A stretch of 64,000 nt of DNA from Tropicimonas sp. IMCC34043 (GTDB lineage Bacteria; Pseudomonadota; Alphaproteobacteria; Rhodobacterales; Rhodobacteraceae), in the NCBI RefSeq assembly GCF_003390845.1, contig NZ_QMEK01000005.1:224020-288019 (forward strand). The letters are read 5' to 3'. Shown here one piece after another: positions 1-64,000 of the stretch. The notes beneath the pieces are model-generated. The model was not told the origin of the DNA. It was given only the letters and a program-made list of their open reading frames with translations, and made no database searches. The first letter of the stretch is position 1. The number at the start of each line of letters is the position of its first letter. Position numbers and translations under genes: made by a program.

Positions 1-318
1 CAGCGGCCGTACCAGATGCGGGGCGTTCAGCAACAGGCGGTTGCGTTCGTCGAGCGCCTCGCGAACCAGATCGAACTCGCCGTTTTCGAGATAGCGCAGC
101 CCGCCGTGCACCATGCGCGACAGGGCCGAGGATGCGCCGGCGCAGAAATCGGCCTTGTCGGCCAGCACCACCTCCACCCCGTTCAGCGCCAGTTCGCGAT
201 AGACCGATGCGCCGTTGATGCCGCCGCCGATCACCAGCACCTGCGGCCGGGCGTTGTCGATGCGCGCGAGCCGTTCCTCGCGGGGTGCGGGAGGGACAAT
301 CCCGAGATTGATGGTCAT
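1..318 (-). CDS. GlpD-like FAD-dependent polyol-phosphate dehydrogenase (3' end outside window)
   Basis: Only the first 106 codons are in the window; the gene runs off the left edge. The N-terminus carries an FAD dinucleotide-binding glycine motif (GGGINGAS, about residues 31-38) and the stretch SRMVHGGLRYLENGEF, both typical of aerobic glycerol-3-phosphate dehydrogenases (GlpD) and the related erythritol-phosphate dehydrogenase EryB. It starts 3 bases after the stop of the SorC-type regulator and is probably in the same transcript as the upstream ABC transporter genes. The substrate is probably a polyol phosphate made after uptake by that transporter; glycerol versus a tetritol cannot be settled here. 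Confidence 0.85.
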   Translation of the reverse strand, partial: MTINLGIVPPAPREERLARIDNARPQVLVIGGGINGASVYRELALNGVEVVLADKADFCAGASSALSRMVHGGLRYLENGEFDLVREALDERNRLLLNAPHLVRPL

Positions 319-321
319 GGT

Positions 322-1293
322 TCAAACCTTCCTGATCAGCTCGGCCAGCACGTCGCGTGCGGTGATCTCGTCGGTGACCAGCGTGTTGATGTAGCCGCCG
401 CGAACCACGGCACAGATCGCTTCCGCCTTGTCGCGCCCCGCCGCCACGCCGATCGACACCGGGATCCGGCCCAGATCCTCGGGCGAGATCGCCACCAGCA
501 GGCGGTTCCTGGCATAGTCGGTAAGCCGCCCTCTGGCGTCGAGCACGTGGGCCAGAAGTTCGGCGACAGCGCCCGAGGCCATGAGATCTGCCTCTTCCTC
601 CGGCATGTCGCGATGCAGGTCGAAATAGCTTGTCGCCCGGGCGCGCAGCCCGCCGATCCCCACCACGGCAATATCGGCATTGCGGGCCTGATCGATTACC
701 CGCGACACCGACCGCATCCCGGTGATCATCGCGTGCTGTTCCTCGGTCTCGGCAAACATCGGCGACAGCATCTGCACCGCATGTGCCCCGAAAGCCTCGG
801 CCATGGTGGCCGCGGCATGGTTCACGTCGGTATAGTGCTTGCCCTGCACAAGGCCGGTGGCGGGGATCACCGTCACGTCGCGGATCGTCTGAGCATTGCG
901 CAGCCCGGCAACACAGGCGGTGACCCCCTTGCCACCGGAAATGCAGATCGACTGCCCCGGCTTGACCTTGGAAATCAGCAGGTCCGCCGCCGCAATCCCG
1001 ACCCGCGACAGCACCGCCTCGGCATTGTCCGAGGTCGTCGCCTCGATCACCACCTCGCGCAGCCCGGAGACCTCTGCAAGCTCGCGTTCCAGCGCCAGAT
1101 GGTCCTGGAAGGGCGAACGGATCGAGATCTCGACCATGCCCAGTTCGTGGCCCTGCCGGATCATCCGGTTTACCGTCGAATGGCTCTGGCCGGTCCGCTC
1201 GGCGATCTGCGCCTGGGTCAGCCCGTCCACGTAGTGCAGAGAGATCGCGTTATAGATGCGGCGGATCTGGGCGAGGTCCTGTTTCATGTCCAT
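322..1293 (-). CDS. SorC/DeoR-type sugar-binding transcriptional regulator
   Basis: 323 residues, the usual size for SorC-family regulators. An N-terminal helix-turn-helix lies at about residues 24-48 (DGLTQAQIAERTGQSHSTVN), followed by the sugar-phosphate-binding domain of the NagB-like fold (GIAAADLL, then GGKGVTACV). It sits between the permease gene and the GlpD-like gene in one minus-strand run, so it probably senses a phosphorylated polyol intermediate and controls this cluster. Gene order resembles erythritol loci, where EryD is of this family, but the assignment is an inference. A second start two codons in (MKQD) is possible. Confidence 0.85.
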   Translation of the reverse strand: MDMKQDLAQIRRIYNAISLHYVDGLTQAQIAERTGQSHSTVNRMIRQGHELGMVEISIRSPFQDHLALERELAEVSGLREVVIEATTSDNAEAVLSRVGIAAADLLISKVKPGQSICISGGKGVTACVAGLRNAQTIRDVTVIPATGLVQGKHYTDVNHAAATMAEAFGAHAVQMLSPMFAETEEQHAMITGMRSVSRVIDQARNADIAVVGIGGLRARATSYFDLHRDMPEEEADLMASGAVAELLAHVLDARGRLTDYARNRLLVAISPEDLGRIPVSIGVAAGRDKAEAICAVVRGGYINTLVTDEITARDVLAELIRKV

Positions 1294-1297
1294 GGCC

Positions 1298-2314
1298 TCA
1301 GCCCTCCCGCCCGGCGCGCTTGCTCATCAGGTGGTCGAACGACACGGCGGCAAGCAGGATGAAGCCCTTGATCATGTCCTGCAGATAGACGGAGACATCG
1401 AGCAGGATCAGCGAACTGGTCACCAGCGACAGCAGCGCCACGCCAAGCACGGCACCAAAGATCGATCCTTGCCCGCCCTTCAGCGAGGCGCCCCCGATCA
1501 CCGCCGCCGCAATCACGTTGAGTTCCATGCCGACGCCGAACTGCGGCGTGGCAGAGCCGAAGCGGGCCATGAAGATGACGCCCGAGAGCCCCGCAAGGGT
1601 CGAGCACAGGACGGTCACCCAGAAGATCACCCGTTTCGTCCGGATCCCGGAATATTCCGCCGCCCGTTCGTTCGAGCCGGTGTAGAAAATGGCGCGGAAG
1701 CGCGTGGCACGGCGCAGCAGGAAGTCGAAGACCACCGCCAGCACCAGGAAGATGATCACCACCAGCGGCACGCCGCCGATGCTGCCCTGGCCGACGAACT
1801 TGAACTCCGGCGGCAGCGTGAACAGCGACAGCGGTGTGCCCTGGGTCACCAGCAGGCAGGCGCCGCGCACGATGACCATGGCGGCCAGCGAGGCGATGAA
1901 GTGACTGAGGCCGACCTTGACCACGAAGACCCCCATTGCGGCCCCGATCGCGGCGGCCGAGGCGACGCCCCCCGCCGAAGCGAGCCATGGGTTGATCCCG
2001 AGAAGAAACAGCTTGCCCGCGACGACCATGGCAAAACAGACGACCGCCCCGACCGACAGGTCGAGCCCGCCAACGATCAGCAGCATCGTCATGCCGATGA
2101 CGACGATCCCCTCGACCGAGAAGCTCAGGAAGATCGTGCGGAAGTTGCTCCAGGTCAGGAAATAGGGCGAGGCAAGGCTCATCACGACACAGACGAGCAG
2201 GATGATGCAGAGCAGCCCCATCTCGCGCATGCCCAAGAGACGCTTCATCGCCCCGTCCGATCCGCGAACGATGTCGCGCTTTTCCGTCGCTTGCCCGAGG
2301 CTGGTTTCGGTCAT
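1298..2314 (-). CDS. ribose-type sugar ABC transporter permease
   Basis: 338 residues with about eight to ten hydrophobic segments. The motif GGLDLSVGA near residue 83 and the cytoplasmic loop GGASLKGGQGSIFGAVLG near residue 275 are hallmarks of RbsC/XylH-type permeases. It would form the membrane channel for the substrate-binding protein and double ATPase encoded just upstream. Its start overlaps the ATPase gene stop by four bases (ATGA), showing translational coupling. The hydrophilic N-terminal tail of about 25 residues is longer than usual. Substrate likely a polyol or pentose; not provable from sequence. Confidence 0.88.
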   Translation of the reverse strand: MTETSLGQATEKRDIVRGSDGAMKRLLGMREMGLLCIILLVCVVMSLASPYFLTWSNFRTIFLSFSVEGIVVIGMTMLLIVGGLDLSVGAVVCFAMVVAGKLFLLGINPWLASAGGVASAAAIGAAMGVFVVKVGLSHFIASLAAMVIVRGACLLVTQGTPLSLFTLPPEFKFVGQGSIGGVPLVVIIFLVLAVVFDFLLRRATRFRAIFYTGSNERAAEYSGIRTKRVIFWVTVLCSTLAGLSGVIFMARFGSATPQFGVGMELNVIAAAVIGGASLKGGQGSIFGAVLGVALLSLVTSSLILLDVSVYLQDMIKGFILLAAVSFDHLMSKRAGREG

Positions 2315-3840
2315 TGCTCCGTTCCTTCAAGCTTTTGCGCGGCGACTGGCGGCTTCAGCCCCGAGGCCAGCGCGATGATTGCCTCTTCGGTCATCCGGTC
2401 CGGCCCGATCTCGCCCGACAGCCGACCCTCGTGCAGCACCAGGATCCGGTCGGCGAGCCCGATCAGCTCTGGCAGCTCGGAGGAAATGACGATCACCCCC
2501 ACGCCGCTGCGCGCCAGATCCCGCAGGATGATATGGATTTCAGATTTTGCGCCTACATCGACACCGCGGGTCGGCTCGTCGAGGAACACCACCCTGGGGT
2601 TCACCGAGAACATTCGCGCCAGGGCGACCTTCTGCTGGTTCCCCCCCGACAGGACCGAGGGCGGATTGGCCATGCTGGCGGCCTTCAGCCGAAGTTTCTT
2701 GCCAAGTCGTTGCGCCTGCGCCTCCTCGGCGCTCCGGTCGATCAGCCCGAGTCTGGTCGAGACCTGTCCAAGTCGCAGTGCCGAGACGTTCGAGCGGATC
2801 GAGAGATCGAGGAACAATCCCTCGGCCTTCCGGTCCTCCGAGACATAGACCACGCCGTGGTCCAACGCGGTGGCGAAGTCCGGGATCGAGACGTCCTGCC
2901 CGTCGAGCCGGATGCGCCCGGCACGCCGCGGGCCCAGCCCGCAGACAGCCTTTGCCAGTTCGCTGCGGCCGGCGCCGATCAGCCCGCCGATCCCGAGTAT
3001 CTCGCCCTCGCGCAGGGTGAAGGAGATGTCGTCGAGCAGATGGGTGTCGCACAGGCCCTCGACCTCGATCAGCGGGCGCCCCGCGGCGCGGTTGAGCTTT
3101 GGCGGGTAAAGTTTTGAAATCGTGCGCCCGACCATGCGGTTGACCACCTGTTCCGGCGTGGTTCCGTCGACCTGAAGGCAATCGATGTAACGGCCATCGC
3201 GAAACACGGTCACCCGGTCGCAATGGTCGAAGATCTCCGCCATGCGGTGGGTGATATGGATGATGCCGAGGCCCTTCGCCTTCAGCCGGTGGACGATGGC
3301 GAAGAGTTTCCTCGTCTCCGCCTCGGTCAACGCAGAGGTCGGCTCGTCCAGGATCAGGATCCGTGCATCGAGTGCCAGAGCCTTGGCGATTTCGACCAGT
3401 TGCTGGTTGGAGATAGACAGCGAGCCGACCTTGGCGCCCGGATCGACGTCGGTCAGCTCGGCCAGTGCTGCGCGCGCCTTGCGCTCCATTCCGGCAAAGT
3501 TCATCAGCGGTGCGCGGCTTGCGGCGGTGGCGGCCATGAAGATGTTCTCGGCCACGCTGACATCCGGGCAGAGCGCAATCTCCTGATGTACGAAACCGAT
3601 GCCGAGCGCCTGCGCCTCCAGCGGCGAGCGGATGCGCACGGGCTTCCCGTCGATGCGGATCTGGCCTGCATCGGGCTGGATGATGCCGTCAACGATCCGC
3701 ATCGTGGTCGATTTGCCGGCGCCGTTTTCACCGGCCAGCGCATGGATCTCGCCGGCACGCAGGTCGAACGAGACGTCTTGCAGGGCAGCGACCGGGCCGA
3801 AACGCTTGGCAATGCCCTCGAGTTCGAGAAGCGATGGCAT
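2311..3840 (-). CDS. sugar ABC transporter ATP-binding protein, two ATPase domains (RbsA type)
   Basis: 509 residues containing two ABC ATPase domains, as in RbsA, XylG and EryE. The first has Walker A GENGAGKST (about residues 38-46) and Walker B ILILDEPTSAL. The second has the degenerate Walker A GLIGAGRSEL and the signature LSGGNQQKVALARM, the asymmetry normal for this family. It powers uptake through the adjacent RbsC-like permease. Two hairpins lie between this gene and the upstream binding-protein gene, probably lowering ATPase expression relative to the binding protein. Confidence 0.92.
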   Translation of the reverse strand: MPSLLELEGIAKRFGPVAALQDVSFDLRAGEIHALAGENGAGKSTTMRIVDGIIQPDAGQIRIDGKPVRIRSPLEAQALGIGFVHQEIALCPDVSVAENIFMAATAASRAPLMNFAGMERKARAALAELTDVDPGAKVGSLSISNQQLVEIAKALALDARILILDEPTSALTEAETRKLFAIVHRLKAKGLGIIHITHRMAEIFDHCDRVTVFRDGRYIDCLQVDGTTPEQVVNRMVGRTISKLYPPKLNRAAGRPLIEVEGLCDTHLLDDISFTLREGEILGIGGLIGAGRSELAKAVCGLGPRRAGRIRLDGQDVSIPDFATALDHGVVYVSEDRKAEGLFLDLSIRSNVSALRLGQVSTRLGLIDRSAEEAQAQRLGKKLRLKAASMANPPSVLSGGNQQKVALARMFSVNPRVVFLDEPTRGVDVGAKSEIHIILRDLARSGVGVIVISSELPELIGLADRILVLHEGRLSGEIGPDRMTEEAIIALASGLKPPVAAQKLEGTEQ

Positions 3841-3868
3841 GCGAGCCTCCGAAATTTACGGGTAGGGT

Positions 3869-3933
3869 GGCGGACCCGATGGCCGGGTCCGCCGGGAGGA
3901 GTTGGCCGGTTAGGGAGAGTGTTCCCGGCCAAC
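3869..3933 (-). terminator. two intercistronic hairpins between binding protein and ATPase genes
   Basis: Two perfect inverted repeats stand in tandem: 3869-3893 has 10-bp arms (GGCGGACCCG / CGGGTCCGCC, 5-base loop) and 3901-3933 has 9-bp arms (GTTGGCCGG / CCGGCCAAC). Neither has a convincing U-tract. They most likely act as partial terminators or RNA-stabilising structures that keep the binding protein in excess. Confidence 0.6.
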
Positions 3934-3941
3934 AGGGAGGC

Positions 3942-4976
3942 TCAGCCTTGGATACCCTTGGTGCCGCGGCGCTTGAGGTAGCCGTCCCAGTAGAAGTCCT
4001 GGGCATTCTGCTGGGTGACCACGGAATAACCGTTGTCCAGCATCGGGATTCCCATCGGGTTGAAACCGGCGCGGGCGTGATCGTTCATCGGGTCGATCAG
4101 ATTCGGGTGTGCGGCCAGCCACAGCAACAGAAAGCCGTAGTAGCCCTGCGTCCCCTGGTTTGGATTGATCGCGCCGAACATTTCGCCCGCCTTGATCATG
4201 TCGAGCACCGTGGCGTTCACGTCGACCGTCATCACCTTGATGCCCGAGCCGAGTTCCTTTGCCGCCTGGGCCGCGCCGATCGCCGAAGAGGCTTCGGGCA
4301 TGAACACCGCACCCAGATCCGGATGCGCCTGGGCAAGCGACAGCACCGCCTGATAGGCCTTGTTCGGGTCCTGGTTGGTAACCGCGCGGCCGACCAGCGT
4401 CATGTCGGGATATTGGGCCTGCATCCGCGCCACAAACGACGAAACGCGCCTGTCATGATTGTCCTGACCCGGGTTTTCAAGCACCGCGTAGGAACCCTTG
4501 CCACCCATTGCCTCGGCAATCTGGTCGGCGGCCACGGTCCCCTCGCGGGTGTTGTCCGAGGTCACATAGGAGGCGCGGTTGGAATTCGGGCTGTCAGCGG
4601 CGAAGGTCACAATCGCCGTACCTTGCTCGATCGCCCGGTTGATCGGTTCGACAAAGGGATCGGGGTTCATCGGGTGCAGCAGGATGCCGGCCGGACGCTT
4701 GGCCAGGGCCTGTTCGAAACTCGTGATCTGCTTGTTCACGTCATATTCGGGCGTGCCGGTGTAGTCGGTCTCGCAGCCGAACTGGTGCGCGGCCTGCTTG
4801 AACATCTCGTAGACCGGGAACCAGTATTCCACGCCCGAAACCATCACGTTCATGACGTAGGTTTCACCCGGTTCGCATTTGAACGGTGTCTCCGGCCAGG
4901 GCGCATCCAGATCCTGCGCCTGCACCGCGGACACACCTAGGGACACGGCTGCCGCCGCAATCAGAAATGTCTTCAT
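3942..4976 (-). CDS. sugar ABC transporter periplasmic substrate-binding protein
   Basis: 344 residues from the ATG at 4976. This start is chosen over an upstream ATG because it follows a strong ribosome binding site (AAGGAGG) and begins a classic signal peptide (MKTFLIAAAAVSLGVSAVQA, cleavage after residue 20). The mature part has the periplasmic-binding-protein fold of the ribose/galactose class (YDVNKQITSFEQALAKRPAG, DNTREGTVAADQIAE, VMTVDVNATVLDMIKAGE). First gene of a minus-strand operon with the ATPase, permease, SorC regulator and GlpD-like enzyme. Ligand likely a polyol or sugar. Confidence 0.9.
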   Translation of the reverse strand: MKTFLIAAAAVSLGVSAVQAQDLDAPWPETPFKCEPGETYVMNVMVSGVEYWFPVYEMFKQAAHQFGCETDYTGTPEYDVNKQITSFEQALAKRPAGILLHPMNPDPFVEPINRAIEQGTAIVTFAADSPNSNRASYVTSDNTREGTVAADQIAEAMGGKGSYAVLENPGQDNHDRRVSSFVARMQAQYPDMTLVGRAVTNQDPNKAYQAVLSLAQAHPDLGAVFMPEASSAIGAAQAAKELGSGIKVMTVDVNATVLDMIKAGEMFGAINPNQGTQGYYGFLLLWLAAHPNLIDPMNDHARAGFNPMGIPMLDNGYSVVTQQNAQDFYWDGYLKRRGTKGIQG

Positions 4977-5566
4977 GAGCTTTTCCTCCTTGCCGGACGG
5001 CGCGACCTCCTCTTGCCGCGGGCGCCGGTTCATTTGACGTTGGGCAAACATGCGGGCGGCACCCCGAGTCTGTCAATAAATCCTAGGCGGTGAAATTTAT
5101 TTCATCCTGTGGCTCGGTCCGGTCGCCGGCATGTGCGCCCGACGCCTCGACAGCTTTGGCCACAGCGAGAGGCGCCCGGCAGGACGGCAGAAGCGGCACT
5201 GGGACGTGGTTGGCGCGACCCTCGACGGCAGGATCCGGGACCGGCGCGGAGATCCACGTTCAAGGCGGCGGGGGTGCCGCCGTGACAGCCAACGCTGTGG
5301 GATTGGACCGCGGCCCAGAAATTCATTCATAGCTTAAACAACGTTTTATAGATCACTGATAGAAATACAGGCTACGTGCGCCAATCCTGGCGTCGACGGT
5401 CGCTGCAAAATAAGTCGTGTAATGATAATTATGTAAAATATTACTTAACCGCGCGTGCGGATGAGGTGCGGCTGTTCCTGCGCCGGCGTCGCAAGGCTTT
5501 CAAGCGGCATCGGCTTGATCCCGGGGCCTGAGCAGACTAACTGGGTCGTTCCCTTCCATACTGGCG
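4977..5566. other. long divergent intergenic region with an AT-rich block
   Basis: 590 bases without a convincing gene between the minus-strand sugar ABC operon and the plus-strand MYG1-family gene. Short open frames on both strands in 5090-5340 look like noise. 5330-5460 is strikingly AT-rich for this genome, with runs such as AATGATAATTATGTAAAATA near 5422-5441. It probably holds promoters for both flanking units; no regulator site can be named there with confidence. Confidence 0.6.
5048..5104 (-). promoter_or_regulatory. putative promoter and operator of the sugar ABC operon
   Basis: On the minus strand a consensus -35 TTGACA lies at 5076-5071, followed after 17-18 bases by a weak -10 (CATGTT-like, around 5052-5047). 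Just upstream of the -35 is an inverted repeat with 6-bp arms, TGAAATTTATTTCA (5091-5104). The layout, about 70-125 bases before the binding-protein start, suits control by the SorC-type regulator of this cluster. Inferred from sequence only. Confidence 0.45.
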
Positions 5567-6502
5567 ATGCCTCCCATGCCCCTGCGCTACCTTGTTACCC
5601 ACTCCGGCGGCTTTCATGCCGATGAGGTGCTGGCCTCCGTCATCCTCACCCGTCTGCATCCCGATGCCGAAATCGTGCGAAGCCGCGAGCGCGCGTGGAT
5701 CACGCCCGGGCCGGATCGGATCGTCTATGATGTCGGCGGCGCGTTCGACCCCGAGGCGGGGATTTTCGACCATCACCAACGCGGCGCGCCGCAGCGCGAG
5801 GACGGGCAGCCGTTCAGCGCCTTCGGTCTTGTCTGGCGGCAGTTCGGGCGCGATTACCTGCGGGCTCTCGACGTGCCCGAGACGGATCTGGACGCCATCC
5901 ATGCCAGTTTCGACGCGGCTTTCGTGGTACCGGTCGACATGGTCGATACCGGCACGCTGTCGTCGGGTGCGGCGGGTCCGCTGGCCGCAATGACCCTGCC
6001 CGGGTTGATCGAGACGCTGAAACCGGTCTTTGACGAGACCGGGCTCGAGGCAGAGACGCGCGCCTTTCACGATGCCCTCGGTATCGCGCGCAGCTTTGTC
6101 GAGGCGCGGGTGGCGCGCAGTGCGGCAAAGCTCCGGGCCGAAGCCATCGTCATGGCGACAATCGAACGTACGGGCGACGGCCGGGTTCTGGAATTGCCGA
6201 CCGGCATGCCGTTCCGCCCGGCGGTGGTGAAGGCGCAGGCCGATCATTTGCTGTTCGTGGTAACGCCCCGCGGCGAAGAATGGTCTTTGGGCGGAATCCG
6301 GCTGGCCGACGACGGCTTCGCGCAGCGCGCCGACCTGCCCGAGGCCTGGGCCGGCCTGACCGGCGCGGAACTGGAGCAAGCCTCGGGCGTCGACGGCGCG
6401 CTGTTCTGCCATACCGGGCGCTTCATTGCCACCGCCCGGACCCGCGACGCGATACTCGCCATGGCGGACAAGGCTGTCGATGAGGCGCTAGGCAACAACT
6501 GA
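5567..6502 (+). CDS. MYG1/GAMM1-family (UPF0160) DHH-like metal-dependent hydrolase
   Basis: 311 residues, usual for bacterial members of the MYG1 family. The N-terminus has THSGGFHADEVLASV (about residues 11-25) and the motif IFDHHQRG near residue 66, corresponding to the conserved DHH-type metal-binding positions. Eukaryotic MYG1 has been described as a 3'-5' RNA exonuclease; bacterial function is not established. An alternative start three codons downstream (MPLRY) would lose nothing conserved. It stands alone, converging on the LysR gene with a 29-base gap. Confidence 0.88.
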   Translation: MPPMPLRYLVTHSGGFHADEVLASVILTRLHPDAEIVRSRERAWITPGPDRIVYDVGGAFDPEAGIFDHHQRGAPQREDGQPFSAFGLVWRQFGRDYLRALDVPETDLDAIHASFDAAFVVPVDMVDTGTLSSGAAGPLAAMTLPGLIETLKPVFDETGLEAETRAFHDALGIARSFVEARVARSAAKLRAEAIVMATIERTGDGRVLELPTGMPFRPAVVKAQADHLLFVVTPRGEEWSLGGIRLADDGFAQRADLPEAWAGLTGAELEQASGVDGALFCHTGRFIATARTRDAILAMADKAVDEALGNN

Positions 6503-6531
6503 TCCGGGGATCGGACGGGACAGGCCTGTGG

Positions 6532-7461
6532 TCAGCCCGAGCCTGCGTTCTCCATGAAAGCCTGAAGCTGCGGCACCATGAAATCCAGGAAGGCCCGGAC
6601 CCGATGTGGCATGCGGGCCCCGCCGAGGAACAGCGCGTGGACATCCTCGGTGTCGCCTTCCACAGCCTCGCTCAGAACCTCGACCAGCCGGCCCGCCTGC
6701 AGGTCCTCGCGGATGTGGAACTCGCCGATGCGTGCCAGCCCCGCGCCGGCCAGCGCCATGCGCCGCACGGTCTCGCCATTGTTGGCCAGAAGCGGGCCGG
6801 CGGCGGCGCGGTCCAGCATCCGTCCGTTGTCGCGCAGCGGCCAGAGCGGCGTCGAGCGGCGGAAGTTGAGGCCAAGGCAGGCGTGGCCGGCGAGATCGCC
6901 AAGCGTGACCGGCGTTCCATTCCGCTGCAGGTACTCGGGCGAGGCGACGATCTTGCGTGGCGCCGTGCCGATCTTGCGGGCGGTCAGGCTGGAACTCGCC
7001 AGCGCCCCCACACGGAACGCGACATCGGTGCGGTCGAGGTAGAGATCGACCACCTCGTCCGAGATCGACAGGTCGACGACGATGCTCGGGAACTCCCGCC
7101 AGAAGGCGGGAAGCAGCGGTTCGACCGCGACCATGCCGAAGCCGACCGAGGCCGTGACCCGCACCGTGCCGGTGATGCTGGCCGCGCCGCGCGACAGATC
7201 GCGCTCGACCGCGTCGAGATCGGCCAGCAGCGCCTGACTGCGGTCGTAATAGATCCGCCCTTCCTCGGTCAGCGACAGCCGCCGGGTCGAACGTTCGAGC
7301 AGCCGCACGCCGAGCCGCGCCTCGATCCGCCCGATCAGTTTCGAGACGGTCGAGGGCGTCATCAGCATCTGCCGCGCGGCTTCCGAGAAACTGCCCGAGT
7401 CCACCACGCGCAGGAAGACCTGCATTTCGCCCGCCCGGTTGTCCATGTCGCGCTGTACCAT
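6532..7461 (-). CDS. LysR-family transcriptional regulator
   Basis: 309 residues. The N-terminal winged helix-turn-helix spans about residues 8-66 (EMQVFLRVVDSGSFSEAARQ; STVSKLIGRIEARLGVRLLE), followed by the LysR substrate-binding domain. The subgroup resembles YafC/DsdC-like small-effector regulators (GAASITGTVRVTASVGFG). It is divergent from the MFS exporter gene, the classical layout for a LysR regulator and its target, so it may control that exporter. Effector unknown. Confidence 0.92.
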   Translation of the reverse strand: MVQRDMDNRAGEMQVFLRVVDSGSFSEAARQMLMTPSTVSKLIGRIEARLGVRLLERSTRRLSLTEEGRIYYDRSQALLADLDAVERDLSRGAASITGTVRVTASVGFGMVAVEPLLPAFWREFPSIVVDLSISDEVVDLYLDRTDVAFRVGALASSSLTARKIGTAPRKIVASPEYLQRNGTPVTLGDLAGHACLGLNFRRSTPLWPLRDNGRMLDRAAAGPLLANNGETVRRMALAGAGLARIGEFHIREDLQAGRLVEVLSEAVEGDTEDVHALFLGGARMPHRVRAFLDFMVPQLQAFMENAGSG

Positions 7462-7597
7462 GAATTGAATTCACAGATGAAGTGCCTTTCTGGCGGATTA
7501 TCGCCAGTTGGAGCAGCGTCTATTCAGCAGGTCAGGAAACCGGGTCGCGCACCCCACCAGAACACGTGCGCGGCATTGCCACGACAGGAGACACCAC

Positions 7598-7699
7598 ATG
7601 CACCACGTGATCGTTCACGCGGCCGAGATCCCAATGCCTGCCCGCTCTGACAGCCGCCGCGTCAGCCCCGAAGATCTTGCGCCGGACCGGGCGTCGTGA
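7598..7699 (+). CDS. possible 33-residue leader peptide upstream of MFS gene
   Basis: A short frame beginning MHHVIVHAAEIP follows the purine-rich stretch ACAGGAG and ends at 7699, 23 bases before the MFS start. It has no recognisable domain. It could be a translated leader or a remnant of a small gene. Low confidence because such frames occur by chance in GC-rich DNA. Confidence 0.2.
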   Translation: MHHVIVHAAEIPMPARSDSRRVSPEDLAPDRAS

Positions 7700-7722
7700 C
7701 CGGTCTGCGAAAGGACACAGCC

Positions 7723-8901
7723 ATGAACCGTCCCAGCCTCAACTGGCCATTGCTGGCCCTCGCCGTGGGCGCCTTCGGGATCGGCGTGACCGAGTTCTCA
7801 CCCATGGGCATGCTGCCCGTCATCGCCGAGGGCGTTGGCGTGTCGATCCCCACTGCCGGGCTGTTGGTCAGTGCCTATGCGCTTGGCGTGATGATTGGCG
7901 CGCCGGTGATGACGCTGCTGCTCGCGCGCTTCGGCAAACGCACGGCACTGATGATGCTGATGGCGATCTTCACGCTTGGCAACGTGATGTCCGCGCTGTC
8001 GCCGGACTATTGGACGCTTCTTGCCTCGCGCGTCGTTACCAGCCTGAACCATGGCGCTTTCTTCGGGCTCGGCGCGGTCGTCGCGGCAAGCGTCGTTGCC
8101 CCCGAAAAGCGCGCCAGCGCCGTTGCGGCGATGTTCATGGGCCTGACCATCGCCAACGTCTTGGGCGTGCCGCTTGCCACCTGGGTCGGCCAGCAGGTCG
8201 GCTGGCGCACGGCCTTCGCGGGGACTGCGCTTCTTGGCCTTCTGACCATTGCGGCCCTTGCGCTGGCGTTGCCGCGCGGCGCCGCCGGTCAGGCCCCCGA
8301 CGTGCGCCGCGAGCTGCGCGTGCTGACGCGGGCACCGGTGTTGATCGCGCTGTTGACCACGGTCATGGGCTCCAGCGCAATGTTCGTGCTCTACACCTAC
8401 GTGGCCCCGATCCTCGAGACGCTGACACATGCCTCGGGTGGGTTCATCACGGTGGCGCTGGTTGTCATCGGGCTTGGCTTTACCTTCGGCAACTGGCTCG
8501 GGGGGCGGGTCGCCGACTGGTCGCTCGACGGGGCCACGACGATCTTCCTCGGAGCGATGAGCGCGATCATGCTGGTATCGCCGGTCCTGCTGCGCACCCC
8601 TGTCGGCGCGCTGCCGACGCTGTTTCTCTGGGGGGCTGCCGCCTTTGCCATCGTGCCGCCGGTGCAGATGCGCGTGATGCGGGCGGCCGAGGACGCGCCG
8701 GGCCTTGCCTCGTCGATCAACATCGGGGCGTTCAACCTCGGCAATGCGATCGGCGCGGCGCTCGGTGGCGCGGTGATCAGCGCGGGCCTCGGCTATGCCA
8801 TGGTGCCGGTGGCCGGGGCGTTGACGGCCGCGGCCGGGCTGTCGCTGGTCTGGCTTGGCCGGCGGAACAATGTCGACCGAACCGCGATCTGCGACGTCTG
8901 A
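7723..8901 (+). CDS. MFS transporter, AraJ/YdhP-like drug or sugar exporter (DHA1 type)
   Basis: 392 residues from ATG 7723 (MNRPSLNWP), preferred over an ATG at 7696 because AAAGGA precedes it and family proteins begin this way. Twelve hydrophobic segments are evident. The opening segment, GAFGIGVTEFSPMGMLPVIA, matches the DHA1 subgroup of AraJ, YdhP and NepI. Members export arabinose, purine nucleosides or drugs. The divergent LysR gene is the likely regulator. A strong hairpin follows the stop. Confidence 0.88.
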   Translation: MNRPSLNWPLLALAVGAFGIGVTEFSPMGMLPVIAEGVGVSIPTAGLLVSAYALGVMIGAPVMTLLLARFGKRTALMMLMAIFTLGNVMSALSPDYWTLLASRVVTSLNHGAFFGLGAVVAASVVAPEKRASAVAAMFMGLTIANVLGVPLATWVGQQVGWRTAFAGTALLGLLTIAALALALPRGAAGQAPDVRRELRVLTRAPVLIALLTTVMGSSAMFVLYTYVAPILETLTHASGGFITVALVVIGLGFTFGNWLGGRVADWSLDGATTIFLGAMSAIMLVSPVLLRTPVGALPTLFLWGAAAFAIVPPVQMRVMRAAEDAPGLASSINIGAFNLGNAIGAALGGAVISAGLGYAMVPVAGALTAAAGLSLVWLGRRNNVDRTAICDV

Positions 8902-8909
8902 CGCGACGC

Positions 8910-8938
8910 GGCATGCCGGCTGAACCGGCCGGCATGCC
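8910..8938 (+). terminator. hairpin after the MFS gene
   Basis: A perfect 11-bp inverted repeat (GGCATGCCGGC / GCCGGCATGCC, 7-base loop) begins 9 bases after the MFS stop. There is no clear U-tract, but position and stem stability suit a transcription terminator. Confidence 0.5.
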
Positions 8939-9147
8939 CACCAAGGCAGCGCACCTTGTGGCGCAAGGGATGCGCGTCCGCCGCGGCGACGGTGACGACC
9001 CCAAAGGGTTGAACGCGGCCGTCCGGTGAAAAACCTGCTGACAAATGCGGCGTTCCGCGCGTATGACGAATGGCCCTGTCGGGCCACGCAGCCCGGGATC
9101 GGGCGAGTCGCCCGGCGGGGGTGGACGCAACGGGAGGAGGCGCCAAG

Positions 9148-9834
9148 ATGCCCGACTTCGATCTGGTGATCTTCGACTGCGACGGCGTGCTGATCGACAG
9201 CGAAGTGATCTCGGCCCGGATGCTGGTGGCAGAGCTTGCCGCCTTGGGCGTTGCGGTCGATCTTCCCTATGTCGCCCGCCATTTCCTTGGTCGCAGCTAT
9301 CCGGTGGTTCTGGCCCAGATCCGCCAGGAGTTCGGCCTCGATCTGCCGCCAGAGTTCGAGGACGACTATCGCCGCCGGCTGCTTGCCGCCTTCGATGGCG
9401 AACTTCGGGCGATGCCCGGCGTGCGCGAGGCGATCGAACGCCTGAGGCGCCCCTATTGCCTCGCGACCAGTTCCAGCCCGACGCGGGTCAACCGCTCGCT
9501 CGACATCGTCGGGCTGAGCGGGTTGTTTCAGGGCCGGATCTTCACCGCCTCCGAAGTTGCGCGCGGCAAACCGGCGCCGGATCTGTTTTTGCATGTCGCC
9601 GCGCGCATGGGGGCCGCCCCGGATCGCTGCCTGGTGATCGAGGACAGTCTCAACGGGGTCCGGGCGGGTCTCGCCGCCGGCATGACCGTCTGGCAGTTCA
9701 CCGGCGGCAGCCACATGCAGGGTCTCGCGCAGGTGATGGATGCAAATGTCGAGCCTCATCGCAGGTTTGCATCTTTCGATGACTTCAGTAATCCTGTACC
9801 GACCCTCGAACGAGGCGAGGCACCCCATGAATGA
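9148..9834 (+). CDS. HAD-superfamily phosphatase (subfamily IA), polyol operon associated
   Basis: 228 residues from ATG 9148, which follows a strong GGGAGGAGG site. HAD motif I is IFDCDGVLIDSE (about residues 7-18), motif II is TSSSPTRVNRS, motif III includes the lysine of GKPAPDLF, and motif IV is VIEDSLNGV. The set matches the phosphoglycolate phosphatase / beta-phosphoglucomutase group. HAD-IA proteins accompany Smo-type polyol operons in Rhodobacterales and may dephosphorylate a sugar phosphate. It overlaps the following regulator gene by 8 bases. Confidence 0.88.
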   Translation: MPDFDLVIFDCDGVLIDSEVISARMLVAELAALGVAVDLPYVARHFLGRSYPVVLAQIRQEFGLDLPPEFEDDYRRRLLAAFDGELRAMPGVREAIERLRRPYCLATSSSPTRVNRSLDIVGLSGLFQGRIFTASEVARGKPAPDLFLHVAARMGAAPDRCLVIEDSLNGVRAGLAAGMTVWQFTGGSHMQGLAQVMDANVEPHRRFASFDDFSNPVPTLERGEAPHE

Positions 9835-10792
9835 TCCCAGCTTTCCCGAGGCCGAAATCGCCCCACTGGACGAAGCGGCCCGGGCCGGCTGGCTGTATTA
9901 TGTCGGCGGCAAGACCCAGGACCAGATTGCGCGCCAGCTCGGGATTTCGCGCCAACGCGCCCAACGGCTGGTGGCGCGTGCGGTCGCCGAGGGGCTGATC
10001 CATTTCCGGCTCGATCACCGCATTGCCCGCTGTCTGGAGCTTGAGGCAGACCTTCGCCGCCTCCGCGGGCTGCGGATCTGCCGGGTGGCGCCAAGCCTCG
10101 GGGCGGGCTCGGAGCCGGTGCGGTCGATTGCGCCTGTGGCCGCGGCCGAGATGGAGCGCATCCTCGACGTGCCCGATCCGCTTGTGGTGGCCGTCGGCAC
10201 CGGACGGGCGCTGCGCGCCGCGGTCGAACAGATCCACACCTTCAAATGTCCGCAACACCGCCTTGTTTCGCTCAACGGCAATATCTCGCCCGACGGATCG
10301 GCCTCGCATTACGACGTGCTGATGCGGCTCGCCGACCGGGTATCGGCCGACCAGTATCCGATGCCCCTGCCCGTCGTCGCATCGAGCCTCGAGGAACGCG
10401 AGCTGTTTCATTCGTTGACGCCGGTGCGGCGCAATGTGGCGCTGGCGCGGCAGGCGCTGATCACCTTCGTCGGCGTCGGCCACGCCTCGGATACCGCGCC
10501 GATGCTGCGCGACGGCTTTCTCAGTGAACCCGAGTTCCGCGAGATCCAGGCCGCCGGCGCCGTGGGCGAGATCGTCGGGTGGTTCTATGACGAGTCGGGC
10601 CAGTATCTCGATGCCGAACCGAACCGGCGGGTGGCGGGCGTTCGCGTCGAACCGCCGGGCGACAGCGACAAGCTGGTGATCGGGGTCGCCGCCGGCGTTG
10701 AAAAGATCGCGGCCCTGCGCGGCGCGATTTCCGGGCGGATTATCAACGGATTGATTACCGACGAGGATACGGCCGCCGCTTTGCTGGCCTGA
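9827..10792 (+). CDS. smoC: SorC-type regulator of the polyol operon (SmoC-like)
   Basis: 321 residues from ATG 9827, overlapping the HAD stop by 8 bases. Helix-turn-helix at about residues 25-50 (GKTQDQIARQLGISRQRAQR) then the SorC sugar-binding domain (VAVGTGRALRAAVEQI; FVGVGHASDTAPML; AGVRVEPPGDSDKLV). It precedes the smoEFGK-mtlK operon directly, as smoC does in Rhodobacter, so it is the expected regulator of sorbitol/mannitol uptake. A perfect 14-bp palindrome before smoE is a candidate binding site. Confidence 0.85.
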   Translation: MNDPSFPEAEIAPLDEAARAGWLYYVGGKTQDQIARQLGISRQRAQRLVARAVAEGLIHFRLDHRIARCLELEADLRRLRGLRICRVAPSLGAGSEPVRSIAPVAAAEMERILDVPDPLVVAVGTGRALRAAVEQIHTFKCPQHRLVSLNGNISPDGSASHYDVLMRLADRVSADQYPMPLPVVASSLEERELFHSLTPVRRNVALARQALITFVGVGHASDTAPMLRDGFLSEPEFREIQAAGAVGEIVGWFYDESGQYLDAEPNRRVAGVRVEPPGDSDKLVIGVAAGVEKIAALRGAISGRIINGLITDEDTAAALLA

Positions 10793-10829
10793 GCGTTCCG
10801 CACAAATATGTGGCGTCGCAAGAATATCC

Positions 10830-10884
10830 TTGACAAAAGTCTGTCCGAGGGTGAGCATCGGCCCATGTCATGAGCATATGCTCA
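10830..10884 (+). promoter_or_regulatory. smoE promoter region with perfect palindromic operator
   Basis: A consensus -35 TTGACA lies at 10830-10835; the -10 is poor (around 10853). TGAGCATATGCTCA at 10871-10884 is a perfect 14-bp palindrome, 20 bases before the smoE start. Its half-site TGAGCAT also occurs at 10852-10858, 19 bases upstream in the same direction. The arrangement suggests an operator for the adjacent SorC-type regulator. Confidence 0.55.
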
Positions 10885-10904
10885 GGCTTCTTGGGAGGAA
10901 GACC

Positions 10905-12224
10905 ATGAAATTGACAAACGCACAGGCGCTGCTCGGCGCATGTGCGGTGGCGGCGTTGTCCACGGCTGCCACTGCCGAAACCATCACCATCGCGACAGTG
11001 AACAACGGCGACATGATCCGGATGCAGGGTCTGGCCGACGACTTCAAGGCCAAGAACCCGGATATCGATCTGGAGTGGGTGACGCTTGAAGAAAACATTC
11101 TCCGCCAACGCGTTACCACCGACATCGCCACCAAGGGCGGCCAGTACGACGTCATGACGATTGGCAACTACGAAGTGCCGATCTGGGGCAAGCAGGGCTG
11201 GCTGATGCCGCTCGACGACATGCCCGAAGGCTATGACGTGGGCGATCTGCTGCCCGCGATCGCCGGCGGCCTCTCGGTCGATGGCAAGCTTTATGCCGCG
11301 CCGTTCTATGGCGAATCCGCCATGGTGATGTACCGCACCGACCTGGCCGAAAAGGCCGGCGTGACGATCCCCGACAAGCCGAACTGGGATCAGATCAAGG
11401 AAGCCGCCGCGGCGATGACCGACAAGGACAACGGCATCTACGGCATCTGCCTGCGCGGCAAGGCCGGCTGGGGCGAGAACATGGCGTTCATCACCTCGAT
11501 GGCCAACTCCGAAGGCGCGCGCTGGTTCGACATGGACTGGAATCCCCAGTTCGACAGCCCGGAATGGAAGGCGACGCTCGACGGCTACCTCGACATGATG
11601 ACCAACTATGGTCCTCCGGGTTCCTCGTCGAACGGCTTCAACGAGAACCTCGCGCTGTTCCAGCAGGGCAAGTGCGGAATGTGGATCGACGCGACCGTCG
11701 CCGCCTCCTTCGTGACCGACCCCGAGGATTCGACCGTGGCCGACAAGGTCGGCTATGCCCAGTTCCCGAACAAGGCGGGCATGGAAGGCACCGGCCATTG
11801 GCTGTGGTCGTGGAACCTGGCCGTTCCGGCCGGCAGTACCAAGGAAGACGCCGCGAAGAAGTTCATCGCCTGGGCGACCTCCAAGGACTACACCAACCTC
11901 GTCGCGGCGCAGGACGGCTGGCGCGCGGCCCCTCCGGGCACCCGTACGTCGCTGTATGAAAACGCCGATTATCAGGCAGCCGCCCCCTTTGCGGCAATGA
12001 CCCTGGCGGCGATCAATGGCGTCGACACAGCGCATCCGACGGTTCAGGAAGTGCCCTACACCGGCTCGCAATTCGTCGCGATCCCGGAATTCCAGGGTAT
12101 CGGCACGGCTGTTGGCCAGCAGTTCTCGGCAGCCCTCGCGGGTCAGGCCACGGCCGACCAGGCGCTGCAGAGCGCGCAGGCGCTGACGACGCGCGAGATG
12201 AAGAAAGCCGGCTACATCAAGTGA
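10905..12224 (+). CDS. smoE: sorbitol/mannitol ABC transporter substrate-binding protein
   Basis: 439 residues from ATG 10905, selected for the GGGAGGAAG site before it and the signal peptide (MKLTNAQALLGACAVAALST, cleavage near ATA-E). The protein belongs to the family 1 extracellular solute-binding proteins (DFKAKNPDIDLEWVTLEENI, GQYDVMTIGNYEVPIWGKQG), with a length matching SmoE/MtlE. It is the first gene of a run with two permeases, an ATPase and a mannitol dehydrogenase, which supports polyol specificity. A hairpin follows its stop. Confidence 0.9.
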   Translation: MKLTNAQALLGACAVAALSTAATAETITIATVNNGDMIRMQGLADDFKAKNPDIDLEWVTLEENILRQRVTTDIATKGGQYDVMTIGNYEVPIWGKQGWLMPLDDMPEGYDVGDLLPAIAGGLSVDGKLYAAPFYGESAMVMYRTDLAEKAGVTIPDKPNWDQIKEAAAAMTDKDNGIYGICLRGKAGWGENMAFITSMANSEGARWFDMDWNPQFDSPEWKATLDGYLDMMTNYGPPGSSSNGFNENLALFQQGKCGMWIDATVAASFVTDPEDSTVADKVGYAQFPNKAGMEGTGHWLWSWNLAVPAGSTKEDAAKKFIAWATSKDYTNLVAAQDGWRAAPPGTRTSLYENADYQAAAPFAAMTLAAINGVDTAHPTVQEVPYTGSQFVAIPEFQGIGTAVGQQFSAALAGQATADQALQSAQALTTREMKKAGYIK

Positions 12225-12264
12225 GCTAGGCCTCACGCGATCCGACCTGCTTTCTTCCCTCCCC

Positions 12265-12290
12265 GGGCCGACGCGTTCTTGCGTCGGCCC
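12265..12290 (+). terminator. intercistronic hairpin between smoE and smoF
   Basis: Perfect 10-bp inverted repeat (GGGCCGACGC / GCGTCGGCCC) with a 6-base loop, 40 bases after the smoE stop. No U-tract. Probably a partial terminator or RNA-stabilising element that raises binding-protein output over the permeases. Confidence 0.65.
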
Positions 12291-12324
12291 GCCCTGCCTG
12301 CCACCCCTTGTCGAGGAGCCGGCC

Positions 12325-13197
12325 ATGGCCACCCAACATTCCCGTGCCGCTGCGCGCGCGATGCTCTCACCCTCGGTGCTTCTGCTGCTTGCCTGGATGA
12401 TCATCCCGCTGTCGATGACGCTCTACTTCTCGTTCCTGCGCTTCAACCTGCTGATGCCCGGGATGGAAGAATGGGCCGGTTTCGACAATTACCGATATTT
12501 TCTGACCGACCCCGCCTTCTGGTACGCCATGCGCAACACGCTGGTTCTGGTTGGTGGCGTGCTGGTGATCACCATTGTCGGCGGCACCCTTCTTGGGCTG
12601 CTGCTCGACCAGGATTTCTTTGGCCAGGGCATTGTCCGGGTGCTGGTGATCGCACCGTTCTTCGTCATGCCCACCGTCTCGGCGCTGGTCTGGAAGAACA
12701 TGTTCATGAACCCGGTCAACGGGTTGTTTGCCCATTTCGCCCAGGCGCTGGGGCTGCAACCTTTCGACTTTCTGGCCCAGGCGCCGCTGCTTTCGATCAT
12801 CGTGATCGTGGCGTGGCAATGGTTGCCCTTCGCCACGCTGATCCTGCTGACCGCGCTGCAGTCGCTTGACAGCGAACAGCTTGAGGCCGCCGAGATGGAC
12901 GGGGCAAGCCCGCTCAGCCGCTTCATCTATATCGTGGTGCCGCACCTGTCGCGCGCCATAACCGTGGTGATCCTGATCCAGACAATCTTCCTGCTGTCGG
13001 TCTTTGCCGAGATCCTGGTCACGACCAACGGCGGTCCGGGCTATGCCTCGACCAACCTGACCTACCTCGTCTACGTCCAGTCGCTGCTGCAGTTCGACGT
13101 TGGCGGCGGATCGGCCGGGGGCGTCGTCGCCATCATCCTCGCCAATATCGTTGCGATCTTCCTGATGCGGATGATCGGCAAGAATCTGGAGTCCTGA
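12325..13197 (+). CDS. smoF: polyol ABC transporter permease, MalF-like
   Basis: 290 residues, six predicted membrane segments. The EAA loop appears as EQLEAAEMDGASPLSRFIY near residue 190, the contact site for the SmoK ATPase. Type I sugar permease of the MalF/UgpA class, short form without the large periplasmic loop. A strong GGAG (GAGGAGCCGGCC) precedes ATG 12325. It pairs with the permease encoded one base after its stop. Confidence 0.9.
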   Translation: MATQHSRAAARAMLSPSVLLLLAWMIIPLSMTLYFSFLRFNLLMPGMEEWAGFDNYRYFLTDPAFWYAMRNTLVLVGGVLVITIVGGTLLGLLLDQDFFGQGIVRVLVIAPFFVMPTVSALVWKNMFMNPVNGLFAHFAQALGLQPFDFLAQAPLLSIIVIVAWQWLPFATLILLTALQSLDSEQLEAAEMDGASPLSRFIYIVVPHLSRAITVVILIQTIFLLSVFAEILVTTNGGPGYASTNLTYLVYVQSLLQFDVGGGSAGGVVAIILANIVAIFLMRMIGKNLES

Positions 13198-13198
13198 C

Positions 13199-14029
13199 AT
13201 GGCACGCAAGGTAACATCCCGCCGCATGGCGATCGTCACCGTCGTGGCTTGGGCGGTGGGTTTCGCGATCTTCTTCCCGATCCTGTGGACGATCATCACG
13301 AGCTTCAAGACCGAGGCGGAAGCCATTGCTTCTCCGCCGAAATTCCTGAACTTCCACTGGACGCTCGAGAATTATATCACGGTGAACGAGCGGTCGAACT
13401 ACTTCCGCCACTTCATGAACTCGGTGGTGATATCGGTCGGCTCGACGCTGCTTGCCCTGCTGATTGCGGTGCCGGCGGCCTGGTCCATGGCCTTCGTGCC
13501 CTCCAAGCGCACCAAGGACATCCTGATGTGGATGCTCTCGACCAAGATGCTGCCGCCCGTCGGCGTCCTGATCCCGATCTACCTGATGTTCCGCAACCTC
13601 GGGCTTCTGGATACCCGCACCGGTCTGGTGATCGTGCTGACGCTGATCAACCTGCCGATCGTGATCTGGATGCTCTATACCTACTTCAAGGAGATCCCTG
13701 TCGATATCCTTGAAGCCGCACGGATGGACGGTGCGTCTCTGAAGTCCGAGATCATCTATGTCCTGACCCCGATGGCGGTGCCGGGCATTGCCTCGACACT
13801 GCTGCTGAACGTCATCCTCGCCTGGAACGAGGCTTTCTGGACGCTCAACCTGACGGCGGCCAAGGCCGCCCCGCTCACTGCCTTCATCGCCAGTTACTCC
13901 AGCCCCGAAGGGCTGTTCTATGCCAAGCTGTCGGCGGCCTCGACCATGGCCATTGCGCCGATCCTGATCATGGGCTGGTTCAGCCAGAAACAACTCGTCC
14001 GCGGCCTGACGTTCGGCGCCGTGAAATAG
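13199..14029 (+). CDS. smoG: polyol ABC transporter permease, MalG-like
   Basis: 276 residues with six membrane segments and the EAA loop DILEAARMDGASLKSEIIY near residue 170. MalG/UgpE-class permease, partner of SmoF. The start lies one base after the smoF stop, indicating coupled translation. Followed 12 bases later by the smoK ATPase gene. Confidence 0.9.
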   Translation: MARKVTSRRMAIVTVVAWAVGFAIFFPILWTIITSFKTEAEAIASPPKFLNFHWTLENYITVNERSNYFRHFMNSVVISVGSTLLALLIAVPAAWSMAFVPSKRTKDILMWMLSTKMLPPVGVLIPIYLMFRNLGLLDTRTGLVIVLTLINLPIVIWMLYTYFKEIPVDILEAARMDGASLKSEIIYVLTPMAVPGIASTLLLNVILAWNEAFWTLNLTAAKAAPLTAFIASYSSPEGLFYAKLSAASTMAIAPILIMGWFSQKQLVRGLTFGAVK

Positions 14030-14041
14030 GGGGGGAGACCT

Positions 14042-15046
14042 ATGGGACAAATCACACTCAACAAGGTTCGCAAGGCATTCGGCGACGTGGAAGTCATTCC
14101 GCCGCTCGACCTGCGGATCGAAGACGGAGAGTTCGTGGTCTTCGTCGGGCCTTCGGGCTGCGGGAAATCCACGCTTTTGCGGCTGATCGCGGGGCTCGAG
14201 GATGTCTCGAGCGGCGCGATCGTGATCGATGGCAAGGACGCCACCGACGTGCCGCCCGCCAAGCGCGGGCTTGCCATGGTGTTCCAGTCCTATGCGCTTT
14301 ATCCGCATATGTCGGTGCGCAAGAACATCGCCTTCCCGCTCAAGATGGCGGGGCTCAGCAAGTCCGAGATCGACAAGCGGGTCGACAATGCCGCGCGGGT
14401 TCTGAACCTTGCGGCCTATATCGAACGTAAGCCGGGCCAGCTTTCGGGCGGTCAGCGTCAGCGGGTGGCGATCGGGCGTGCCATCGTGCGCGAACCTTCG
14501 GCCTTCCTGTTCGATGAACCGCTGTCGAACCTCGATGCGGCGCTGCGGGTGAACATGCGGCTCGAAATCTCCGAACTGCACAACACGCTCGCCACCACGA
14601 TGGTCTATGTCACGCACGATCAGGTCGAGGCGATGACCATGGCCGACAAGATCGTGGTGCTGCAGGCCGGCCGGATCGAACAGGTGGGATCGCCGCTGGA
14701 TCTGTACCGGACCCCGTCGAACAAGTTCGTCGCAGGCTTCATCGGCAGCCCCAGGATGAACTTCATCGAAGGACCGGAAGCTGCAAAGTACAATGCCCAT
14801 ACCATCGGCATCCGCCCCGAACACCTCGATGTTTCCAACACCGAGGGTGCCTGGAAGGGGGTTGTGGGGGTCTCGGAACATCTGGGTTCCGACACTTTCG
14901 CCCATGTGCTCGACACGGGTCTTTCCGAGGGCATGACCGTCCGTGCCAGCGGCGAGGTTGCGCTCAACCACGGCGATACGGTCTTCATGACGCCGCAGCC
15001 CGACAAGATCCATCGCTTCGACGAGCAGGGTCTGAGGCTGTCATGA
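14042..15046 (+). CDS. smoK: polyol ABC transporter ATP-binding protein
   Basis: 334 residues. Walker [10 protein letters not shown] near residues 38-46, signature [14 protein letters not shown] near 135, Walker [12 protein letters not shown], and a C-terminal MalK-like TOBE region (GIRPEHLDV). Matches SmoK/UgpC/MalK ATPases that energise carbohydrate uptake. A GGGGGAG site precedes the start. The C-terminal regulatory region is slightly short against MalK (about 370 residues). Its stop overlaps a possible 31-codon frame. Confidence 0.93.
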
Positions 15047-15138
15047 CAGGGGCCGAAGGCTCACCCGCGGCGCAGATCCGCGCCGCAGCCTTCGCCGCCC
15101 ATTTCTGCAAGGTCGACGGCGGCCAGCGAATACGCTGA
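15043..15138 (+). CDS. possible 31-residue frame coupled to smoK, perhaps a smoS remnant
   Basis: ATG at 15043 overlaps the smoK stop (ATGA) and opens a 31-codon frame ending [11 protein letters not shown]. Rhodobacter-type operons carry smoS, a short-chain sorbitol dehydrogenase, at this place, and such enzymes end with a VDGG motif. The frame could be a deletion scar of smoS with only start and tail left. The resemblance is a few residues, so it could equally be chance. Confidence 0.2.
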
Positions 15139-15149
15139 GCCGCCGCCAT

Positions 15150-15172
15150 CGGGGCGCGGCAAGCGCGCCCCG
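15150..15172 (+). terminator. hairpin between smoK and mtlK
   Basis: Perfect 9-bp inverted repeat CGGGGCGCG / CGCGCCCCG with a 5-base loop, 51 bases before the mtlK start. No U-tract. Likely an attenuating or stabilising stem inside the operon transcript. Confidence 0.55.
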
Positions 15173-15223
15173 GACGACACCCAGGGCGGCATCATCGACC
15201 GTCCGATCCGAACGGAGGCCAAG

Positions 15224-16711
15224 ATGACCACGACACTTTCCCGACTTTCCCGCGCCACACTGGGCGCGCTTCCCGCCGGGGTCGCAGCGCCCGGCTATGA
15301 CATCGATGCGGTGACGCCCGGCATCCTTCACGTGGGGCTCGGCAATTTTCACCGGGCGCATCAGGCGGTCTATCTCGACGATCTGTTCGCCAAGGGGCTC
15401 TCGCACGACTGGGGCATTCTCGGCGCCGGGGTCATGGACTATGACGCCGAACAGCGTAAGGCGCTGATGGCGCAGGACTGCCTTTACACCGTGGTCGAAC
15501 AGGATGGCGCGGGCGACGCGGCGCGCGTGATCGGGGCCATGCGGGGCTTCCTGCCGGTCGAGCCGGGCTGTGCCGCGATCCTTGCGGCGATGGCCGACAC
15601 GACGATCCGCATCGTGTCGATGACGGTGACAGAGGGCGGCTATTTCATCGATCCCGCAACCGGGGTGTTCGACCCGAGCCAGGCCGCGATCCGCCACGAC
15701 ATTGCCAACCCCGACAGGCCGAAAACGATCTTCGGCGCCATCGTGGCGGGCCTCAAGGCGCGCCGCGCCGCCGGCGAGGTGCCCTTCACGGTCATGTCCT
15801 GCGACAACGTTCCCCACAATGGCCGCGTCGCCCGCGACGTGGTGGTGGGGATCGCCGAGGGTCAGGACACGGCGCTTGCCGCCTGGATCAAGGACACTGT
15901 CGCCTTCCCCAATGGCATGGTCGACCGGATCACGCCCGCGACGACCGAAGCGCGGCGCAAGTACCTGCGCGACACCTTCGGGGTCGAGGATGCCCGGCCG
16001 GTGTTCTGCGAGCCGTTCCGGCAATGGGTGCTGGAGGACAAGTTCACCGCCGGCCGGCCGAAGCTGGAAGACGTGGGCGTGCAGTTCGTGCCGGACGTGA
16101 CGCCCTATGAGAACATGAAGATCCGGATCCTGAACGGCGGCCATGCCTGCATCGCCTATGCGGGCCATCTGATGGGCTGCCACTATGCCCACAACGCGAT
16201 GGAGCATCCGCTGGTCTCGGCCTTCCTCGAAAAGGTTGAACGGGACGAGATCATTCCGGTGGTGGCGCCGGTGCCCGACACCTCGCTTGAAGACTACTTC
16301 ACCCTGATCCGGCAGCGGTTCTCGAACCCCAGGATCGAGGACGAGATCCGCAGGCTCTGCCTTGACGGCTCGAACCGGCAGCCGAAGTTCATCGTGCCCT
16401 CGGCACGCGACAATCTGGCGAAGGGCCGCGCGGTGCCCGGCCTCGCGCTCGAAAGCGCGCTGTGGTGCCGGTACTGCTATGGCGAGGACGAACAGGGCGT
16501 CGTGATCGAACCGAACGATCCCGATTGGGACCGGTTGACCAGGCAGGCGCGGGCGGCGCGGGACAATCCCGCCGCCTGGCTTGAGATGGGCGACATCTAT
16601 GGCGACGTCGCCAAGGCCGAGGCGTTCCGCGCCGATTTCATCGGCTGGCTGAACCGGCTTTGGGCCGAGGGTACCGAGACGGTCGTGCGCGACTATCTGG
16701 GGAAGGCCTGA
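15224..16711 (+). CDS. mtlK: mannitol 2-dehydrogenase (polyol-specific long-chain family)
   Basis: 495 residues, the length of MtlK-type enzymes. N-terminal Rossmann region LHVGLGNFHRAHQAVYLDD (about residues 38-56), then the catalytic pattern K-x4-N-x2-H in KIRILNGGHACIAY near residue 303, the signature of NAD-dependent mannitol/fructuronate reductases. It oxidises D-mannitol to fructose (and often D-arabitol to xylulose) in the cytoplasm after uptake by SmoEFGK. Last gene of the operon, with a strong terminator behind it. A fructokinase (mtlZ) is not adjacent. Confidence 0.93.
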   Translation: MTTTLSRLSRATLGALPAGVAAPGYDIDAVTPGILHVGLGNFHRAHQAVYLDDLFAKGLSHDWGILGAGVMDYDAEQRKALMAQDCLYTVVEQDGAGDAARVIGAMRGFLPVEPGCAAILAAMADTTIRIVSMTVTEGGYFIDPATGVFDPSQAAIRHDIANPDRPKTIFGAIVAGLKARRAAGEVPFTVMSCDNVPHNGRVARDVVVGIAEGQDTALAAWIKDTVAFPNGMVDRITPATTEARRKYLRDTFGVEDARPVFCEPFRQWVLEDKFTAGRPKLEDVGVQFVPDVTPYENMKIRILNGGHACIAYAGHLMGCHYAHNAMEHPLVSAFLEKVERDEIIPVVAPVPDTSLEDYFTLIRQRFSNPRIEDEIRRLCLDGSNRQPKFIVPSARDNLAKGRAVPGLALESALWCRYCYGEDEQGVVIEPNDPDWDRLTRQARAARDNPAAWLEMGDIYGDVAKAEAFRADFIGWLNRLWAEGTETVVRDYLGKA

Positions 16712-16717
16712 AGCCGC

Positions 16718-16756
16718 CCTGCCCCGGCCGTTTCGGGGGTGGCCGGCCGGGGCAGG
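16718..16756 (+). terminator. terminator of the smo-mtlK operon
   Basis: Perfect 13-bp inverted repeat, CCTGCCCCGGCCG (16718-16730) with CGGCCGGGGCAGG (16744-16756), starting 7 bases after the mtlK stop and followed by TATTTGG. It separates this operon from the convergent PLP-enzyme gene and could serve both strands. Confidence 0.75.
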
Positions 16757-16812
16757 TATTTGGACCAAGAAGAAGACGCCGGGGGTTCGGCCCCGGCGAT
16801 GGTCCGTGGTGG

Positions 16813-18009
16813 TCAGTCGGGCCAGGCGAGCCAGCCTGCGGCGCTGCGGCGCGGGGTGTCCATGGCATAGTCCGGGCGCGGGGCGGCCATCAGGGAGATC
16901 AGCGCCTCGGCCACCACCTCGGCCTCGCCCGGGTGCAGGTTGCAGGGATCGAGGAAGAAATGGCCAAGCTCGGCCTCGTGGTTGCGCACGATCACCGGCG
17001 GTTCGGCTGCGGCAAGCGCGCGGGCAAACCCGGTGGCGGTGAAGCCGCTTTCGGGCAGGACCCGCACCTCGACCCGGTCGAGCGGGTTTGCGGTCGGGTC
17101 GGGCACGATCCTCGCCTGCAGGCCGGGCATCCCGGCAAGTGTGCTCATCCACAGATCGAGCGCGGATTGTTCGCGGGCGCGGATCCCTGTGTGATCGCGC
17201 CGTTCCCAGGCGTCGAGGGCTGCCATCACGCCGGCGATGCTTTCCTTGCCGACCTTCATGCCGCGGCCGATGCCGTGGTTCTGGATATAGGCCGCGCGCA
17301 CCAGATCCTTGCGGCCCGCAACAAGCCCCGAGGTCGGCCCGGACAGGAACTTGTGGCCCGAATAGACCACGAGGTCCGCGCCTTGCGCGAGGAACACCCG
17401 GAGGTCGTATTCCGACGCCGCATCGACGATGACCGGGATGCCCCTGGGCTTGCAGATCGCGACGACCTCGGGCAGCGACAGCATCCCGTATTGCGCCGAA
17501 TGGTGGGTGACGACGTGCAGCACCGCCGCCGTCCGGTCGGTGATCGCGTTCGCGATGTTGAAGGGCATGGTCGAGCTGACGGTGCCGGCCAGCACCACCT
17601 TGCCGCCGGCGAGCCGCACCGACTGGTCGATCGGCGCGCCATAGTTCACCGAATGGCCGAGTTGCAGGATCACCTCGTTCGGGCGCCCGCCGGTGTCGTC
17701 GGGCAGCCGTTCGACGGCGAGCAGGTCGTCGCCGGTGATCGTACCCGCGACCGCCATGCTGATGCCGGCGGCGCAGCAGGCGGTGACAAAGCCCGCCTCG
17801 CCGCCCGTCAGGCGGGAAATCGTCGCGCTGGCGCGGCGCTGCAGGTCGTCCATCTCGATCCATTCGGGCGCGATCTCGGCCATCGCCGCGATGGCTTCGG
17901 GGCCGATGATCGAGGCGCCGAGAAAGGTCATGGTTCCCGAGACATTGACCACCTTGCGAAGGCCGAGGCGGCTGCGGATGTCGGAGTTGGTGAGGGTCGG
18001 CGGGGTCAT
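16813..18009 (-). CDS. SelA-like PLP-dependent enzyme (DgaE/selenocysteine-synthase-like fold)
   Basis: 398 residues from ATG 18009; the upstream ATG gives a spurious extension overlapping the ATPase gene. Fold type I PLP enzyme: the predicted Schiff-base lysine is K220 in [15 protein letters not shown] and the pyridine-nitrogen aspartate is D196 in PVIVDAASE. This is the SelA-like group that includes D-glucosaminate-6-phosphate ammonia-lyase (DgaE). It is probably not a true SelA, since no selB or tRNA-Sec is nearby. The adjacent amino acid ABC transporter and RidA suggest a lyase acting on an imported amino acid. Confidence 0.8.
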
Positions 18010-18025
18010 GTCAGCTCCAGAGAGG

Positions 18026-18796
18026 TCAGAAATAGGAGGCGCGGAAACGCGCCAGGAAGGCCGCGAGGCGGGGATAATCGTCGGCGTTGGCCAGAAGCTC
18101 CCTCGGTTCGCCCTCGGCCGCGATCCGGCCGTCGGCCATGAAGACGATGCGCGAAGAGGCATCGCGGGCAAAGGCGATCTCGTGGGTGACCATCAGCATG
18201 GTCATGCCCTCGGCGGCAAGCGCGCGCACCACCTCGAGCACCTCGCCGACAAGCTCGGGGTCGAGGGCCGAGGTGATCTCGTCGAGCAGCAGCACCTTTG
18301 GCTCCATCGCAACGGCCCGCGCGATACCCACACGCTGCTGCTGGCCGCCCGACAGTTCGGCCGGCAGGCTGTCGGCCTTGTGGGCAAGCCCGACCCGGTC
18401 GAGCCAGGTCTCGGCGATGGCGCGGGCCTCGTCGCGCGATTTGCGGCGGACCTTGCGCAGGCCCAGCATGATGTTCTCGGCCGCGGTCAGGTGCGGGAAC
18501 AGGTTGAAGCTTTGAAACACCATCCCGGTCTCGGCCCGCATCCGTGCCAGCGTGCGTTCGTTGCGGCGCTGGCCGGGGGCGGAAAAGCCGACCTCTTCGC
18601 CATCGATCCGGATCGAACCGGCATCGTAGCTTTCAAGGAAGTTGACGCAGCGCAGCAGGGTGGTCTTGCCGCTGCCCGAGGGGCCGATGACGGTCACAAC
18701 CTCGCCGCGCCCGACGTCGAGGTCGACGTCTTTCAGAACCTCGATCTCGCCGAAGGATTTCCGCAAGCCGCGGATCGAAAGCAGTGGGTCGGTCAT
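18026..18796 (-). CDS. polar amino acid ABC transporter ATP-binding protein (GlnQ type)
   Basis: 256 residues. Walker [10 protein letters not shown] near residue 38, signature [14 protein letters not shown], Walker [20 protein letters not shown]. The last is diagnostic for the GlnQ/ArtP/HisP group, although DEIT replaces the usual DEPT. It works with the two downstream-numbered permeases and binding protein of the same minus-strand operon. Its stop is 16 bases before the PLP-enzyme start. Confidence 0.92.
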
Positions 18797-18801
18797 ATGG
18801 A

Positions 18802-19452
18802 TCAGGCCTGCATGAAGGAGAACCGCCGTTCGAGCCGTCGCGACAGCGCCGAGAGCGAGTAGTTGATGACGAAATAGATGAACGCCCCGAGGATATAGAG
18901 CGGCAGCGCCTCGTAGGTGCGGCCGATCACCTGGTTGATCGAATGCATCAGGTCGGTGACGCCGAGCAGCGACACCAGCGCACTGCCCTTGACCGCATCG
19001 GTCACGCCGTTGATCCAGGGCGGCAGGAACCGGCGCAGCGCCTGGGGAAAGATCACATAGCGCAGGCGTTCGGCGAATGTCAGCCCGATCGCCATGCCCG
19101 CCTCGGTCTGGCCGCGCGGGATCGATTGCACCGCGCCGCGGAGATATTCGATCACCTGCGCGGTCTTGAACAGCGTCAGCGCCGTCACCGCGGCCCAGAA
19201 CGCGTCAAAGTCGATGCCGATGGCCGGGAAGCCGTAATAGACGAAGAACAGCAGCACCAGGATCGGGATGCCGCGGATGGTGTCGGAAAACAGCCGCACC
19301 AACAGCCGCAGCGGAAGTGCGCCATAGATCAGCGCACAGCCGAGCAGGACGCCTGCGACAAGCGAGATCCCGACCGTCAGCGCGGAGACGACGAGCGTGA
19401 CCCAGAGCCCGCCGAACAGGAACGGGATGGCATAGACGATCTGCTCAAGCAT
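18802..19452 (-). CDS. polar amino acid ABC transporter permease (HisM-like)
   Basis: 216 residues from ATG 19452, inside the stop region of the partner permease (8-base overlap). An upstream ATG would add a cysteine-rich extension unlike the family. The His/Glu/Gln/Arg permease pattern is clear: the loop AVQSIPRGQTEAGMAIGLTF near residue 115, and the tail SALVSLLGVTDL. Four to five membrane segments. Heterodimer partner of the next gene. Confidence 0.9.
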   Translation of the reverse strand: MLEQIVYAIPFLFGGLWVTLVVSALTVGISLVAGVLLGCALIYGALPLRLLVRLFSDTIRGIPILVLLFFVYYGFPAIGIDFDAFWAAVTALTLFKTAQVIEYLRGAVQSIPRGQTEAGMAIGLTFAERLRYVIFPQALRRFLPPWINGVTDAVKGSALVSLLGVTDLMHSINQVIGRTYEALPLYILGAFIYFVINYSLSALSRRLERRFSFMQA

Positions 19453-20116
19453 GGCGGCCGACCCGGAAACGACGCTCCAGCAGGCGCAGCAGGAACAGCA
19501 GCAGATAGCCGGTGACAAGATACATGGCGGTCGCGATCAGATAGGCCTCGACGATGCGGAAGGTGTTGAGGTTGATCCATTGTGCGCCCCAGGTCAGTTC
19601 GGGCACGGCGATGACCGAGGCGACCGAAGTGTCCTTGAAGAGCGAAATGAAGGTGTTCGACAGCGCCGGCAGGATGATGCGGATCATCGCCGGCAGCCGG
19701 ACCGAGGTGAAGCGCTGCCAGGGGGTCAGGCCCAGTGCCTTGCCGGCGTCGATCTGGCCCTTCGGGATGGCCTCGAGCCCGGCGCGAAACACCTCGACCA
19801 GATAGGCGCCGGAATAGACCGACAGCGTGACGACAAACGAGGTCGCCGCGTCATAGCGGATATCGACCGCCTGCGGCAGGCCGTAGAACACCAGATAGAC
19901 CAGAAGGATCAGCGGCACGTTGCGGATCGTCTCGACATAGGCCGCGATTACGCCGCGCAGCCAGCGCCCGCCCGAGACATGGGCGAGCGCCAGCACCAAC
20001 CCGATCAGCACGCCGATCGCGATCGAGATCACGGCTAGTTCGAGGCTGAGCAGCAGCCCGCCCCACATCTTGTCGAAGTTCCGCCAGACCACGGCGAAGT
20101 TCAGGTCGTATCCCAT
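19445..20116 (-). CDS. polar amino acid ABC transporter permease (HisQ-like)
   Basis: 223 residues with about five membrane segments and the conserved loop EAIPKGQIDAGKALGLTPWQ near residue 135, typical of the HisMQ permease family. TSVASVIAVPELTW near the C-terminus is also characteristic. Located between the binding-protein gene and its partner permease. A GC-rich hairpin separates it from the binding-protein gene. Confidence 0.9.
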   Translation of the reverse strand: MGYDLNFAVVWRNFDKMWGGLLLSLELAVISIAIGVLIGLVLALAHVSGGRWLRGVIAAYVETIRNVPLILLVYLVFYGLPQAVDIRYDAATSFVVTLSVYSGAYLVEVFRAGLEAIPKGQIDAGKALGLTPWQRFTSVRLPAMIRIILPALSNTFISLFKDTSVASVIAVPELTWGAQWINLNTFRIVEAYLIATAMYLVTGYLLLFLLRLLERRFRVGRHA

Positions 20117-20135
20117 GGCAATCTCCGGCGGGGGG

Positions 20136-20157
20136 CCGCGGCGGGGGGGCGCCGCGG
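20136..20157 (-). terminator. hairpin between amino acid binding protein and permease genes
   Basis: Perfect 8-bp inverted repeat CCGCGGCG / CGCCGCGG around a six-base G run, 16 bases after the binding-protein stop on the minus strand. Third example in this window of a GC hairpin directly behind a binding-protein gene. Confidence 0.5.
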
Positions 20158-20173
20158 TTGACAGGTTCGGCGC

Positions 20174-21049
20174 TCAGATCGTCGGGAAGCCCGGCGTGCG
20201 CGTCGGCGGCTCGAGCCCGAAAAAGGTCTTGAAGGCCGCGTCATAGAGCGTGGTCTCGTGACCGAACATGGCGATGGTGAAAGCCGTGTTGACGAAGGTC
20301 AGCCAGTCGAGGTCGCCCTGCTTCATCGCTGCGCCATAGAGCATCGAGCGCCATTGCTTGCCGGAATCGAAATAGCGGTCGGGGTTCTTCGCCACCAGCC
20401 AGCGCACCGTCGAAAGATCGACCACCGCCGCATCGGCGCGCCGCGAGTCGACCGCCTGCAGCACGTTTGCCTGGGTGTCGAGCTGCATCACCTCGGCCTC
20501 GGGCAGCGCCTCGTGCACCGCCTCTTCGGCGCCGACGTTCTGCAGGATCGAGACCCGCGCCTTGGATCCGATGGTCAGCAGGTCGTCATAGCTCTTGATC
20601 TCGTTCCCTGGGCGCGAGATCAGCGCCACGCCCTCGACGTAATAGGGGCGCGAGAAGTTCACAAGCTGGGCACGCTGGCCGCTCATGGTCATGAACTGGC
20701 ATACGATGTCGACCTTGCCGGTGTTGACGTTGGGGATCCGCTGGGCCGGATCCTGCAGCACGAACTCGACCTTGGTCTCGTCGTCGAACAGCGCCTTGGC
20801 AAGGATCCGGCCCATGGTGATGTCCATGCCGACCAACTCGCCCGCGTCGTCCTCGAAATGCCAGGGCGCGTTGGTCGATCCGGTGCCGACCAGCACCTTG
20901 CCGCGGTCGATTACCTTCGGCAGCAGGCTGTCCGCGGCCGATTGTGCCGCCGCCTCGCCGGCTGTCAGGACCAGCGATCCGCCCGTCACGCCGGCCGAGG
21001 CCAGCCCGAAGGCGCCGAATTTCAAAAAGTCTCTGCGTAGCGAAGTCAT
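20174..21049 (-). CDS. amino acid ABC transporter substrate-binding protein, Tat-type signal
   Basis: 291 residues. The N-terminus SLRRDFLKFGAFGLASAG matches the twin-arginine consensus (S/T-RRxFLK), so export may be by Tat. The mature part is a family 3 solute-binding protein (GKVLVGTGSTNAPWHFEDDA, ELVGMDITMGRILAKALFDD, VDIVCQFMTMSGQRAQLVNF, RADAAVVDLSTVRWLV). First gene of the operon with two permeases, the ATPase and the SelA-like enzyme. It diverges from the IclR regulator gene across 130 bases. Confidence 0.92.
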   Translation of the reverse strand: MTSLRRDFLKFGAFGLASAGVTGGSLVLTAGEAAAQSAADSLLPKVIDRGKVLVGTGSTNAPWHFEDDAGELVGMDITMGRILAKALFDDETKVEFVLQDPAQRIPNVNTGKVDIVCQFMTMSGQRAQLVNFSRPYYVEGVALISRPGNEIKSYDDLLTIGSKARVSILQNVGAEEAVHEALPEAEVMQLDTQANVLQAVDSRRADAAVVDLSTVRWLVAKNPDRYFDSGKQWRSMLYGAAMKQGDLDWLTFVNTAFTIAMFGHETTLYDAAFKTFFGLEPPTRTPGFPTI

Positions 21050-21179
21050 GTGAAATCTCCTGTCGGATGGTTTCTGGTTGCTTGCGTTATTCAGTAATTA
21101 TATCCATTCGGGCGGAACACCGGCGCCGGGGCCGCGCTCAGGGCGGCGCCGGGCCGAGGGGAAACAGGGGGGACGCATC

Positions 21180-21950
21180 ATGGATCAGGCCACCGCGCCC
21201 CGCACCCGGACCAGCGGTATCGACCGGACGCTGCAGATCATGGACATCCTTGCCGAACGCAAGGTGGCGATGTCGGCCTATGACCTGGCCAAATCCGCGG
21301 GCGCGCCGGTCTCGACCATCTACCGTCTGGTCGATGAACTGGTTGAGCGTTCGATGTTGACCCGGCAGCCCGACAACATGATTTGGCTGGGGCCGCGGCT
21401 GATGCGCTATGGTCTGGTCTATCGCGCCCAGATGGATGTGTTCTCGCTGGCCCAGCAGGAGATGCAGCGCCTGGTCGATGCGACCGGCGAGACGGTGCAG
21501 ATCTGTGCACGCGACGAGGGCATGATGCTGGTGATCGGCATGGCCCATGGCGAGGGGCATTTCCGCGTCGCCTCGGCGGTCGGAACGCGGGTGCCGCTGA
21601 ACTGGACCGCCTCGGGGCGGCTGCTTCTGGGCCACCTTGGCGACGAGGATCGGCGCGCGACATTCGCCGCGACCGCGCGGCCCTCGAACACCGGCATGGC
21701 CGAAACCGACCCCGACGTTCTGTCGCGGCAGGCGCGCGAGGATTTCGAGAACCGGCTTTCGGTGCAGTTCAACGCATCGGAATTCTCGGTGGCCTGCATT
21801 GCAGCCCCGATCCGCGACGAATCCGGTGCCTGCGTCGCGACGATCTCGATCGTGGTGCCGGACCGCAAGGCCGAGGAGCGCAGCGAGGCATTGTCGGTCG
21901 CGGTCCGCGATGCTGCGGCGTCGGTCGAACGCTCGCTTGGGCGCCACTGA
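21180..21950 (+). CDS. IclR-family transcriptional regulator
   Basis: 256 residues from ATG 21180, the start that gives the normal family length. N-terminal winged helix (about residues 12-70: IDRTLQIMDILAERKVAMSA; GAPVSTIYRLVDELVERSML) and C-terminal effector domain (ASAVGTRVPLNWTASGRLLL; SVACIAAPIRDESGACVATI). Divergent from the amino acid ABC operon and next to ridA, so it probably controls both. A 26-bp inverted repeat upstream of the TRAP genes is a further candidate site. Confidence 0.9.
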   Translation: MDQATAPRTRTSGIDRTLQIMDILAERKVAMSAYDLAKSAGAPVSTIYRLVDELVERSMLTRQPDNMIWLGPRLMRYGLVYRAQMDVFSLAQQEMQRLVDATGETVQICARDEGMMLVIGMAHGEGHFRVASAVGTRVPLNWTASGRLLLGHLGDEDRRATFAATARPSNTGMAETDPDVLSRQAREDFENRLSVQFNASEFSVACIAAPIRDESGACVATISIVVPDRKAEERSEALSVAVRDAAASVERSLGRH

Positions 21951-21981
21951 TCCAAAGCGCGCAGGGGACGGCATCGGGCGG

Positions 21982-22467
21982 CTAACCGGCATGTTCGAAG
22001 ATCGCCTCTATCTCGACCGTGATCCGATTGGGCAGCGAGGCGACGCCGAGCGACGATCTGGCGTGAATTCCGGTCTCGCCGAATATCTCGGCCAGAAGCT
22101 CGGAGGCGCCGTCGATGACAAAGGCATGGCGCGCGAAGTCTGGCGTCGCGTTGACCAGTCCCAGCAGCTTGACCACCCCGCCGACCGCGTCGAGCCCGCC
22201 GCAATGGGCCCTGAGCGCCGCCAGAATGTTGACGGCCACGAGCCTTGCATGGCCGCGCGCCGCCTCGGCCGAGACATCGTCGCCCACCCTGCCCTGCATC
22301 AGGCTGCCATCGGCAGACACCGGCCCCTGCCCCGAAACGAACAGCAGATTGCCCGAGCGGCGCACATTGGCAAAGCTGCCGATCGGGGCTGGCGGAACCT
22401 GTGGCAGGGCGATGCCGCTGTGCGCCAGTCGCGCTTCGGGTCCTTGGGACGGGTCTGAGGCGGCCAT
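21982..22467 (-). CDS. RidA/YjgF-family enamine-imine deaminase
   Basis: 161 residues of the RidA-like fold (SGNLLFVSGQGPVSADGSLM near residue 39; ILAALRAHCGGLDAVGGVVK; ARSSLGVASLPNRITVEIEA). The length and the SSLGVASLP motif match the group of RidA proteins found with catabolic genes. RidA enzymes hydrolyse reactive enamines such as 2-aminoacrylate made by PLP-dependent lyases. The SelA-like PLP enzyme of the neighbouring operon is a plausible source. It converges with the IclR gene, 31 bases apart. Confidence 0.88.
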   Translation of the reverse strand: MAASDPSQGPEARLAHSGIALPQVPPAPIGSFANVRRSGNLLFVSGQGPVSADGSLMQGRVGDDVSAEAARGHARLVAVNILAALRAHCGGLDAVGGVVKLLGLVNATPDFARHAFVIDGASELLAEIFGETGIHARSSLGVASLPNRITVEIEAIFEHAG

Positions 22468-22779
22468 TGTTACACGTCGTCCCTCGGGTTTTCCGGCTTC
22501 CGCACCGCCCGATTTGCAGCCCGGTGGTGCCGCGATGGCGGAATGTCATTATTATGGAGCATAGTTCCGAATAAAGTATGTTTCGGAACCACCCACCTGT
22601 CAAGGCCCAGCCGTGCGCGGCGCTGCGTTCTCGGGTCCTGACATGCGCGCCAAGGTTGTGTGACGCCACGTCAGTATCGGCTCTTGACGCCTTGACGGGC
22701 CCCGGACGCCATCGCTGGTTGACCTTCTCACGCGGCTGAATGATGGAGGGACGCCTGATTTTCGGAGGAGACTCACACA
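22468..22779. promoter_or_regulatory. ridA/TRAP intergenic region with 26-bp inverted repeat
   Basis: 312 bases without a gene between ridA (minus) and the TRAP operon (plus). At 22564-22589 lies an inverted repeat GTTCCGAA-N10-TTCGGAAC with perfect 8-bp arms, in a locally AT-rich patch (22548-22585) that could hold the ridA promoter. IclR-, FadR- or LacI-type proteins all bind such dyads; the IclR regulator next door is the simplest candidate. The stretch from 22600 to 22770 shows nothing else recognisable. Confidence 0.45.
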
Positions 22780-23778
22780 ATGCTCAGACGTAATTTCCTT
22801 GCCTCGGCCCTTGGCGCGGCGATGGTCCTCGGCGCAATGCCGGCCACCGCACAAGGTTTTGACGACATGAAACCCGTGACTCTGCGGCTTGCCCATGTGG
22901 TGACCGAACAGGACGGGTTCCACATTGCGGCGATGAAGTTCCGCGATCTCGTCGCCGAACGCACCGACGGCAAGGTGACGATCGAGATCTTCCCGAACGC
23001 CTCGCTCGGCGACGAACGCACGTTGCTGGAAGGCATGCAGATCGGCAGCGTCGACATGGGCATCATCACCAACGGTCCGGTCGCGAACTTTGTCGAACCG
23101 ATGGCGGTGTTCGAACTACCGTTCCTGTTCCCCTCGCGCGAAGCGGCCTATCGGGTGCTTGACGGCGATGTCGGGCAGGAGCTGCTCGACCGGCTGTCCG
23201 AGGTGAACCTCAAGGGCCTCGCCTATGCCGAACGCGGGTTCCGCAACCTGACCAACAGCCAGCATCCGGTGGCCACCCCCGCCGACATGGACGGGCTGCG
23301 TATCCGCGTGATGGAAAACCCGGTCTATACCGACACGTTCCGCGAACTTGGCGCCAACGCGATCCCGATGGCCTGGACCGAGGCGCTGACCGCGATGCAG
23401 CAGGGCACCATCGACGGCCAGGAAAACCCGGTCGGCGTGGTCTATTCCTTCAAGCTCGACGAAACCCAGAAATACATGACCATGACCCGGCACACCTATG
23501 CCCCGGCGATCTTCGTCATGGGGATGCCGGCCTGGAACAAGCTTCCCGAGGCTGCGCAGGACGTTCTGGTCCAGTCCGCCCGCGATGCCTCGGCCTTCGA
23601 GCGCGCCTATAATGCCGATATGGAGGCAACCCAGCTCGAAGAGCTGAAGGCCAATGGCATGGAGGTCATTGAGGACGCCGACCTGACCGCGTTCAAGGAA
23701 GCGGTGGTGCCGGTCTACGAGAAATACGGCGAAGCCTTCGGCGACTACCTCGACCGCATCAATGCGGAGCTGAACTGA
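22780..23778 (+). CDS. TRAP transporter substrate-binding protein DctP
   Basis: 332 residues with signal peptide (MLRRNFLASALGAAMVLGAM, cleavage after ATA). DctP/YiaO family: IFPNASLGDERTLLEGMQIG near residue 72, GLRIRVMENPVYTDTFRELG near 165 (the conserved arginine that binds the ligand carboxylate), and DGQENPVGVVYSFK. TRAP transporters use ion gradients, usually for organic acids. Part of a complete three-gene system with dctQ and dctM directly downstream. Strong GGAGGAG site. Confidence 0.93.
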   Translation: MLRRNFLASALGAAMVLGAMPATAQGFDDMKPVTLRLAHVVTEQDGFHIAAMKFRDLVAERTDGKVTIEIFPNASLGDERTLLEGMQIGSVDMGIITNGPVANFVEPMAVFELPFLFPSREAAYRVLDGDVGQELLDRLSEVNLKGLAYAERGFRNLTNSQHPVATPADMDGLRIRVMENPVYTDTFRELGANAIPMAWTEALTAMQQGTIDGQENPVGVVYSFKLDETQKYMTMTRHTYAPAIFVMGMPAWNKLPEAAQDVLVQSARDASAFERAYNADMEATQLEELKANGMEVIEDADLTAFKEAVVPVYEKYGEAFGDYLDRINAELN

Positions 23779-24282
23779 GTGCTCAGGCTGGCCGAGGGGA
23801 TCGATCGTGCAATCGGCGCCGCGCTGCGCCCGCTGCTGTTTGCGGGCATGGCGGCGCTGATCGTGTCGATCACGCTGCAGGTCGTCACCCGCGTGTTCTT
23901 TACCGCCTTCGGCTGGACCGAGGAAGTCGCACGCTTCCTGCTGGTCTGGCTGACCTTTCTCGGCTCGGTCTATGCCTGGCATGAACACCGCCACATCGCG
24001 GTGACCGTTCTGGTCGAACGCCTGCCCGACGCGGCGCGTCGGGCGGCCACCATTGTCGCCCTTGTGCTCGCGCTCGCGTTTTTGCTGTCGCTCGCCTGGG
24101 TCGGGTACGAATACATGTCGATCCAGAGCTTCCAGAAATCGGCGGCAATGCGGCTGCCCATGTCTTATGTCTATGCGATCATCCCCGTTTCCGCGCTGCT
24201 GATGGCCTGGTTCTGCCTGTCGGACCTGCTGCGCGCGATCCTGGCGGGCAAGACCCCGGAATTCGCGGAGCCTGCCGAATGA
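23779..24282 (+). CDS. TRAP transporter small permease DctQ
   Basis: 167 residues, four predicted membrane segments, starting with GTG immediately after the dctP stop. The motif FGWTEEVARFLLVWLTFLGS near residue 38 is the DctQ family signature. It forms the membrane complex with DctM. Its stop overlaps the dctM ATG by four bases (ATGA). Confidence 0.9.
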   Translation: MLRLAEGIDRAIGAALRPLLFAGMAALIVSITLQVVTRVFFTAFGWTEEVARFLLVWLTFLGSVYAWHEHRHIAVTVLVERLPDAARRAATIVALVLALAFLLSLAWVGYEYMSIQSFQKSAAMRLPMSYVYAIIPVSALLMAWFCLSDLLRAILAGKTPEFAEPAE

Positions 24283-25526
24283 GCCTTGTCCTGCTCGGTC
24301 TTTTCGCGCTGTTTCTGGTGCTCGGCCTGCCGGTGGCGCTGGCCATCGGTGGGGCGACGCTGATTTCGATGCAGGCCGGCGGCGTGCCGCTTCTGGTGCT
24401 GCCGCAACAGATGTTCTCAGGGATCAACAGCTTTGCGCTGGTCGCGGTGCCAATGTTCATCCTTGCCGGTGACATCATGGCCCAGGGTCAGGTCAGTGCC
24501 CGGTTGATCGCGCTTGCCGACGCGTTGATCGGGTTTCTGAAGGGCGGGCTGTCCATCGTCTCGATCCTGGCGGCGGTGTTCTTTGCCGCGATCTCGGGCT
24601 CGGGGGCCGCGACCACGGCCGCGGTCAGCGCGACGCTGGTGCCCGAACTGACCCGCAAGGGCTATGACCCGGCCTCGGCGGCAAGCCTGATTGCCGCGGG
24701 CGGCACCATCGGTGTCGTCATCCCGCCGTCGGTTCCGATGATCATCTATGCCGTCATCGCGCAGGAATCTGTCTCGAAACTGTTCCTCAGCGGCTTCATC
24801 CCGGGCGTCGCCATGGCAATCGGACTGATGGCGATTGCGCTGATCCAGGGCCATCGCCGCGCCTATCCCAGCGGCGGCGCGGTTTCCGTCACCCGGATAT
24901 TTCGCACCTTCCTGTCGGCCTTCTGGGGGCTGATGACGCCGGTGATCATCCTTGGCGGCATCTTCTCGGGCGTCTTCACCCCGTCTGAGGCGGCGGTGAT
25001 CGCGGTCAACTATGCGCTGTTCGTTTCGCTGGTGATCTATCGCGACATGCGCGCGAGCGACGTCTATCGGCTGTTCATCCGCTCGGCGATGACCACGGCC
25101 GTCATCATGTTCGTGATCTCGGCCTCGGCCGCGCTCAGCTGGCTCTTGTCGAACTGGCAGGTTCCGGCGCAGATCGCCGGCGCCGTGCTGTCGCTGTCCT
25201 CGAACACCTTCGTCATCCTGACGCTGATGCTGCTGCTGATCCTGCTGACCGGCGTCTTCATCGAAACCGCCTCGGCCCTGATCATCCTGACGCCGATCCT
25301 GCTGCCGCTGGCGCTGCAGCTTGGGCTCGACCCGGTGCATTTCGGCATCGTCATCGTGATGGGGCTGGCAATCGGCATGATCACGCCGCCGGTCGCGATC
25401 AACCTCTATGTCGCGACCTCGGTGACGGGGCTCGGGCTCGAACAGATCTCGAAGGCCGTGCTGCCCTATATGGCGGTGCTGATCGTGGTGCTGTTTCTGG
25501 TCACCTTCGCGCCGCTGGCGTTCTAG
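24279..25526 (+). CDS. TRAP transporter large permease DctM
   Basis: 415 residues with about twelve membrane segments. Conserved DctM stretches: FAAISGSGAATTAAVSATLV near residue 105, GTIGVVIPPSVPMIIYAVIA near 145, GVFTPSEAAVIAVNYALFVS, and the C-terminal GMITPPVAINLYVATSVTG. The ion-coupled transport subunit of the TRAP system. Its stop is only 9 bases from the end of the second, convergent DctM gene. Confidence 0.93.
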   Translation: MSLVLLGLFALFLVLGLPVALAIGGATLISMQAGGVPLLVLPQQMFSGINSFALVAVPMFILAGDIMAQGQVSARLIALADALIGFLKGGLSIVSILAAVFFAAISGSGAATTAAVSATLVPELTRKGYDPASAASLIAAGGTIGVVIPPSVPMIIYAVIAQESVSKLFLSGFIPGVAMAIGLMAIALIQGHRRAYPSGGAVSVTRIFRTFLSAFWGLMTPVIILGGIFSGVFTPSEAAVIAVNYALFVSLVIYRDMRASDVYRLFIRSAMTTAVIMFVISASAALSWLLSNWQVPAQIAGAVLSLSSNTFVILTLMLLLILLTGVFIETASALIILTPILLPLALQLGLDPVHFGIVIVMGLAIGMITPPVAINLYVATSVTGLGLEQISKAVLPYMAVLIVVLFLVTFAPLAF

Positions 25527-25535
25527 GTCCCTGCC

Positions 25536-26816
25536 CTATCCCCCCAGCAGCCGCGGCACGATCAGCGACAGGCCGGGGATATAGGTCACGAAGGCCAGCA
25601 CGATCAGGTTGACGACGACAAAGGGAAACACGCCCGCGACGATGCTCATCACGGGTTTTCCAAGCGTCGAGGACGCGACGAAGATGTCGAGCCCGAAGGG
25701 TGGCGTGATCATTCCGATGCAGATGTTCAGCGTCACCACCATGCCGAAATGCACCGGGTCGATGCCAAGCGCCATGGCGGCCGGGAACAGCGGCGGCACC
25801 AGGATCAGCAGCGCCGAATTCGGGTCGATGAACATGCAGGCGATCAGGAAGGTGATGTTGACCACCATCAGGAACAGCACCGGCCCGGCGTGGATCGCCT
25901 CGAGAAACCCGATGATCTCGGTCGGGACCCGGGCGAGCGTGACGAAAAACGACAAAAGCCCCCCCATCGCCAGCAGCACGAAGATGATCGCGGTGGCGAT
26001 GGCGCTTTCCTCGGTGATCCGGAACAGGTCGCGCAGCGTCAGTTCGCGGTGGATCAGGGCCTCGACCATGATGGCATAGACCGCACTGACGGCGGCGGCC
26101 TCGGTCGGGGTGAACAGCCCCGAATAGATCCCGCCAAGGATGATTGCCGGCATCCCCAGCGCCCATTTCGCGTCAAGGATCGCGCGGCCCCGCGCGGCCC
26201 ACATCTGCTGTTCTGCCACGCTCACGCCATCCCGCCGCGCCTCCCACAGCACGAACAGCGCGAAGGCGAGGCCAAGAAACAGCCCGATGGCAAGTCCGCC
26301 CGCAAACAGCGATGCGATCGAGGTGCCGGTCATCCAGCCATAGATGATCAGGGTGATCGAGGGCGGGATCAGCAGCGCGGTCTCGGCGCTCGCCACCAGC
26401 AGGCCCAGGCTGAAACGATCTGAAAACCCGGCCGCCCGCATCTCGGGATAGACCATCCGCCCCATGGCGGCGACGGTTGCGGGCGCCGATCCGCTGACCG
26501 AACCGAAGGCCATCGACCCGCCGACGACCGTCAGGCCGATGCCGCCCGGCAGATGCCCGACCATCGCCTGGATCACGCCGACCAGACGCCGCGCGATCTG
26601 GCCCGAGGCCATCAGGTTCGCGGCAAAGATAAAGAACGGGATCGCGAGCAGCGTCGCGTGGTCGATGCCGCCGAACACCTTCTGGATCACCACCGGGTCG
26701 GGAAGTTTCGGGAAATAGGCCGCCTTCACCGCCAGCGCCGGAACGCCGAGCACCAGAAACATCTCGAACCCGGCAGCCAGCATCACCGCGGCGAGGATCA
26801 TGATCGCGATCAGCAT
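25536..26816 (-). CDS. second TRAP transporter large permease DctM
   Basis: 426 residues, about twelve membrane segments. Has MAFGSVSGSAPATVAAMGRM near residue 105, LIPPSITLIIYGWMTGTSIA and the tail IGMITPPFGLDIFVASSTLG. Clearly a paralogue of the DctM encoded on the other strand but not a recent duplicate: the two differ in most non-motif positions. Last gene of the minus-strand dctP-dctQ-dctM set. The start directly abuts the dctQ stop. Confidence 0.93.
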   Translation of the reverse strand: MLIAIMILAAVMLAAGFEMFLVLGVPALAVKAAYFPKLPDPVVIQKVFGGIDHATLLAIPFFIFAANLMASGQIARRLVGVIQAMVGHLPGGIGLTVVGGSMAFGSVSGSAPATVAAMGRMVYPEMRAAGFSDRFSLGLLVASAETALLIPPSITLIIYGWMTGTSIASLFAGGLAIGLFLGLAFALFVLWEARRDGVSVAEQQMWAARGRAILDAKWALGMPAIILGGIYSGLFTPTEAAAVSAVYAIMVEALIHRELTLRDLFRITEESAIATAIIFVLLAMGGLLSFFVTLARVPTEIIGFLEAIHAGPVLFLMVVNITFLIACMFIDPNSALLILVPPLFPAAMALGIDPVHFGMVVTLNICIGMITPPFGLDIFVASSTLGKPVMSIVAGVFPFVVVNLIVLAFVTYIPGLSLIVPRLLGG

Positions 26817-27308
26817 TCACGCCCCTCCGGTCTGGTGGCGGGTAATCACCCCGGCGAGCCGCAGGCCATAGCGCAGCGCGAGCAGCGCAAAGCCGATGAC
26901 CGGCGCCATATAGACCCAGCCCATCGGCAGGCCGAGCGTCGGGCTGGTCTGGCCCGTCTTCAGCACGAAGGCGACCAGTTGCAGCCCGAGCCAGGACATA
27001 TAGACCGAAAACACCAGCCCCACCGTGTCGATCACCGCGCAGAGCACTCGCAGAGCGGCTGGCGGCAGCCGGTTCTGCAGCGTGTCGATGCTGACCTGCT
27101 TGCCGCGTTCCAGCGCCAGACCGAGGGCGAGGAAGACGAGGAAGATGTTGAGGATCCGCGTCGCCTCCTCGATCCAGGCAAAGCGGCTGGCAAAGACGCC
27201 GCCAACCTCGCGGGTGACGACGCCAAGAAAGAACAGCGCCACCATGCTCAGAAGGATCAGCACCAGCAGCGACCGTTCGGCCAGGCGCAGAACGCGCAGG
27301 ATGGTCAT
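26817..27308 (-). CDS. second TRAP transporter small permease DctQ
   Basis: 163 residues from ATG 27308 (MTILRVLRLAERSL); an upstream ATG would add an arginine-rich tail unlike the family. Four membrane segments with the DctQ signature RFAWIEEATRILNIFLVFLA. It sits between its dctP and dctM genes in the minus-strand TRAP operon. Confidence 0.88.
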   Translation of the reverse strand: MTILRVLRLAERSLLVLILLSMVALFFLGVVTREVGGVFASRFAWIEEATRILNIFLVFLALGLALERGKQVSIDTLQNRLPPAALRVLCAVIDTVGLVFSVYMSWLGLQLVAFVLKTGQTSPTLGLPMGWVYMAPVIGFALLALRYGLRLAGVITRHQTGGA

Positions 27309-27360
27309 GGCCTGCCTGTGAAAAGCGGCCGGCCGCCGGGGCCGGCGCCTGGGGCCCGGC

Positions 27361-28362
27361 TCACTTGCCGGTCTCGTCCGCGTAGATTTGCAACAGCGTC
27401 GCGCCATCCTCGCCGGTCTTGTCGAGATAGGCCTGCGAAGCCGGGGCGAACATCACATCGCGGAACGCCGCACGCTCCTCGGGCGAGGCGATGCGCACGT
27501 TGGTGTCGCTCGCCTCGATGGTCTCGAGTGCCGCCGCGACCGCCGCCGCCTTGTGGGCGCGCAGCTCTGGCACCGCCTCGTTGAAGGCATCGACGATGAC
27601 GGTCCGGTATTCCTCGGGCAGGCTCTCCCACCACATCGGGTTGAACAGCACCACATCCTCCATGGCGCCATGTTCCGACACCACGAGGTAATCCTGCACT
27701 TCGTAGAATTTCATGTTGAGGATGGTGTCGAGCGGGTTTTCCTCGCCGTCCACGACGCCCGTTTGCAGCGCCGTGTAAAGCTCGCCAAAGGGCAGCGCGA
27801 TGGCCGAGGCGCCAAGGGCACTGAACTGCTCGATCAGGATCGAGCTGTCCATCACCCGGAATTTTTGCCCGGCGAATTCCGCGATGTCGTCAAGCGGCTT
27901 GTTCGATGTGAAGTTCTTGGTCCCGTTGGGCCAGAGCGCAATCGCCTTCACGCCCTTGTCGTCGAAGGAGGCAAGCAGCGCCTGCCCGAACGGTCCCTGG
28001 CGCAGCGCCTGTGCCGCGTCGCCGTCGGCCGGGATCAGATAGGGGATGTCGAGCACCGAGACGAGCGGGTTGAAACCGCCCAGAAACGCCGCGGGCGACA
28101 CCGTCGCCTCGATCGCGCCAAGCTGCACGCCTTCGGTCATCTGCCGCTGGTTGCCCAGCTGGCCCTGCGGGAAGATCTGGAACTCGACCGCGCCGCCGGT
28201 CCGCTCGTTGACGAGGGCGGCGACCTTCTCGAGCATCACGTTGCGGCTTTGCGCCGGCGATTCCAGATGGCCGATCTTGGCCACATAATCCTGGGCCGAA
28301 GCCGCCGAACCAAGGGCGAGCGTTGCCGCAAGGCACCCCGCCAGAACGAAATGATGCGACAT
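27361..28362 (-). CDS. second TRAP transporter substrate-binding protein DctP
   Basis: 333 residues with signal peptide (MSHHFVLAGCLAATLALGSA, cleavage near ASA-Q). DctP family features: FQIFPQGQLGNQRQMTEGVQ near residue 62, GQKFRVMDSSILIEQFSALG near 165 with the ligand arginine, and VVDGEENPLDTILNMKFYEV. First gene of a minus-strand TRAP operon that converges on the plus-strand one. Ligand unknown, probably a carboxylate. Confidence 0.92.
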   Translation of the reverse strand: MSHHFVLAGCLAATLALGSAASAQDYVAKIGHLESPAQSRNVMLEKVAALVNERTGGAVEFQIFPQGQLGNQRQMTEGVQLGAIEATVSPAAFLGGFNPLVSVLDIPYLIPADGDAAQALRQGPFGQALLASFDDKGVKAIALWPNGTKNFTSNKPLDDIAEFAGQKFRVMDSSILIEQFSALGASAIALPFGELYTALQTGVVDGEENPLDTILNMKFYEVQDYLVVSEHGAMEDVVLFNPMWWESLPEEYRTVIVDAFNEAVPELRAHKAAAVAAALETIEASDTNVRIASPEERAAFRDVMFAPASQAYLDKTGEDGATLLQIYADETGK

Positions 28363-28702
28363 GAACTGTCTCCCTGTCTGATTTTATCTGCCCGCCATGA
28401 ACGGGTGCCTTGACCTTTTCCTCTAATCGAACACCGGACCGGGGATTGCAACGGCAGCAGGCGTGGCAAAGCAAGCCCGGCGGGAAATGCCCAAAATTCG
28501 GTCTTTTGTCACCGCGGCCGGCAACCTTTGGCCGGCATCTTTCCCGGGATTGCCCGCGGAACCATGCCATCGCCGGTTTCCGCGACGTCCGCACATTGAT
28601 CCTCCCGCGGAATGGGTGTTAGGGACCGAAATTCGGGGCTGCCGGGCAAAAGCTGTGCCGGATGGCCGGGGACTGGGGAGAGGGCGCGACCAGGTGCTTG
28701 AC
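28363..28702. other. divergent intergenic region between TRAP and nad operons
   Basis: 340 bases between dctP (minus) and nadA (plus). Frames that extend nadA upstream into this stretch do not resemble NadA and are taken as noise. Several short GC stems are present around 28520-28560, but no promoter, riboswitch or operator can be assigned. Confidence 0.5.
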
Positions 28703-29743
28703 ATGTCTGACAAGGGCGCGCTCCTGCGCGAGCACTACGATCTTGCGCCATCGCTCGATCTGGCCTGCGAGATGCAGGATACCTATGACCGGATGAAGCG
28801 GGTGGTTCCGCTGCCCGACTGGGCGATCCACGCGCCCTATGTGGCCGCGATCAACCGCTTGAAGCGCGAGCGCGGCGCGGTGATCCTTGCCCACAACTAC
28901 ATGACGCCCGAGATCTATCATGGCATCGCCGATTTCGTCGGCGACAGCCTGCAGCTTGCCGTCCGAGCGACCGAGGTCGAGGCCGAGGTGATCGTCCAGT
29001 GCGGCGTGCATTTCATGGCCGAGACCTCGAAGATCCTGAACCCCGCCAAGACCGTTCTCATCCCCGACACCGAAGCGGGTTGTTCGCTCGCCTCCTCGAT
29101 CACTGCCGAGGGCGTGGCCGCAATGCGGGCGCAATACCCCGGCGCGCCGGTCGTCTCCTACGTCAACACAACGGCCGAGGTGAAGGCCGCCTCGGACATC
29201 TGCTGCACTTCGGCCAATGCGCTGCAGATTGTCGATGCGATGGAGTCCGATACCGTCATCATGACGCCTGACCAGTATCTGGCGCAGAACGTCGCCAATG
29301 CCTCGACCAAGAAGGTGGTGTTCTGGCCGGGGTCGTGCATCGTGCACGAGCTTTACACCGCCGAGGACATCCGCGCCTATCGCGACGGCCATCCCGGGGT
29401 CGCGATCATCGCCCACCCGGAATGCACGCCCGAGGTGGTGGCCGAGGCCGATTTCACCGGCTCGACCAGCGGCATCCTCGACTGGGTCGCGCGCAACCGC
29501 CCGGCCGAGGCGATGCTGGTCACCGAATGCTCGATGGCCTCGAACATCGCCGATGCGTTGCCCGACGTGGCCTTCTCGAAGCCCTGCAACATCTGCCCCT
29601 ACATGAAGAAGATCACGCTGGAAAAGGTGCTGTGGTCGCTGCATTCGATGACCACCAGCGTCGAGATCGACGCGGCGGTCGCGGTGCCCGCGCGCGCCGC
29701 GGTCCAGCGGATGATCGACCTGTCGCGCCGTCTTGGCCTTTGA
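28703..29743 (+). CDS. nadA: quinolinate synthase
   Basis: 346 residues from ATG 28703. Condenses iminoaspartate with dihydroxyacetone phosphate to quinolinate, step two of de novo NAD synthesis. The three iron-sulfur cysteines can be placed as C100 (VQCGVHFMAE), C212 (WPGSCIVHE) and one of C295/C298 (PCNICPYMKK). Substrate-binding HNYMTPEIYHGIADFVGDS is conserved near residue 64. The long-form start proposed upstream is rejected because it has no family similarity. First gene of nadA-nadB-nadC. Confidence 0.95.
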   Translation: MSDKGALLREHYDLAPSLDLACEMQDTYDRMKRVVPLPDWAIHAPYVAAINRLKRERGAVILAHNYMTPEIYHGIADFVGDSLQLAVRATEVEAEVIVQCGVHFMAETSKILNPAKTVLIPDTEAGCSLASSITAEGVAAMRAQYPGAPVVSYVNTTAEVKAASDICCTSANALQIVDAMESDTVIMTPDQYLAQNVANASTKKVVFWPGSCIVHELYTAEDIRAYRDGHPGVAIIAHPECTPEVVAEADFTGSTSGILDWVARNRPAEAMLVTECSMASNIADALPDVAFSKPCNICPYMKKITLEKVLWSLHSMTTSVEIDAAVAVPARAAVQRMIDLSRRLGL

Positions 29744-29756
29744 GCCCGTCGGCCGC

Positions 29757-31325
29757 GTGAACCCGCTTTCGACAGACCGGGTCGTCATCCTCGGTGCCGG
29801 GCTTGGCGCGCTTTATGCCGCCATCAGCCTTGCCCCGCGCCCGGTCCTTGTGATCTCGCCCGAACCGCTGGGACTTGGCGCCAGTTCGGCCTGGGCGCAG
29901 GGCGGGGTCGCGGCGGCAATGAACCCCGAGGACAGCGCCGAAAGCCATGCCGCCGACACCGCGCGCGCGGGCGCAGGCACCGTCGATCCCTCCGTCGCCC
30001 GCTCGGTCACGGCCGAGGCGCGCGATCATATCCTCGGTCTGACAGCGCTTGGCACGCCGTTCGACCGCACCGGGGCGGGCAGCTATGTGCTGTCGCGCGA
30101 GGCCGCCCACAGCTTTGCCCGCGTCGTGCGCGTGAAGGGCGATCAGGCCGGCGCCGAGATCATGGCCCGGCTGATCGCGACGGTCGCGGAACTGCCGTCG
30201 GTGCAGGTTCTGGAAGGGGTGATGGCCGTCGGGCTTTCGACCGAGGATGGCGCGGTGACAGGTGTTTTCGTGCAGCCATCGGATGCCGCGGGCGGTGCCC
30301 CGGTTCTGATCCGCGCCCCGGCCTGCCTGCTTGCCGGTGGCGGATCGGCCGGGCTCTATGCGATCACCACGAACCCGCCGCGGATCCGCGGGCAGGTCAT
30401 CGGCATGGCCGCGCGCGCTGGCGCGGTGATTGCCGATCCCGAGTTCGTGCAGTTCCATCCCACCGCCATCGACGTGGGCGAGGACCCTGCCCCGCTTGCC
30501 TCCGAGGCTTTGCGCGGCGAAGGCGCGGTGCTGGTCAACCGTCTGGGCGAGCGGTTCATGACGGCCGAGCACCCCGACGCCGAGCTTGCCCCGCGCGACA
30601 TCGTCGCCCGCGCGGTCTTTGCCCAGACCAAGGCGGGGCTGCGCCCGATGCTCGACACCCGTGCAGCCCTTGGGGACAGGGTCGAGACGCTGTTCCCGGC
30701 GGTGGCCGAGGCGTGCCGGCGCAACGGCATCGACCCGGTGGCCCGGCCGATTCCGGTTGCCGCTGCCGCGCATTACCACATGGGGGGCATCCGCACCGAC
30801 GACCGCGGCCGGGCCAGCCTTGGCAGGCTCTGGGTCTGCGGTGAGGCGGGCTCGACCGGGCTGCACGGTGCCAACCGGCTGGCCTCGAACGGTCTGCTCG
30901 AGGCGATGGTCTATGGTCGCCGTGCCGCCAGCGATATTGCCGAGGTGCTTGGCCCGGCGCCCGATACCTTGCCCGAACTTGTCGTCGATTTTGAAACCGG
31001 AGGCGAGCCTGCGGATGACGCGGCGGTGGCGGCGCTGCGGCAGGTGATGACCGACAAGGTCGGGGTGATCCGCAATGCTGCGGGCCTGACGTCCGCGCTG
31101 CGCGCGATTGCGAAGCTCGAACGCGACCATGGAACGGACGAGAGCTTTCGCAACATGACCGCGACCGCGACACTGATTGCGGCTGGCGCCCTGCTGCGGC
31201 AGGAAAGCCGTGGCGCCCATTGCCGCGACGATTTTCCCCGGCCGCTTGCCGAAGCGACCCGCACCATGCTGACCCTGCAGGCGGCGCTGGCGCTGCGGGA
31301 CAAGACAGAGCAGGAGCCTCAATGA
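29757..31325 (+). CDS. nadB: L-aspartate oxidase
   Basis: 522 residues if started at GTG 29757; a TTG at 29733 would overlap nadA by 11 bases and is also possible. FAD enzyme oxidising L-aspartate to iminoaspartate for NadA. Sees RVVILGAGLGALYAAISL (dinucleotide binding) at the N-terminus, SSAWAQGGVAAAMN, AHYHMGGIRTDDRG and GEAGSTGLHGANRLASNGLL, all NadB hallmarks shared with fumarate-reductase flavoproteins. At about 520 residues it is close to typical NadB. The stop overlaps the nadC start. Confidence 0.93.
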   Translation: MNPLSTDRVVILGAGLGALYAAISLAPRPVLVISPEPLGLGASSAWAQGGVAAAMNPEDSAESHAADTARAGAGTVDPSVARSVTAEARDHILGLTALGTPFDRTGAGSYVLSREAAHSFARVVRVKGDQAGAEIMARLIATVAELPSVQVLEGVMAVGLSTEDGAVTGVFVQPSDAAGGAPVLIRAPACLLAGGGSAGLYAITTNPPRIRGQVIGMAARAGAVIADPEFVQFHPTAIDVGEDPAPLASEALRGEGAVLVNRLGERFMTAEHPDAELAPRDIVARAVFAQTKAGLRPMLDTRAALGDRVETLFPAVAEACRRNGIDPVARPIPVAAAAHYHMGGIRTDDRGRASLGRLWVCGEAGSTGLHGANRLASNGLLEAMVYGRRAASDIAEVLGPAPDTLPELVVDFETGGEPADDAAVAALRQVMTDKVGVIRNAAGLTSALRAIAKLERDHGTDESFRNMTATATLIAAGALLRQESRGAHCRDDFPRPLAEATRTMLTLQAALALRDKTEQEPQ

Positions 31326-32170
31326 CCCCGACGAACGTGCCCGACCTGATCCTCGAACCCATGGTGCGCGGCGCGCTGCTGGAGGATCTTGGCGCCTATG
31401 GCGATGTCACGACGCGGGCGGTGATTCCCTCCGGCACCCGCTATCGCGCCGAGCTGCGGGCGCGCGCGTCAGGGGTCGTCTCGGGAATGCAGATCGCGGC
31501 GCTGGCCTTCCGCCTTGTCGATCCCGCGCTGACCGTCACCACCCGGGTGCCGGACGGCAGCCCCTGCGGGCCCGGCGACGTGCTGATGGTGATCGAGGGC
31601 GACGCCGCCGCGATCCTGTCGGGGGAGCGTGTGGCGCTGAATTTTGCCGGCAGGTTGTCGGGGATCGCGAGCCTGACCGCGCGCTTTGTGGCCGAGACCC
31701 GTGGTACCAAGGCGCGCATCACCTGCACCCGCAAGACCACGCCCGGCCTCAGGATCGCCGAGAAACTCGCCGTGCTGCATGGTGGAGGCGCGAACCACCG
31801 GTTCTCGCTGTCGGACGCGATCCTGATCAAGGACAACCACATCGCCGCCGCAGGCGGTGTCCGTCCGGCGCTGCAGGCCGCCCGCGCCGCCGCCTCGCAC
31901 ATGATGGTGATCGAGATCGAGGTCGACCGGCTCGACCAGCTCGACGAGGCTCTGGCGACCGGCGGTGCGACGGCCGTGCTGCTCGACAACATGGATTGCG
32001 CGGCCCTGCGCCGGGCCGTCGATCTGGTCGCGGGGCGGCTCGTGACCGAAGCCTCGGGGAACATGCAGCTCGACCGGATCGCCGAGGTTGCCGCGACCGG
32101 CGTCGATTTCATCTCGGCGGGCGCACTGACCCATTCGGCGCCGACGCTGGATCTGGGGCTGGACTTCTGA
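31322..32170 (+). CDS. nadC: nicotinate-nucleotide pyrophosphorylase (carboxylating)
   Basis: 282 residues, starting at ATG 31322 that overlaps the nadB stop (ATGA). Converts quinolinate and PRPP to nicotinate mononucleotide. Conserved active-site stretches: ITCTRKTTPGLRIAEKLAVL near residue 135, GGGANHRFSLSDAILIKDNH near 155, and the C-terminal SGNMQLDRIAEVAATGVDFI. Completes a full de novo NAD operon. Confidence 0.95.
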   Translation: MTPTNVPDLILEPMVRGALLEDLGAYGDVTTRAVIPSGTRYRAELRARASGVVSGMQIAALAFRLVDPALTVTTRVPDGSPCGPGDVLMVIEGDAAAILSGERVALNFAGRLSGIASLTARFVAETRGTKARITCTRKTTPGLRIAEKLAVLHGGGANHRFSLSDAILIKDNHIAAAGGVRPALQAARAAASHMMVIEIEVDRLDQLDEALATGGATAVLLDNMDCAALRRAVDLVAGRLVTEASGNMQLDRIAEVAATGVDFISAGALTHSAPTLDLGLDF

Positions 32171-32278
32171 GGCAGGCCGGTTTTGTTCATTCATAACATT
32201 TAGTATTGCTGCAAACTAATTGTTATTATGGCGTATTTTAAAGATCTACGAGGTGACGTCTGATCTGTCCGAAAGCCT

Positions 32279-33304
32279 CTATGCCCGGTCGATGGGGATC
32301 GTGTCGGCCCTGGCCCAGCCAAGCCAGACCTCTGTGTTTTCAGGCAGTTGCGGCAGGTCGCGGTCGCGCGCGACGACCTTCCAGGTCTCGCCCAGGACAG
32401 CGACGATGCAGGTGGCCATCGAGCCGGCAAAGACCCGGCTTACCAGCCGCCCGGGCAGCAGGTTCTCGGCCGCCGCGATCGGGCCCGGCGAAAGCGTCAG
32501 CGCCTCGGGCCGGACGGCATGGGCCGCGGCAGAGGTCAGCGACAGCCGGGCGCCATCCGGCAGCGGCACTGGAAGCGGATCTGGCAACAGGTTGGCCTCG
32601 CCCAGAAATCTTGCGGTGAAGGTGTCGATGGGGGCGTTATAGACCTCGCGCGGCGGCCCTGCCTGCACCAGCCTTCCGTCGCGCAGGATACCGATCCGGT
32701 CGGCCAGCGTCAGGGCTTCTTCCTGATCGTGGGTGACAAAGATCGTGGTGATCCCGACCTCGCGCTGGATACGTTTAAGTTCTATCTGCATGTCGACCCG
32801 TAATGCCTTGTCCAGCGCCGATAAAGGCTCGTCCAGCAGCAGCACCTTCGGGTTCGTCACGATGGCGCGCGCCAGCGCCACCCGCTGACGCTGACCGCCC
32901 GACAATTCGCGCGGGCGCCGGGCGCCAAGGCCTGAAAGCTGCACCAGATCCAGCGCCTCGCCGACCCGGCGGCGCTCCTCGGCCCGGCTGACGTGGCGCA
33001 CGCGCAGGCCGAAACCGACATTTTCGGCCACGGTCAGGTTCGGGAACAACGCATAGTTCTGGAACATCATGCCGATCTCGCGCTTTTCGACCGGCACCCG
33101 TTCGACCGGCTGGCCGGCGATGCGCACCCTGCCCGCCTGCGGAAACAGGAACCCCGCGATCACCCGCAACAGCGTGGTCTTGCCGCTACCCGACGGCCCC
33201 AGCAGCGCGAAGAACCCGCCATTGACGAAATCGAGGCTCACGTCGTCAAGCGCGGTCATCTCGCCGAACCGCATGGTGACGCCCGCAACTGAAACCTCGG
33301 CCAT
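32279..33304 (-). CDS. spermidine/putrescine-type ABC transporter ATP-binding protein (PotA-like)
   Basis: 341 residues. Walker [10 protein letters not shown] near residue 36, signature [14 protein letters not shown] near 133, Walker B LLLDEPLSALDKALR, and a C-terminal TOBE domain (AVRPEALTLSPG). PotA/FbpC class. Its start abuts the permease stop. The AT-rich 108-base gap to nadC (32171-32278) separates convergent operons; no clean hairpin is visible there. The substrate may be a polyamine or related compound. Confidence 0.9.
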   Translation of the reverse strand: MAEVSVAGVTMRFGEMTALDDVSLDFVNGGFFALLGPSGSGKTTLLRVIAGFLFPQAGRVRIAGQPVERVPVEKREIGMMFQNYALFPNLTVAENVGFGLRVRHVSRAEERRRVGEALDLVQLSGLGARRPRELSGGQRQRVALARAIVTNPKVLLLDEPLSALDKALRVDMQIELKRIQREVGITTIFVTHDQEEALTLADRIGILRDGRLVQAGPPREVYNAPIDTFTARFLGEANLLPDPLPVPLPDGARLSLTSAAAHAVRPEALTLSPGPIAAAENLLPGRLVSRVFAGSMATCIVAVLGETWKVVARDRDLPQLPENTEVWLGWARADTIPIDRA

Positions 33305-34083
33305 CAGCGATGTCCCCCGAAGCTGAAGAACCGCGCGACAACCAGCATCAGTGCCATCGAGGTGACGATGATCAGGGTCGAGACGGCGTTGATCTCGGGC
33401 GTGAAGCCCTTGCGGATCGCGGTATAGATCAGGACGGGCAACGTGGAATCCCCCGGTTTCGACAGAAAATACGACACCACGAACTGATCGAAGCTGACCG
33501 CAAAGGCAAAAAGCGCCCCGGCGACGATCCCGGGCGCGATGGCGGGCAGTGTCACCCGCCGCGTGACGGTCCAGGGCCCGGCACCAAGTGCGCGCGCCGC
33601 CTCCTCCAGCGTGATGTCGAACCCCGCGAGCCGGGCATTCACCACGACAATCACATAGGGCAGCGCCAGCGCCACATGGCCGATCAGCACCGCGGGCGTG
33701 CCGCGCCCGAGCCCGATGGCGAAAAAGAAGATCAGCATCGCCGTGCCGGTAATCAGCCAGGGGATCGCGATCGGCGGGAACAGCAACAGCTTCAGCAGGC
33801 GCTTTCCGCGAAAGTCATGGCGAAACAGCGCCAGCGCGGCCGCGGTCCCAAGCGACGTGGCAATGATCGTGGTCGCAACCGCGATCAGGACCGACCGGGT
33901 CGCGGCGTTCCGGATCGCCGCATTCTCCGCCAGATCGTGATACCAGCGGGCCGAAAATTCGAACGGCAGCTGATAGAACGGCGAGGCGTTGAAGCTCATC
34001 GCCGCCATGACGAGGATCGGCGCATAGAGGAAGATCAGCACGAGGCCGAGCCACATCAGGCCCGCAAGCCGCAGTCCGGTCAT
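33304..34083 (-). CDS. Pot-type ABC transporter permease (PotC-like)
   Basis: 259 residues from ATG 34083, which overlaps the preceding permease stop by four bases. A longer in-frame extension upstream is a shadow of that permease gene. Six membrane segments; EAA loop TLEEAARALGAGPWTVTRRV near residue 175. The opening LYAPILVMAAMSFNASPFYQ is typical of PotC permeases. Confidence 0.9.
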   Translation of the reverse strand: MTGLRLAGLMWLGLVLIFLYAPILVMAAMSFNASPFYQLPFEFSARWYHDLAENAAIRNAATRSVLIAVATTIIATSLGTAAALALFRHDFRGKRLLKLLLFPPIAIPWLITGTAMLIFFFAIGLGRGTPAVLIGHVALALPYVIVVVNARLAGFDITLEEAARALGAGPWTVTRRVTLPAIAPGIVAGALFAFAVSFDQFVVSYFLSKPGDSTLPVLIYTAIRKGFTPEINAVSTLIIVTSMALMLVVARFFSFGGHR

Positions 34084-34943
34084 GTCAGCCCCCGCCGCAG
34101 CACCGGGCTGGAAAGCCCGAGGATCGCCAGCACCACCGCCAGCAGGATGAACGACAGCGCGGCCCCGAGCGGCCAGTTGAAGACGGCGACGAACTGATCC
34201 TCGATCACTGTGCCGAAATAGGTGCCGAACCGGCCGCCGAGGATCCGCGGCTCCATGAACGAACCGACGACGGGAACGAAGACCAGAACCGCCCCGGCGA
34301 TCAGCCCGGGCAGCGACAGCGGCAGGATCAACCGGCGCAGGATGGTGATCCGTCCGGCGCCAAGCGCGCGGGCGGCGTCGAAAATGTCGTCCTCGATCGC
34401 CTGCAGCGCCAGATAGCTGGTGAGGATGACGTAGGGCAGATAGGAATGCACCAGCCCGATCACCACGGCCGCCGGCGTGAACATCAGCCCCAGCCGCACA
34501 TCGAAGGGCAGCAGCGCGTCCAGCGTCCGGTCGAGCACACCATTGCCGCGCAGCACGATGGCCCAGGAAAAGACCCGGACCAGAGAATTCGACCAGAACG
34601 GCAGGATCACCAGCAGAAACAGCGCCTCGCGCGCCCGACCCCTGATCTGGCGGGCCAGCACCAGCGCGCAGGGAAAGCCGATCAGGACGCAGAGCAAGGT
34701 GACCCAAAGCCCGAGCCGGATCGATTTCCACAGCAACAGCGCATAGGTCGGTGTCTCGAAGAAATCCCTGTAATTCTCAAGCGTTGCGCGCGGGCTTTCT
34801 GTACCGAAGGGCGCCGCGGTCAGGAAGCTGAAAAACAGCATCGCCGACAGCGGCAGGAAGACCGCGAGCGTCAGCCACAGATAGGCGGGCGCGAGCAGCC
34901 CCGCCGCCCGCCGTCCGTCGCCCGGGATCGGCGCCTGCGCCAT
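34080..34943 (-). CDS. Pot-type ABC transporter permease (PotB-like)
   Basis: 287 residues, six membrane segments, EAA loop DIFDAARALGAGRITILRRL near residue 200. PotB/HemeC-class type I permease (PFWSNSLVRVFSWAIVLRGN is a PotB hallmark). Eight bases separate it from the binding-protein gene, and it overlaps the PotC-like gene (ATGA). Confidence 0.9.
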   Translation of the reverse strand: MAQAPIPGDGRRAAGLLAPAYLWLTLAVFLPLSAMLFFSFLTAAPFGTESPRATLENYRDFFETPTYALLLWKSIRLGLWVTLLCVLIGFPCALVLARQIRGRAREALFLLVILPFWSNSLVRVFSWAIVLRGNGVLDRTLDALLPFDVRLGLMFTPAAVVIGLVHSYLPYVILTSYLALQAIEDDIFDAARALGAGRITILRRLILPLSLPGLIAGAVLVFVPVVGSFMEPRILGGRFGTYFGTVIEDQFVAVFNWPLGAALSFILLAVVLAILGLSSPVLRRGLT

Positions 34944-34951
34944 CCCCGGTC

Positions 34952-35986
34952 CTATTGCCGTGCTTTCAGGCCCTGCCAGAGCTCAAGGTACGTCTCGCGC
35001 GTCGCATCATCGACAGGCTTCTGGAACTGCACCCGCGCCACCACGTCCGGATCGCCCAGCACCCGCTTGTTGAACGATGTGTCCGCGAGCGCCTCGGCTG
35101 CGGCGGCATTGGCCGAGGCAGGCGCGCCTTCGGCATCCCATCTGGTGTAGAAATCGGGGTCGATCATCCAGTCGATGAACTGGGTGGCGGCGTCCTTGTG
35201 GGTCGAACTCGCCGGGATCGACAGCCCGTCGAGCCAGGCAACCGCTCCCTCCTTCGGCACCACGAAGGCAACCGGCAGCCCCATGTCGGCCGAGCGTGCC
35301 GCCGAGCCGGACCAATAGGTTGCGAGGTCAAGTTCATCTGCCGCCATATACTGGTTCCAGTCGTTCTCCGAGCTCCAGAACGTGCGGATCTGCGGCATCA
35401 GTTCATTCAACTTCTTCTCTACCGAATCCAGATCCTTGACATCGTTTATGTTCTGTCCGGTCGCCAGCGCTCCGAACTGGACCGCCTCGAGCGCGTCATC
35501 GCGGATCGACACCCGGCCCTTGTGGGCGGGGTCCCAGAATACCTGTATCGTGTCAGGAGCGGTCTCGAAGGCATTGGTATTGATGGCAAACGAGGTCAGT
35601 CCCCAGGTCCATGGCACGCCATAGACCGCATCCTCGATCACCAGTTCACTGTCGGTCGTGAAGCCGTTGGAAATATTTTCGAAATTCGTCATGGATGTGG
35701 TGTCGATCGGCCCGATCAGCCCCTCGTCCTTCGCCTGCCGGGTGAAGGCGGCGTTGATCAGCACCACGTCATAGGCGCCGGGATTGGTGCGCAGCTTGGT
35801 CAGCATCTCCTGTTCGGAGGTGAAATATTCGTGCAGCACGGTATTGCCGGTCGCTGCCGCATAGGCCTCGACCGCCCAGTCGAGGTCGGTGCCATAGCCC
35901 TGCCAGTTCAACACGCGGATCTCGTCGGCCGTGGCAGAGCCCGCGGCGAGTGCCAGAAGAGAGGTCAGAAGCAGATGTCGGGTCAT
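34952..35986 (-). CDS. Pot-type ABC transporter substrate-binding protein (PotD-like)
   Basis: 344 residues from ATG 35986, chosen for the GGAGGA site and signal peptide (MTRHLLLTSLLALAAGSATA). Upstream in-frame sequence lies in an IS-scarred area and does not look coding. PotD/PotF family: DEIRVLNWQGYGTDLDWAVE, YDVVLINAAFTRQAKDEGLI, YGVPWTWGLTSFAINTNAFE, and the C-terminal DWMIDPDFYTRWDAEGAPA. First gene of the operon. Immediately next to the left border of the IS-rich island. Confidence 0.92.
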   Translation of the reverse strand: MTRHLLLTSLLALAAGSATADEIRVLNWQGYGTDLDWAVEAYAAATGNTVLHEYFTSEQEMLTKLRTNPGAYDVVLINAAFTRQAKDEGLIGPIDTTSMTNFENISNGFTTDSELVIEDAVYGVPWTWGLTSFAINTNAFETAPDTIQVFWDPAHKGRVSIRDDALEAVQFGALATGQNINDVKDLDSVEKKLNELMPQIRTFWSSENDWNQYMAADELDLATYWSGSAARSADMGLPVAFVVPKEGAVAWLDGLSIPASSTHKDAATQFIDWMIDPDFYTRWDAEGAPASANAAAAEALADTSFNKRVLGDPDVVARVQFQKPVDDATRETYLELWQGLKARQ

Positions 35987-36097
35987 GGGAGTCCTCCACA
36001 AAGAGTCTGGATACAGGCTAGCCGGTTTCGCCGGTCGACGGCAATGTGAGGACGCCGTGATAGCGAAACTGCGCTGCCGAGACGGTCTGCTCCAGTA

Positions 36098-36256
36098 CGC
36101 AAGAACGACGCTGGGATGCAGGCCGCACGTCCGCATCGGATCGCGATCGTGGCGACGACTCGGAAACTCCTGCTCGCACTCAGGGGCTACGCCGAACACG
36201 GAGTAGTGCCCGCCGGAGCCGACATTCGCGCGAAGGCCGCTGCAGGGCGTCGATGA
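36098..36256 (+). pseudogene. IS110-type transposase C-terminal fragment
   Basis: A 52-codon frame ending at TGA 36254-36256 reads RPHRIAIVATTRKLLLALRG and then YAEHGVVPAG, resembling the C-terminal end of IS110-family DEDD transposases. No start codon or upstream catalytic part. It lies to the left of an N-terminal fragment of the same family, the reverse of the normal order. Confidence 0.5.
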
Positions 36257-36282
36257 TGTGATCGCGCCACGGCGGCATCGAT

Positions 36283-36603
36283 GTGCCAACGTGGGTCTGC
36301 GATGAACCACAAAGGCGGACGATCATATCGGAGATTATCACAGTAGAGCTTAATCTGGCGAAGAACGTGTTTCGGGTTCATGGAACTGACGGCACAGGTC
36401 GAGCGGTCTTGCGCAACAAACTGCGGCGAGCGCAGTTGCTGGGGTTCTTCAGTCAGGTGCCATCTTGTGTCGTCGCCATGGAGGCAAGCGTTGGCGCACA
36501 TTTCTGGGGCCTTGAGATCGACAAGTTGGGCCATGAAGTGCCGCTCGTCAGCGTATTCCGGAACATCGAGACTCAAGCCCCGGACCTGAAAGCTGCCGCC
36601 TGA
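36283..36603 (+). pseudogene. IS110-family transposase N-terminal fragment
   Basis: The frame holds the IS110 N-terminal motif ELNLAKNVFRVHGTDGTGRA, then RRAQLLGFFSQVPSCVVAME and GLEIDKLGHEVPLV. Similarity stops near residue 85 and the frame ends at 36603, so the DEDD catalytic domain and transposase C-terminus are lost. The first catalytic aspartate position is occupied by asparagine (ELN instead of the usual VDL), another sign of decay. Confidence 0.7.
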
Positions 36604-36665
36604 CATGAAACCAATGCTATAGCTAATCGCGGTAGCGAGCTGGTCGAAAAACCACGACCACCTCT

Positions 36666-36773
36666 TACATCGAGACGTTCTACAACCCGAAGCGCAAAAA
36701 CACGAACAACGGCATGCTGTCACCCGTTGACTTCGCGACCAGACAGCAGAAACTGAACGAGGCAGGCGTCTAG
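36666..36773 (+). pseudogene. IS3-family transposase (OrfB) C-terminal fragment
   Basis: Thirty-five codons read YIETFYNPKRKNTNNGMLSP, then VDFATRQQKLNEAGV and stop. This is the integrase C-terminus of IS3-type OrfB proteins (YIE-FYN-RR-LG-SP). The upstream part is missing or frameshifted. Confidence 0.7.
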
Positions 36774-36777
36774 GTAA

Positions 36778-36880
36778 TAGGGGCACCTCATTCAGCGTCG
36801 GCATCACGGCCTCTTGCCGCTTGATCGTCCCGATAATCTGCGCTTCGGTGAGGCGGATTTCCTTCTTCGCGCGCTCTTTC
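36778..36880 (-). pseudogene. IS3-family OrfA N-terminal fragment
   Basis: Minus-strand reading gives KKEIRLTEAQIIGTIKRQEA, the helix-turn-helix start of IS3 OrfA (RFTEEQIIGILKEAEAG in intact copies), after which similarity ends. Opposite orientation to the neighbouring OrfB scrap, so these come from different insertions or a rearrangement. The stretch from here to 37067 shows nothing else coding. Confidence 0.55.
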
Positions 36881-37067
36881 GTGGATGGGCAGACTTTACT
36901 TTGGATTCAGGGAACTTCCGGGGGGGGGCGAGCAGTGGCCGTAAACCCATGCCCCATTGTCAAGCCCGAAAGAGGGTTGATTGTGTGGCAGACGAGGGAG
37001 TAAGCGGGAGAACGTTCGATGTGAACGACAATCATTCGGAGCCGCGAAAGCGTGTGCTGGCAGCGAG

Positions 37068-38789
37068 ATGTTAGTTTTTCACGATATAACCCCTCCTCTC
37101 AAGGCGTCAGAAATGTCGCTTGAAGACGTGGCGAAGTACCTGGGTTTTGAACCCAAATGGATCAATTACCTTGTCAACGTCGACGACCAACGCAGGGTGG
37201 TTTATTTCGAGACGCCTAAGGTCGGCTGCACCACAATCAAACTTCTCATGCAGGAAGCGTATGTCGGCAGAAAGATCGACTTCGGACCGGACCCATATCT
37301 GGTCCACGATCGCGGCCGCTCGCCCTTGCTGCAGCTTGGGCCGATGTCGCCTGAAGATCGCGCAGAGGCATTGTTTGGCGCCTCATTCTCCCGTTTCGGG
37401 TTTGTTCGCCATCCGACCCGGCGTGCCATCTCTGCCTACAGGGACAAATATGCCAACCTCAACAATCCGGAACGGGAACATCATCTTTTTCGCATCGGTC
37501 TGAAAGCGGAGGACGACCCCAGTCTGCTTGAGGTGCTTGAGCGCATGAAGGACTTGGGTGACATCGGCCGAGATATCCACTTCATGACACAGAACTTCCT
37601 GCTTGGTTCTGGCCATGTGAATTTCGACTTCGTTGGCCGCTTCGAGACATTTGGCGAAGACCTGGAGACCATCCTGTACCATCTCTATCCAGGCACGCGG
37701 TTTGACCTGGGGGAAAATAGCGCCTTTACGGCAAGACACGCCACCGGAGCGGATCTGGCGCAAATAAGTGCCCAGGAGGAGCAACTGATCTATGAGATGT
37801 ACCGCGACGATTTCGAGCGCTTTAACTATTCACCGCTGCATATGAATTCGCCGGTGGTGGTACCAAACACGGCGGCAGACGATCCTGGGCCTGCGAACAA
37901 GCCCTTGACGACCGATGCTGCAGAGCAACGATCGATTCAGGAACCCGGGAATGCCGCGGCCCCCACTGTCTTTCAATGCGACTGGTTCGAATGGAAAGTC
38001 GGTCAGGGGTTGGCGCAGGCGAAGAGCGAAGATACCTCCGCGTTGCAGGCAACTGAACGCGAATTCTTCAATCTTCTGTTCATCGAACTGCTTGAGCGGC
38101 AAAAAGAAGGACGTGGCCAGACACGGGACCTAATCGAGTTTTTTTCGTTTGCAATAGCTAACATAGACCGTAGCCATGCCCAAATCCTCCAAGATCTTTG
38201 GGTCCTTTTTATGACCAAAGAGAAGCGCATGGGCTACTTCGTCGAGTTTGGCGCGTGTGATGGCATCTCGCTCAGCAATACGCTCCTGCTCGAGCGGGAT
38301 TACGACTGGAACGGAATTCTGGCTGAACCCAACCCGAACTGGATCGATCGTCTCAAACAAAACCGAAAGGTTTCGATCGACACGGATTGCGTTTTTCCAG
38401 TCTCCGGCAAGACGGTTACCTTTCAATGTGTGATGGACGAACCCGAACTGTCCCGAGTAAGTGAATTCGTCCCCAACGATGTCCACGAGCGTCACGGAAA
38501 TCGTAAGAACATGCAGATCGTGGATGTGCAGACAGTGTCACTTCAAGACCTTCTCCTGCGACACGGCGCGCCGAACAAGATCGATTTCATGTCGGTTGAC
38601 ACCGAAGGGTCCGAATTTGAGATTCTCAGCCAGTTCGACTTCGACAGGTTCGACGTCCATCTTTTGGCAGTGGAACATGCCGGCGACGAAGACAAGCGAG
38701 AGAAAACCCGCGCACTGCTTGAGGGCCGAGGCTACAAGCTGTGGTATCCAGAGTTTTCGCGATGGGATGACTGGTTTTATCGCGAATAG
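37068..38789 (+). CDS. bifunctional sulfotransferase-FkbM methyltransferase fusion
   Basis: 573 residues from ATG 37068 (an earlier in-frame ATG at 36981 lacks a good site; 37113 is an alternative). The N-terminal half is a family 2 carbohydrate sulfotransferase: 5'-phosphosulfate loop FETPKVGCTTIK (residues 48-59) and 3'-phosphate motif RFGFVRHPTRRAISAYRDKY (about 108-127). A linker (about 245-385) leads to an FkbM-type methyltransferase: GYFVEFGACDGISLSNTLLL near 389 and NKIDFMSVDTEGSEFEIL near 505. Both domains usually modify surface or secreted glycans. Base composition is visibly lower in GC than the core genes. The stop is 8 bases from an IS256 scar. Confidence 0.8.
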   Translation: MLVFHDITPPLKASEMSLEDVAKYLGFEPKWINYLVNVDDQRRVVYFETPKVGCTTIKLLMQEAYVGRKIDFGPDPYLVHDRGRSPLLQLGPMSPEDRAEALFGASFSRFGFVRHPTRRAISAYRDKYANLNNPEREHHLFRIGLKAEDDPSLLEVLERMKDLGDIGRDIHFMTQNFLLGSGHVNFDFVGRFETFGEDLETILYHLYPGTRFDLGENSAFTARHATGADLAQISAQEEQLIYEMYRDDFERFNYSPLHMNSPVVVPNTAADDPGPANKPLTTDAAEQRSIQEPGNAAAPTVFQCDWFEWKVGQGLAQAKSEDTSALQATEREFFNLLFIELLERQKEGRGQTRDLIEFFSFAIANIDRSHAQILQDLWVLFMTKEKRMGYFVEFGACDGISLSNTLLLERDYDWNGILAEPNPNWIDRLKQNRKVSIDTDCVFPVSGKTVTFQCVMDEPELSRVSEFVPNDVHERHGNRKNMQIVDVQTVSLQDLLLRHGAPNKIDFMSVDTEGSEFEILSQFDFDRFDVHLLAVEHAGDEDKREKTRALLEGRGYKLWYPEFSRWDDWFYRE

Positions 38790-38796
38790 GTCGGTG

Positions 38797-39150
38797 GGTT
38801 AGGCGAGGACACCCTCCTCGGCGGTGCCCGTGAGCCTAGCCAGCTTCGGGAGCTTGCTGCGCATCTGGTCCGCCACGCGCCGCCAGCGGGCCTTCGCCGC
38901 CACATGGTCGGGCCGGGCGAAGTCGGTGGCTTATGAAGGCCAGGACCACCCGGCGGCTGTTCTTGCCGGCATGGGCGAGAGCATTGCGCCGGAAGCGGAC
39001 CCGGCAGCGCTGTCAGGTCGTGGACAGACCCCGAGCGGTGGTGGCCTTGGCGCCCCCTCATGCGCATCGCTTACGAGCTTCACGCCGCCGGGCCCAGGGC
39101 GGACGAGGTCACGCAGGAGCTCGGTCCAGTAGTCCTCGGACCAATGTTGA
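38797..39150 (-). pseudogene. IS256-family transposase internal fragment
   Basis: Read on the minus strand, broken frames give EDYWTELLRDLV, GVKLVSDAHEG, QRCRVRFRRNALAHAGKNSR and RVADQMRSKLPKLARL, the middle and C-terminal parts of an IS256 (Mutator-type) transposase. At least one frameshift and an in-frame stop interrupt it. About 75 bases (38802-38875) repeat in the same direction at 44824-44899. Confidence 0.7.
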
Positions 39151-39432
39151 ACAATGGCTCGCTCCTCTCGGCCATGTCGCTGGGAATGCCCGCCCGCTTG
39201 CCGCAGTCGACCTCAGCCTTTCAGACCCAGCCGTTCAGCGTGTTCGCCGATCGGCCGATCTTCGCGGCGATCGACGTGATCCCCTGTCAGCGAGAGCCAT
39301 GTTGGCCTTCACCGTCCAGAACCATCCGCACAGCGCGTTCGCGGCCTTCAGGGGAGAACTTGTTCGCGGTCTTGCTCAGGATGCTCCATCCTATTCAGGA
39401 GTTGGAGCCTCCGGCAATCCCGGGGCGGTTCA
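39150..39432 (-). pseudogene. IS3-family (IS51-type) OrfA fragment with terminal inverted repeat
   Basis: Minus-strand reading gives SKTANKFSPEGRERAVRMVL, then TSIAAKIGRSANTLNGWV and KAEVDCGKRAGIPSDMAE, clearly OrfA of the IS3/IS51 type. Two in-frame TGA codons (39287-39289 and 39221-39223) kill it. Its terminal repeat is at 39411-39432 (minus: TGAACCGCCCCGGGATTGCC). Right of about 39170 it is fused to the IS256 fragment. Confidence 0.75.
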
Positions 39433-39513
39433 GAATGGGTGGCCGGATGTTCCGGAATACGCACCGCGGCGGCTCTGCTCTGAAATGGTCTCTATCAGGG
39501 CGTCACCGGGCGA

Positions 39514-40581
39514 CTATTTCCCACGCCTGCGAAAGATACTCTTGCCGAAGGTTCGGATATCTCTGAAGGAGGGAATCGACTTAACTGCAGGTAAATCCTG
39601 TTCGGCCAGCGACTTGTTGTGAAGCTGAAGCATCAGTGCACGGTTCTGACGCCGAAGTTCTTGGATCGTCGCAGTCGTTTCCAGGTTGTTGACGCCACCC
39701 TGCGCCTCGACATCCGAAAGATGCTCGGCGCCGTACAGCAACATGTCATTCGCGGTGCAAATGACCGGCTTGTCGCTGCGCTTAGCGATCTCCCGTGCCT
39801 GCTTCCAGTTGCTTTCCACGAACAGCACTTCGCTTCGCGACTTGTAGATCTCGGCCTTGAATGGTGCGTGCGCCTTCAGACGGCGCCGCTCGGCCGCGGT
39901 GGGCAGATCGAGCATGATCAGCTCGCCGTATTGAATCTCGTTCCGGGCCAGCCAATCTTCCGTCTCCGCCCGATATTTCTCGAGCCGCGACGTGACAATC
40001 CCGCTAATCCTCCGCTTCGGACAGGCTAGTATCTGTGCCGTCGCAATGAATTTCAGGTATTCTTCACCATCATCGTTCTGCTCGTCAGTCGGGTCAACGC
40101 AAAGCACCCCGTCAAGGTCGAATAACGCATGTTCGGCAATAACGTGGTTGCGATAGTTCCACTGAAAGAACCGCGGTTGATCAACATATGCAAGGACGAT
40201 ATCGGTGACGTCCTCATGCATCCCAGGCCGGATCCCATAAACGGCGCAGTAAACAAAATCGTGCTCCGCTCCGAAATGACTCAAGCGGGATCTTACTGTC
40301 CGGAACTCACGACCGGAGTTGACGGAGTCGTCGACGATCAGCACGCGCATCTTTTCAGGTCCGACAGCCGAGTGCTGGCGGCGCTCGCCCGAACGCGGGC
40401 TGTAGCGGAACAGAAAGGAGTCGAGATCGATGAACTCGCGGTTCAGGAACGTCGCAATCATCATCGCCGGGATTAGCCCCGATTTTGGAACTCCGACAAC
40501 AATATCGACAGGGGGAAGGCTGGCAAGTCCCGCTGCAACGTCGCGCGCTAGATCCCCATAGGTCTTGTAGTTAAACGGCAC
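39514..40581 (-). CDS. dual-domain phosphoribosyltransferase-HAD phosphatase, ribofuranosyltransferase-like
   Basis: 355 residues. The N-terminal half (about 1-150) is a type I phosphoribosyltransferase: VDIVVGVPKSGLIPAMM, then the PRPP loop VLIVDDSVNSGREF (residues 80-93). The C-terminal half (about 150-290) is HAD-like: motif I FDLDGVL with D155 and D157, motif II IVTSR, then K247 and FVES. A coiled tail (TIQELRRQNRALMLQLHNKS) follows. The two-domain layout matches ribofuranosyltransferases described from Klebsiella O-antigen loci, in which PRPP donates phosphoribose to a glycan and the phosphatase removes the 5-phosphate. Glycan genes all around agree. Acceptor unknown; a nucleotide-salvage role is less likely. 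Confidence 0.72.
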   Translation of the reverse strand: MPFNYKTYGDLARDVAAGLASLPPVDIVVGVPKSGLIPAMMIATFLNREFIDLDSFLFRYSPRSGERRQHSAVGPEKMRVLIVDDSVNSGREFRTVRSRLSHFGAEHDFVYCAVYGIRPGMHEDVTDIVLAYVDQPRFFQWNYRNHVIAEHALFDLDGVLCVDPTDEQNDDGEEYLKFIATAQILACPKRRISGIVTSRLEKYRAETEDWLARNEIQYGELIMLDLPTAAERRRLKAHAPFKAEIYKSRSEVLFVESNWKQAREIAKRSDKPVICTANDMLLYGAEHLSDVEAQGGVNNLETTATIQELRRQNRALMLQLHNKSLAEQDLPAVKSIPSFRDIRTFGKSIFRRRGK

Positions 40582-40758
40582 TTACGCCTCCATTTCGGGG
40601 ATCGTGGGCGAAAACGTTGGATTTTTGGGCGCGATAGGAGGGATTGCCGAATATACATCTGCCAAGGAAATCCATGCACTCTCTCTCGCCGCAGGCCCCC
40701 TGCCATCGCGAGCCTCACCGGCAGTAATAGTATCCAGCTTCCGGCGGAGCAAGCGGCG

Positions 40759-40809
40759 CCAGTCCGACAGGACTGGGCCTCTCTGCCTCCGGCCGCAACA
40801 AGGCAGAGA
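40759..40809 (-). terminator. two hairpins behind the HAD/GT2 gene
   Basis: In the 276-base gap between two minus-strand genes are a 7-bp stem (CCAGTCC / GGACTGG, 40759-40776) and a 9-bp stem (TCTCTGCCT / AGGCAGAGA, 40780-40809). They could end the upstream transcript or modulate read-through into the phosphoribosyltransferase gene. The rest of 40582-40857 shows nothing recognisable. Confidence 0.45.
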
Positions 40810-40857
40810 CCCGGCGCGACGCCAGCCGCGCCCGGGGTGGGCAAAACGACAGATCCG

Positions 40858-42909
40858 TCAGTGCCGCATGTACTTGAAAATAGAGGCGATACCCACGAGA
40901 TCGCTGGCCGGCACATCGCCCTTTTCGCCCGAACCCCGCACCAGACGGTTGCGCAAGATAGCGCTATATTCCAAGTGCTTGTCACGGCCGGCGGTAATAC
41001 TGTTTCCGAACGCAATACTCTCGCTGCGATCTCGCACATGGTAGTTGGCAAGGTAGTCGGGCAAGACTGCTATGTCCGTGCGGCTAAGCACCTTGAGGTT
41101 GAAGTCCCAGTCGCCCAGCACCGGAAGTGTCGGATCGAATCCCCCGACCTCGTCGTAGATATCCCTGCGGAACAGGAAGCTGATCGGTGGGAACGAGTTC
41201 GAGATCGCATGCTCCGCAAGATAGATTATCTCGAGGTTGGGGTTGTAGGGCCTAACCTCGTGGGCTTCTATTCCATCCGGATGCACGCTTTCGGAAACCA
41301 GCATGCTGCGCGAAACAACGCCGCCGTATTTCTGGCCAGGTGCGCTTTCCAGAAATTTCACCGTCTCCGCCAGAAAATCGTGGTGCCAAGTGTCGTCGTC
41401 ATCATGAATGACGATGAACTTTGAATCGCAGGCTCCGACGGCAAGATTCGATGCCGCCTCCATGCCCCGATTGGCCACCCCGTCCACCACTACAATCTTG
41501 CTGTGTTCGACGTTGGCGACGCGGATTGCTTCCAGCACATCTTCTATCGGACCGCCGTCACACACCACCACATGGACATAGTTCCGGAACGTCTGCTGGG
41601 ATACACTTTCCAGCGCCCGGCGCAGCATCATCGGGCGATCCATTGTCCTGGTTATAACCGCGACGGCGGGGCGGGTGGCAGTGTTCAGTGCCGATGTGTC
41701 CGGTTCCGGCGCGGCCTTCGGGAATGTGGATTTCTGAACAGAGCGCGCCATGCCGGGCTCGTATTCCAGCGCGATCTGCCCCTGCGTCCAAAGTGCGCGG
41801 CTCAGCCGCTCGTCAGCACTCGAAAGCTCGTCGGGACCGTAAAGCACAGGAACCTGGAACCGCCGACCAAAATCCGCGCTGCGCGCCGAGTTGAGGAAAA
41901 GCGCTGCGGTCTCACGATCCGGGGTCAGAATGCGTTCGAACAGTCTTGCCCACGCCGCTTCGGCACGCCGGGCGATTTCCCACGGGTCCTTTGGCCCAGT
42001 TTCGAGATAAACAATCACGCCCGCGAAAAGCGGGTCGCTGCGCCACGCCTGTCGGGCCCTCTCGCAGGCTGCCGCACCGGGAACCACGACACGTCCATTG
42101 GTGCCGCTCTCATAGCATTCAATGCTTGGTGCATCAGGCTCGAACAGAATCTCGATCAGATGCCGGAATGCGACTGCTGCGGTCCGCGGCTTTGCCGGGT
42201 CCACATAGTCGCTCTGGAAAGCGAGGCCTAGCGCTTGCCGCCAAACACTGCGATCAGTTTCGCCCGAGCCGATCAGCCCGAAATAGGCGCCCCACCAGTC
42301 CACGTCGGAAATCGCCTTCGTCAACAGACGCTGGCTGGTAGCCTGCCAGCCCGTATCGACGATCAGGGCGGTTTCCCGGCCACCCAGCAAACGGGCAAGC
42401 TCCATTTCGAACAAATCTGACTGCGTCTCAAGATGCTTGATCAGGTCGCCCGAATTGGAATTGCGCAGTAACTCGCCTATCCTGTGCTTCGACTTCGGCT
42501 GATAGAATGCGCCGGAATCGAGGTCACGAATTAGGTGTTCCTGTCCCATAATACACTGGGCAGCGATATCTGCCGGAGTATTGCAGAATTCGCTTTCGAG
42601 CATCTTGGTCGCAAGTTCAGGCGCCCGCTTCCAGATGCCTTTGGCAATCATCAACCGAGAAACCCAGAAATCTTCCCATTCCTCTGGAAGGGCTTGCCCC
42701 TTCGAGCCAACGAAGACTTCGAGCGCCTGACGAATCCTTACACCAGCTCGTGCCGAAAAGAGAATTTTCGCGTCGCGCTGCCGATCGAAATAAAGGGCGT
42801 TTTCCCAGAGGTTTTGCAGAAATTCTGCGACCGCCGGCCCAAGATCATCGTGTCCAAAGGCATAAAGGGCCTCATCGCTCCCACTGCGGCGGTCGTCCGA
42901 GATATTCAT
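40858..42909 (-). CDS. COG5610-type C-terminal region fused to GT2 glycosyltransferase
   Basis: 683 residues. The first 330 or so resemble the region that follows the HAD domain in large COG5610-like proteins (FGHDDLGPAVAEFLQNLWEN; DAKILFSARAGVRIRQALEV). Residues about 405-640 are a GT2 (GT-A) glycosyltransferase: AVITRTMDRPMMLRRALESV and the metal-binding IHDDDDTW. It is in the same reading frame as the upstream HAD gene, separated only by TAA, GAA, ATG, and lacks a strong ribosome site. The pair may be one gene cut by a nonsense mutation, or two coupled genes. GC lower than core genes. Confidence 0.78.
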   Translation of the reverse strand: MNISDDRRSGSDEALYAFGHDDLGPAVAEFLQNLWENALYFDRQRDAKILFSARAGVRIRQALEVFVGSKGQALPEEWEDFWVSRLMIAKGIWKRAPELATKMLESEFCNTPADIAAQCIMGQEHLIRDLDSGAFYQPKSKHRIGELLRNSNSGDLIKHLETQSDLFEMELARLLGGRETALIVDTGWQATSQRLLTKAISDVDWWGAYFGLIGSGETDRSVWRQALGLAFQSDYVDPAKPRTAAVAFRHLIEILFEPDAPSIECYESGTNGRVVVPGAAACERARQAWRSDPLFAGVIVYLETGPKDPWEIARRAEAAWARLFERILTPDRETAALFLNSARSADFGRRFQVPVLYGPDELSSADERLSRALWTQGQIALEYEPGMARSVQKSTFPKAAPEPDTSALNTATRPAVAVITRTMDRPMMLRRALESVSQQTFRNYVHVVVCDGGPIEDVLEAIRVANVEHSKIVVVDGVANRGMEAASNLAVGACDSKFIVIHDDDDTWHHDFLAETVKFLESAPGQKYGGVVSRSMLVSESVHPDGIEAHEVRPYNPNLEIIYLAEHAISNSFPPISFLFRRDIYDEVGGFDPTLPVLGDWDFNLKVLSRTDIAVLPDYLANYHVRDRSESIAFGNSITAGRDKHLEYSAILRNRLVRGSGEKGDVPASDLVGIASIFKYMRH

Positions 42910-42912
42910 TTC

Positions 42913-44310
42913 TTACACTTTTGCCCAGCTTCTGATGTCGACACCTGCATTCCGACTTCTTTCTATCGACCTTTGCAGCGACTTTTCCCGGGACCGAACG
43001 AGGTTCTGCGAGACCGGCAAATGGCCCACCGCCCAACCGGCTTCTCTAGGGTTGCGAACGTCGGAAACAAAGGAATCCCCGATGTGCAGAAAATCCTCGG
43101 GCCGCAGGCCCATTTCTGCTTCGATCTCCGCAAATATTAGCCCCGAACGCTTGCTTACAATCGTATCGGCGCTGCTGAAGACCTTATTGATCTTCAAAAA
43201 GCCTTCAGGATCGACCCGGGTGCAGATGTCGTTGATGACCGCGGCCGGAAGATACATGTCGCTAAGGCCAATGATGCTCATTCCGGCGTCCACCGCGGCG
43301 GCCATGACCGGGCGGAGCAAGGGATTTGGGCGCAACACCGTCGATTCATAGGCGATTTCATATTCTATCAGCTGCGCAGCAACCGTAGAGTCTCCGCCTA
43401 GCGCACCTGCGACGACCGCTGCGACGTCCTCGATCGTTCCTTCGCCAGCCCCGTTCCGTCGTGGCCGACAACGATAGGTCGTCTGCATCGCCGACTTGCG
43501 CAAAAGAGTCAGTCCCTCGGGAGAAATGCTCTCGACCAGATCACCGAGACCGTTCTGCGCTAATTGCTTGAGAATGAACTCCGAAAGCTGAAAGTACCGA
43601 TCCGCCTCCGCATCTCCGTTTCGCAGAAGAAACGTGTCGAAGATGTCCAGTGACAGACATTTCTTGCCAGCACATGCATCAATGTATTGCGTCGAAACCC
43701 GCGGGGCATTGTCTTGCAGCCAGCCGATACGGTCTTCGGCCGCGTCATAGTCTGAGGGTAGCGCGGCGAGGCGCAACTTGATTGGATCTTCTTCGCCCGC
43801 GCCAATATCGATGCGCCCGCAGGCCTCCAATGCCAGCACGACAGGAACCTGCGCGGTCTCTGAGTGCATCTTGTGCGAACCGCCATCAAACAAGTTCAAT
43901 CGCTCTGCAGATGCAGACACGGAATGATGGGCGGGAGCGGACGCTACATGGGTAGCGGTGCCGGACCCCGACGAAAGGATTTTCTCGAGCTTCTTGCTGC
44001 GACGCCGGCTCAGCCAAACGAGTCCCAGAAATGCCGATTTGGCGAATTTGGCCTTCTTCTCTTGGGATACTCCGGGAAGCTTCATTGCCGCACTAAGCAA
44101 AAGAACTTCGAATATCGATTTCTTCTTTAAATGGCGCGACAGGCTAGACGCATCGATGCCGGTTCGGTAGGACCTGATGCTGCGCACCAGTTCATTTGTC
44201 GTTTTGTCATGCTTCATGCACTGCACCAGCCGGCTTATTCTTCTGCCACTTCGGACCTTATCCAGTACGACAGGATGGTTGTCCATAACCAATTCGTCTG
44301 ACCGGAACAA
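42913..44310 (-). CDS. HAD-superfamily protein, N-terminal part of a COG5610-like glycan enzyme
   Basis: 465 residues. HAD motif I is CLSLDIFDTFLLRNGD with D222 and D225; the region SIIGLSDMYLPAAVINDI carries motif II, and FLHIGDSFVSDVRNPREAGW near residue 415 carries motif IV, all matching COG5610 predicted hydrolases of polysaccharide loci. The first 200 residues are basic and not recognisable. It ends with a single TAA in frame with the next gene, whose start is the continuation of the family. Start could also be the internal MDNHPVV (residue 9). Confidence 0.75.
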   Translation of the reverse strand: MFRSDELVMDNHPVVLDKVRSGRRISRLVQCMKHDKTTNELVRSIRSYRTGIDASSLSRHLKKKSIFEVLLLSAAMKLPGVSQEKKAKFAKSAFLGLVWLSRRRSKKLEKILSSGSGTATHVASAPAHHSVSASAERLNLFDGGSHKMHSETAQVPVVLALEACGRIDIGAGEEDPIKLRLAALPSDYDAAEDRIGWLQDNAPRVSTQYIDACAGKKCLSLDIFDTFLLRNGDAEADRYFQLSEFILKQLAQNGLGDLVESISPEGLTLLRKSAMQTTYRCRPRRNGAGEGTIEDVAAVVAGALGGDSTVAAQLIEYEIAYESTVLRPNPLLRPVMAAAVDAGMSIIGLSDMYLPAAVINDICTRVDPEGFLKINKVFSSADTIVSKRSGLIFAEIEAEMGLRPEDFLHIGDSFVSDVRNPREAGWAVGHLPVSQNLVRSREKSLQRSIERSRNAGVDIRSWAKV

Positions 44311-44560
44311 CGGTTTCAGGCTGTTTTTTTGAGGATCTGCGGGGTGCGGAGGCCACCATTCCGGCGTCGTTGATCTGACTATAGCGGGGCACGGTTGTGA
44401 GACAGCGCGTTGCGCTGGTCATGCCTCCCTTTTTGAGATACTTGGCGGCTTCGGTTCCAAGTGAACCGCCCCGGGTTTGCCGGTGGCTGACTACGGGATG
44501 ATGTCCGGAGAGGTGGTGTAGCTCACAGCGGACCTCGCGCTCGAAAGCGGGCTGGGCTGG
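44311..44560. mobile_element. island right scar: IS3-type terminal repeat and unassigned debris
   Basis: No gene. 44462-44487 is an IS3/IS51-type terminus, TGAACCGCCCCGGGTTTGCC and six more bases; it matches the end of the IS3 fragment at 39411-39432 with one mismatch in 22, in inverted orientation. The remaining bases, including a T-rich run after 44329, probably combine the HAD gene promoter with IS debris. Confidence 0.5.
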
Positions 44561-44930
44561 TCAGTCGCTCTGCGCTGCAGGCAGGCTGATAGAGAGATCA
44601 CCGCAGACGGGTGCGAGCGTTTTCAACGTCATGTATCTGGCACGCTGGACCCTCTATTCCTTGGTCGGCTCCATCAGGATCGCGCCGGCGAAGCGCCGGA
44701 TCGAAGCCGCGTTGGGAAAGATCCCGACGACGTCTGTTCGCCGCTTGATCTCGCCGTTCAGAGGCGCTCGACCGAGTGGGTGCTGCGCAGTTTGGCGCGA
44801 GGCTGGGCTGGGAACGTCATGCAGGCGAGGACCTCCTCCTCGGCGGTGTGTCCATGAGCGTGGCCAGCTTCAGGAGCTTGCCGCGCATCTGTCCGTCACG
44901 AGCAGCACCACCTCTCTGGACATCATTCGG
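44561..44930 (-). pseudogene. IS256-family transposase C-terminal fragment
   Basis: Minus-strand frames read QMRGKLLKLATLMD, EEEVLACMTFPAQPRAKLRS, NGEIKRRTDVVGIFPNAASI, then RRFAGAILMEPTKE and RARYMTLKTLAPVCGDL before the stop at 44561-44563. This is the C-terminal third of an IS256 transposase with frameshifts and an internal stop. Same orientation as the other IS256 fragment at 38797-39150, with an overlapping segment. Confidence 0.75.
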
Positions 44931-44997
44931 GCGCGTCACTGGATTGAGGGCCCCCCTGCTCGCCGTCAGCCCTGTGGACATCTCCATTTCACAGAAC

Positions 44998-45260
44998 TCA
45001 GCGCTCCAGCATTCCGAACTGGCTAAACAAGAAGTTCGGCTGATAGCACACGCCGTCGAAGTGCCCGTTCCAGGCTGTGTCCTTCTGCTCGCTATGGGTG
45101 GGACTGACCGAGCTGTCCCTCTCCAACACGGTATACTTCCGGCCCTTGCAGTCTTTTCAGGGGAGCAAGTCAACCTGCCCCAGGGTCCCGCCGCTCCGGG
45201 GCTCCCAGACCTCGCTTCACGAGGCGGCAGATCTTCGAAGCAGCTCGCAGCGCACCAATC
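44998..45260 (-). pseudogene. IS1380-family transposase fragment
   Basis: Minus strand gives DSSVSPTHSEQKDTAWNGHF and DGVCYQPNFLFSQFGMLER before a TGA at 44998-45000. This matches the central DDE region of IS1380-type transposases (LDVDDSVSPT-GEQ--TAWNGH in intact members). Upstream, to about 45260, similarity is vague. Non-functional. Confidence 0.65.
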
Positions 45261-45295
45261 TCGCCGCTAGCGTCGGCATGTTCCGCACCGCGCTT

Positions 45296-47920
45296 TCAGC
45301 CCGCACGCGACGGCGCTGAAAGGAACCGTTCGAGATTCCGCCCGACCCGTTCCGGCGAGCAGTTTCTGTCGAGAAAGTCGAAGCCGCGTCGGGCCTGTTC
45401 CCGGTACTTCCCTACGTCGTTTGCGAATTCGTGGATCAGATCCGCGACCCCCTCGGGCGCACTGTAAAGCGCGGCGTCTCCGAAGATCTCGCGCTGTTCG
45501 GGATCGATGATCACGACCACCCCGCGCGCCATGGCTTCCATAGTATTGCGGCCGAACTCCTCGATATAGTCGGGGTGCAGGAAGTTGACGAAGAAATCCA
45601 GCGACTCGAGGAACTCCTCGACATCGAGCGTGTCGAAGGCATGGACCTGCCAGTTCCTGGGCTTCTTGCCCAGCAGTTCCAGCGCGCGCCCGGCACCGCC
45701 TAGGAAGCGAACCTCGATATCGCCGCGGTTGACGCAATAGGCCGTCGCGATCTTGTCGACGGTTTCGGGCCATTTCGTCCAGTGGTCCCGCGAATGCCGG
45801 CCGATCACGATCTTCCGACCGGGCAGGCTCGCCAACGACTTCGGGCTTGCCGAAATTCCCGTGTCGAGGGGGGGATACCAGATCTCGGGGTTGATCGGAT
45901 CGTACCCGCCGAGCGAGTCGAGGATGCGGACAACGCGCGGCGAGATCGCGGTCCAGGTCGGCTCACGGCCGAACATGGCCCTGCAGGCGGCCTTGACGGC
46001 CGTCGGGTCATAAAGGTGCGGCGCCTCTGACCACAGTTGCATCGGCGACTGGTTCACCAGCACGGTCAGGTGATCGCAGGCGATCTCGGGCACCGCGTCG
46101 ATCGGATAGCGCAGGATCGGCGGATGGTGGACGATGCAGAGCCGGGTCGTCACCTTGTCCTCGGGCACCAGAAGGTCGATGCCGTCGTTGGCCGTCAGAT
46201 CGAGGTAGTCGGGCGATATATCCTTCAGACGCAGGTCCCAGCGCGGATAATGATAGAGCCCGACGCGCAGGCCCATCTCCATGGCCACCGACAGGTATCC
46301 CTGATTGCAGCGCCGTGTGCCGCCGAGCAGCGTCAGATCGCTGACGAAGACGAGGTCATAGTCGCAGTTTCGCGGCCAGGTCTTTGGCGCGATGATCTGC
46401 GGGATCGGGAACGGCTGCTTGACGCTGCGCCGGTCCATGATCAGCGGCGCATCGGCCGCGATCTGTTTCTGGTGCCAATGGCCGGCCTGCAGCGCATAGC
46501 TGCGCCGCACCCCGAAATTCACGCTGGCAAGGCTTGTCGTGGCGCTGTGGGTCAGCGAGTTTTCGCGGCAAAGCTGGAACGTCAGGGGGGCCACGACATC
46601 GACGGGTTTCACGGCCTGCCTGCCGTGAACCGCCCGCACCCGCTGGACCAGTTCGTCGTCGCCGTTCACCGTCACATCGTCCCAGCCGCCAAGCGACAGC
46701 AGCATGTCGCGCCGCATCATGAAGGACGGATAGGACACCCGGATCGCGTCCGGGTTGGGGCGGGTTGGAAGGATCATGTAGTACATGTCCTCGGTCACGC
46801 GCGCCGAATGGGCGAAGACCCCGCGCAGGGTCTCGTCGCCAAGGAAATGCCGCGTCTGGGTGGCGATCAGTTCGGGATGGGACCAGTCATCGCTGTCATG
46901 GACCGTGACAAGATCGCCCCTGGCCAAGCGCAGCGCGCGGTTGCGCGTGACATAGGCGCCGAGGTTCGCCTCGTTGCGCGTGGCGCGGATCCGGCCGTCC
47001 GCTGCGGCATGGCGCTGCACGATCTCCCAGGTATTGTCGGTGCTGGCGTCGTCGACGATCACCAGCTCGATGTTCGTCCAGGATTGTCCGAGGATGCTTC
47101 GCAGGGCAAAGTCGAGTTCCGCCGCCGCGTTATAGACCGGCATCAGGACCGAAACTTTCGGCCCCTCGACTGACGCGGGAGCGCGTGGGATGGCGAGGTT
47201 GGCGATGTGAAAGCCCCGGTCGGCATCGCGAAAGCCCAGCTCGACCAGTCCGTTGGCGCGGTAGAGCGTGTTCAGCAGATCCAGCCGTTCGGAATCGGCG
47301 CCGCCACCGCTGCGGGCGTGCAGCAGGTTGCTTTTCGCAACCGTCATGTGGGGGACCAGCGTGTCGTCGACCGGTTCGTCCAGAAGCGTCGCGGCCGCGT
47401 CCAGACGCCCGCTGCGGACAAGCAGATCGGCATAGATTATCCTCGGGCGCTTCGCCTTGACGACTTTGGAGTTGCAGCGCAGCGCCGCCTCCATGGCCTT
47501 GAGCGCGGCCGAGGTCTCGCCTTTCGCCGCGTGCCAGCGCGCCAGCTCATACCCGGCGCTGACTCGGAACGGGCTGGTCTCGTCCTCCTTCAGAAGGAAC
47601 TTTTCCAGTTCGACGGAGGTGATATTGCCGAAACCGGACCAGAGCTTTGTACGCAGATCATAGAACCGGCGTTCGGACGAGATCCCGGGCTGCCCGCGTT
47701 TCCCGGACGTGCGTGGCTGCGTCACATCCTGCGGCCTGCGCGCCTTGTCGCGATTGCGCCTTATTGCCTTGATCGCCAGATAGGAGACCGACACGGGGAA
47801 CGTCAGCACCGCAACAATGGCGATCAGGATCTTCCTGTTGCGCTGCGTCCTTTTCCGAAGCTGCTTGCGGGATGCTGCATCCATTCCGATCGTTCGGGCG
47901 GGCGTGTTCATTCGTGCCAT
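45296..47920 (-). CDS. two-domain glycosyltransferase (GT2 plus GT4-like), membrane anchored
   Basis: 874 residues from ATG 47920; an ATG at 48061 would add 47 residues without similarity. A basic N-terminus is followed by one membrane segment near residues 30-50 (ILIAIVAVLTFPVSVSYLAI). Residues about 255-480 are GT2: KVSVLMPVYNAAAELDFALR, IVDDASTDNTW, VTVHDSDDW. Residues about 560-865 are GT-B/GT4-like: IVIGRHSRDHWTKWPETVDK and VNFLHPDYIEEFGRNTMEAM. Such double transferases build or decorate exopolysaccharide. The gene is GC-rich like the core genome, so it may be native and mark the right edge of the island. Confidence 0.85.
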   Translation of the reverse strand: MARMNTPARTIGMDAASRKQLRKRTQRNRKILIAIVAVLTFPVSVSYLAIKAIRRNRDKARRPQDVTQPRTSGKRGQPGISSERRFYDLRTKLWSGFGNITSVELEKFLLKEDETSPFRVSAGYELARWHAAKGETSAALKAMEAALRCNSKVVKAKRPRIIYADLLVRSGRLDAAATLLDEPVDDTLVPHMTVAKSNLLHARSGGGADSERLDLLNTLYRANGLVELGFRDADRGFHIANLAIPRAPASVEGPKVSVLMPVYNAAAELDFALRSILGQSWTNIELVIVDDASTDNTWEIVQRHAAADGRIRATRNEANLGAYVTRNRALRLARGDLVTVHDSDDWSHPELIATQTRHFLGDETLRGVFAHSARVTEDMYYMILPTRPNPDAIRVSYPSFMMRRDMLLSLGGWDDVTVNGDDELVQRVRAVHGRQAVKPVDVVAPLTFQLCRENSLTHSATTSLASVNFGVRRSYALQAGHWHQKQIAADAPLIMDRRSVKQPFPIPQIIAPKTWPRNCDYDLVFVSDLTLLGGTRRCNQGYLSVAMEMGLRVGLYHYPRWDLRLKDISPDYLDLTANDGIDLLVPEDKVTTRLCIVHHPPILRYPIDAVPEIACDHLTVLVNQSPMQLWSEAPHLYDPTAVKAACRAMFGREPTWTAISPRVVRILDSLGGYDPINPEIWYPPLDTGISASPKSLASLPGRKIVIGRHSRDHWTKWPETVDKIATAYCVNRGDIEVRFLGGAGRALELLGKKPRNWQVHAFDTLDVEEFLESLDFFVNFLHPDYIEEFGRNTMEAMARGVVVIIDPEQREIFGDAALYSAPEGVADLIHEFANDVGKYREQARRGFDFLDRNCSPERVGRNLERFLSAPSRAG

Positions 47921-48108
47921 ATCGTTTCGACCAAGCCCCTGGGTCCGGTGTTGATGCCCGCAAACTGCCCCGGAAGGCTTCGCGCTCGGATCTTCGGCTG
48001 GCAGTGGTCTCCCGGTCGCGTTCCCCGGCACAACCCTCGGATTTTTGCCCATTCGGCGCAAGTGCCAAGCGGCCGATGTTCAGGCAGGCAATCCCGTTGC
48101 GACGCAGA

Positions 48109-49044
48109 TTATGGCATGCGCGGCCATGTGTCGGTTCCCTGCGCCAGCAAGGCCAGCACGCCCGCCTCTGGCGGCGCGGTCGACGGCCCCTTGACCGTCG
48201 TCGAAAGGGCCGCCGCCACATTCGCGTAGCGCGCGGCATGGAGCGCATCGCCGGTGGCGTCGAGCCGGGCGAGGAAGCTGCCGATATGGGTGTCGCCGGC
48301 ACCGTTGGTGTCGATGGCCCGAACCTCGAAGGGCGGTATTTGCGTGACCCGGCCTCCGGTGGCCAGCCAGCAGCCGCGCGCGCCATCGCGCAGGATGGCG
48401 CCGTCGCGGCCCCTGGCCAGGTCTGCGACCGCTTCGTCCAGATCCGTTCGGCCGGTCAGATGCCGGGCCTCGCTGGCGTTGGCGCTGATCCAGGTGGCGC
48501 GGGCCAGAACCGGGCGCAGCAGATCGGCGGGCAGTTCGGCCACCAGCGGCGAGGGGTCGAAGACCAGCGGCGGCAGTGCCGCGGTGCGGTCGATCCAGCC
48601 CGAAATCGCTGCATTCATCCCGTCGTAGTGCAGCGAATAGCCCGAAACCAGTGTCCAGCCGAAATCCCGCACCGAGATCGCGGCAAGATCGGCAGCGGTC
48701 ATGTGGCCCTCGGCGTTGGGGGCCGCGACAAAGCTGCGCTCGCCCGAGGGTTCGATAAGAACGGTGCAGCAGCCGTTGTCGCGCACCGGGTCGCGCGGCC
48801 GGGCAAGCCCGATCCCTTCGCTGGCAAACCCAGCCATGACCAGTTCCGAAAACGGGCCGGTGCCGACACCGCCGCCGCACATCGCCGCCATCCCGGCCCG
48901 CCGCGCCGCCACCATGGCGTTGAAACCGCCGCCGGGCGCCATGGCAAAGCCCGTGACCACCGCCTCTTCGCCCGACCGCGGCAGGGCCGCAACCTCATAG
49001 AGCAGGTCGATGACCGGACCCGTCATCTGCAAGAGCGCGCTCAT
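48109..49044 (-). CDS. PfkB-family carbohydrate or nucleoside kinase
   Basis: 311 residues of ribokinase fold. GGGFNAMVAARRAGMAAMCG near residue 38 is the first PfkB signature; AIDTNGAGDTHIGSFLARLD near 253 contains the catalytic aspartate (GAGD). It overlaps the ADP-ribosylglycohydrolase stop by four bases (ATGA), so both proteins are made together. A substrate such as ribose or a nucleoside released by that hydrolase is a reasonable inference, unproven. Confidence 0.88.
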   Translation of the reverse strand: MSALLQMTGPVIDLLYEVAALPRSGEEAVVTGFAMAPGGGFNAMVAARRAGMAAMCGGGVGTGPFSELVMAGFASEGIGLARPRDPVRDNGCCTVLIEPSGERSFVAAPNAEGHMTAADLAAISVRDFGWTLVSGYSLHYDGMNAAISGWIDRTAALPPLVFDPSPLVAELPADLLRPVLARATWISANASEARHLTGRTDLDEAVADLARGRDGAILRDGARGCWLATGGRVTQIPPFEVRAIDTNGAGDTHIGSFLARLDATGDALHAARYANVAAALSTTVKGPSTAPPEAGVLALLAQGTDTWPRMP

Positions 49045-50048
49045 CGGCCCTGTCCCGCCGTCGTTCGCAACGCCAGCAACCCGGCTGCCGGCCCGTCGAG
49101 GTCGGCCGGATTGGCGGCGCGCAGCGTCGCAACCTTTTCGGGTGGCAGTGACGCGGCGCCAGAGCAGGCGCCGCAGATCGCCCCGGCGATGGCGCCGATG
49201 GTGTCGGTATCATCGCCGAGATTGGCCGCCATGCAGGCGGCGGCCCAGGCATCACCTTTTGCGGCCCGCACCACGGCGAAGGCTGCGGGCACCGACTGAT
49301 GGCTGGCGACCGATGTGCCGATCTGCGCTGCGATCTGATCGGGTCCGCAACAGCCACCGATTTCAATCGCCGCCGCGATCCGTTCGGGCATGTCATCCAC
49401 ACCGGCCGGAAAACCCTTTGCCTGACCCAGACGCGCGGCGGCGAGCGCCACGGGCACGGCCGCCTGCCAGTCGGCCCCGTCAATGCCGCAGCTGATCATG
49501 GCCGCAACGGCCGCGGCACCGGCGATGGCCTCGCCGGTGTTGTGGGTGACGCGGCAGGTCTCGACCACCCGGGCGAGCAGTGCCGCGGGGTCCGCTGCGC
49601 TGACGGCGATCCCCACCGGGGCAATCCGCATCGCGGCCCCATTCGTCGTCCCCGTCCGGCCGGTTTCGGCCAGCGGCACGCCGTCGAGCAGCGCGGTCAG
49701 CGCGGCCTTGGTCGAGGGGCCGAGCAGATCGCGCAGGCCCCGCGCCTTCACGTCGGCCTCCCACCCCAGCAGATCGCGCGCCCAGGCCGCGGCATCGAAT
49801 GTCCCGGGCGTCGCCAGCAGCCGCTCTGCCAACAGCAGCGCCTGTTCGGTATCGTCGGTGATCTGGGCCGCGGTCAGCCCGTGCGACACCGGGTGACCCG
49901 GAAACGGCGCGACAAAATCGGCAATTACGCCATAGCGCGCCCGGATCTCCTCTCGCGGCAGGGTCTGGCCGGGCATCCCCAGCGCGTCCCCCATGGCGAG
50001 CCCCAGCAAAGCGCCACGCGCCCGGTCGAGCGGCTGAACGTCCGTCAT
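49041..50048 (-). CDS. ADP-ribosylglycohydrolase (DraG/ARH-like) family protein
   Basis: 335 residues. The metal-binding signatures of the ARH family are present: GALLGLAMGDALG near residue 12, ITDDTEQALLLAERL near 63, and NLGDDTDTIGAIAGAICGA near 287. Family members remove ADP-ribose from proteins or small molecules; others act in nucleoside or ADP-ribose breakdown. No dinitrogenase reductase ADP-ribosyltransferase (draT) or nif gene is visible, so a DraG role is unlikely. Coupled to the PfkB kinase. Confidence 0.88.
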   Translation of the reverse strand: MTDVQPLDRARGALLGLAMGDALGMPGQTLPREEIRARYGVIADFVAPFPGHPVSHGLTAAQITDDTEQALLLAERLLATPGTFDAAAWARDLLGWEADVKARGLRDLLGPSTKAALTALLDGVPLAETGRTGTTNGAAMRIAPVGIAVSAADPAALLARVVETCRVTHNTGEAIAGAAAVAAMISCGIDGADWQAAVPVALAAARLGQAKGFPAGVDDMPERIAAAIEIGGCCGPDQIAAQIGTSVASHQSVPAAFAVVRAAKGDAWAAACMAANLGDDTDTIGAIAGAICGACSGAASLPPEKVATLRAANPADLDGPAAGLLALRTTAGQGR

Positions 50049-50153
50049 CGGTGCGCGGCTCCCAGTTCAGGCGGGGCCGGGTCAGGTTCGTGCATTACAA
50101 TAGCTTCGGTGGGAAACATTCTGATTGGAAGGTGAACCCCGGCACGGCGCGCC

Positions 50154-50378
50154 TCAGGTTTCAGCGTCATCGCCTGGCTCTTCCGGCTTGCCCGGATCAA
50201 AGGTGACGAACAGCCCCCAGATCGAAACGCCGGCGATGGCAAGAACGATGATCGCCCAGACCATCTCGCCAAACAGGATCTCGACGAGACCCCAGCCAAG
50301 CGTGACCGCAACGATCAGGATACGGATCCAGAGCGGCCGGTAGAACGGGTGCGAAAAGTCGAACATGGGCTCCGGCAT
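50154..50378 (-). CDS. small two-helix membrane protein (DUF3329-like)
   Basis: 74 residues with two hydrophobic helices (WIRILIVAVTLGWGLVEILF; WAIIVLAIAGVSIWGLFVTF) and an acidic tail (DPGKPEEPGDDAET). Short proteins beginning MFDFSHPFYRPLW are conserved in alphaproteobacteria; function unknown. Translation may begin at the internal M5 instead. It lies behind phyR, separated by 118 bases. Confidence 0.7.
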   Translation of the reverse strand: MPEPMFDFSHPFYRPLWIRILIVAVTLGWGLVEILFGEMVWAIIVLAIAGVSIWGLFVTFDPGKPEEPGDDAET

Positions 50379-50392
50379 ATATCAGGAGAAAG

Positions 50393-50422
50393 GGCAGACA
50401 GGGGCGCCAAGGCGTCCCTGCC
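50393..50422 (-). terminator. possible terminator of phyR
   Basis: GC-rich imperfect inverted repeat (GGCAG-ACA-GGGGCGCC, AA, GGCGTCCC-TGCC) about 75 bases past the phyR stop on the minus strand. The stem needs one G-U pair and a 3-base bulge, so confidence is modest. Confidence 0.35.
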
Positions 50423-50496
50423 GGGGGGATGATCCTCCAACGGGGCGGGCGATGCAATGGCAGCCCTTGCGTCCTGCCCGCGGATCGCGCCCCGGC

Positions 50497-51306
50497 TCAG
50501 GCCTTCAGCGTTTCGGTCGAGGCAAAGAACATCGCCTGACTGACCGCGCTGATCACCTGATCGGGCATGTAGGGCTTGGCAATCAGGAAGGCGGGCTCGG
50601 GGCGTTCGCCGGTCAGCAGCCGCTCGGGGAAGGCCGTGATGAAGATCACCGGAACGTCGATGTCCTGAAGGATCCGGTTGACGGCGTCGATGCCGCTGGA
50701 GTTGTCGGCAAGCTGGATGTCGGCAAGGATCAGGTCCGGCCGGTCGCGGGCCGCCATCTCGACCGCGGTGTCGCGGGTCCGGGCAATCCCGGTCACGTCG
50801 TGGCCCATCAGCGCCACGATCCCTTCGAGGTCCATGGCGATGATCGCCTCGTCCTCGATGATCATCACCCGGCCCTGGACCGACTGCTGCATCTCGGCCC
50901 GGGCGAGGTCGACCAGCGTCTGCGCCTCGTCACCGGAGATCCCCATGATCACGCCGATCTCGTCGAGGCCAAATCCCTCGACCGTGTGCAGCAAGAGCGC
51001 CTCGCGGGTGTTCGGCGTCAGTCGCGCCAGATGCATCTGCGCCCGGGCGTGCAGGCCGGTCGCCTCTTCGGGCACCGGGGCGCCGGCGCTTGCCCAGATC
51101 GAATGGAACACCTTGAAAAGTCCGACCTTGCCACCTTGGCTCTGGTCGAAACAGCCCGGATCGGCCAGGATCGCCTCGAGCGTCGCCGCGGCATGGGCAT
51201 CGCCGCCGTCCTGACTGCCGGTCAGGGCGCGTCCATAGCGCCGGAGATAGGGCAGAAACGGGCCAATGAGGTCGGACATGGTGCGGGGGCGGGACAGATC
51301 TGTCAT
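50497..51306 (-). CDS. phyR: general stress response anti-anti-sigma response regulator PhyR
   Basis: 269 residues. The N-terminal ~135 residues are an EcfG-like sigma domain (LPYLRRYGRALTGSQDGGDA; LTPNTREALLLHTVEGFGLD). The C-terminal receiver has acidic pocket E151-D152 in MIIEDEAIIAMD, phospho-acceptor D196 in LILADIQLAD, and conserved FITAFPERLLTG and AKPYM. Phosphorylated PhyR titrates NepR, freeing EcfG. Divergent from nepR-ecfG, with a symmetrical EcfG-type promoter between. Start at 51306; a start nine codons in (MSDLIG) is possible. Confidence 0.95.
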   Translation of the reverse strand: MTDLSRPRTMSDLIGPFLPYLRRYGRALTGSQDGGDAHAAATLEAILADPGCFDQSQGGKVGLFKVFHSIWASAGAPVPEEATGLHARAQMHLARLTPNTREALLLHTVEGFGLDEIGVIMGISGDEAQTLVDLARAEMQQSVQGRVMIIEDEAIIAMDLEGIVALMGHDVTGIARTRDTAVEMAARDRPDLILADIQLADNSSGIDAVNRILQDIDVPVIFITAFPERLLTGERPEPAFLIAKPYMPDQVISAVSQAMFFASTETLKA

Positions 51307-51326
51307 GATTTCTCCAGACGTGGGCA

Positions 51327-51374
51327 TTTTCCATGGAACAAACGCCGCGCCCCGGGCGTTTGTTCCATGGAAAA
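51327..51374. promoter_or_regulatory. symmetrical divergent EcfG promoter between phyR and nepR
   Basis: Two 20-bp arms, 51327-51346 and 51355-51374, form a perfect inverted repeat around an 8-base centre. Each arm holds the -35 of one promoter and the -10 of the opposite one: plus strand GGAAC (51335-51339), 17 bases, CGTTT (51357-51361); minus strand GGAAC (51366-51362), 17 bases, CGTTT (51344-51340). This matches the EcfG consensus GGAAC-N16-17-CGTT and would autoregulate both units equally. Confidence 0.85.
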
Positions 51375-51433
51375 GAGCGATGAACGATCGACGGATGTCG
51401 AGCAACAATATGGCCTTGAGGTAAAAATCGGCA

Positions 51434-51628
51434 ATGCCCCTACGGAAGAAAGCTCTGCGAACACAGATTGACGAGAACCTCAGGCTGATTTTCGAGGAGG
51501 ATGCCCGAGCGGAACTGCCAGATCGCCTGCTCTCGCTGCTTGACCGACTTGACGCCGTCGAATTGCCGCCGGTGGCGCCGATCACCGACGCCGAGCCGAA
51601 CGATGACACAGGGGGAAGCTCTTCGTGA
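51434..51628 (+). CDS. nepR: anti-sigma factor NepR
   Basis: 64 residues, the usual size. The NepR core helix pair is seen as IDENLRLIFEEDARAELPDR and LLSLLDRLDAVE. NepR holds EcfG inactive until phospho-PhyR sequesters it. The tail is acidic and low in complexity (DAEPNDDTGGSSS). Its TGA overlaps the GTG start of ecfG by four bases, ensuring balanced synthesis. Confidence 0.92.
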   Translation: MPLRKKALRTQIDENLRLIFEEDARAELPDRLLSLLDRLDAVELPPVAPITDAEPNDDTGGSSS

Positions 51629-52182
51629 GGCGAGAAGATGCCAAGGCCGAACTGGTCGGCCACATGAAGGTCCTCAGGGCCTTCGCCATGAGCCTTACAC
51701 GCAATTCCGCCGCGGCCGACGATCTGGTCCAGGATACGGTGTTGAAGGCCTGGGCCGGCATGGACGGGTTCCAGCAGGGATCGAACATGCGGGCCTGGCT
51801 GTTCACGATCCTGCGTAACACCTTCTATTCCAACCGCCGCAAAGCCGCACGTGAATCCGAGGATGTCGACGGCATACTGGCGGGGCGGCTGGCAGAGAAG
51901 CCTGCCCATGACGGACGGCTGCAACTGAAGGATTTCCGGATTGCCTTCGATACCCTGCCGCCCGAACAGCGCGAGGTGCTGATGCTGGTCGGTGCATTGC
52001 AGCATTCCTATGAGGATGCGGCCGAGATGTGCGGCGTCAAGGTGGGCACGATCAAGAGCCGTCTGGCGCGCGGGCGCGAGGCGCTGGCGCAGGCGATGGG
52101 GCTCGACGAGAACGGGCCGCTGGAGTTGACCGATGCGGCAACCCGCGCTGTGGTTTCGGCCAACGGCGGACAGATGGGGTGA
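51625..52182 (+). CDS. ecfG: general stress response ECF sigma factor EcfG
   Basis: 185 residues with GTG start inside the nepR stop (GTGA). Region 2 includes NSAAADDLVQDTVLKAWAGM near residue 27, and WLFTILRNTFYSNRRKAARE; region 4 includes LPPEQREVLMLVGALQHSYE and GVKVGTIKSRLARGREALAQ. The linker and arrangement next to nepR identify group ECF15. Directs RNA polymerase to GGAAC-N16/17-CGTT promoters under stress. Confidence 0.93.
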   Translation: MRREDAKAELVGHMKVLRAFAMSLTRNSAAADDLVQDTVLKAWAGMDGFQQGSNMRAWLFTILRNTFYSNRRKAARESEDVDGILAGRLAEKPAHDGRLQLKDFRIAFDTLPPEQREVLMLVGALQHSYEDAAEMCGVKVGTIKSRLARGREALAQAMGLDENGPLELTDAATRAVVSANGGQMG

Positions 52183-53960
52183 CCACCGGTTCGGACACGG
52201 CGCCGTCGCTGGCGCCTGCACTGCGCGCCGTGCGCAGCCTGTCGCTGCGGCTTGCCATGCTGCTGTCGATGGCGCTGCTGCCGCTGGGGCTGATCGCGGT
52301 CTGGCAGACCACGCGGCTTGAACGCGAATTGGGCGAACTCAACGCGCGCGATCTGGTCGCGCTGACCGCCGAGGTTGCCCGGCAAGAGCGCGAGACGATC
52401 GAGTCCGCGATTGGCGCGGCAACGGCCCTGTCGGCGGCTGTCGTCAACCTCGACGGCGAACCGGAGCGCTGCCGGAAAGTGTTCGAAAGTTTCCTCGACA
52501 CAGCCGGCGGGCGGTTCACCTTCGCGGGCTTCCTGCCGGTCTCGGGGACGATGACCTGCTCGTCGCTCGGCAAGCCGGTTGATCTGCGGCAGAACAAGGC
52601 GTTTCACGAATTGATCGCGGATGGCGTCCAGACCGTATCGCTGAACACCCATGGGCCGTTCTCGGGACAGGCGGTGGTGGTGGCCAGTGTCCCGGTCCAC
52701 GACCGGCAGGGCGCATTGTCCGGGTTCGTCTCGATCTCGATCCCGCATCGGCGGGTCAATTCGCCCTATGCCGAGATCATCGGCGGACGCGAGGTCGATC
52801 TGTTTACCATCAATAACAACGGCGAAGTTCTGACTGCCTCGGGCGATCTGGAAACTGCGGCGTCGCGGATGCCGGCGGACCGGCCGGCGAGTATGCTGAT
52901 CGGCGGGCCGGACCGCTTCGTCGCCCGCAATGGCAACGGTCAACAGCGCGTCTTTTCGGTGGTGCCGATCGTCCATGATACCGTCTATGCGGTCGGCGCC
53001 TGGAAGCCCCTGCGTGGCATGACCGGCGGGCCGGTCGTGGCGTTCCTGCGCTCGCCGGCGATGTTTCCGCTGATAATGTGGCTGGCAAGCCTGGTGCTGA
53101 TCTATATGGCTGTCGAGCGCCAGGTTGTGCGCCACGTCCGGGTTCTTGCCGGGCAGATGCGCCAGTTCGGACGGACGCGGGAACTGCCGTCTTCGGCGCC
53201 TGCCGGCCACATTCCCGACGAGATCGCGGTGATCGAACGCGAATTCGGCGCGCTCGCCTCGCAGCTGCTGCAAGACGAGGCGGAATTGATGGATGCAATG
53301 CGCGACAAGGACGTGCTGCTGAAAGAAGTGCATCACCGGGTGAAGAACAACCTTCAGCTGATCTCGTCCATCGTCAACATGCAGGCCCGGCGCACCGCCA
53401 ACCCGTCGACCGCCGCGGCATTGGAAAACGTCAATCGCCGGGTGATCAGCATGGCCACGGTTCACCGCAGGCTGTATCAGGCCGAAAACCTCGGCCGGGT
53501 GCGTGCCGACGAGCTGCTGCACGATGTCATTGCGCCGCTTGCCGATCTGGCGGCCCCCGGGCGCCAGCGACCGCGGATCGAGCTGTCGCTCGATCCGGTG
53601 GTGCTCTACCCCGACCAGGCAGTGCCCGCGGCCCTGTTGTCGGTCGAGGCGGTGACCAATGCATTGAAATACCTTGGCCCCGACGCGTCGGGGGATTCCT
53701 GGCTGCGGGTACGGCTGAGGGATCTGGGCGATGGTTGCCTGACGCTTTCGGTGGAAAGTTCGATGACGCCGGGCGCGGCGCCCCAGCCGCCCGGCGAATC
53801 GAGCGAGGGCGGCGGGCTTGGCAGCCAGTTGATCCGCGCCTTCACCCGCCAGCTCGAGGCCGAAAGCGAAATCATCGAGGGCACCGACAGCTATCTGCTG
53901 CGCCTGACCTTCCAAGCCGCGGCCTTCGAACCGACGTCGGACACCACCGCCCCGACCTGA
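52179..53960 (+). CDS. sensor histidine kinase of the general stress response (HisKA_2 type)
   Basis: 593 residues from GTG 52179, which overlaps the ecfG stop (GTGA); longer frames overlap ecfG and are rejected. TM1 near residues 18-42 (LRLAMLLSMALLPLGLIAVW), a periplasmic sensor domain of about 240 residues with Cache-like character, TM2 near 290-310 (FPLIMWLASLVLIYMAVERQ). The HisKA_2 motif VLLKEVHHRVKNNLQLISSI near 380 carries the phospho-histidine. ATPase N-box VEAVTNALKY and GGGLGSQLIRAF follow. It probably feeds phosphate to PhyR. Confidence 0.88.
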   Translation: MTTGSDTAPSLAPALRAVRSLSLRLAMLLSMALLPLGLIAVWQTTRLERELGELNARDLVALTAEVARQERETIESAIGAATALSAAVVNLDGEPERCRKVFESFLDTAGGRFTFAGFLPVSGTMTCSSLGKPVDLRQNKAFHELIADGVQTVSLNTHGPFSGQAVVVASVPVHDRQGALSGFVSISIPHRRVNSPYAEIIGGREVDLFTINNNGEVLTASGDLETAASRMPADRPASMLIGGPDRFVARNGNGQQRVFSVVPIVHDTVYAVGAWKPLRGMTGGPVVAFLRSPAMFPLIMWLASLVLIYMAVERQVVRHVRVLAGQMRQFGRTRELPSSAPAGHIPDEIAVIEREFGALASQLLQDEAELMDAMRDKDVLLKEVHHRVKNNLQLISSIVNMQARRTANPSTAAALENVNRRVISMATVHRRLYQAENLGRVRADELLHDVIAPLADLAAPGRQRPRIELSLDPVVLYPDQAVPAALLSVEAVTNALKYLGPDASGDSWLRVRLRDLGDGCLTLSVESSMTPGAAPQPPGESSEGGGLGSQLIRAFTRQLEAESEIIEGTDSYLLRLTFQAAAFEPTSDTTAPT

Positions 53961-53996
53961 CCGGCCGGGGTGGCGGAATGGCTCCCGCAGCCATCG

Positions 53997-55034
53997 CTAC
54001 GCGAAATACTTCTGCGGCGACACGGCGGGCCGCTCAGTCAGCGCCAGCACCCACACGAGCAGCGGCAGCGCGACAACACCGCCCACAGCCCCCCAGAGCC
54101 AGAGCCAGGCGGTAAGCGTCAGGAACACCAGCAGCGGGTTGATCGACAGCGTCCGGCTGACCAGCGTCGGCGTGACGAACTGGCCCTCGATCATGTTGAG
54201 CGCCATGAAACACGCCACCGGCGCCAGCCCGAGGATCCCGTCGAACACGAGGACGCCCCCGATGGCGAGGGCAGCAGCATAGACCACCGGCCCGAGGTAG
54301 GGCACGAAGTTGATGACGCAGGCAAGCACCCCCCAAAGGACCGGATTCGGCATGCCGACGACCGTCAGGGCCAGAGTCACCAGCACACCAAGGCCCACAT
54401 TGATCATCGCAATGGTCAGAAAATAGCGCGACACCAGACGTTCGGCCTCGAACAGCCGGTCGTTGCCGACCCCCGGCATGAGTTCGCCAAGCAGGCCATA
54501 GGCCTCGCCCCGGCCGAGCAGAAAGAAGAACAGCGTTCCGACGAAGATCATGGTCTGCCCGGCCAGCGCCGGCGCATAGCTGATGGCGTCGCCGACGTCG
54601 GGCAGCGCATCGGCGACCTTCGAGCCCTCGTTGCCGGCGGTCTGCGCCGCGTCCTTTCCGGCGTCGAGCGCCTCGGCCACGCTGTCGGCCACCTGTTCGA
54701 CCCCGCGCAGCAGGTGGCGCAGGTTTTCGATGACTTCCTGCGCCTCGCGCCACAGATAGGGCGCACGCCGTACCAGATCCGAGACATAAGGCTCGAGGAA
54801 CAGAACAAAGGTCGCGGCAACGGCTGCGGTGGCGAGCAGCCCCGACAGCGCGGCCAGCGCCGGCGGAACGCCTGCCGCTGCCAGCCGATCGGTCAATGGC
54901 GCCAGCAGCACGCCGACGACGAAGGCGAGCAGGATCGGCGCAAGCAGCCCCTGTGCAACCCGCAGTGCGGCGACTGTTGCCAGTGCCGCCAGCAGGATCA
55001 CGGCCACCCGGACCGCGGTCTGGTCTGATTTCAT
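53997..55034 (-). CDS. AI-2E/PerM-family membrane transporter
   Basis: 345 residues, seven to eight membrane segments. Conserved stretches ACVINFVPYLGPVVYAAALA near residue 235 and LNMIEGQFVTPTLVSRTLSI near 275 define the AI-2E exporter/PerM family. A soluble helical insert (about 85-150) is typical. Roles in the family include autoinducer export and ion antiport; most members are uncharacterised. An EcfG-type promoter immediately upstream ties it to the general stress response. Converges on the histidine kinase gene. Confidence 0.88.
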   Translation of the reverse strand: MKSDQTAVRVAVILLAALATVAALRVAQGLLAPILLAFVVGVLLAPLTDRLAAAGVPPALAALSGLLATAAVAATFVLFLEPYVSDLVRRAPYLWREAQEVIENLRHLLRGVEQVADSVAEALDAGKDAAQTAGNEGSKVADALPDVGDAISYAPALAGQTMIFVGTLFFFLLGRGEAYGLLGELMPGVGNDRLFEAERLVSRYFLTIAMINVGLGVLVTLALTVVGMPNPVLWGVLACVINFVPYLGPVVYAAALAIGGVLVFDGILGLAPVACFMALNMIEGQFVTPTLVSRTLSINPLLVFLTLTAWLWLWGAVGGVVALPLLVWVLALTERPAVSPQKYFA

Positions 55035-55053
55035 GCATCACCTCCGCGTGGCG

Positions 55054-55078
55054 AACGCGCGGCGCAGGGTTCTGTTCC
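55054..55078 (-). promoter_or_regulatory. putative EcfG-dependent promoter of the AI-2E-type transporter
   Basis: On the minus strand GGAAC (55078-55074) and CGTT (55057-55054) are spaced 16 bases, matching the EcfG consensus. Transcription would begin about 10-15 bases before the ATG at 55034, leaving a short leader with GGAGGTG. Position beside the phyR-ecfG locus strengthens the call. Confidence 0.65.
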
Positions 55079-55198
55079 CCCGGAACCGCACGCCGCCCTC
55101 CGTCTGAGACCAAAGTGGGGATCCCTGCCCCGCCGCTCAGGGCCTAGGCTCTGGTTGTGCCGCGCTGGTCGCGCGGTGCCGCCAAGGGAGGATAACCG

Positions 55199-56167
55199 AT
55201 GACACGACGCATCCTGCATGCGGCGGCGCTGTGGCTCTGCGCCGCGACCGCCCCCCATGCCGAGCCCGCCACGCTGCGCGCCGCGGTGCTCGAGACCGGC
55301 ACGGTGAACTGGGAACTCGAGACGATCCGCGCAGGCGGGCTCGACGCCGCCAACGGTTTCACGCTGGAGGTTCAGGGACTGGCGGGCAACCCGGCCACCC
55401 GCATTGCCTTTCAGGCGGGCGAGGCCGATTTCATGGTCGCTGACTGGATCTGGGTCGCGCGCCAGCGCGCCGCCGGCCGCGACTATGTCTTCCTTCCCTA
55501 TTCCAAGGCCGTGGGCGCGCTGCTGGTCGCCAACGACGACCCGGCATTGACCCTTGCCGACATGGCCGGCCGCAAGATCGGCATCGCCGGCGGACCGGTC
55601 GACAAAAGCTGGCTGATCCTGCGCGCCTATGCCCGGCAGGAATATGGCATGGACCTTGCGGCCGAGACCGAACAGGTGTTTGGCGCCCCGCCGCTGATCT
55701 TCAATGCAGCCCTCGGTGGCGAGCTCGATGGCGCCATCAACTTCTGGCACTTCGCCGCCAAGATGGAGGCCCGCGGGATGCGCCCGCTGATCACCGTCTC
55801 TGACGCGGCGCTTGCGTTGGGCCTCGACCCGGACCTGCCGCTGCTTGGCTATGTCTTTCATGGCGAGATGGTGCGCGATCACCCCGATCTGGTGGCGGGC
55901 TTTGCCGCCGCCTCGCGCGCCGCCAAGGAAAGAATGGTGTCCGACCCTGCGGTCTGGGAGCATCTGCGCCCGATGATGCGGGTCAAGACCGATGCGGATT
56001 TCGCGGCGCTGAAGGCCGGCTATGTCGCCGGCATCCCCGCCCCGGGTCCGATTGACCCCGACTCCGCAAGCCGGGTGCTGCAGGTCATGGCGGACCTTGG
56101 CGGGCCAGAGCTGGTGGGCGATGCCAGCGAACTGCCGGAGGGGGTCTTTGTCCAGCCGCTCAACTAA
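55199..56167 (+). CDS. NitT/TauT-type ABC transporter substrate-binding protein
   Basis: 322 residues with signal peptide (MTRRILHAAALWLCAATAPH, cleavage near AEP). SsuA/ThiY-like fold: VLETGTVNWELETIRAGGLD, AFQAGEADFMVADWIWVARQ, GRKIGIAGGPVDKSWLILRA. Family ligands include sulfonates, nitrate and thiamine precursors; this one is not resolved. First gene of a three-gene ABC set. Its 3' end carries the ribosome site of the permease. Confidence 0.88.
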   Translation: MTRRILHAAALWLCAATAPHAEPATLRAAVLETGTVNWELETIRAGGLDAANGFTLEVQGLAGNPATRIAFQAGEADFMVADWIWVARQRAAGRDYVFLPYSKAVGALLVANDDPALTLADMAGRKIGIAGGPVDKSWLILRAYARQEYGMDLAAETEQVFGAPPLIFNAALGGELDGAINFWHFAAKMEARGMRPLITVSDAALALGLDPDLPLLGYVFHGEMVRDHPDLVAGFAAASRAAKERMVSDPAVWEHLRPMMRVKTDADFAALKAGYVAGIPAPGPIDPDSASRVLQVMADLGGPELVGDASELPEGVFVQPLN

Positions 56168-56930
56168 CCCCGCAGGCGCCGCCTCCGGGCTCTGGCTCGG
56201 CCGCATCGGCTCGCTCGGTCTGATGCTGGCGGGCTGGGCATTGGCGGCGCGGCTGCTTGACGATCCGCTGACGCTGCCCTCGCCCGGCTCGGTCGCGGGA
56301 TTCATGGTTCGCGAATGGGCCAGCGGCGCCCTGCCCCATAATCTGCTCGCGACGCTCGGCCGGGTTGCGGCCTCCTTCGCGCTGGCGATGTCGGCGGGAC
56401 TCGCGCTCGGGCTTGCCATGGGCCGGCACCGGCGGCTCGATTCCTGGCTCGACAACCTGCTGATCGTGCTGCTGAACCTGCCGGCACTGGTGACCATCGT
56501 GCTGTGCTATATCTGGATCGGGCTGAACGAGACCGCCGCGATCACCGCCGTGGCGCTGAACAAGATCCCGATGGTCACGGTGATGATCCGCGAAGGCGCG
56601 CGTGCGCTCGACCCGCAGCTCGATGCGCTGGTCCGTATCCACCGTCCCTCCCGGATTGTCGTGCTGCGCGACGTGCTGCTGCCCCAGCTTGCGCCCCAGA
56701 TCGCGGCGGCCGGCCGGGCCGGGCTGGCCCTGATCTGGAAGATCGTTCTGGTGGTCGAATTCCTCGGCCGCTCTGACGGGGTCGGCTTTCAGATCCACCT
56801 CGGGTTCGAGATGTTCGACGTGCGCCAGATCCTTGGCTATGCGCTGTCCTTCGTCGCGGTGATGCTGCTGATCGAGGCGGCTGTCCTGCGGCCATGGGAG
56901 TTGCGCGCCAACCACTGGCGGCTGGCATGA
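56148..56930 (+). CDS. NitT/TauT-type ABC transporter permease (TTG start)
   Basis: 260 residues if begun at TTG 56148, which follows GGAGGGGG with good spacing and overlaps the binding-protein stop by 20 bases. No ATG or GTG fits the family N-terminus. Six membrane segments; the loop DALVRIHRPSRIVVLRDVLL near residue 160 and LGRSDGVGFQIHLGFEMFD match SsuC/TauC permeases. Its stop overlaps the ATPase ATG (ATGA). Confidence 0.82.
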   Translation: MSSRSTNPAGAASGLWLGRIGSLGLMLAGWALAARLLDDPLTLPSPGSVAGFMVREWASGALPHNLLATLGRVAASFALAMSAGLALGLAMGRHRRLDSWLDNLLIVLLNLPALVTIVLCYIWIGLNETAAITAVALNKIPMVTVMIREGARALDPQLDALVRIHRPSRIVVLRDVLLPQLAPQIAAAGRAGLALIWKIVLVVEFLGRSDGVGFQIHLGFEMFDVRQILGYALSFVAVMLLIEAAVLRPWELRANHWRLA

Positions 56931-57544
56931 TCCGGCTTGCGATCCGCGGAAAGTCTCATGGCGGGCGCCGGATCCTCGGGCCGATCGACCTGAGCGTGGC
57001 GCGGGGCGAGACGGTGGCGTTGATGGGGCCGTCGGGCGTGGGCAAGTCCACGCTGCTTGCAATCGCCGCCGGGCTCGACACCGATGTAGAGGGCACGGTC
57101 GAATGCCAGGGCAGGCTTGCCGTGGTGTTTCAGGAACCTGCGTTGCTGAAATGGCGGCGGGCGGTGCAGAACATCACCCTGATGACCGGCGCCTCGGACG
57201 CCCGCGCCCGGGCGTTGATGGAGGAAATGGGGCTTGCCGGTCTGGAACGCAGCTTTCCCGGCCAGATGTCGCTTGGCCAGCAACGACGGCTCTCTATCGC
57301 ACGGGCGCTTGCCGCCGAGCCCGAGGTGCTGCTGCTCGACGAACCCTTCGCCTCGCTCGACCCCGATCGGGTGGGCGACATCGCCGCCCGGGTGCGCCAC
57401 GCGGCGCGCACCCGGGCCATCGCCTGCCTGTTGGTGACCCACGACCGCGCCGAGGCAGCGCTGCTTGCCGACCGCATCCTGCGGCTTGAGGGCAGCCCTG
57501 CCCGGCTGTGCCCCGATCCGCCGCGGCTTGTCGCGAACAGCTGA
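56927..57544 (+). CDS. NitT/TauT-type ABC transporter ATP-binding protein
   Basis: 205 residues from ATG 56927, overlapping the permease stop. Walker A GPSGVGKST near residue 36, Q-loop VFQEPALLKWRRAVQN, signature MSLGQQRRLSIARAL (SLGQQ in place of SGGQ), Walker B VLLLDEPFASLDPDR, H-loop VTHD. Shorter than usual SsuB/TauB proteins (about 250 residues), mainly at the C-terminus. Followed by 255 bases holding the LacI promoter. Confidence 0.88.
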   Translation: MIRLAIRGKSHGGRRILGPIDLSVARGETVALMGPSGVGKSTLLAIAAGLDTDVEGTVECQGRLAVVFQEPALLKWRRAVQNITLMTGASDARARALMEEMGLAGLERSFPGQMSLGQQRRLSIARALAAEPEVLLLDEPFASLDPDRVGDIAARVRHAARTRAIACLLVTHDRAEAALLADRILRLEGSPARLCPDPPRLVANS

Positions 57545-57758
57545 TCGAACGGCACCGGCCGGGGCGTGCTGGCCTGGAACCGGCCGGGCGACAACGAAGC
57601 TCTACTCCACTTTTCGCTGATCCGTTGACCCGGGCGCCGCAATTTTGGGCAACAGGTATCGCCTGACTCTCCGCCGGAACGTGCTTTCGCTGAAACGGAA
57701 TGAAGAATCCCAACTGCGCTATTGCGGAACTGAAACTCTTCGCACACCGTATGTGAAG

Positions 57759-57773
57759 CGGTTTAGTAAACCG
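57759..57773 (+). promoter_or_regulatory. LacI-family operator upstream of the regulator gene
   Basis: CGGTTTAGTAAACCG is a perfect 7-bp inverted repeat around one central base, 27 bases before the LacI gene start. The central TTTA-G-TAAA form and odd spacing fit LacI-family operators, so autoregulation is likely. The rest of 57545-57758 holds no gene. Confidence 0.55.
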
Positions 57774-57799
57774 ATTCACTGGCGTTTCCCGGGGCGAAC

Positions 57800-58807
57800 A
57801 TGGCGAATCTGAAGCACGTGGCGAAGGCGGCCGGGGTCTCGGTGACAACCGTATCCCGCTATCTCAATCGCTCGCTCGATCTGCCGGACGACACGGCAAA
57901 CCGGATCAATGGCGCCATTCTTGCGCTGAATTATGTCCCGAACCCCCATGCTAGGCGTCTCAGCCTTGGACGAACCGACACAATCGGGCTGGTCGTGCCC
58001 GAGATCGCAACGCCGTTCTTTGCGACCTTTGTCGCCGCCGTCGAGGAAGAGGCCGACCGGCGCGGGTTGACCTTGGCGTTGCACGCGACCCTGAACCGGG
58101 CCGAGCGCGAAGTCCTTTATCTCGACGCACTGCGCCGCAACCACATGGACGGTTTGATCTTTGTGACCAACCACGCCGGCACCGATCCGTTGGCCGAGAT
58201 CATCAACCAGAGCAGCAAGGTGGTGGTGGTGGACGAAGACGTCCCGGGCGCCAGGGTCCCCAAGCTGTTTTGCGACAACGAGGCGGGCGGCTATCTCGCC
58301 GGGCGCTGTCTGGCGCAGGCCGGGCACCGCCATGCGATGTTCGTCGGCAGCGACGACGCCATGATCAGCGGCGCGCGACGGTTTTCCGGCTTTCGTCGGG
58401 CCATGCAGGAAAACGGGTCCGACGTAACGATCGAACGTTTTTCGCGCGCCTATACCGTGGAATGCGGGCGCGAGGCCGGCCGGCATTTCCTGAACGCTGC
58501 CCCCCGCCCCACCGCGATCTTCGCCACCTCGGACGAGATTGTCGTCGGCCTGATCGAAGTTCTCCGGGATGCCGGAATTTCCATCCCCCGGGAGGTCTCT
58601 ATCGTCGGATTCGACGATATCGGCCCCCTGCACCTGTTCGCACCGGCCGTGACAGCGGTGCGTCAACCGATCCGTCGGCTCGGCAAGCGAGCGCTCGAAC
58701 TGTTGCTCGATACGGATGCGGCCACCGCAGAAAATCTCCCGCAAGAGGAGTTGCTGCCTGTCACCCTGATCGAACGCGACTCCGTGGCAGCGCCGTTCGG
58801 AACCTGA
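57800..58807 (+). CDS. LacI-family transcriptional regulator
   Basis: 335 residues. N-terminal helix-turn-helix HVAKAAGVSVTTVSRYLNRS (residues 6-25) with the hinge helix NPHARRLSLGRT, then a periplasmic-binding-protein-like effector domain (TDTIGLVVPEIATPFFATFV; VSIVGFDDIGPLHLFAPAVT). It precedes a sugar ABC transporter and metabolic genes in the same direction, so it is the probable regulator of that unit. Confidence 0.93.
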   Translation: MANLKHVAKAAGVSVTTVSRYLNRSLDLPDDTANRINGAILALNYVPNPHARRLSLGRTDTIGLVVPEIATPFFATFVAAVEEEADRRGLTLALHATLNRAEREVLYLDALRRNHMDGLIFVTNHAGTDPLAEIINQSSKVVVVDEDVPGARVPKLFCDNEAGGYLAGRCLAQAGHRHAMFVGSDDAMISGARRFSGFRRAMQENGSDVTIERFSRAYTVECGREAGRHFLNAAPRPTAIFATSDEIVVGLIEVLRDAGISIPREVSIVGFDDIGPLHLFAPAVTAVRQPIRRLGKRALELLLDTDAATAENLPQEELLPVTLIERDSVAAPFGT

Positions 58808-58836
58808 ACCAGCCACTTCCAACAGAGAGACCTGAC

Positions 58837-59769
58837 ATGACCCCCCAGACCCTTACCCGCCGCAGCCTTGGTGTCTTGCTCGGAACCGGTATTATCGCCG
58901 CCGCGCTGCCCGCCCTGGCACAAGAGGCAAAGACCTTCGCCCTGATCCAGATCAACCAGGAAGCATTGTTCTTCAACGAAATGAACCGCGGCGCCCAGGC
59001 CGCGGCCGATGCCGCCGGTGTCAATCTGGTGATCTTCAACGCCAACAACGATCCCTCGGCCCAGAACAACGCCATCGAGACCTATATTCAGGAAGGTGTG
59101 GACGGCTTTGCTGTCGTCGCCATCGACGTGAACGGCATCATGCCGGCGGTCGAGCAGGCCGGTGCGGCGGGTATCCCGGTGGTCGCCATCGACGCCATCC
59201 TGCCCGAGGGCCCGCAAAAGGCCCAGATCGGGGTCGACAACGCGCAGGCCGGCGCCGATCTGGCTGCCTATTTCAATGCAAATGGCCAAGCCGGCAAGAT
59301 GGGTGTCGTGGGTGCGCTGAACTCCTATATCCAGAACGTCCGCCTCGATGGTTTCAAGGACGCCCTCGATTCCGGTAAGGCAGAGGTCATCGGGATCGTC
59401 GATGGCCAGAACGTTCAGGACGTCGCCCTTGGTGCCGCCGAAAACCTGATGACCGCCAACCCGGACATGACGCTGGTCTATGCGACCGGCGAGCCGGCGA
59501 TGGTGGGCTCCGTGGCCGCCGTGGTCAGCCAGGGCCGTCAGGCCGATGTGGCGCTTTACGGCTGGGACCTGACCGCGCAGGTGATCGATGGCATCGACGC
59601 GGGCTTCGTGAAGGCGGTGATCCAGCAGGACCCGGCCGGCATGGGCGCGGCTGCGGTCGACGCGCTGGCCACCCTCAGCGCAGGCGGCGAGGTCGACGCG
59701 ACTATCTCGGTTCCGGTCGCAATCGTGACCAAGGACAATGTCGACGATTTCCGCCCGCTGTTCCAGTAA
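58837..59769 (+). CDS. sugar ABC transporter substrate-binding protein (RbsB/FrcB-like)
   Basis: 310 residues from ATG 58837; the longer frame upstream overlaps the LacI gene and is rejected. The N-terminus TRRSLGVLLGTGIIAAALPA is a signal peptide with a possible twin-arginine motif. Ribose-type fold: FALIQINQEALFFNEMNRGA, IVDGQNVQDVALGAAENLMT, ALYGWDLTAQVIDGIDAGFV. The bound sugar is unknown. It heads the genes for ATPase, permease and two catabolic proteins. Confidence 0.9.
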   Translation: MTPQTLTRRSLGVLLGTGIIAAALPALAQEAKTFALIQINQEALFFNEMNRGAQAAADAAGVNLVIFNANNDPSAQNNAIETYIQEGVDGFAVVAIDVNGIMPAVEQAGAAGIPVVAIDAILPEGPQKAQIGVDNAQAGADLAAYFNANGQAGKMGVVGALNSYIQNVRLDGFKDALDSGKAEVIGIVDGQNVQDVALGAAENLMTANPDMTLVYATGEPAMVGSVAAVVSQGRQADVALYGWDLTAQVIDGIDAGFVKAVIQQDPAGMGAAAVDALATLSAGGEVDATISVPVAIVTKDNVDDFRPLFQ

Positions 59770-59780
59770 GGGGCAGTCTC

Positions 59781-60569
59781 GTGTCAGACGTGATCCAAAC
59801 AGTGGAAGGGGCATCGCCCCTTCCTTCAGGAGCGGCCCGGCCGCCGCTCCTGAGCCTGCGCAACATTCACAAGACCTTCGGCTCGCATCAGGCGCTGCGC
59901 GGCGTCGATCTCGATATCCTGCCCGGTGAATGCCTCGGCCTGATCGGCGACAACGCCGCGGGCAAGTCCACCCTGTCGAAGGTCATTTCCGGGACCTACG
60001 TCCCCGACGAGGGCAGCATTGCCATCGATGGCAAACCCGCCCGCTATCACAGCCCGGCCGAGGCGCGGGATCTGCATATCGAGATGGTCTATCAGGATCT
60101 GAGCCTGTGCGATCATATCGACGTGGTGGGCAACCTCTTCCTCGGGCGAGAGCTGCGGCACGGCCCGTTTCTCGATCAGGCCCGGATGCTGTCCGAGGCC
60201 GAGAAGATGCTCGCCGCGCTGGAAATTCGCATTCCGCGCCTGACCGCCAAGGTCGAGAAGCTGTCGGGCGGCCAGCGGCAGGCCATCGCCATCGCCCGCG
60301 CGGCCAGTTTCGAGCCGCGCGTGTTGATCATGGACGAACCCACCTCGGCGCTTGCGGTGGCCGAAGTCGAGGCGGTGCTGGAACTGATAAACCGGGTGAA
60401 GGCCCGCGGCGTTGGCGTGGTGCTGGTCACCCACCGGATGCAGGATCTGTTCCGGGTCTGCGACCGGGTCGCCGTCATGTACGAGGGGGCCAAGGTGGCA
60501 GAACGACAGATCGGCGAAACGAACCTTCAGGACCTCGTGGACCTTATCGTCGGAAAGGGAGGCGCCTGA
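59781..60569 (+). CDS. sugar ABC transporter ATP-binding protein, single domain (FrcA-like)
   Basis: 262 residues from GTG 59781. Walker A GDNAAGKST near residue 57, signature LSGGQRQAIAIARA near 160, Walker B VLIMDEPTSALAVAEVE, H-loop VTHR. Single-domain ATPases of this kind occur with FrcB/FrcC-type systems instead of the double RbsA. The first 25 residues (MSDVIQTVEGASPLPSGAAR) are atypical and encoded by DNA with two perfect hairpins, but no later start codon fits before LLSLRNIHKTFG. Confidence 0.88.
   Translation: MSDVIQTVEGASPLPSGAARPPLLSLRNIHKTFGSHQALRGVDLDILPGECLGLIGDNAAGKSTLSKVISGTYVPDEGSIAIDGKPARYHSPAEARDLHIEMVYQDLSLCDHIDVVGNLFLGRELRHGPFLDQARMLSEAEKMLAALEIRIPRLTAKVEKLSGGQRQAIAIARAASFEPRVLIMDEPTSALAVAEVEAVLELINRVKARGVGVVLVTHRMQDLFRVCDRVAVMYEGAKVAERQIGETNLQDLVDLIVGKGGA
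59804..59852 (+). terminator. two perfect hairpins inside the ATPase 5' coding region
   Basis: GGAAGGGGC-ATC-GCCCCTTCC (59804-59824, 9-bp arms) and CAGGAGCGGC-N6-GCCGCTCCTG (59827-59852, 10-bp arms) stand back to back, 35-83 bases past the binding-protein stop. They resemble the intercistronic stems after other binding-protein genes here, but lie within the ATPase reading frame. Confidence 0.55.
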
Positions 60570-61570
60570 TGGCCACCTATACCGAACGCCAGAAGGGCTC
60601 GGCGCTTGCCGATTTCGTCACCGATCACGCGCAGGTGCTATCCATCGCGCTGTTTTTCGCGGTTTGCGCGTTGTTCTTCGGCGTGATGACCACGACATTT
60701 CTGACCACCGGCAACATCCTGAACGTCCTGCGTCAGGCAGCCCCGATCCTCGTGGTCGCGGTCGCGATGACCCTCGTCATCACCACGGCAGGCATCGATC
60801 TGTCGGTGGGCTCGCAGGTGGCGCTTATCAACGCGCTGACCGCCATCACCATCGCCGCCGGTGTGCCCTGGCCCATCACCGTGGTGCTCATGCTGGTCAT
60901 GGGCGCGATTGTCGGTGCCGCGCAGGGGTGGTTCGTGGCCTATCAGGGCATTCCGGCCTTCATCGTGACGCTCGCGGGCCTGTCGATCCTGCGCGGCGTG
61001 GCGCTCTTGCTGACCGAGGGCTATTCGATCCCGATCCGCGATGCGGCCGGGTTCTTCTGGATCGGGCGCGGCACGATTGCCGGCATGCCGGTGCCCGCAG
61101 TGCTGTCGATTATCGTGGCGATTCTGGGGTTTGTCGTGATGATGCGCACCCGGTACGGACGGCGGGTCGTCGCGGTCGGCTCGAACATGGAGGCGGCGCG
61201 GCGGGTCGGCATGCCCGCCAAGGCGATCCTCGCCTCGGTCTATGTCGTCTCGGGTGTGGCAAGCGCCATCGCCGGGATGCTGATTGCGGCGCGCCTCGGC
61301 TCCGGCTCCTCGAACTCCGGTCAGGGGTTCGAATTGCAGGTCATCGCGGCCGTGGTGCTGGGCGGGACCTCCCTGATGGGCGGCAAGGCGTCGATGCTGG
61401 GCACGGTGCTGGGCACGATGACCATCGCAGTCATCGGCAACGGGCTGATCCTGATGCATATCTCGCCCTTCTTCACCCAGATCGTCACCGGCACCATCAT
61501 CCTCGTTGCCATCTGGATGAACACCCGCCTGTTCGGCCGGAACTGGAAATTCGGAAGGAAAGCGAAATGA
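60569..61570 (+). CDS. sugar ABC transporter permease (RbsC/FrcC-like)
   Basis: 333 residues from ATG 60569, overlapping the ATPase stop by one base. Eight to ten membrane segments, TTAGIDLSVGSQVALINALT near residue 70, FELQVIAAVVLGGTSLMGGK near 255. RbsC-type. Its stop overlaps the start of the phosphotriesterase-like gene (ATGA), showing that uptake and catabolism are cotranscribed. Confidence 0.9.
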   Translation: MATYTERQKGSALADFVTDHAQVLSIALFFAVCALFFGVMTTTFLTTGNILNVLRQAAPILVVAVAMTLVITTAGIDLSVGSQVALINALTAITIAAGVPWPITVVLMLVMGAIVGAAQGWFVAYQGIPAFIVTLAGLSILRGVALLLTEGYSIPIRDAAGFFWIGRGTIAGMPVPAVLSIIVAILGFVVMMRTRYGRRVVAVGSNMEAARRVGMPAKAILASVYVVSGVASAIAGMLIAARLGSGSSNSGQGFELQVIAAVVLGGTSLMGGKASMLGTVLGTMTIAVIGNGLILMHISPFFTQIVTGTIILVAIWMNTRLFGRNWKFGRKAK

Positions 61571-62634
61571 GTACCGAACTGTCCGAGGCGCATGTCGGAT
61601 CGGGCAAGGTCATGACGGTGGACGGGCCGATCCCGTCCGCCGCACTTGGCCACACGCTGATGCACGAACATCTGCAAAACGATTGCAGCTGCTGGTGGAA
61701 CCCGCCGAAAGAGCCCGAGCGCCAGTATCTGGCCGAAGGCCCGGTGCGCATCGAAATCCTGTCCGAGCTGACGCAGGACCCCTTCGTCAACAAGCACAAT
61801 ATCGCGCTGGACGAGCTGGACCTGTGCATCGAGGAGGTGAAGAAATTCACCGATGTCGGCGGACAGACCATTGTCGATCCGACCTGCCGCGGGATCGGCC
61901 GCGACCCGATGAAACTGCGCCGGATCTCGGCTGAGACCGGGGTGCAGGTGGTGATGGGCGCGGGCTATTACCTGGCCAGTTCCATGCCCGACAGCGTGGC
62001 TGGCCTGAGTATTGACGACATCGCCGACGAGATCGTGGCCGAGGCGCTGACCGGCGTGGACGGCACCGACGCCCGGATCGGCCTGATCGGCGAAATCGGC
62101 GTCTCCTCGGATTTCACCGAACTCGAGGACCGCTCGCTGCGCGGTGCGGTGCGGGCGCAGGTGCGCACCGGCCTGCCGCTGATGGTGCATCTGCCGGGCT
62201 GGTTCCGGCTGGGCCACAAGGTGCTCGATATCGTCGAGCAAGAGGGCGGCAACCTGAACCACACCGTGCTCTGCCACATGAACCCCTCGCATATGGACCC
62301 GGACTATCAGTCCGGGATCGCAGCACGCGGGGCCTTTGTGGAATTCGACATGATCGGCATGAGCTATTTCTATGCCGACCAGCAGGTGCAATGCCCGTCG
62401 GATGACGAGGTGGCGCGGGCGATCGTCGGTCTGGCAGAGCGGGGCCATATGGACCGGCTTTTGCTGAGCCACGATGTCTTCATCAAGATGATGCTGACCC
62501 GTTACGGCGGCAATGGATACAGCTTTGTCACAAGGCATTTCCTGCCGCGCCTGAAACGCCACGGCATGAGCGATGCCGATCTTGAAACACTGATGGTGAC
62601 GAACCCCCGCCGGGTGTTCGACGCCACGATCTGA
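61567..62634 (+). CDS. phosphotriesterase-like amidohydrolase (PHP/PLL type)
   Basis: 355 residues with the metal centre of the phosphotriesterase family: H33 and H35 (TLMHEHLQ), bridging E176 (IGLIGEIG, glutamate in place of the carbamylated lysine, as in E. coli Php), H208 (MVHLPGW), H237 (LCHMNPSH) and D303 (LLSHDVF). Known relatives hydrolyse lactones or unknown natural esters. Its position behind a sugar permease suggests a sugar lactone or phosphodiester substrate. Activity on organophosphates is not implied. Confidence 0.85.
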   Translation: MSTELSEAHVGSGKVMTVDGPIPSAALGHTLMHEHLQNDCSCWWNPPKEPERQYLAEGPVRIEILSELTQDPFVNKHNIALDELDLCIEEVKKFTDVGGQTIVDPTCRGIGRDPMKLRRISAETGVQVVMGAGYYLASSMPDSVAGLSIDDIADEIVAEALTGVDGTDARIGLIGEIGVSSDFTELEDRSLRGAVRAQVRTGLPLMVHLPGWFRLGHKVLDIVEQEGGNLNHTVLCHMNPSHMDPDYQSGIAARGAFVEFDMIGMSYFYADQQVQCPSDDEVARAIVGLAERGHMDRLLLSHDVFIKMMLTRYGGNGYSFVTRHFLPRLKRHGMSDADLETLMVTNPRRVFDATI

Positions 62635-62657
62635 CACGACAAACAAAGGTAAGAGCA

Positions 62658-63425
62658 ATGACCACGAAGGTACTGCTGGTTGGCGAAAGCTGGGTCACCT
62701 CGGAAACTCACTACAAGGGCTTCGACCAGTTCGGCAGCGTCCATTTCCACCTTGGCGCGAAGCCGCTGGTGGACGCCTTGAAGGGCACCGAGTTCGAGCT
62801 GGACTACATGACCGCGCATGAAGCTGCCGAAGGATTCCCCTTCGAGATGGAGGGGTTGAAGAAATACGACGTCATCCTGTTGTCCGATATCGGTGCGAAC
62901 ACCTTCCTGCTGCCGCCGGCTGTCTGGCAGCGTTCCGAAACGGTGCCGAACCGCCTGCGGCTGCTCAAGCAATGGGTCGAGGACGGCGGCAACCTGATGA
63001 TGATCGGCGGCTATTTCTCGTTCCAGGGCATCGACGGTCGGGCACGCTGGCGCAAGACCCCGGTCGAGGACGTACTGCCGGTGACCTGCCACCCGTGGGA
63101 TGATCGGGTGGAGGTGCCCGAAGGCGCCATGGCCGAGGTCCTGATCGCCGATCATCCGACCATGGCCGGGCTCGACGGTGCCTGGCCGCCGATCCTGGGG
63201 GTGAACGAGGTGGAGCCACGCGAGGGTGCCGAAATCGTGGCCCGGTTGCCCGTGGATCAGGGCGGTCACCCGCTGCTGGTGCTGGGAACCTTTGGCAAGG
63301 GGCGGACGGCCGCCTGGACCTCCGATATCGGCCCGCACTGGCTGTCGCCCTCGTTTTGCACCTGGGACGGCTATGCCAGATTGTGGAAGAACCTTCTGGG
63401 CTGGCTTGTCGCGCGGGATGCGTGA
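62658..63425 (+). CDS. GATase1-like protein (COG5426/ThuA-like)
   Basis: 255 residues of class I glutamine-amidotransferase-like fold: KVLLVGESWVTSETHYKGFD at the start, YDVILLSDIGANTFLLPP near residue 73, and WVEDGGNLMMIGGYFSFQG near 104. No cysteine nucleophile at the usual elbow is evident, so amidotransferase activity is doubtful. GRTAAWTSDIGPHWLSPSF near the C-terminus is conserved in this group. It accompanies phosphotriesterase-like and kinase genes; function unknown. Confidence 0.75.
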   Translation: MTTKVLLVGESWVTSETHYKGFDQFGSVHFHLGAKPLVDALKGTEFELDYMTAHEAAEGFPFEMEGLKKYDVILLSDIGANTFLLPPAVWQRSETVPNRLRLLKQWVEDGGNLMMIGGYFSFQGIDGRARWRKTPVEDVLPVTCHPWDDRVEVPEGAMAEVLIADHPTMAGLDGAWPPILGVNEVEPREGAEIVARLPVDQGGHPLLVLGTFGKGRTAAWTSDIGPHWLSPSFCTWDGYARLWKNLLGWLVARDA

Positions 63426-63434
63426 ACGGGCGCC

Positions 63435-64000
63435 TCAGGGGGCCTTCAGGATCTCTCGCATCTCCTGCGGCGTGGGAAAGGCGCTGACGGTGCCCGGGCG
63501 CATCACCGTCAGCGCGGCGGCGGCGGCGGCATGGCGCAATGCCCGGGCATCGAGAGGCACGCCCCGCAGGCCCGCCGAGGCCAGCGCCACCCCGAGGAAA
63601 CAATCGCCCGCGCCGGTGGTGTCGACGGGATCCGCCGGCACGGCCGCGACCTCGGTCGTTCCGGCGGCATCGACCAGCACAGCCCCCTGTGGTCCGCGCG
63701 TCAGCACGACCTGCGCGACACCCGCCTGCCGCAACCGCGCTGTGCCACCTGTCAACTCTGCCTCGCCGGCGTTCAGGAACACGATCTGCGCGAGGGGCAG
63801 CAAAGCGTCGAAATACGGCTGGAGCGGCGAGGGATTTATCGTGACGACAAGGCCAAGATCCCTTGCGCGCCGCACCAATGCCGCGGTCGTCTCGGCGCTG
63901 AGGTTGCCCTGCAGCACCAGCATGTCGCCGGGATGGCCCGCCTCGATGGCAGCACAAGCCACCTGCGGGGTCAGTGCGACGGCGGCGGCATTCGTCGTGA
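63435..64000 (-). CDS. ribokinase-like PfkB sugar kinase (5' end outside window)
   Basis: The C-terminal ~188 residues are present; the open frame continues past the right edge. VVTINPSPLQPYFDALLPLA, VFLNAGEAELTGG and the catalytic DPVDTTGAGDCFLGVALASA (GAGD) identify the ribokinase group. It converges with the GATase-like gene, 9 bases apart, so it is not in the same transcript, but may act on the product of this catabolic cluster. Confidence 0.88.
   Translation of the reverse strand, partial: TTNAAAVALTPQVACAAIEAGHPGDMLVLQGNLSAETTAALVRRARDLGLVVTINPSPLQPYFDALLPLAQIVFLNAGEAELTGGTARLRQAGVAQVVLTRGPQGAVLVDAAGTTEVAAVPADPVDTTGAGDCFLGVALASAGLRGVPLDARALRHAAAAAALTVMRPGTVSAFPTPQEMREILKAP

What the first reader, a model, noticed from the sequence alone, without database searches (positions are those of the whole stretch)
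39514..40581. Dual-domain PRPP-dependent ribofuranosyltransferase candidate in a glycan island
Seen: one 355-residue protein joins a type I phosphoribosyltransferase (PRPP loop VLIVDDSVNSGREF) to a HAD phosphatase (FDLDGVL). Known: dual-domain ribofuranosyltransferases of Klebsiella O-antigen loci use PRPP to add phosphoribose to a glycan, then a fused HAD-type phosphatase removes the 5-phosphate. Inference: this gene adds ribofuranose to a surface polysaccharide, next to a HAD/GT2 protein and a sulfotransferase-methyltransferase. A ribofuranosylated, possibly sulfated and methylated glycan in a Rhodobacterales-type bacterium would be new to me.
Basis: partly seen in the sequence, partly recalled or inferred. 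Interest (0 to 1): 0.78.

Follow-up and report, generated by a model that had tools for sequence, protein, structure and literature searches.

The report
Second family of glycan ribose transferases
This gene encodes a single protein that joins a phosphoribosyltransferase domain to a phosphatase-type domain; relatives of it are fused to sugar-transferring enzymes and sit in polysaccharide gene clusters, so it likely attaches ribose to a surface sugar chain from the common donor PRPP, probably as a second enzyme family doing a job known so far from an apparently unrelated one.

The parts
39514..40581 (-). PRT-HAD protein, 355 aa (candidate PRPP-dependent glycan ribofuranosyltransferase)
40147..40581 (-). 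N-terminal type I phosphoribosyltransferase domain, residues about 1-145
40477..40494 (-). GVPKSG loop, residues 30-35 (pyrophosphate loop by analogy with type I PRTs, recalled)
40303..40344 (-). PRPP loop VLIVDDSVNSGREF, residues 80-93; DD invariant, the catalytic Asp position of purine PRTs holds N88
40141..40176 (-). family signature PRFFQWNYRNHV, residues 136-147, between the two domains; P136, R137, W141, N142 invariant in 86 of 86
39742..40143 (-). C-terminal HAD domain, residues about 147-280
40090..40122 (-). HAD motif I FDLDGVLCVDP, residues 154-164
40858..42909 (-). 683-aa protein with a C-terminal family 2 glycosyltransferase domain, upstream in the same direction
   Evidence: relatives
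42913..44310 (-). HAD-related protein, 465 aa, first gene of the same-strand run
36981..38789 (+). sulfotransferase (Sulfotransfer_2) - FkbM methyltransferase fusion, 602 aa, convergent neighbour

Best explanation
The protein joins a phosphoribosyltransferase domain of predicted purine-salvage fold to a HAD phosphatase domain, and it likely transfers ribofuranose-5-phosphate from PRPP to a sugar chain and then likely removes the 5-phosphate, which would leave beta-ribofuranose on a surface glycan. Shown here: the two domains, their invariant catalytic residues, the loss of the purine-recognition residues, fusion of relatives to several kinds of glycosyltransferase, and, in Mesorhizobium, a place in the exo polysaccharide locus where the gene is present, absent or decayed together with a GMC oxidoreductase. 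Inferred: PRPP binds the conserved DD loop; inversion of alpha-PRPP gives a beta-riboside; the HAD domain frees O5; in Mesorhizobium the GMC enzyme then oxidises C5 to give the terminal beta-riburonic acid known from the R7A exopolysaccharide. In the window's Rhodobacteraceae host no such oxidoreductase was found by one search, so the product there would be a ribofuranosyl residue, possibly methylated by the neighbouring FkbM domain; its acceptor would be made by the adjacent HAD and GT2 genes.
For: (1) PRPP-loop DD and HAD D155xD157, T197-S198, K242, E256 in 86 of 86. (2) Purine site lost: Asp at position 88 in 4 of 86, Lys at 117 in 0 of 86 (positions from the alignments to solved purine PRTs). 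(3) Fusions: 185 long relatives at E<=1e-10, 120 listed, 111 of the 120 with a glycosyltransferase-type Pfam accession (which accessions are of that type is recalled); five fused proteins scanned here have GT2, GT4 or capsule-synthesis domains above Pfam cut-off, before or after the PRT-HAD unit. (4) Context: glycosyltransferase-like ORFs in 66 of 80 loci against 1 of 20 hand-spaced stretches of a Mesorhizobium and a Flavobacterium genome. (5) Mesorhizobium exo locus L012: matches to S. meliloti ExoN, O, M, A, K, U and to the unannotated stretches where exoL and exoP belong (47-70%), and a weak one to ExoT (25%), surround PRT-HAD, an extra GT4, UDP-glucose dehydrogenase, GMC and a small gene that have no match in that S. 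meliloti locus. Same order in M. japonicum MAFF303099, with ExoY, ExoF and ExoQ, and no region of 38 kb best matched by ExoW, V or H (genome identified by an exact pMLa match). R7A EPS: Glc:Gal:GlcA:riburonic acid 5:1:1:1, terminal beta-riburonic acid (review PMC8227245, passages). ExoY, five Exo glucosyltransferases (roles recalled from succinoglycan) and one GT4 leave one sugar for PRT-HAD. (6) Of 146 Mesorhizobium genomes 90 have PRT-HAD and GMC (all within 5.3 kb), 48 neither, 6 PRT only (2 of them remnants), 2 GMC only. (7) In 4 of the 50 genomes without the gene the exo locus was read: exo genes and UGDH 75-98% identical, PRT-HAD, GMC and the small gene all absent, GT4 kept in 3; those 3 hold two further ORFs weakly GT4-like (E 3e-7 to 3e-9).
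Against: No assay. The nearest folds are nucleobase PRTs, and nothing tested excludes an unusual base or a lipid as acceptor. The four island genes include no Wzx, Wzy or exporter, and no GMC partner was found in the genome, so the final glycan is unknown. The gene is rare in the genus (1 of 9 genomes, the window's own) and family (4 of 198, own included). 14 of 56 non-Mesorhizobium loci had no glycosyltransferase hit, 6 of them with 20 kb of sequence; the profiles were seeded from test loci. A Rhizobium etli homologue sits beside a caspase-type gene and type VI secretion genes, though also a family 28 glycosyltransferase. Co-occurrence in Mesorhizobium was not corrected for phylogeny, and 8 of 146 genomes are discordant. 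The fourth locus without the gene (L098) also lacks the GT4 and showed no substitute transferase with these profiles. The riburonic acid structure is from R7A, while the locus read here is from MAFF303099 (the review states that the cluster is present in both).
Confidence: 0.8

Rival explanations
1. It is a nucleoside-forming enzyme: the PRT couples PRPP to a nucleobase-like acceptor and the HAD domain acts as a 5'-nucleotidase; the neighbourhood with glycan genes is incidental or serves a nucleoside-decorated glycan.
For: Fold and profile matches to purine PRTs; HAD domain closest to a 3'-phosphatase of nucleic acid repair; some source names read 'hypoxanthine phosphoribosyltransferase'.
Against: Purine general-base Asp and Lys lost; fusion partners are glycosyltransferases; present in the Mesorhizobium exo locus where one sugar lacks a transferase.
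Confidence: 0.08
2. It transfers phosphoribose to a polyprenyl phosphate, giving a lipid-linked ribose donor that a separate enzyme uses, as the UbiA-type PPPRS does in Citrobacter.
For: The small partner gene in Mesorhizobium has a twin-arginine-like start (by eye), so oxidation may be periplasmic and could act on a lipid-linked intermediate; the Citrobacter ORF15 also combines a PRPP enzyme with a HAD domain (PMC11127046, passages).
Against: The fold is that of soluble type I PRTs, not UbiA (no membrane predictor was run); no cassette gene scanned had a GT-C type Pfam match; direct fusion to GT2/GT4 domains suggests a glycan acceptor.
Confidence: 0.06
3. It is an ordinary member of the Klebsiella/Hib gPRT-PRP ribofuranosyltransferase family.
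For: Same two kinds of domain in one protein; same kind of gene neighbourhood.
Against: No Bcs3-type sequence among 52 profile matches in the PDB; nearest folds are purine PRTs; DD motif intact where CriT uses D680/E818 (passages); PRT before HAD instead of after it as in Bcs3 and Cj1432.
Confidence: 0.03
4. In the window the gene is a horizontally acquired passenger without a working glycan partner; the family function is as stated, but here nothing is ribosylated.
For: Low-GC3 island, 1 of 9 genomes in the genus; no exporter or polymerase among the island genes.
Against: Reading frame and motifs intact; neighbouring HAD, GT2 and sulfotransferase/FkbM genes are also open frames, and their relatives occur together in L134 without PRT-HAD.
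Confidence: 0.12

Closest known systems
gPRT-PRP dual-domain ribofuranosyltransferases (Klebsiella O4/O7 enzymes, Hib Bcs3 CriT-CrpP, Campylobacter Cj1432, E. coli KrkA)
   Same: PRPP-type transferase and HAD phosphatase in one polypeptide, with or fused to glycosyltransferases in surface polysaccharide loci; the same two-step logic is inferred.
   Different: No sequence relation detected; purine-PRT-type predicted fold with intact DD motif instead of the divergent CriT fold; PRT first, HAD second, opposite to Bcs3 and Cj1432.
Type I purine PRTs (archaeal HGXPRT, enteric XGPRT)
   Different: General-base Asp and purine-binding Lys lost; invariant PRxFQWN segment; fused HAD; glycan context.
HAD phosphatases of the T4 Pnkp 3'-phosphatase type
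   Different: Low identity (14-18%), fused to a PRT, motif IV reads F-x-E-S.
UbiA-type polyprenyl-phosphoribose synthases (Citrobacter ORF15, mycobacterial DPPRS)
   Same: PRPP as donor (inferred here); ORF15 also carries a HAD phosphatase (PMC11127046, passages).
   Different: Those are integral membrane UbiA proteins that charge a lipid; this has a type I PRT fold.

Membership tests
gPRT-PRP ribofuranosyltransferases | PRT-like transferase plus HAD phosphatase in one protein | tested here: met
gPRT-PRP ribofuranosyltransferases | HAD before the transferase domain (Bcs3, Cj1432; one paper, PMC12887879, words it the other way) | tested here: not met
   PRT residues 1-145, HAD 147-280; papers in passages
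gPRT-PRP ribofuranosyltransferases | vicinal DD motif replaced by acidic residues in separate loops (CriT D680, E818) | tested here: not met
   D84 D85 in 86 of 86; CriT description from PMC10299916 passages
gPRT-PRP ribofuranosyltransferases | sequence or fold similarity to Bcs3 / the Thermobacillus structure | tested here: inconclusive
   none among 52 profile matches at E<=1, but that these entries are in the copy was not checked; absence from the fold lists proves nothing
gPRT-PRP ribofuranosyltransferases | PRPP-dependent beta-Ribf transfer in vitro | not testable with these tools
   needs an enzyme assay
Type I purine phosphoribosyltransferases | fold and PRPP/pyrophosphate loops | tested here: met
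Type I purine phosphoribosyltransferases | general-base Asp in the PRPP loop and Lys for the 6-oxo group (roles recalled) | tested here: not met
   Asp in 4 of 86, Lys in 0 of 86
HAD phosphatase superfamily | motifs DxD, S/T, K, acidic motif IV on a HAD fold | tested here: met
UbiA polyprenyl-phosphoribose synthase | integral membrane UbiA fold | tested here: not met
   the model has a type I PRT fold; no membrane predictor was run

The most novel reading that the evidence does not exclude
A widespread family filed in part as hypoxanthine phosphoribosyltransferase is a second, independently evolved class of PRPP-dependent glycan ribofuranosyltransferase: a purine-salvage enzyme whose base site was rebuilt for a sugar hydroxyl, fused to a HAD phosphatase. 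In Mesorhizobium, with a GMC oxidoreductase, it makes the terminal beta-riburonic acid of the exopolysaccharide that Lotus reads through its receptor EPR3.
Probability: 0.72. Interest if true: 0.85.

Novelty: new variant of a known kind. Interest (0 to 1): 0.73.

Why it matters
In the papers seen here, ribofuranose enters bacterial glycans through one divergent PRT family or through a UbiA lipid route (passages). A second family, larger than a thousand proteins and partly hidden under purine-salvage names, would let ribose and riburonic acid be predicted from genomes of rhizobia, flavobacteria, gut Bacteroidota and Rhodobacteraceae. It also gives a concrete, testable gene set for riburonic acid in the Mesorhizobium exopolysaccharide; reviews report that the plant receptor EPR3 senses native EPS and a truncated form that lacks riburonic acid (PMC7816849, passage).

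Tried and rejected
Filing under gPRT-PRP: rejected on motif and domain order; fold lists that lack Bcs3 were not used as proof. Domain order is not a clean marker, because PMC12887879 describes the known enzymes in the other order. Ordinary purine PRT: rejected on lost Asp and Lys. A nucleoside-like metabolite role as in tellurite-type operons (recalled idea): one literature search found one unrelated paper. Broken C-terminus: the near relatives L003-L005 carry a GT4-like part after the PRT-HAD unit (for L003), but close stand-alone relatives exist (P0001, 63% identity, 346 aa), so the window protein is not read as truncated. Broken HAD/GT2 gene: the ORFs 42913-44310 and 40858-42909 are in one frame, separated by a stop and one codon, but both relatives looked at (L133, L134) also keep two ORFs, so this is not read as damage. 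A GMC partner in the window genome: none at E<=1e-10 (the tool notes that an empty answer shows little). Phage records: no match. Promoter and terminator scans: no more than shuffles give. Literature on this family as a glycan enzyme: not found in the searches, 92 of the open library; look-ups of two subscription papers by recalled DOI failed, and the original R7A mutant paper was not looked up, so their content is from reviews or recalled.

Full report
WHAT IS THERE. The ORF 39514-40581 (-) is intact, starts with GTG and encodes 355 aa; the genome of 4.6 Mb has one strong place for it, the next hit at E 0.01. Residues 1-145 are a type I phosphoribosyltransferase, 147-280 a HAD domain, and the rest a mostly helical tail (pLDDT 89.7, pTM 0.78). 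Pfam sees only the PRT, below its cut-off; the family profile matches archaeal purine PRTs with E 2e-10.

THE FAMILY. One protein search gave 1329 relatives at E<=1e-5 (120 listed). A genome-contig scan found 359 relatives, of which the best 80 loci were kept: Mesorhizobium and other Alphaproteobacteria, Flavobacteriia, Bacteroidales, Endomicrobia, Lachnospiraceae. In an alignment of 86 (the window protein and 85 hand-picked ones of the 120 listed) the PRPP-loop aspartates, P136, R137, W141, N142 and the HAD motif residues named above are identical. Two residues that purine PRTs need (general-base Asp, purine-contacting Lys; roles recalled) are gone: Asp at position 88 in 4 of 86, Lys at 117 in 0 of 86. 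So the PRPP side is kept and the base side is rebuilt.

FUSIONS. Searching with the PRT-HAD part of a 916-aa relative, among proteins of about 504-1603 aa, gave 185 hits at E<=1e-10; of the 120 listed I count 111 with a glycosyltransferase-type Pfam accession (types recalled; one protein counts through PF04765 alone) and nine without. The first forty or so mostly carry GT4 accessions like the query; the rest show other partners (GT2, PF01501, PF04765, PF05045, PF05050). A search among proteins of about 1010-3220 aa listed 58 entries, partly the same. The length windows select for fusions; the informative point is what the partners are. Five fused proteins were scanned directly: L003 (PRT-HAD-GT4), L007 (GT2, capsule-synthesis domain, GT2, then PRT-HAD), L014 and L042 (GT2-PRT-HAD), L044 (PRT-HAD-GT2). 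In L003 and L005 the gene just upstream is an FkbM methyltransferase, the same domain type as in the window's sulfotransferase-FkbM neighbour.

CONTEXT CONTROL. With two home-made glycosyltransferase profiles (seeded from these loci and the window, which favours the test set), 24 of 24 Mesorhizobium-type loci and 42 of 56 others held at least one hit, against 1 of 20 stretches of 20 kb that I spaced by hand over a Mesorhizobium chromosome (not among the test genomes) and a Flavobacterium contig (the source of L034). Of the 14 without a hit, 8 are loci under 13 kb and 6 hold about 20 kb.

MESORHIZOBIUM AS A NATURAL EXPERIMENT. In L012 the gene lies in an exo locus: proteins that match annotated S. 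meliloti ExoN, O, M, A, K and U and the unannotated stretches where exoL and exoP belong (labels mine; 47-70%), and an ExoT relative (25%), flank five genes without match in that locus: PRT-HAD, a GT4, a small protein with a twin-arginine-like start (by eye; no Pfam match), a GMC oxidoreductase and UDP-glucose dehydrogenase. MAFF303099 has the same order with ExoY, ExoF and ExoQ, and no region of the 38 kb is best matched by ExoW, ExoV or ExoH. Reviews report for the R7A EPS a Glc:Gal:GlcA:riburonic acid ratio of 5:1:1:1, riburonic acid terminal and beta, and state that the exo cluster is present in both strains (PMC8227245, passages); mutants in mlr5265 and mlr5266 are symbiotically impaired (PMC6144797, passage; I could not assign these numbers to genes). 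Seven conventional transferases (ExoY, A, L, M, O, U and the GT4; sugar roles recalled from succinoglycan, GlcA for the GT4 inferred) account for Gal, five Glc and GlcA; the eighth sugar, riburonic acid, has only PRT-HAD left among the genes read. A PRPP enzyme that inverts gives the observed beta anomer, and removal of the 5-phosphate is what oxidation at C5 to the uronic acid requires.

CO-OCCURRENCE. Of 146 genomes of the genus, 96 have a PRT-HAD match (94 intact, 2 remnants with stops) and 92 the GMC orthologue at E<=1e-120: 90 both, all within 5.3 kb, 6 PRT only (including both remnants), 2 GMC only, 48 neither (Fisher p 3e-29, not corrected for descent; contig ends not checked for the discordant ones). 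ExoA is found in 136. I read 4 of the 50 loci without the gene, three of them chosen for the most similar ExoA (L095-L098): exo genes and UGDH are 75-98% identical to L012, and PRT-HAD, GMC and the small gene are absent in all four; three keep the GT4 (79-81%) and have a divergent Wzx (43%) and two further ORFs that are weakly GT4-like (E 3e-7 to 3e-9); the fourth, L098, has neither the GT4 nor a substitute that these profiles find. The two loci with PRT-HAD remnants (L099, L100) lack GMC and the small gene but keep the GT4 and UGDH (partial at the contig edge in L100). The cassette therefore behaves like the module for one sugar, and in three loci it seems exchanged for glycosyltransferases. 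A GMC gene near PRT-HAD recurs in Rhodobacteraceae: L087 (Rhodobacter plasmid: GMC, polysaccharide flippase-type gene, PRT-HAD, GT4, second PRT-HAD) and L102. Weak GMC matches 7-8 kb away also appear in five flavobacterial loci (22-26% identity).

THE WINDOW. Relatives place the host in Rhodobacteraceae (genome G158 of the same family has the contig of L004, titled Rhodobacteraceae). The gene is in 1 of 9 genomes of the genus, the window's own, and 4 of 198 sampled from the family. The four island genes have low GC3. HAD/GT2 relatives at E<=1e-60 are in 3 of 244 genomes of the order, own included; in one of them (L134) HAD, HAD/GT2, FkbM and sulfotransferase matches occur together without a PRT-HAD match in 20 kb (FkbM 57%, sulfotransferase 42% identity), so PRT-HAD looks like an optional addition to an existing glycan module. 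What the glycan is, and whether it is exported, is open. No GMC partner was found in this genome.

VERDICT. Shown: architecture, motifs, fusions, co-inheritance. Inferred: donor, acceptor, anomer, order of steps. I commit to a PRPP-dependent glycan ribofuranosyltransferase of a second family, at 0.8. In the open library I found no paper that describes this family as a glycan enzyme (listings); subscription papers could not be searched.

Noticed in passing
window 36283-36603: ORF that reads like an N-terminal fragment of an IS110-type transposase (recognised by eye, recalled, not scanned), at the edge of the low-GC3 island.
   Followed up: no
window 42913-44310 and 40858-42909: Two HAD-related ORFs in the same frame separated by one stop and one codon; both relatives looked at also have two ORFs, so the split seems natural.
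   Followed up: partly
L134 (about 5400-10100): HAD, HAD/GT2, FkbM and sulfotransferase matches together without PRT-HAD; there FkbM and sulfotransferase lie in separate matches, in the window they are one protein.
   Followed up: partly
L106 2044-6683 (MAFF303099, beside exo): Asparagine-synthase-like and NTP_transf_5 genes beside the exo locus (Pfam), resembling a lasso-peptide-type cluster (recalled resemblance).
   Followed up: no
L086 (Rhizobium etli IE4803 plasmid): PRT-HAD homologue beside a caspase-family gene, a family 28 glycosyltransferase and type VI secretion genes, with a UbiA / GtrA-like / FAD-oxidoreductase / SDR set a few kb away that recalls the decaprenyl-arabinose pathway.
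   Followed up: no
L087 12004-15582: Two PRT-HAD genes (52% identical) flank one GT4 in Rhodobacter sp. CZR27; perhaps two ribosyl additions to one glycan.
   Followed up: no
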